Source of the DNA: Candidatus Atribacteria bacterium
Lineage (GTDB): Bacteria > Atribacterota > JALVIU01
NCBI GenBank assembly: GCA_027028665.1
Contig: JALVIU010000072.1
Coordinates: 1 to 16,264, forward strand
DNA length: 16,264 bases
Reading direction: 5' to 3'
This document shows positions 1-16,264 of this stretch, one piece after another. Both the position numbers and the translations under genes were made by a program. The notes beneath the pieces were generated by a model. That model ran no database searches. It had not been told where the DNA came from and saw nothing but the letters and a program-made list of their open reading frames with translations. The number at the start of each line of letters is the position of its first letter. Positions within the stretch are counted from its first letter, which is position 1.

Positions 1-365
1 TATTTTCTGTAACTTTAAATATAATATTGGATTATCTTCTTATGCAGATAATGTCCTATAGAGGACTTGCCCTTGCTACATCATTGGCAGGGATATTTAA
101 TTTTTCCTTACTTTTTATATTTTTATTCTCAAAGGGATATATTAATAAATTTGGAGATTATATTGTATCTTTTATAAAAATAGGAACAACATGTGCTATA
201 ATCACATTGGTTAGTGTTTTTTTTATAAGGAATTTTGGTTTTCATTTTTTATATGGATTTATTATCCCATCACTTTTATTTTTTTCTTTGTATTTTTTAA
301 TTTTGCATCTATTGAAATCTCCGGAATTAGAATTTCTTGTAAGTTCAATAAAAAGAGGTGTATAG
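1..365 (+). CDS. murJ: MurJ lipid II flippase, C-terminal part (partial)
   Basis: The reading frame is open from the left edge (first full codon at base 3), so this is the 3' end of a gene that starts outside the window. The visible ~120 residues are very hydrophobic, with about three membrane helices. They contain the pattern N-I-I-L-D-Y-L-L-M followed by [11 protein letters not shown], which matches the C-terminal helices of MurJ/MviN. That family flips lipid II across the inner membrane for peptidoglycan synthesis. The assignment rests on this short conserved stretch; another MOP-superfamily flippase is possible but less likely. The TAG stop at 363-365 lies one base before the lepA start, so the two are probably co-transcribed. 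Confidence 0.78.
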
Positions 366-366
366 G

Positions 367-2166
367 ATGAAACATATACGAAATTTTTCAATAATTGCAC
401 ATATCGATCATGGAAAATCTACATTAGCTGATAGGCTGTTAGAGATAACAAATACCATTCCTAAAAGGAAGCTTGTCGATCAAGTGCTTGATCGGATGGA
501 ATTGGAAAGGGAAAAAGGTATAACCATAAAGGCAAAACCTGTAAGGATGATTTATAACAAAAATGGGATAGATTATGAGCTTAATCTTATTGATACCCCT
601 GGGCATGTAGATTTCTCTTATGAGGTTTCAAGGGCTCTAAGTGCATGCGAAGGTGCCCTTTTATTAGTAGATGCTACCCAGGGAATCGAAGCGCAAACTA
701 TGGCAAATGCCCATCTTGCAATGGAATTGGGTCTTACTATTATACCTATTATAAATAAAATAGACCTTCCAAGTGCTGATATAGAGCTTGTAAGTGAGGA
801 AATAGAAAATACCTTTTTAATACCAAAGGAGGAGATTATCCTTACAAGTGCCAAAGAGGGTGTAGGGGTTCAAGAGGTGTTGGATGCTATAGTGGAGCGC
901 ATTCCTCCTCCAAAGGGAGATCCTAATTCCCCTCTTGCTGCTTTAATTTTTGATGCAGTTTATGATTCTTATCTAGGGGTATTGGCATATCTCAGAATAT
1001 TTGATGGTAAGGTAAAGGCGGGAGATAAGATAAAGGTATTTTCTACAGGAAGAGAATTTGAGGTAACAGAGGTAGGCATTTTTGCACCAGATTATAAAAA
1101 GATAGATATGCTTGAGGCGGGAGAGGTAGGCTATCTTGCAGCATCCATCAAGGATATAGGTGAGTTTTTGGTAGGTGATACCATTACCTTGTCTAAAAAT
1201 CCAGTAAGTAAGCCTGTTCCAGGGTTTAAAAAAGCTCAACCTATGGTATTTTGCGGTTTCTACCCTTTAGAGGGTGGAGACTATGAGGAATTAAGAGATG
1301 CGCTTTCTAAACTTAGGTTAGAAGATGCATCACTTATCTATTCACAGGAGGTTTCAGAAGCATTGGGTTTTGGCTTTCGAGTAGGATTTTTGGGGCTTTT
1401 GCATATGGAAATTACCCAGGAAAGATTGGAGAGGGAATTTGGTCTAAGACTTATTAAGACCATGCCTAATGTAGTGTATGAAATAGTCCTTGTAAGTGGA
1501 GAGGTAGTGCATATAGAGAATCCCTCTGAACTTCCTTCGCCAGAAAAGATAGAAGAGATAAGGGAGCCTTACATAAAAGCAAGTATAATAACACCTCCAG
1601 ATTTCATAGGTCCTTTAATGGAGCTTGCAAATGATAGAAGAGGTAAATTTATAAATATGGAATATCTTGATGCAGTAAAAGTACTTATAGAGTATGAACT
1701 TCCTTTAAATGAAATCATTATAGATTTCTATGATAAACTTAAGTCAAGAAGTAGGGGCTATGCATCTTTTGATTATGAATATATTGGATATAGACCTTCC
1801 AAGCTTGTAAAGATAGATATATTATTAAATGGAATGCCTGTTGATGCACTTAGTTTTATGGTACATAAAGATAAAGCATATATGTGGGGAAGAAGAATTA
1901 TAGAAAAACTCAGAAAGGTAATACCCAGACAGCTTTTTGATGTATCAATCCAGGCTGCTATTGGAAAAAGGGTTATAGCAAGGGAGACTGTGAAGGCTCT
2001 TAGAAAGGATGTAACTGCAAAGTGCTATGGAGGAGACATTACTCGAAAGAGAAAGCTTTTAGAAAAACAGAAAGAGGGCAAGAAAAAGATGAAAAAGATC
2101 GGGAGGGTGGAAATTCCTCAGGAGGCATTCCTTGCAGTTTTAGATATATCTGATGAAAAAAGGTAA
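367..2166 (+). CDS. lepA: Elongation factor 4 (LepA), ribosomal back-translocase GTPase
   Basis: The 599-residue length is normal for LepA/EF4, a cytoplasmic translational GTPase that acts on ribosomes, reported to back-translocate them or aid initiation-complex assembly. The GTPase motifs are intact: A-H-I-D-H-G-K-S-T at residues 11-19 (P-loop), D-T-P-G-H-V-D-F (G3) and N-K-I-D (G4). Domains II and III follow, then the LepA-specific C-terminal domain with the conserved [25 protein letters not shown] block. I chose ATG 367 over the in-frame GTG at 358 because the family starts just before [14 protein letters not shown]. An AGAGGTG ribosome site (354-360) is correctly spaced for it, and the GTG lies within that site. 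The 3' end overlaps hemW by 14 nt, an arrangement also usual in Firmicutes. Confidence 0.97.
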
Positions 2167-3283
2167 AAAAAGACTTTATATACATATCCCTTTTTGTATA
2201 AAAAGATGTAATTATTGTGGCTTTGTATCCTCTGTTTTAAAAGATAAGAGAGAGTTGTCTAACTATATTGACTATCTTTCCCTAGAGTTCGAACTATATA
2301 AAGATAGATTGAAAGATAATATTATTACTATATATATAGGGGGAGGGACACCTTCTCTTTTTGAACCTTATGAGATCTATACTTTGGGAGAGTTACTCTT
2401 TAAGTATCTGAGCTTACCTGGAGAGTTTACTATTGAGGCAAACCCAGAGAGTATTACCCGGGATAAGGTGCTGGCATGGAGGGATATTGGTGTAAATAGG
2501 GTAAGTCTTGGGGTGCAGAGTTTTGATGATGAGGTCCTTTCTTTTCTTGGAAGACCTCATACAGCAGGTGATGCTGTAGATGCCATATCTATTTTAAAGG
2601 ATTATTTTGATAATATCTCCTTTGACTTTATTTATGGGATACCTAATCAAGATATGAGTATTTGGCACAAGACTCTAAAAAGGGCTATAGCATTTGGACC
2701 CCAACATCTTTCTTTGTATGCACTTTCCATAGAAAATGGCACAACTTTTTGTAAATGGTATAAGAGAGGGAAGATCCATATGATGGATGAAGATTTAGTA
2801 GTGGATATGTATGAATTTGGGGTACATTTTCTCAAAGAAAATGGATATAAGAGGTATGAGATCTCTAATTTTTCCTTCCCTGGAAAGGAAAGTATTCACA
2901 ATATGGGATATTGGACCTATGATGAGTACTTGGGTCTTGGAGTTTCTGCATCCTCTTTTGTAGAAGGTATACGGTACATAAACTATTCCTCCATGACAGA
3001 TTACTTTAAAAGTCTTAAAAACGGAGCATATCCAATAGCATATAGTGAAAAGCTTTCTAAAGAGAAAATGATGGGTGAATATATAATATTGAGACTTCGA
3101 ACAAATAGGGGTCTTTTGATAGATGAATTTATTGATATATTTGGAATAGATCCTCTTTCTATTTATAAGGATAAATTTGCCTACTTTATAGATTTAGGGT
3201 TTATGGAACATACCGAATATGGATATAGGCTAACAGATAAGGGAATTTTGGTATCTAATCAGATATTTGTGGAGATTATATGA
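2153..3283 (+). CDS. hemW: HemW-type radical SAM heme chaperone
   Basis: This 376-residue protein has an N-terminal radical SAM core. Its cluster-binding motif is C15-x3-C19-x-Y-C22 in the context Y-I-H-I-P-F-C, and the SAM-binding G-G-G-T-P motif is at 63-67. A HemN_C-like C-terminal domain follows. HemW was long annotated as oxygen-independent coproporphyrinogen III oxidase but is now regarded as a heme-binding chaperone that delivers heme to membrane respiratory proteins. The short N-terminus and the motif ending in C-x-F-like rather than C-x-F-C separate it from true HemN. The ATG lies inside the end of lepA with no convincing Shine-Dalgarno close by, so translation is probably coupled to lepA. 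Its stop overlaps the next start as ATGA. Confidence 0.93.
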
Positions 3284-3888
3284 AGACAAAAAAGAAAACC
3301 AAGAGACTATACCTATCATTATTTATTTTTACAATAATAGTATTATCAGTTTTAGGTTTTATTAATATTACATGGGGAGTTGATCCTTTTAATTTTAATT
3401 TTGAGAAACTCCTTAAGATACTTTCCCCTCAGTCTATAAGGGTTCAGGATACAGATATTAAGGTATATTTTTCTCCAAATGGTGGATGCAGAAGGGCTAT
3501 AATTACTGAAATAGATAGTGCAAAAAAAGAAATACTTGTGGCCATGTACTATTTTACAAATAGAGAAATTGCACAGGCTTTGGTTCGTGCAAGAGATAGA
3601 GGGGTAAAAATAAAGGTCCTTCTTGATGAATCCCAAACGAAAGAGAAGTTCTCTAAATATAGATATCTTATTAATAGAGGTATTAATGTTCATATAGATA
3701 GAAGAAATGGACTTATGCATAATAAGTTTGCCATTATAGATGGTTTTATTCTTATAACTGGTTCCTACAACTGGACAAGTAGTGCAGAGTATAAAAATAG
3801 AGAAAATCTACTAATAATAAAAAATAAAAATCTTGCCCAAGAATATATTGCAGAATTTGTTAAACTTTGGGCGAAAGCGTACCCCTAA
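3280..3888 (+). CDS. Membrane-anchored single-HKD phospholipase D-like protein (Nuc/PLD6 type)
   Basis: The protein has 202 residues. A Lys/Arg-rich start is followed by one hydrophobic segment at about 10-30, which should act as an uncleaved signal anchor and place the rest outside the membrane. Residues ~57-200 form one PLD domain with a complete HKD motif: H147-x-K149-x4-D154, then G161-S162-x-N164. Single-HKD proteins of this size (bacterial Nuc, mitochondrial PLD6/Zucchini) work as dimers. Known members cut single-stranded nucleic acids or phosphodiesters in lipids, and the substrate here cannot be told. The ATG overlaps the hemW stop (ATGA) and has GGAG at 3271-3274. It is the last gene of the murJ-lepA-hemW run; no intrinsic terminator follows it. 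Confidence 0.85.
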   Translation: MKTKKKTKRLYLSLFIFTIIVLSVLGFINITWGVDPFNFNFEKLLKILSPQSIRVQDTDIKVYFSPNGGCRRAIITEIDSAKKEILVAMYYFTNREIAQALVRARDRGVKIKVLLDESQTKEKFSKYRYLINRGINVHIDRRNGLMHNKFAIIDGFILITGSYNWTSSAEYKNRENLLIIKNKNLAQEYIAEFVKLWAKAYP

Positions 3889-3927
3889 AAAAGAAACTAA
3901 AAAAATCTAAAAAAATTTTTATAAAAA
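3887..3927 (+). promoter_or_regulatory. A-tract region upstream of the heat-shock promoter (UP-element-like)
   Basis: Four runs of A (3887-3892, 3899-3905, 3909-3915, 3923-3927) are centred 10-13 bp apart, with a T5 run at 3916-3920, directly upstream of the -35 box. Runs at about helical spacing suggest intrinsic bending or an UP element that boosts RNA polymerase binding. This is inferred from base composition and position only. Confidence 0.45.
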
Positions 3928-3929
3928 TA

Positions 3930-3950
3930 CTTGACAGAATTTCTATAAAG
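3930..3950. promoter_or_regulatory. 21-bp dyad over the -35 box, candidate HspR operator (HAIR-like)
   Basis: The arms CTTGACAGAA and TTCTATAAAG flank a central T and pair at 8 of 10 positions. Total length and 7-7-7 layout match the HspR inverted repeat CTTGAGT-N7-ACTCAAG: the left half agrees at 5 of 7 positions, the right at 4 of 7. The dyad covers the -35 hexamer, so a bound repressor would block RNA polymerase. The hspR gene closes the operon that starts here. Part of the left-half match comes from the -35 sequence itself, so the assignment is tentative. Confidence 0.5.
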
Positions 3951-3959
3951 AGTTATAAT
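3931..3959 (+). promoter_or_regulatory. Consensus housekeeping sigma promoter of the heat-shock operon
   Basis: TTGACA (3931-3936) and TATAAT (3954-3959) are both perfect consensus hexamers, separated by the ideal 17 bp. Transcription should start at about 3966, leaving an unstructured purine-rich leader of about 67 nt before the first hsp20. A consensus promoter with no alternative-sigma signature suggests control by repression. It is the only strong promoter I see on the plus strand. Confidence 0.85.
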
Positions 3960-4002
3960 ACAATTGGACAGAGAAAAAGAGGGAGAGAGGTAAAGGAGAG
4001 AA

Positions 4003-4020
4003 TTGAAAAAATACTTTTAA
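4003..4020 (+). other. Possible 5-codon leader ORF in the hsp20 5' UTR
   Basis: A ribosome-site-like AAAGGAG (3992-3998) precedes TTG at 4003, which opens M-K-K-Y-F and stops at TAA 4018-4020. That stop touches the strong hsp20 ribosome site. Ribosomes ending here could hand over to hsp20. The start is weak, the spacing (4 nt) short and the peptide tiny, so this may be chance in a purine-rich leader. Confidence 0.2.
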
Positions 4021-4029
4021 GGAGGTGAT
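4019..4029 (+). promoter_or_regulatory. Extended Shine-Dalgarno of hsp20 (first copy)
   Basis: AAGGAGGTGAT is complementary to an unusually long stretch of the usual 16S rRNA 3' end and lies 3 nt before ATG 4033. The block 4020-4041 is identical to 7631-7652 at the second hsp20. The clpC-like gene also begins with AGGAGGTGATATT (8964-8976). Very strong initiation fits stress proteins needed in bulk. Confidence 0.8.
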
Positions 4030-4032
4030 ATT

Positions 4033-4482
4033 ATGGCAATTGTAAAATATGATCCTTGGAGAGATGTTCTTAGTTTGAGAGATGAAATAGATAGACTCTT
4101 TGAGGATTTTTTCCCTGTAAAAAGCAGTGAGAGAAGGGATTATCTATCAGAGGTTTGGGCTCCAGCTATAGATATATATGAGACAAAGGATGATGTGGTA
4201 GTTAAAGCAGAGCTTCCTGGCATGAGCAAGGAAGATATAAAAATAAATATTGTAGATAATTCCCTTATAATAGAAGGCGAGAAGAAACAGGAAAAAGAAG
4301 TAAAAGAAGAGAATTATTATAGAGTAGAAAGAAGATATGGTGCATTTAGAAGAGTAGTAGAAATTCCTGTACCTGTAAAGACAGAGAATGTTGAAGCAAC
4401 TTATAAAGACGGGGTACTTGAAATAAAACTTCCAAAGAAAGAAGAAGCAAAACCTAAGGAGATAGAGGTAAAAGTAAAGTAG
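4033..4482 (+). CDS. hsp20: Hsp20/alpha-crystallin small heat-shock protein, copy 1
   Basis: This 149-residue ATP-independent holdase binds unfolding proteins and keeps them refoldable by DnaK/Hsp100. The N-terminal arm (1-40) is amphipathic and begins with the typical Y-D-P-W-R. The alpha-crystallin domain spans ~42-135 and includes A-x-D-I-Y-E, the A-E-L-P-G core and G-V-L-E-I-K-L-P-K at 127-135. The C-terminal tail carries I144-E-V146, the I-x-I/V motif that locks dimers into oligomers. It is the first gene after the promoter, and the strongest ribosome site in the window precedes it. Its last codons and stop lie within a perfect palindrome. A paralogue lies at 7644-8069. Confidence 0.95.
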   Translation: MAIVKYDPWRDVLSLRDEIDRLFEDFFPVKSSERRDYLSEVWAPAIDIYETKDDVVVKAELPGMSKEDIKINIVDNSLIIEGEKKQEKEVKEENYYRVERRYGAFRRVVEIPVPVKTENVEATYKDGVLEIKLPKKEEAKPKEIEVKVK

Positions 4483-4505
4483 GGAGGTAGCTACCTCCCT
4501 ACTTT
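4476..4505. repeat. Perfect 30-bp palindrome containing the hsp20 stop codon
   Basis: The arms AAAGTAGGGAGGTAG (4476-4490) and CTACCTCCCTACTTT (4491-4505) are exact reverse complements with no spacer, and the TAG stop (4480-4482) lies in the left arm. The RNA would form a strong GC-rich hairpin. What follows is a pyrimidine run (TTCTTCCTCTCT-like) and not a clean U-tract, so a partial terminator, an RNase barrier protecting hsp20 mRNA, or an attenuator before dnaJ are all possible. The core AAAGTAGGGA...TCCCTACTTT recurs after the second hsp20. Confidence 0.8.
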
Positions 4506-4511
4506 CTTCCT

Positions 4512-4550
4512 CTCTCCCTTAAAATATAAATTTTTTATTAAGAGGGTGAG
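4512..4550 (+). promoter_or_regulatory. Imperfect hairpin that could mask the dnaJ ribosome site
   Basis: CUC-U-CCC-UUAA (4512-4522) can pair with UUAA-GA-GGG-U-GAG (4538-4550), with a 15-nt AU loop, a U-U mismatch and a GA bulge. The right strand contains the dnaJ Shine-Dalgarno (AGAGGGTGAG, just before ATG 4554). A weak, interrupted stem over a ribosome site is the layout of an RNA thermometer. It is short and would be marginal in a thermophile, so confidence is low. Confidence 0.3.
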
Positions 4551-4553
4551 AAG

Positions 4554-5633
4554 ATGGCAGAAAAGGATTACTACAAAATATTAGGAGTGCCTGAAAATGC
4601 AACAGATGAACAAATAAAGAGGGCATTTAGGGAGCTTGCTAAAAAGTATCACCCTGATCGTAATCCCGGTGATAAGACTGCTGAAGAAAAATTTAAAGAA
4701 ATAAATGAAGCATATGAGGTGCTTAGTGATCCACAAAAGAGAAAACAATACGATCAATTTAGAAAATATAAGGAACAAGGTTATAATTTTTCTGGATTTG
4801 GTAAAGGACAAGAATTTGGCAAAGGTTTTGGAGGAGGTTTTCATTTTGACTTAGGTGACCTTGGTGATTTATTTGATCTCTTTTCTGATAGAAGATTTTA
4901 CCAGGAGCGCCAGGCACATGCTCCTCAGAAAGGTAAAGATCTTTTGTATGAAACAACAATACCTTTTGAAACAGCAGTAAAAGGTGGAGAAATTACAATT
5001 GGGGTGGAAAGAGAGGAGCCATGTCCTACATGTCATGGTTCAGGAGCTGCACCAGGTTCCCGTACTATGACATGTCCTGTATGTCATGGCACAGGTAAGG
5101 TAGAAGAATTTCAAGGTCTATTTGGGATTTCTAAACCCTGTCCCAGATGCATGGGAAAGGGTATTATATATGAAACTCCATGTCCTGTATGTCATGGCAC
5201 AGGTAAGGTAAAGAAAATAAAACATATAAAGGTAAAGATTCCTCCAGGGATAAAAGATGGTTCAAAGATTAGAATAAAAGGAGAAGGAGATATAGGGATA
5301 AAAGGTGGTGAAAGAGGAGATCTATATCTTAGAATAAGAATTGCACCACATTCTCAGTTTGAGAGAAAAGGTGATGACATATATTCTTCTGTAAAAGTAG
5401 ATTTTATAAAAGCAATCCTTGGAGGAGAGGTGATTGTAGATACTATTGATGGAAAGGTAAAGTTAAGAATTCCTCCAGGTACACAACCTGGAACTCTTTT
5501 AAGAATTAGAGGAAAGGGTGTAAAAAAAACTGGAGGGAGAGGTAGAGGGGATCATTACGTAAGAATAGATGTGACTCTTCCCAAGAGAGTTACCCCTAAG
5601 CAAAGAAAATTATTAGAAGAATTTTATAAATAA
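4554..5633 (+). CDS. dnaJ: DnaJ (Hsp40) co-chaperone, zinc-finger type
   Basis: This is a class A J-protein of 359 residues that delivers substrates to DnaK and stimulates its ATPase. The J domain (~4-70) has H33-P34-D35. A Gly/Phe region follows at ~75-105. The zinc region (157-217) has four C-x2-C-x-G-x-G repeats (C-P-T-C, C-P-V-C, C-P-R-C, C-P-V-C), and the C-terminal beta-sandwich substrate domains follow. All hallmark residues are intact. ATG 4554 has AGAGGGTGAG upstream. It precedes dnaK by 21 nt, the reverse of the common dnaK-dnaJ order, and no grpE lies nearby. Two zinc repeats are encoded by an identical 32-nt stretch. Confidence 0.97.
5071..5210 (+). repeat. 32-nt exact direct repeat inside dnaJ (5071-5102 and 5179-5210)
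   Basis: The DNA for two of the four zinc-binding repeats ([10 protein letters not shown]) is identical over 32 bases, synonymous positions included, at 108-bp spacing. Protein similarity is expected for this domain, but silent-site identity is more than that requires. Recent local gene conversion or chance in a biased codon set could explain it. Confidence 0.75.
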
Positions 5634-5654
5634 GTGAAAGGAGGAGTGAAAACG

Positions 5655-7610
5655 ATGGGAAAGGTTTTAGGTATAGACCTTGGAACAACTAACTCTTGCA
5701 TGGCTATAATGGAAGGCGGTAAACCTACCGTTATTCCAAATGCAGAAGGTGGTAGAGTAACACCATCTGTTGTAGCATTTACAAAAACAGGTGAAATTTT
5801 AGTAGGGCAGCTTGCAAAAAGACAAGCTATTACGAATGCAGAAAATACTGTTTTTTCTGTTAAAAGATTAATGGGTAGAAGATATGATGATGAGATGGTG
5901 CAGAAGGCCAAAGCTATACTTCCCTATAAGATAGTAAAGGGAGATAAAGGTGATGCAAGAGTTGAAATAAAGGGGAAGCAATATACACCCCAAGAGATTT
6001 CAGCAATGATTCTTAAAAAACTTAAACAGGACGCAGAGGCATATCTTGGTGAAAAGATTACAGATGTAGTAATTACTGTGCCTGCCTATTTTAATGATAG
6101 CCAGAGACAGGCTACAAAAGATGCAGGAAGAATCGCAGGTCTTAATGTATTAAGAATTATAAATGAACCTACAGCTGCATCTTTGGCTTATGGGTTGGAT
6201 AAAAATAAAAATCAAAAGATTGCAGTTTATGATTTAGGTGGAGGAACATTTGATATCTCCATTCTTGAGATAGGTGATGGTGTATTTGAAGTAAAAGCAA
6301 CAAATGGTGACACCTTCCTGGGCGGAGATGATTTTGATCAAAGAATCATTGACTATCTTGCAGATGAATTTAAGAAGGAACATGGTATTGATCTTAGAAA
6401 TGACCAGATGGCTCTTCAGAGGTTAAAAGAGGCAGCGGAAAAGGCAAAGATAGAGCTTTCTACAGCAATGCAGACAGAGATTAATTTACCATTTATTACA
6501 GCTGATGCATCTGGCCCAAAACACCTTAATATGACTCTTACAAGGGCAAAATTAGAACAATTAACTATAGATCTTATTGAAAAGACTATTGGTCCATGTA
6601 AAGATGCATTAAATGACGCAGGATTAAAACCAGAAGATATAGATGCAGTAATTTTAGTAGGTGGAATGACAAGAATGCCAAAGGTTCAGGAAGTAGTAAA
6701 GAATTTCTTTGGTAAAGAACCGCATAAGGGGGTAAATCCAGATGAAGTAGTGGCAATAGGTGCTGCAATTCAAGGTGGTGTATTGAAGGGTGATGTAAAA
6801 GATGTAGTACTCCTTGATGTAACACCACTTTCTCTTGGCATTGAAACCCTTGGTGGAGTATTTACCAAGCTTATAGAGAGAAATACTACAATTCCTACAA
6901 GAAAGAGTGAGATCTTTACAACTGCCGCAGATAATCAGACATCTGTGGAGATACATGTATTGCAAGGTGAAAGACCTTTGGCAAAGGATAATACAACACT
7001 TGGTAAATTCCATTTGGTTGGTATACCGCCTGCACCAAGAGGTGTACCACAGATCGAGGTAACTTTTGATATAGATGCAAATGGTATACTTCATGTTTCG
7101 GCAAAAGATCTTGGTACAGGAAAAGAACAAAAGATCACAATAACTGCAACAACAAGCTTATCGGAAGAGGAGATTCAGCAAAAAATTAGAGAAGCGAAGG
7201 AGCATGAAGAAGAGGATAGAAGGAAGAAAGAGGAGATTGAGACAAGAAATAAAGCAGATTCTCTTGCATATGAAATGGAGAAGTTGTTAAATGAAAACAA
7301 AGATAAGATTCCTGAGGCAGATAGGGCAGAACTTGAACAGGCAATAAATAATTTGAAAGAGGCACTAAAAGGAACAGATGTAGAGAAGATAAAGAGTGCA
7401 ATGGATGAGCTTAATGCAAAGTCTCATAAGGTTGCACAGATTATATATGCTCAAAATCAGCAAGGTGGCTCACAGGGTAATACTCAGGCAGGGTCTCAGA
7501 CTGGCACACCAGGTGGTAGCACTACTACAGATAGTGGGTCTTCCTCAGGAGATAATAATGATGATAATGTAGTAGATGCAGATTATGAAGTAGTTGATGA
7601 TAATAAATAG
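5655..7610 (+). CDS. dnaK: DnaK (Hsp70) chaperone
   Basis: This 651-residue ATP-driven chaperone refolds and disaggregates clients with DnaJ and Hsp100. The nucleotide-binding domain (~1-380) begins I-D-L-G-T-T-N-S (7-14) and contains [11 protein letters not shown] and V-G-G-M-T-R-M-P-K. The linker and substrate domain follow, with [14 protein letters not shown], then a helical lid. The tail (~600-635) is a Gly/Ser/Thr/Gln/Asn-rich linker, and the protein ends in an acidic [11 protein letters not shown] motif typical of bacterial DnaK. I set the start at ATG 5655, with AAAGGAGG at 5637-5644, because it gives the family N-terminus M-G-K-V-L-G-I-D; the in-frame GTG at 5634 would read through the ribosome site. 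The gene sits in the heat-shock operon without grpE. Confidence 0.98.
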
Positions 7611-7643
7611 ATTTAAAGACTTTATAGAGGAGGAGGTGATATT

Positions 7644-8069
7644 ATGGCAATTCCAAAAAAGAGAACTAAAAAAAACGAACTTTGGGATCTTAGGAGAGAA
7701 GTAGATAGGCTTTTCAGGGAGTTTATAGAAGGGCCGAGAAATATGGTATATCTTCCAGCCCTTGATATATATGAAGATGAAGATAAAATTGTGATTGAGG
7801 CAGATATTCCAGGGGTAAAAAAGGAAGATATTAAGATAAGCGTAGAAGATAACATACTTACAATAAAAGCAGAAAAGAAGAAAGAAGAGAAAGCAGAAGA
7901 AAAAGATATTGTATATGAAGAAATTGCATATGGCCTGTATGCAAGAGAGATCGATCTGCCTCATACCGTAGATACTGAAAAGATTGAGGCAGAATATAAA
8001 GATGGGGTACTTAAGATATCCCTTCCAAAAAAAGAAGAAGTAAAACCAAAGCAAATAGAGATAAAGTAG
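7644..8069 (+). CDS. hsp20: Hsp20/alpha-crystallin small heat-shock protein, copy 2
   Basis: This second holdase has 141 residues. The N-terminal arm is short and basic (A-I-P-K-K-R-T-K-K-N). The alpha-crystallin domain begins at the L-P-A-L-D-I-Y-E block and includes the A-D-I-P-G core and G-V-L-K-I-S-L-P-K from residue 121. I138-E-I140 is at the C-terminus. It is clearly a paralogue of copy 1, shares a 22-nt identical start region and also ends inside a palindrome. The stretch after the core is rich in Lys/Glu (K-K-K-E-E-K-A-E-E-K). It lies 33 nt after dnaK and 39 nt before the protease gene. Mixed oligomers with copy 1, or a different client range through the differing N-terminal arms, are possible. 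Confidence 0.95.
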   Translation: MAIPKKRTKKNELWDLRREVDRLFREFIEGPRNMVYLPALDIYEDEDKIVIEADIPGVKKEDIKISVEDNILTIKAEKKKEEKAEEKDIVYEEIAYGLYAREIDLPHTVDTEKIEAEYKDGVLKISLPKKEEVKPKQIEIK

Positions 8070-8091
8070 GGAATATTCCCTACTTTATCTC
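8058..8091. repeat. Perfect 34-bp palindrome containing the second hsp20 stop codon
   Basis: The arms GAGATAAAGTAGGGAAT (8058-8074) and ATTCCCTACTTTATCTC (8075-8091) are exact reverse complements without spacer, and the TAG stop (8067-8069) is in the left arm. The next gene's ribosome site (AGGAGGAG) follows within a few bases and there is no U-run, so simple intrinsic termination is unlikely. The 10-bp core is shared with the palindrome after copy 1. A 3' stabiliser, a processing site or a protein-binding dyad are the main options. Confidence 0.82.
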
Positions 8092-8108
8092 CTATAGGAG
8101 GAGATAAT

Positions 8109-8945
8109 ATGTTTGGAGATATTATATGGCTTATTATCCTTTTTTCATTTTTTATGCCCACATTAGAAAAAAGGATGCTTGAATATAATAGATTAAAACT
8201 TATAAGGGTTATAGAGAAAAAGAGAAAGTCCAGAGTAATTACTATAATTCACAGACAGGAATCCATAAGTTTTTTTGGTTTGCCTATATCGAGATATATT
8301 GATATAGAGGATTCAGAACAGATATTACGTGCAATAAGACTTACTCCAGATGATATGCCTATAGATCTGGTGTTACATACACCAGGTGGGTTAGTGCTTG
8401 CTGCATCTCAAATAGCTCAAGCACTAAAGAGACACCCTGCCAAGGTGACAGTATTTGTACCACATTATGCTATGTCTGGAGGTACACTTATTGCCCTTGC
8501 AGCAGATGAGATAGTGATGGATGAAAATGCAGTACTTGGTCCAGTGGACCCTCAACTTGGGAACTATCCAGCTGCATCATTACTTAAGACCCTTAGGGTA
8601 AAGGGTCCACAGAATGTAGATGACAATACTGTTGTGATGGCAGATATTGCAGAAAAGGCCATATTGCAGATAAAGGATTTTGTATATGATTTATTAAAGG
8701 AAAAGATGGACCCAGATAAGGCTGAGAAGCTCGCAGAGGAGTTGTCAACAGGTAGGTGGACCCATGATTATCCATTGGATATAGAAAGACTAAGGGCAAT
8801 TGGAATAAACATCACAGTAGGGCTTCCAGATTATATATATGACCTTATGGAACTTTATAGACAAACTGATCAGAGAAGACCATCTGTAAATTATATTCCA
8901 CTTCCATATAAGAGTGGAAATGATCACAATGGAAAGTCGCAGTAA
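8109..8945 (+). CDS. SDH-family Clp-fold serine protease, membrane anchored
   Basis: The 278-residue protein matches the serine dehydrogenase proteinase family (Clp/crotonase fold, related to SppA/ClpP). One hydrophobic segment at ~5-17 should anchor it, followed by a basic stretch. The Clp-fold core contains L-H-T-P-G-G (89-94, oxyanion region) and H-Y-A-M-S123-G-G-T, with S123 the likely nucleophile, then A-D-E-I-V-M-D-E-N-A-V-L-G-P-V-D-P-Q. The C-terminal third is more variable. Family members are found in many thermophiles and archaea, and their substrates are poorly known. Here it lies between hsp20 and a Hsp100 gene, inside a heat-shock operon, which suggests a role in removing damaged, perhaps membrane, proteins. 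AGGAGGAG precedes ATG 8109. Confidence 0.88.
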   Translation: MFGDIIWLIILFSFFMPTLEKRMLEYNRLKLIRVIEKKRKSRVITIIHRQESISFFGLPISRYIDIEDSEQILRAIRLTPDDMPIDLVLHTPGGLVLAASQIAQALKRHPAKVTVFVPHYAMSGGTLIALAADEIVMDENAVLGPVDPQLGNYPAASLLKTLRVKGPQNVDDNTVVMADIAEKAILQIKDFVYDLLKEKMDPDKAEKLAEELSTGRWTHDYPLDIERLRAIGINITVGLPDYIYDLMELYRQTDQRRPSVNYIPLPYKSGNDHNGKSQ

Positions 8946-8977
8946 GGATTGAGTTCTTAATGTAGGAGGTGATATTT

Positions 8978-11428
8978 ATGGATTTTTCAAGATTTACAGA
9001 AAAGGCACAAGAGGTAATACTTAAAGCACAAGAGAAGCTAAAAGAATATAATCAGAATCAGCTTGGAACAGAACATATCCTTTATGGACTACTTGTTCAA
9101 AAGGAAGGAGTAATAGCAGAGATTTTCGAAAAATTGAATATAGATGTTGCGAAGGCAAGACAGAGAGTAGAGGAAGTAATTTCTCAAAATATGGGAGTTA
9201 GAGTAGTAGGTCAGCCTGGGGGAAGTATAGATCAAGTATACATTACTCCACATGCAAAGAGTGCCCTTGAACTTGCAGAGATTGAAGCAGAGAGACTTAA
9301 AGATAATTATGTAGGAACAGAGCATATCTTAATCGGACTTTTATCTGAAGAGGAAGGACTTGCAGCAAGAATTTTGGGAGAACTTGGCATAGATAAAGAA
9401 AAAATTTATCAAGTATTAAAGGACATAAGAGGTTCAAGTCGAAGAACTGAGCAGAGAGAAGAAACGGGGTATATGTTTCTTAAAAAGTACTCAAGAGATC
9501 TTACAGAACTTGCGAAACAGGGGAAACTTGATCCAGTTATAGGAAGAGATGAAGTAATAACTCGTGTTATTCAGATTCTTTCAAGAAGGACGAAGAATAA
9601 CCCTGTACTTATTGGAGAAGCAGGAGTGGGGAAGACAGCTGTAGTAGAAGGTCTTGCTCAAAAAATAGTAAACAATGATGTGCCAGATAATCTAAAAGGC
9701 AAGAAGCTTATACAACTTGATCTTGCTGCAATGGTTGCAGGTTCTAAGTATAGAGGAGAGTTTGAAGAAAGATTAAAGGGCGTAATAGATGAAGTAATCA
9801 AATCTCAAGGTGAGATTATACTTTTTATTGATGAACTTCATACAGTTGTTGGTGCAGGTGCCGTAGAGGGTGGCATGGATGCATCCAATATTTTAAAACC
9901 TGCACTTGCGCGAGGAGAATTACAGTGTATAGGTGCAACTACTCTTGATGAGTATAGAAAATATATAGAAAAAGATCCAGCCCTTGAGAGAAGATTTCAA
10001 CCTGTATTTGTAGAGGAACCGAGTGTTTCAGATACAGTGGAGATTTTAAGGGGCTTAAGGGATAAATATGAAGCCCACCATAAGGTAAAGATTGAGGATG
10101 AGGCATTAGAAAAAGCGGCATATCTATCTCATAGATACGTAACAGATAGATTTTTACCTGATAAAGCAATTGATCTTATAGATGAGGCATCTGCGAAGAA
10201 AAGAATAGAGTACTATACAATACCTGAAGAAGTAAAAAGATTAGAAAAAGAACTTGAGAAGTTGAATAAAGAAAATGAATCTGCAGTTGCACATAAGGAG
10301 TATGAACGTGCGATAGAGCTAAGGGATAAGATAAAAGAAACAGAAAAAAGGCTGAAAGAGGCAAAAGAGAAGTGGGATGTTACACAGAGAAATAAGCATC
10401 CAAGTGTAAGTGCAGAAGATATAGCAGAAGTAGTATCTAAATGGACAGGGATTCCTGTAAATAAAATGTTTGAAGAAGAGATTGAGAAGCTTCTTAAGAT
10501 GGAGGATATTCTCCATAAGAGACTTGTAGATCAAGAAGAGGCAGTAAAAGCAGTAAGTGAAGCTATAAGAAGATCTCGTGCAGGATTGTCTGATCCGAAT
10601 AGACCAATTGGATCATTTATATTTCTTGGTCCTACAGGTGTAGGAAAAACAGAGCTTGCAAAGGCATTAGCGGAATTTTTGTTTGATAGAGAAGATGCCC
10701 TCATAAGGATAGATATGTCAGAATATATGGAAAAGTTTTCTGTTTCAAGATTGGTAGGTGCCCCTCCAGGCTATGTAGGATATGAGGAAGGAGGCCAGCT
10801 TACAGAAGCAGTAAGACGCAGACCGTACTCTGTGGTACTCTTTGATGAGATAGAAAAGGCTCATCCAGATGTATTTGATATATTGCTTCAGATTCTTGAT
10901 GATGGTCGTCTTACAGATTCTCAGGGCAGGGTAGTGGATTTTAGAAATACAGTTATAATTATGACTTCGAATATTGGTGCAAGGCTCATAGAAGACTATA
11001 TAAAGAGCAAAGGAACAAAAGATTTTACCCTTTTGAAAGAGAATGTACGAGAGGAGCTCAGAAAATTTGTAAGGCCAGAATTTTTAAATAGAGTGGATGA
11101 AATTGTAATATTTAAACCACTCGGAAGAGATGAGATCTATCAAATTATAGATATACTTATAAAAGGACTTAGAAAACGTCTCAGTGTAAGAAAGATAAGA
11201 CTTACTTTAGATGAAAAAGTTAAAGACTTACTATTTAAAGAAGGCTATAACCCTGTTTATGGGGCAAGACCCCTTAAAAGGGCGATACAGAGGCTTATAG
11301 AAAACCCTCTTTCTTCATATATACTAAGAGGAAAATTTAAAGAAGGAGACCATGTACTTGTAACTCTCTCAGATGATGGTCAAGTAGTATTTAAAAAACA
11401 GACTGAAGAGGGAGTTGATACCCTATGA
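8978..11428 (+). CDS. clpC: ClpC-like Hsp100 AAA+ unfoldase lacking a clear ClpP-docking loop
   Basis: This 816-residue protein unfolds or disaggregates proteins using ATP. Two Clp_N repeats (~1-145) are followed by AAA-1 with G-E-A-G-V-G-K-T (213-220) and Walker B D285-E286. A short middle coiled region with a UVR-like [10 protein letters not shown] (from 441) is a ClpC trait; ClpB has a much longer M-domain. AAA-2 has G-P-T-G-V-G-K-T (551-558) and D623-E624. Between T-S-N-I-G-A (663-668) and R-P-E-F-L-N-R (699), where ClpC carries [L/V]-G-F for ClpP, no such tripeptide is present, as in ClpB. I chose ATG 8978 because AGGAGGTGAT (8964-8973) serves it; the in-frame GTG 8969 lies inside that site. 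ctsR, mcsA and mcsB are not adjacent. Confidence 0.93.
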
Positions 11429-11835
11429 AGGAAAGAAGACCTCTTTATGTAATTAGTGTGGCTGCAAGTTTAGTAAATATGCATCCACAGACACTGAGAT
11501 TATATGAGAAAAAAGGATTCGTAAATCCACAGAGATATAGAAATAGAAGGTTATATACCGAAAAAGATATAGAAAAATTACGTTATATATATGAACTTAC
11601 CCATATAAAGGGTGTTAATATGGCAGGAGTAGAGATAATTCTTGAAAAAGAAAAAGAAGTGGAGAAGCTTCAACAAAAGATACGGGAACTGGAAGAGGAA
11701 TTTGAAAGAAGACTTAAGGAAGTAGAAAGGCAAGTAGAAGAGGAGATTGATAGAATAAAGAAAGAATTTTATGAAAATAAAAATCTTCCTGTGTTGCCAG
11801 GAAAAGGAGTTTTGATAATACGAGAGTATAAGTAA
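11425..11835 (+). CDS. hspR: HspR-type MerR-family heat-shock repressor
   Basis: This 136-residue protein is a winged-helix DNA-binding protein of the MerR family. The N-terminus ([23 protein letters not shown], 6-28) is the HspR signature, and [13 protein letters not shown] forms the wing and second helix. [11 protein letters not shown] follows. Residues ~72-118 are a long charged coiled coil, presumably for dimerisation, and longer than in minimal HspR proteins. HspR represses heat-shock genes, with DnaK as co-repressor in Streptomyces. The ATG overlaps the clpC stop (ATGA), so it is made with the operon it probably represses. The candidate operator is the dyad at 3930-3950. Confidence 0.92.
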
Positions 11836-11839
11836 ACAT

Positions 11840-11870
11840 AGATGATAGGTCCCAATGGGACCTATCATCT
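11840..11870. terminator. Perfect 15-bp hairpin between convergent hspR and rng (bidirectional, no U-tract)
   Basis: The arms AGATGATAGGTCCCA (11840-11854) and TGGGACCTATCATCT (11856-11870) flank one base. It lies 4 nt after the hspR stop and touches the last base of the rng stop on the other strand. Position and symmetry fit a shared 3' end for both transcripts. Neither direction continues into a U-run (plus strand continues TAAAAAAAA), so it is not a classical intrinsic terminator. Confidence 0.65.
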
Positions 11871-13339
11871 TAAAAAAAACCTTCTTTTTTTGCTTTTTCT
11901 TCGTTTCCTGTAAATAGTATACGTACCTTTTCTCTAGGAAGATGTGGATTGTCTACTAATACAATCTTTTTATGATATTTTTCTTTTAAGAAATTAAGTT
12001 CTCGTTCTCTTTTTTTAAGTAAGCTTTCTTTTGTTTGAGTATTTACTTCTGCAAAAATAAACTCTTCTTTTACTACTTTTGCAAGAGAATGAAGTTTTCT
12101 TAGAACCATCGCATGTACTGTAGTTTCAGAATAGACTTTACCCGTTCCATCACAGTGTTGGCAATTTACCATAAGCATCTGTCCTAAGTCTCTTCTTACC
12201 CTTTTTCTAGTCATCTCTAAGAGGCCAAGTTTTGTAATATCCACAATATTTGTCTTCGTTTTATCTCTGGATAGTGCCTCCTCTAATCTGGAAATTACCT
12301 TTTGTTCATCTTCTTTTTCTTCCATGTCTATAAAATCTATTAGTATTATACCCCCTATATCTCTTAGTCTGAGTTGTCTTGCAATCTCTTCCGCTGCCTC
12401 TAAATTCGTTCTTAATATAGTTTCAGAGAGTTTTGTTTTTCCTACATATTTACCTGTATTTACGTCAATTACCGTTAAGGCCTCTGTTTGATCTATGACT
12501 ATATAGCCCCCACATTTTAGCCATACCCTTTTTTTAAGTGCTTTTCTTATTTCATCTTCTATTCCAAAGTATTCAAATATATTATCAAGCTCTCTAAAAA
12601 GGTGTACTCGATCTTTTAGATGCGGTGCGAACCCATCTAAAAATTCTAATACCTTTTTATATTCCTCTTCAGAGTCAATTATAAACCTCTCTACATCTGT
12701 TGTAAATAGATCTCTTATTGTTCTATATAAGAGATTGAGATCCTCATATAAAAGTGATGGAGCAGGCAATATGACGGATTTTTTAAGTATAACCTCCCAG
12801 GTGCTTAGCAAGAATTTTAAATCTCTTTCAAGTTCATCCTTTTCTTTTCCTTCTGATGCTGTTCTTATGATGACCCCCATATCTGGAGGTTTTATTTCTT
12901 GAACAATTTTTTTTAATCTTTCTCTCTCTTCCTCATCCTCTATCTTTCTTGAGATGCCTATGTTTTTATTCTTTGGCATAAGCACGAGATACCTTCCTGG
13001 GATAGTAATATTTGTTGTTACTCTCGAGCCTTTGGGTTTTATGGGTTCTTTTATTACCTCAACAAGGAGTTTTTCTCCTGTGAATAATTTTTTTTCTATA
13101 GGGAGGTCGTTATCCGAAATAAGATCATCTACATAGAGAAAGGAGTTTTTCTCCTCCCCTATATCAATAAATGCCGCTTGCATACCGGGAAGTACATTTT
13201 CTGTTTTTCCTTTATATATATTTCCTACGATCTTTTTTTCCTGTTTTCTTTCAATATGGATTTCTACAAGTTTTCCATCTTCCAAAATAGCAACCCTGGT
13301 TTCAACTAATCCCACCTCCACTATAATTTCTTTTCTCAT
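11870..13339 (-). CDS. rng: Ribonuclease G/E family endoribonuclease
   Basis: This 489-residue RNase G-type enzyme cuts single-stranded AU-rich RNA in mRNA decay and rRNA maturation. An S1-like RNA-binding domain (~38-119) includes G-N-I-Y-K-G-K and L-P-G-M-Q-A-A-F-I-D-I-G. The DNase I-like catalytic domain has metal-binding D292 (V-I-D-V-N-T-G-K) and D335 (I-L-I-D-F-I-D-M-E), and C393-x2-C396-x-G-T-G is the zinc link. The C-terminus ends soon after, without the long disordered scaffold of E. coli RNase E. ATG 13339 has GGGAG upstream on the minus strand. It is the last gene of a run with rodA and two radical SAM-linked genes, an order common in Clostridia, though the usual downstream rplU is absent here. 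Confidence 0.96.
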   Translation of the reverse strand: MRKEIIVEVGLVETRVAILEDGKLVEIHIERKQEKKIVGNIYKGKTENVLPGMQAAFIDIGEEKNSFLYVDDLISDNDLPIEKKLFTGEKLLVEVIKEPIKPKGSRVTTNITIPGRYLVLMPKNKNIGISRKIEDEEERERLKKIVQEIKPPDMGVIIRTASEGKEKDELERDLKFLLSTWEVILKKSVILPAPSLLYEDLNLLYRTIRDLFTTDVERFIIDSEEEYKKVLEFLDGFAPHLKDRVHLFRELDNIFEYFGIEDEIRKALKKRVWLKCGGYIVIDQTEALTVIDVNTGKYVGKTKLSETILRTNLEAAEEIARQLRLRDIGGIILIDFIDMEEKEDEQKVISRLEEALSRDKTKTNIVDITKLGLLEMTRKRVRRDLGQMLMVNCQHCDGTGKVYSETTVHAMVLRKLHSLAKVVKEEFIFAEVNTQTKESLLKKRERELNFLKEKYHKKIVLVDNPHLPREKVRILFTGNEEKAKKEGFF

Positions 13340-13355
13340 TCATTTCACTCCCTTC

Positions 13356-14018
13356 CTAAATTTTTATAAACCTTTCACCTTCTTCTATAAAGAACCCAGA
13401 TCTCTTTATTCTTAGGATAGAGAAATCTGGGCAGTGGTTTTTAATTAATAAAATTATATCTCTCGGATTTAGAGATTTTCCATTTTTTATGTATAAATAT
13501 AAATCCATTAGAATACATCTTTTATTTTCTAATATTTTATAACTATATAAATACTCTTTTAAGTCATATGTAACATTTTTGCCTTTTTTATTTTTTTTTA
13601 TGATTTTTAATTCCGAATTTTCTAATATATTATACATATTTTTCATTAGATTAGAGTCGTATTTTTTTTCGAGTAAGATAGAAAATTTATGAAGTACAAG
13701 TCTTTGGAATACTAAAGGGATCTTCTCTTTTACTTTCATAATATTTAGCTCTTTAGGTAATACTTCATTTAACTTTGTTTTTAAGACTTTTGGATTTATA
13801 TCTTCTTTAAGTTCAATTTCAAAAAACTCTGTATTACTTGAAAACCCTAAAGATAGCGAAGGAGAAAATGATAATTTAGGATGAGGACTATATCCTTCAG
13901 TTTGCGTAAAAGGTATATGTGCTCTTCTAAGTGCACGGGTAATTACATTTACTGTATCAAGTGAAGAAATATAAATCAAATAACCGTTTTTTTTGAAGAA
14001 TACTAAATATTTTTTCAT
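13356..14018 (-). CDS. TIGR03936/DUF2344 radical SAM-linked protein
   Basis: The 220-residue protein begins with the family pattern Y-L-V-F-F-K-K-N-G-Y-L-I-Y-I-S-S-L-D-T, then R-A-L-R-R-A-H-I-P-F-T-Q-T-E-G-Y-S-P-H-P-K-L-S-F-S-P-S-L-S-L-G. That block is strongly conserved in this uncharacterised family. The C-terminal half is Lys/Asn/Ile-rich and poorly conserved. The family always appears beside, or fused to, the TIGR03960 radical SAM protein, so the two probably work as one unit. Here its ATG overlaps the stop of that gene by 4 nt (ATGA), and rng starts 16 nt after it ends. Biochemical function is unknown. Confidence 0.88.
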   Translation of the reverse strand: MKKYLVFFKKNGYLIYISSLDTVNVITRALRRAHIPFTQTEGYSPHPKLSFSPSLSLGFSSNTEFFEIELKEDINPKVLKTKLNEVLPKELNIMKVKEKIPLVFQRLVLHKFSILLEKKYDSNLMKNMYNILENSELKIIKKNKKGKNVTYDLKEYLYSYKILENKRCILMDLYLYIKNGKSLNPRDIILLIKNHCPDFSILRIKRSGFFIEEGERFIKI

Positions 14019-15868
14019 GATTTTTTCCTATAAGACAAAATATTATGTACTTTAAACATAGGGCATACTCCACAGTCTGTACACTTGGAAAATCTGCAAT
14101 CTTCTGTTGTTATACCTTTTTTTGCACGATGCAATTCCTCTATCAAAAACTCTTTTTTTACACCTGAAGATAGATGATCCCATGGGAGTATATCATTTAT
14201 ATTTCTTTCTATCAGATATTCTTTATAATTGATCCCTGCATCATCAAATATCTCCATCCATTTTTTAAAGGAAAATCCTTCATCCCATCCATCCATTATT
14301 TGTCCCCTTTTTTGGGCGATATAAAGGGCCCTGGATAACCTTCTATCTCCTCGAGAAAAGACCCCCTCTAGTATACTGAGCTCTGGATCTCTATATTTTA
14401 AAAGTATATTCCGTCTTCTTTTTAGGCGATCCTTTAGAAGATGGATCTTTTCATTCAACTCTTCCCTTGTGTTTTGCCTTTCCCATTGAAATGGAGTATG
14501 AGGCTTAGGTACAAAGGGCGATATGCTTATTTTTATGTTTATCTTTTTTCCCCGTATGCTTTTGCCCAGCCTCTCTATTCTTTTTGCAAGTTCTGCGATT
14601 TCTTCAATATCTTCCTTTGTCTCAGTGGGAAGGCCAATCATAAAATAGAATTTTATAAGATTCCATCCCATTTCAAATGCCGATCGAGCAGATGCTATAA
14701 GATCATCTTCTGTAATATTTTTATTTATCACATTCCTCAATCTTTGCGTTGCTGCCTCTACCGCAAGTGTGAGCCCTGTCTTCTTTATACTGGATACCCG
14801 TTCCGCAAGCTCTACAGAGAATGTATCCACCCTCAGGGATGGAAGGGATATGCTTATGAGATTTTCTTTACAGTATGGGAGCAACCTTTCTATGAGGTGT
14901 TTTATCTGGGTATAGTCACTTGTACTCAAAGATATAAGAGAAAGGTCTTCATATCCTGTATTTTCTAATATCTTTTTTGAAAGCCTTACTATATTATCTA
15001 AAGATCTTTCTCTTACAGGTCTATAGATCATTCCTGCCTGACAAAATCTACATCCTCTATCACATCCTCTAAATATTTCCACTGGAGCCCTATCATGAAC
15101 AGTCTTTATATACGGAACAATGGGTTTTTCTGGAAAAGGAATACTATTTAAATCCTTTATTATACTTTTTATAATAGGATAAGGTGCATTTTCTGTTGGT
15201 ATGATTTCTTTGATTGAGTTCTTATCATACACTATTTTATAAAAGGATGGAACATATACACCCTGAATGTTTAGAAGTGTCTTTAATATCTCTTTTTTTG
15301 TAGCGTTATTGATCTTTCCTTCATAGATAACTTTTAGGATCTCAGGGAAGGCCTTTTCCCCGTCTCCTAATAGAAAAAGATCAAAAAAGTCTGCTATGGG
15401 TTCTGGATTGAAGGCCCCAGGTCCTCCGCCTATTATGATAGGAAATTTACTATTTTCTCTTTCTTTAGAAAAAAGTGGTATTTTCCCAAGATTAAGCATA
15501 TTTAAAATATTTGTATAACTTAATTCATATTGAAGGGTAAATCCTATTACATCAAAATTTGAAAGAGGAGATTTTGTCTCCAAAGAAAATAGGGGAATCC
15601 CTTTTTCTCTTAAAATTTTTTCTGCATCAAACCATGGAGCAAAGACCCTTTCTGTGTATACAAAATCAAGTTTATTTGTAATATTGTATAAAATTTTAAA
15701 TCCTACATATGACATGCCGATTTCATATATATCAGGAAAGGCAAGTGCTACTCGTAGAGTATCTTGACCAGTATCTTTTTTAATAATATGAAGTTCTTCT
15801 CCTATGTATCTTCCTGGTTTTTCTACATAGGGTAATAATAGTTTATCTATTTTCTTTTTTATCTTCAT
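14015..15868 (-). CDS. TIGR03960-type radical SAM protein with N-terminal B12-binding-like domain
   Basis: The 617-residue protein opens with V-E-K-P-G-R-Y-I-G-E-E, the family start. The N-terminal ~230 residues resemble a cobalamin-binding Rossmann domain (F-P-D-I-Y-E-I-G-M-S-Y-V-G; G-G-G-P-G-A-F-N-P-E-P). The radical SAM core has C269-x3-C273-x2-C276 in F-R-G-C-D-R-G-C-R-F-C-Q-A-G. Near the end C591-x4-C596-x2-C599-x2-C602 could bind an extra iron-sulfur cluster. The reaction is unknown. It overlaps rodA by 26 nt and the next gene by 4 nt, so production of the three is likely coupled. Linkage to rodA and RNase G, shared with Clostridia, hints at RNA or cell-envelope modification but does not prove either. 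Confidence 0.92.
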   Translation of the reverse strand: MKIKKKIDKLLLPYVEKPGRYIGEELHIIKKDTGQDTLRVALAFPDIYEIGMSYVGFKILYNITNKLDFVYTERVFAPWFDAEKILREKGIPLFSLETKSPLSNFDVIGFTLQYELSYTNILNMLNLGKIPLFSKERENSKFPIIIGGGPGAFNPEPIADFFDLFLLGDGEKAFPEILKVIYEGKINNATKKEILKTLLNIQGVYVPSFYKIVYDKNSIKEIIPTENAPYPIIKSIIKDLNSIPFPEKPIVPYIKTVHDRAPVEIFRGCDRGCRFCQAGMIYRPVRERSLDNIVRLSKKILENTGYEDLSLISLSTSDYTQIKHLIERLLPYCKENLISISLPSLRVDTFSVELAERVSSIKKTGLTLAVEAATQRLRNVINKNITEDDLIASARSAFEMGWNLIKFYFMIGLPTETKEDIEEIAELAKRIERLGKSIRGKKINIKISISPFVPKPHTPFQWERQNTREELNEKIHLLKDRLKRRRNILLKYRDPELSILEGVFSRGDRRLSRALYIAQKRGQIMDGWDEGFSFKKWMEIFDDAGINYKEYLIERNINDILPWDHLSSGVKKEFLIEELHRAKKGITTEDCRFSKCTDCGVCPMFKVHNILSYRKKS

Positions 15869-16264
15869 AATCTTCTTTCTTTTCTTTTAGTTTTGATCGT
15901 ATATTTAACAATATCCCTATACTTACCCAATTTGTAATCATAAAACTTCCTCCAAAACTTATAAAAGGCAGAGGAAGCCCTGTTGCAGGTAAAGAACCTG
16001 TAGTCATCCCAATATTTACAAATATATGAAAACTTATCATGGCTACTATTCCTATTATAAGCAATAAGTCAAATTTATCCTCTGTGAGGTATGCAATCTT
16101 TAAGGCGCGGTATATAAGGATCCCGTAGAGTCCAAGTAGTATAAGGGCACCGATAAATCCTAATTCTTCCCCTATAACAGAAAATATAAAATCTGTATGT
16201 TGTTTAGGTATAAATTGAAGTTTACTTTGTGCACCCTTGAAGAGTCCATTTCCCCATAAGCCGC
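15843..16264 (-). CDS. rodA: RodA/FtsW-family peptidoglycan glycosyltransferase, C-terminal part (partial)
   Basis: The reading frame stays open to the right edge of the window. It reads G-N-G-L-F-K-G-A-Q-S-K-L-Q-F-I-P-K-Q-H-T-D-F-I-F-S-V-I-G-E-E-L-G-F-I-G, the conserved extracellular loop of SEDS proteins. Membrane helices and T-G-L-P-L-P-F-I-S-F-G-G-S follow, then a charged cytoplasmic tail. SEDS enzymes polymerise lipid II; RodA acts in cell elongation. RodA is preferred over FtsW because of the neighbouring TIGR03960 gene and the Q-S-K-L-x-F-x-P-x-Q-H-T-D-F pattern, but the N-terminus is not visible. About 140 codons lie in the window. Its end overlaps the next gene by 26 nt. Confidence 0.88.
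   Translation of the reverse strand, partial: GLWGNGLFKGAQSKLQFIPKQHTDFIFSVIGEELGFIGALILLGLYGILIYRALKIAYLTEDKFDLLLIIGIVAMISFHIFVNIGMTTGSLPATGLPLPFISFGGSFMITNWVSIGILLNIRSKLKEKKEDYEDKKENR

Follow-up and report, generated by a model that had tools for sequence, protein, structure and literature searches.

The DNA analysed here, to which we refer as the window, is a stretch of 16,264 nucleotides from Candidatus Atribacteria bacterium (phylum Atribacterota; contig JALVIU010000072.1). It carries a co-directional run of genes in the order Hsp20, DnaJ, DnaK, Hsp20, SDH-family protease, Clp ATPase, and HspR (table 1). From the first Hsp20 through Clp, the intergenic gaps are about 71, 0, 33, 39, and 23 bp, while the Clp and HspR genes overlap. 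The HspR operator CTTGAGT-N7-ACTCAAG has no match in the window with up to three mismatches allowed, and no consistent match was obtained in relatives of the window genome. An imperfect 19-nt inverted repeat at 3913-3954, different from this known operator, overlaps the -35 to -10 region of the operon promoter. The window also contains three perfect palindromes at 4476-4505, 8058-8091, and 11840-11870, with arms of 15, 17, and 15 nt and a loop of 0-1 nt: The first two, each located where an hsp20 gene stops, have the common sequence AAAGTAGGGA, and the third lies between hspR and a convergent RNase G-like gene. They may be attenuators or processing sites tuning different levels within the operon.

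Table 1. Features of the heat-shock operon and of the Clp ATPase that it encodes
Feature	Position	Strand	Remarks
Sigma-70-type promoter, TTGACA-N17-TATAAT, ahead of operon	3931..3959	+	Read from sequence
Hsp20, first operon gene	4033..4482	+	Profile match
DnaJ	4554..5633	+	Sequence
DnaK	5634..7610	+	Sequence
Second Hsp20	7644..8069	+	Profile match
SDH-family Clp/SppA-fold serine protease, N-terminal membrane helix	8109..8945	+	23 bp upstream of annotated Clp ORF
Loopless short-middle-domain Clp ATPase ("ClpCx")	8978..11428	+	816 aa from ATG 8978 (819 aa from GTG 8969)
N-domain, two Clp_N repeats, without ClpG-type N1 extension	8978..9433	+	
AAA1 module	9500..10213	+	Walker A GEAGVGKT, pore loop KYRGEFE, Walker B LFIDELH; ClpB-side in trees
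ClpC-sized middle domain, UVR-like; second ClpB coil absent	10217..10393	+	
AAA2 module and D2-small domain	10601..11362	+	Walker A GPTGVGKT, pore loop GYVG
D2 segment without ClpP-docking tripeptide, residues 671-701	10979..11071	+	Predicted helix-turn-helix
HspR heat-shock repressor (MerR family)	11425..11835	+	NF047375, 105.5 bits (cut-off 105); overlaps end of Clp gene

The Clp ATPase is encoded by the forward ORF 8969-11428 (819 aa), for which the ATG at 8978 is more likely the start than the GTG at 8969, because the GTG falls within the ribosome-binding site. Profile matches delineate two Clp_N repeats, two AAA domains, and the D2-small domain, with a subthreshold UVR match at residues 426-458 (Pfam, 19.8 bits vs. 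a cut-off of 21.5). The protein begins directly at Clp_N, without an N1 domain ahead, and its Walker, pore-loop, and arginine-finger motifs are all intact. Its middle domain, taken from DLIDEA to WTGIP, has about 90 residues versus 154 in ClpB and displays a tyrosine (EYERA) at the position of F436 in Staphylococcus aureus ClpC.

Loss of the ClpP-Docking Loop and Distribution of the Clp Family

A preliminary description of this DNA had pointed to a segment of the second ATPase module, D2, in which the tripeptide for docking ClpP seemed to be missing, and alignment, motif scanning, and structure modelling all confirm it. When aligned with solved ClpC structures, residues 671-701 lack the tripeptide and show a deletion of about five residues at the VGF-type site. 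The pattern [ILVMF]G[FL] was searched through the entire D2 module and is absent from it, such tripeptides being limited elsewhere in the protein to IGL at residue 122 (N-domain) or the pore loop GYVGY. The AlphaFold model (mean pLDDT 84) predicts a helix at 671-679, a six-residue turn, and a second helix at 686-700, with no protruding loop. A docking loop at a shifted position was also considered and rejected, as within D2 the relaxed pattern [ILVMF]G[FLYIVM] matches nothing other than the pore loop, GYVGY. The likeness of this segment to its ClpB equivalent, which had been noted earlier, is right for its length and for the missing loop.

In an alignment of 123 Clp proteins, the rows of ordinary ClpC have the docking motif, and those of ClpB and of all phylum orthologues do not. 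In a motif scan, for which some rows are duplicates of one locus, it is present in all 75 rows of ordinary ClpC and in 32 of 32 Chloroflexota relatives, and it is absent from 32 of 32 ClpB, both ClpK, and all 18 phylum orthologues of the loopless Clp. One of these orthologues (L119) was flagged merely for an AGF in the second helix, its segment being equally short. Because the motif is present in all ordinary ClpC and absent from ClpB, ClpK, and the phylum orthologues, this comparison of sequences argues that its absence is not due to chance. A lone decay event is ruled out, since the absence is fixed across all orthologues of the phylum. In two Rokubacteria-like ClpC proteins (L184 and L192), the docking position is occupied by PGF, an atypical tripeptide, instead of [LIV]GF.

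The genome from which the window derives (1.79 Mb in 413 contigs, 90% complete) also encodes a second, canonical ClpC with VGF, located beside radA, a tig-clpP-clpX-lon cluster, and hslUV. Hence, the possibility that ClpP is missing from the genome is ruled out by the finding of ClpP, ClpX, and Lon together with HslUV, and the loopless Clp, which has 56% core identity with the canonical ClpC, is one more ATPase in a cell whose ClpP system is complete, and not its sole ClpC. Whereas clpP is thus present elsewhere in the genome, clpB was not seen in this fragmented, 90% complete assembly, even by searching with an HMM for the ClpB middle domain.

Across 50 Atribacterota genomes, orthologues of the loopless Clp occur in 21, all belonging to families f1, f3, f4, f6, and f7, and ClpB (detected by its middle-domain HMM) in 18, all of families f2 and f5. 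None of the 50 has both, and nearly every one has canonical ClpC. Because the pattern of exclusion tracks one split within the phylum, it may reflect a single replacement and not a series of independent events. In most relatives with contigs of sufficient length, the usual locus is Hsp20-DnaJ-HspR followed by Clp; a few have Hsp20-DnaJ or DnaJ upstream, with HspR undetected, and SDH is absent from all these loci.

Loop-bearing sisters of this family are found in Chloroflexota. The best 29 matches from 121 genomes have equal middle-domain length, the same kind of linker between N-domain and D1, and a GF tripeptide kept in all, and at least 10 of these best 29 present the order DnaJ-HspR-Clp. 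Also, 12 of the 30 best-matching Chloroflexota genomes possess ClpB, versus none of the Atribacterota genomes in which the loop is lost; this distribution is suggestive of ClpP uncoupling and ClpB loss going together.

The SDH Protease and Its Genomic Neighbours

The gene directly upstream of Clp (8109-8945) had been described as encoding an SDH-family protease of Clp fold, and this identification is well founded: It matches NF047768 with 432 bits (cut-off 250) and its product has an N-terminal hydrophobic helix. Residues S123 and K183 are invariant in an alignment of 17 homologues, and the structure model fits the folds of SppA and of ClpP about equally well. Given this neighbour, does the unfoldase feed the membrane-anchored SDH protein, so that the two make up a proteolytic pair at the membrane without ClpP, as had been proposed? 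The genes do adjoin in an operon, separated by only 23 bp, and the protease does have a ClpP/SppA fold. Moreover, in heat-resistance islands on plasmids of the α-proteobacteria Agrobacterium, Paracoccus, and Shinella, an SDH gene lies about 3 kb from, and co-directional with, a ClpK that is also devoid of the docking tripeptide, and one Chloroflexota genome (L264:3-7308) shows independently that SDH can lie close to an HspR operon, about 2.5-6 kb from a DnaJ-HspR-DnaK-Clp cluster. Yet the comparison across genomes went against the proposal, since within the phylum the adjacency of SDH and Clp is private to the window lineage among the genomes compared, while the linkage with HspR, DnaJ, and Hsp20 is conserved. 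Nearly all phylum relatives have SDH, but elsewhere in the genome, including those that have ClpB and no loopless Clp. In two complete, single-contig genomes, SDH and Clp are separated by about 0.97 Mb (G002, 810 vs. 1,776 kb) and 1.66 Mb (G016, 3.03 vs. 1.37 Mb), and a Clp gene is found in none of 20 SDH neighbourhoods of phylum relatives, which extend up to 8 kb per side and are in several cases cut by contig ends. Among Chloroflexota, which commonly have the Clp family, only 5 of 61 genomes contain SDH, and its recurrent partner is a rhomboid gene, adjoining it in 8 of 16 loci from Chloroflexota and Thermodesulfobacteriota. An element for docking SDH is neither known nor visible. Taking all this together, we regard such a proteolytic pair as extremely improbable. 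Shared regulation suffices to account for adjacency without a physical pair, and SDH is most likely a mere passenger in the Clp operon. It looks like a stress-associated membrane protease that has been recruited into heat-shock loci, and our search of the literature for a proteinase function of SDH returned nothing relevant.

The adjacency of SDH and rhomboid genes recurs in loci L261, L262, L266-L269, L271, and L272, and again in the α-proteobacterial islands L167, L171, and L172, and the two proteins form a candidate two-protease membrane module. On the plasmids of Agrobacterium, Paracoccus, and Shinella, the island run is ClpK-HdeD-rhomboid-SDH-TrxC-antiporter, with FtsH genes adjoining it and, in Agrobacterium, Hsp20 genes too. 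Within the ClpK run of the three islands, we noted SDH, rhomboid, and a gene annotated as a NADH-dehydrogenase/ETC complex I subunit; the excerpted account of island components in a review (PMC8129007) mentions no SDH, rhomboid, or complex I-subunit gene.

Ancestry of the ATPase Modules

Trees of the D1 and D2 modules were built after removing the N-domain, the middle domain, and the loop, with support expressed as ultrafast bootstrap/SH-aLRT; a DNA-pattern scan of genome contigs, which yielded mainly canonical ClpC and ClpB, was used as a comparison set only. In these trees, the ATPase modules of the loopless Clp group with ClpB and the Chloroflexota family (99/98), and the tree of D1 alone gives the same split (99/98). 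The linker between N-domain and D1 has the ClpB form xDPxAExKYxxLEKYxRDL. With the ClpB equivalog model TIGR03346 (cut-off 1232), the window protein scores 1148 bits, below the cut-off; phylum proteins score 1148-1171, a Chloroflexota one 1206, ordinary ClpC 1033-1074, and ClpB 1382. The ClpK model gives 862.6 bits versus a cut-off of 1900. AU tests leave alternative placements unrejected, including that with ordinary ClpC (p 0.19-0.69). The window protein is separate from the other phylum members in the bootstrap trees, but a joint clade is equally good by the AU test (p 0.785).

These data suggest that the loopless family occupies a position between ClpC and ClpB, with a leaning to ClpB, and that simple decay of the ClpC encoded in the same genome does not account for the protein. 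It could still have arisen as a paralogue of that ClpC which lost the loop, its affinity with ClpB in the trees being an artefact: Grouping with the ClpC of the phylum (p 0.21) or of the same genome (p 0.19) is compatible with the AU test, and the middle domain is of ClpC type. Nevertheless, we consider this origin unlikely in view of the placement with ClpB in unconstrained trees, which D1 alone reproduces, of the ClpB form of the linker, and of the DnaJ-HspR-Clp synteny shared with Chloroflexota. The alternative is about origin, not function, and would be compatible with a disaggregase. The ClpC architecture originally assigned to the protein applies to the order of its domains and the size of the middle one; it probably does not extend to where its ATPase modules come from. 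As for ClpK (L167:6011-8917 and L171:1027-3921), it groups with ClpC in the D1 tree and with some ClpB in the D2 tree, possibly because it is a mosaic or because of a long-branch artefact.

Function and Comparison with Known Hsp100 Systems

What, then, does this additional ATPase do? We think it probable that it is a hexameric, ClpP-uncoupled Hsp100 threading ATPase, acting as the heat-shock disaggregase of its lineage in place of ClpB. Several lines of evidence point in this direction: The loop is absent from all phylum orthologues, the gene belongs to an operon with HspR, DnaJ, and Hsp20 and in the 50 genomes never coexists with ClpB, and canonical ClpC with ClpP, ClpX, Lon, and HslUV covers the work of ClpP. 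Furthermore, the ATPase core leans to the ClpB side, as indicated by the trees and an intermediate ClpB HMM score, with its motifs intact, and both the missing IGL/F motif and the short middle domain are also features of ClpG and ClpL, which are known as stand-alone disaggregases. According to PMC11006417 and PMC8129007, the IGL/F motif is missing from ClpB, ClpG, and ClpL, the disaggregases known to act without ClpP, and the middle domain is short in ClpG and ClpL, which are autonomous. In Streptomyces and mycobacteria, HspR is documented to control dnaK and clpB; in Deinococcus, its control covers hsp20, dnaK, dnaJ, and clpB (PMC2687793).

In such a system, heat stress would relieve the repression by HspR, with Hsp20 and DnaJ holding or marking the clients that have aggregated. 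The Clp ring would then thread chains one at a time past its two pore loops and, having no tripeptide for ClpP docking, would free them for refolding. Degradation would presumably remain with other machines encoded in this genome, namely canonical ClpC-ClpP, ClpXP, Lon, and HslUV. The preliminary description had envisaged a ClpB-like disaggregase working with DnaK. Disaggregation agrees with the missing loop, the operon, the exclusion of ClpB, and the leaning of the core. Cooperation with DnaK in particular is open to doubt, since the protein has no counterpart to the second half of the ClpB middle domain, and a ClpB-DnaK belt is not expected with a middle domain so short. Without the second ClpB coil, control is more likely to follow the mode of ClpC, ClpL, and ClpG, with ring contacts by the middle domain and substrate binding by the N-domain. 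Control through paired rings as in ClpC or ClpL (PMC12583610) is plausible by analogy, because the aromatic residue at the S. aureus ClpC F436 position is kept as tyrosine. ClpG and ClpL possess N-terminal domains dedicated to binding aggregates, which this protein lacks; its targeting to aggregates may fall to the Hsp20 and DnaJ encoded with it.

Two other functions deserve consideration. The protein might be a non-disaggregating chaperone or remodeller of specific clients, for instance a partner that holds or unfolds substrates of Hsp20 or DnaJ, general disaggregation being achieved otherwise. In this respect, it has neither the DnaK-binding coil of ClpB nor the N1 or NTD of ClpG and ClpL, and its full set of pore motifs would demonstrate a capacity for threading only. 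Such a role would, however, fit poorly with the replacement of ClpB and with the conserved heat-shock operon, and appears distinctly unlikely. A partnership with ClpP might alternatively have been retained, via mixed rings with the VGF-bearing canonical ClpC or by another contact, considering that the cell has both canonical ClpC and ClpP and that Chloroflexota relatives in the same operon order retain LGF or IGF. We find this very unlikely, given that the loss of the loop is fixed in all phylum orthologues, that the core is distant from canonical ClpC, and that there is no shifted tripeptide.

The disaggregase reading has implications beyond this locus. Tentatively, we see here the possibility, somewhat short of an even chance, of a further Hsp100 disaggregase architecture on the ClpB branch, one with a ClpC-sized middle domain that replaced ClpB in most families of the phylum and whose Chloroflexota sisters, in the same DnaJ-HspR operon, have the docking loop. 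If so, one family would comprise both degradation-coupled and refolding-only states, and a step from ClpC to ClpB may be preserved in which the loop was lost before the middle domain grew. How aggregates are rescued in bacteria that lack both ClpB and ClpG, and whether a ClpC-type machine might do it without ClpP, is posed as an open question in a review (PMC8129007). A whole ClpB-less lineage with a heat-shock-operon Clp, its ClpP dock deleted, beside a normal ClpC bears on this question, which the natural pairs of loop-plus (Chloroflexota) and loop-minus proteins make directly testable, with a bearing also on ClpB evolution. A limited search of the open-access literature found no description of the family, which by itself does not prove novelty.

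The loopless Clp is a variant within the Hsp100 kind. It resembles ClpB/Hsp104 in having two AAA modules, no ClpP tripeptide, and a heat-shock neighbourhood of HspR, DnaJ, and DnaK, and its ATPase core and N-D1 linker lean to ClpB by the unconstrained trees and HMM score, but its middle domain has about 90 residues rather than 154, the DnaK-binding half being missing, and it falls under the ClpB equivalog cut-off. With ClpC of Bacillus subtilis and S. aureus, it shares domain order, a length of about 820 aa, and a short UVR-like middle domain, including the aromatic position of the S. aureus protein; it differs by lacking the [LIV]GF docking loop and by its ClpB-type linker and D1, canonical ClpC being a separate protein. 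The short middle domain and missing tripeptide recur in ClpG/ClpK, together with an Hsp20-containing stress locus and, at times, a nearby SDH. However, the loopless Clp has no N1 domain or C-terminal extension, its gene order is conserved across the families of one phylum rather than borne on mobile islands, and ClpK does not group with it in either the D1 or the D1+D2 trees. ClpL also has a short middle domain and no ClpP tripeptide, whereas the loopless Clp has a full N-domain of two Clp_N repeats where ClpL has its small NTD, and is distant from it in trees; N-terminal domains and tree position thus rule out membership in ClpG or ClpL. Closest in locus and form is the short-middle-domain Clp in the HspR operon of Chloroflexota, with the DnaJ-HspR-Clp order, the linker, the middle-domain length, and about 60% identity in common, yet with the LGF/IGF docking loop kept and frequent coexistence with ClpB. 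The loopless Clp is neither ClpB (by its middle domain), nor ClpC (by its loop), nor ClpG or ClpL (by their N-terminal domains), and is most likely disaggregase-like in its action.
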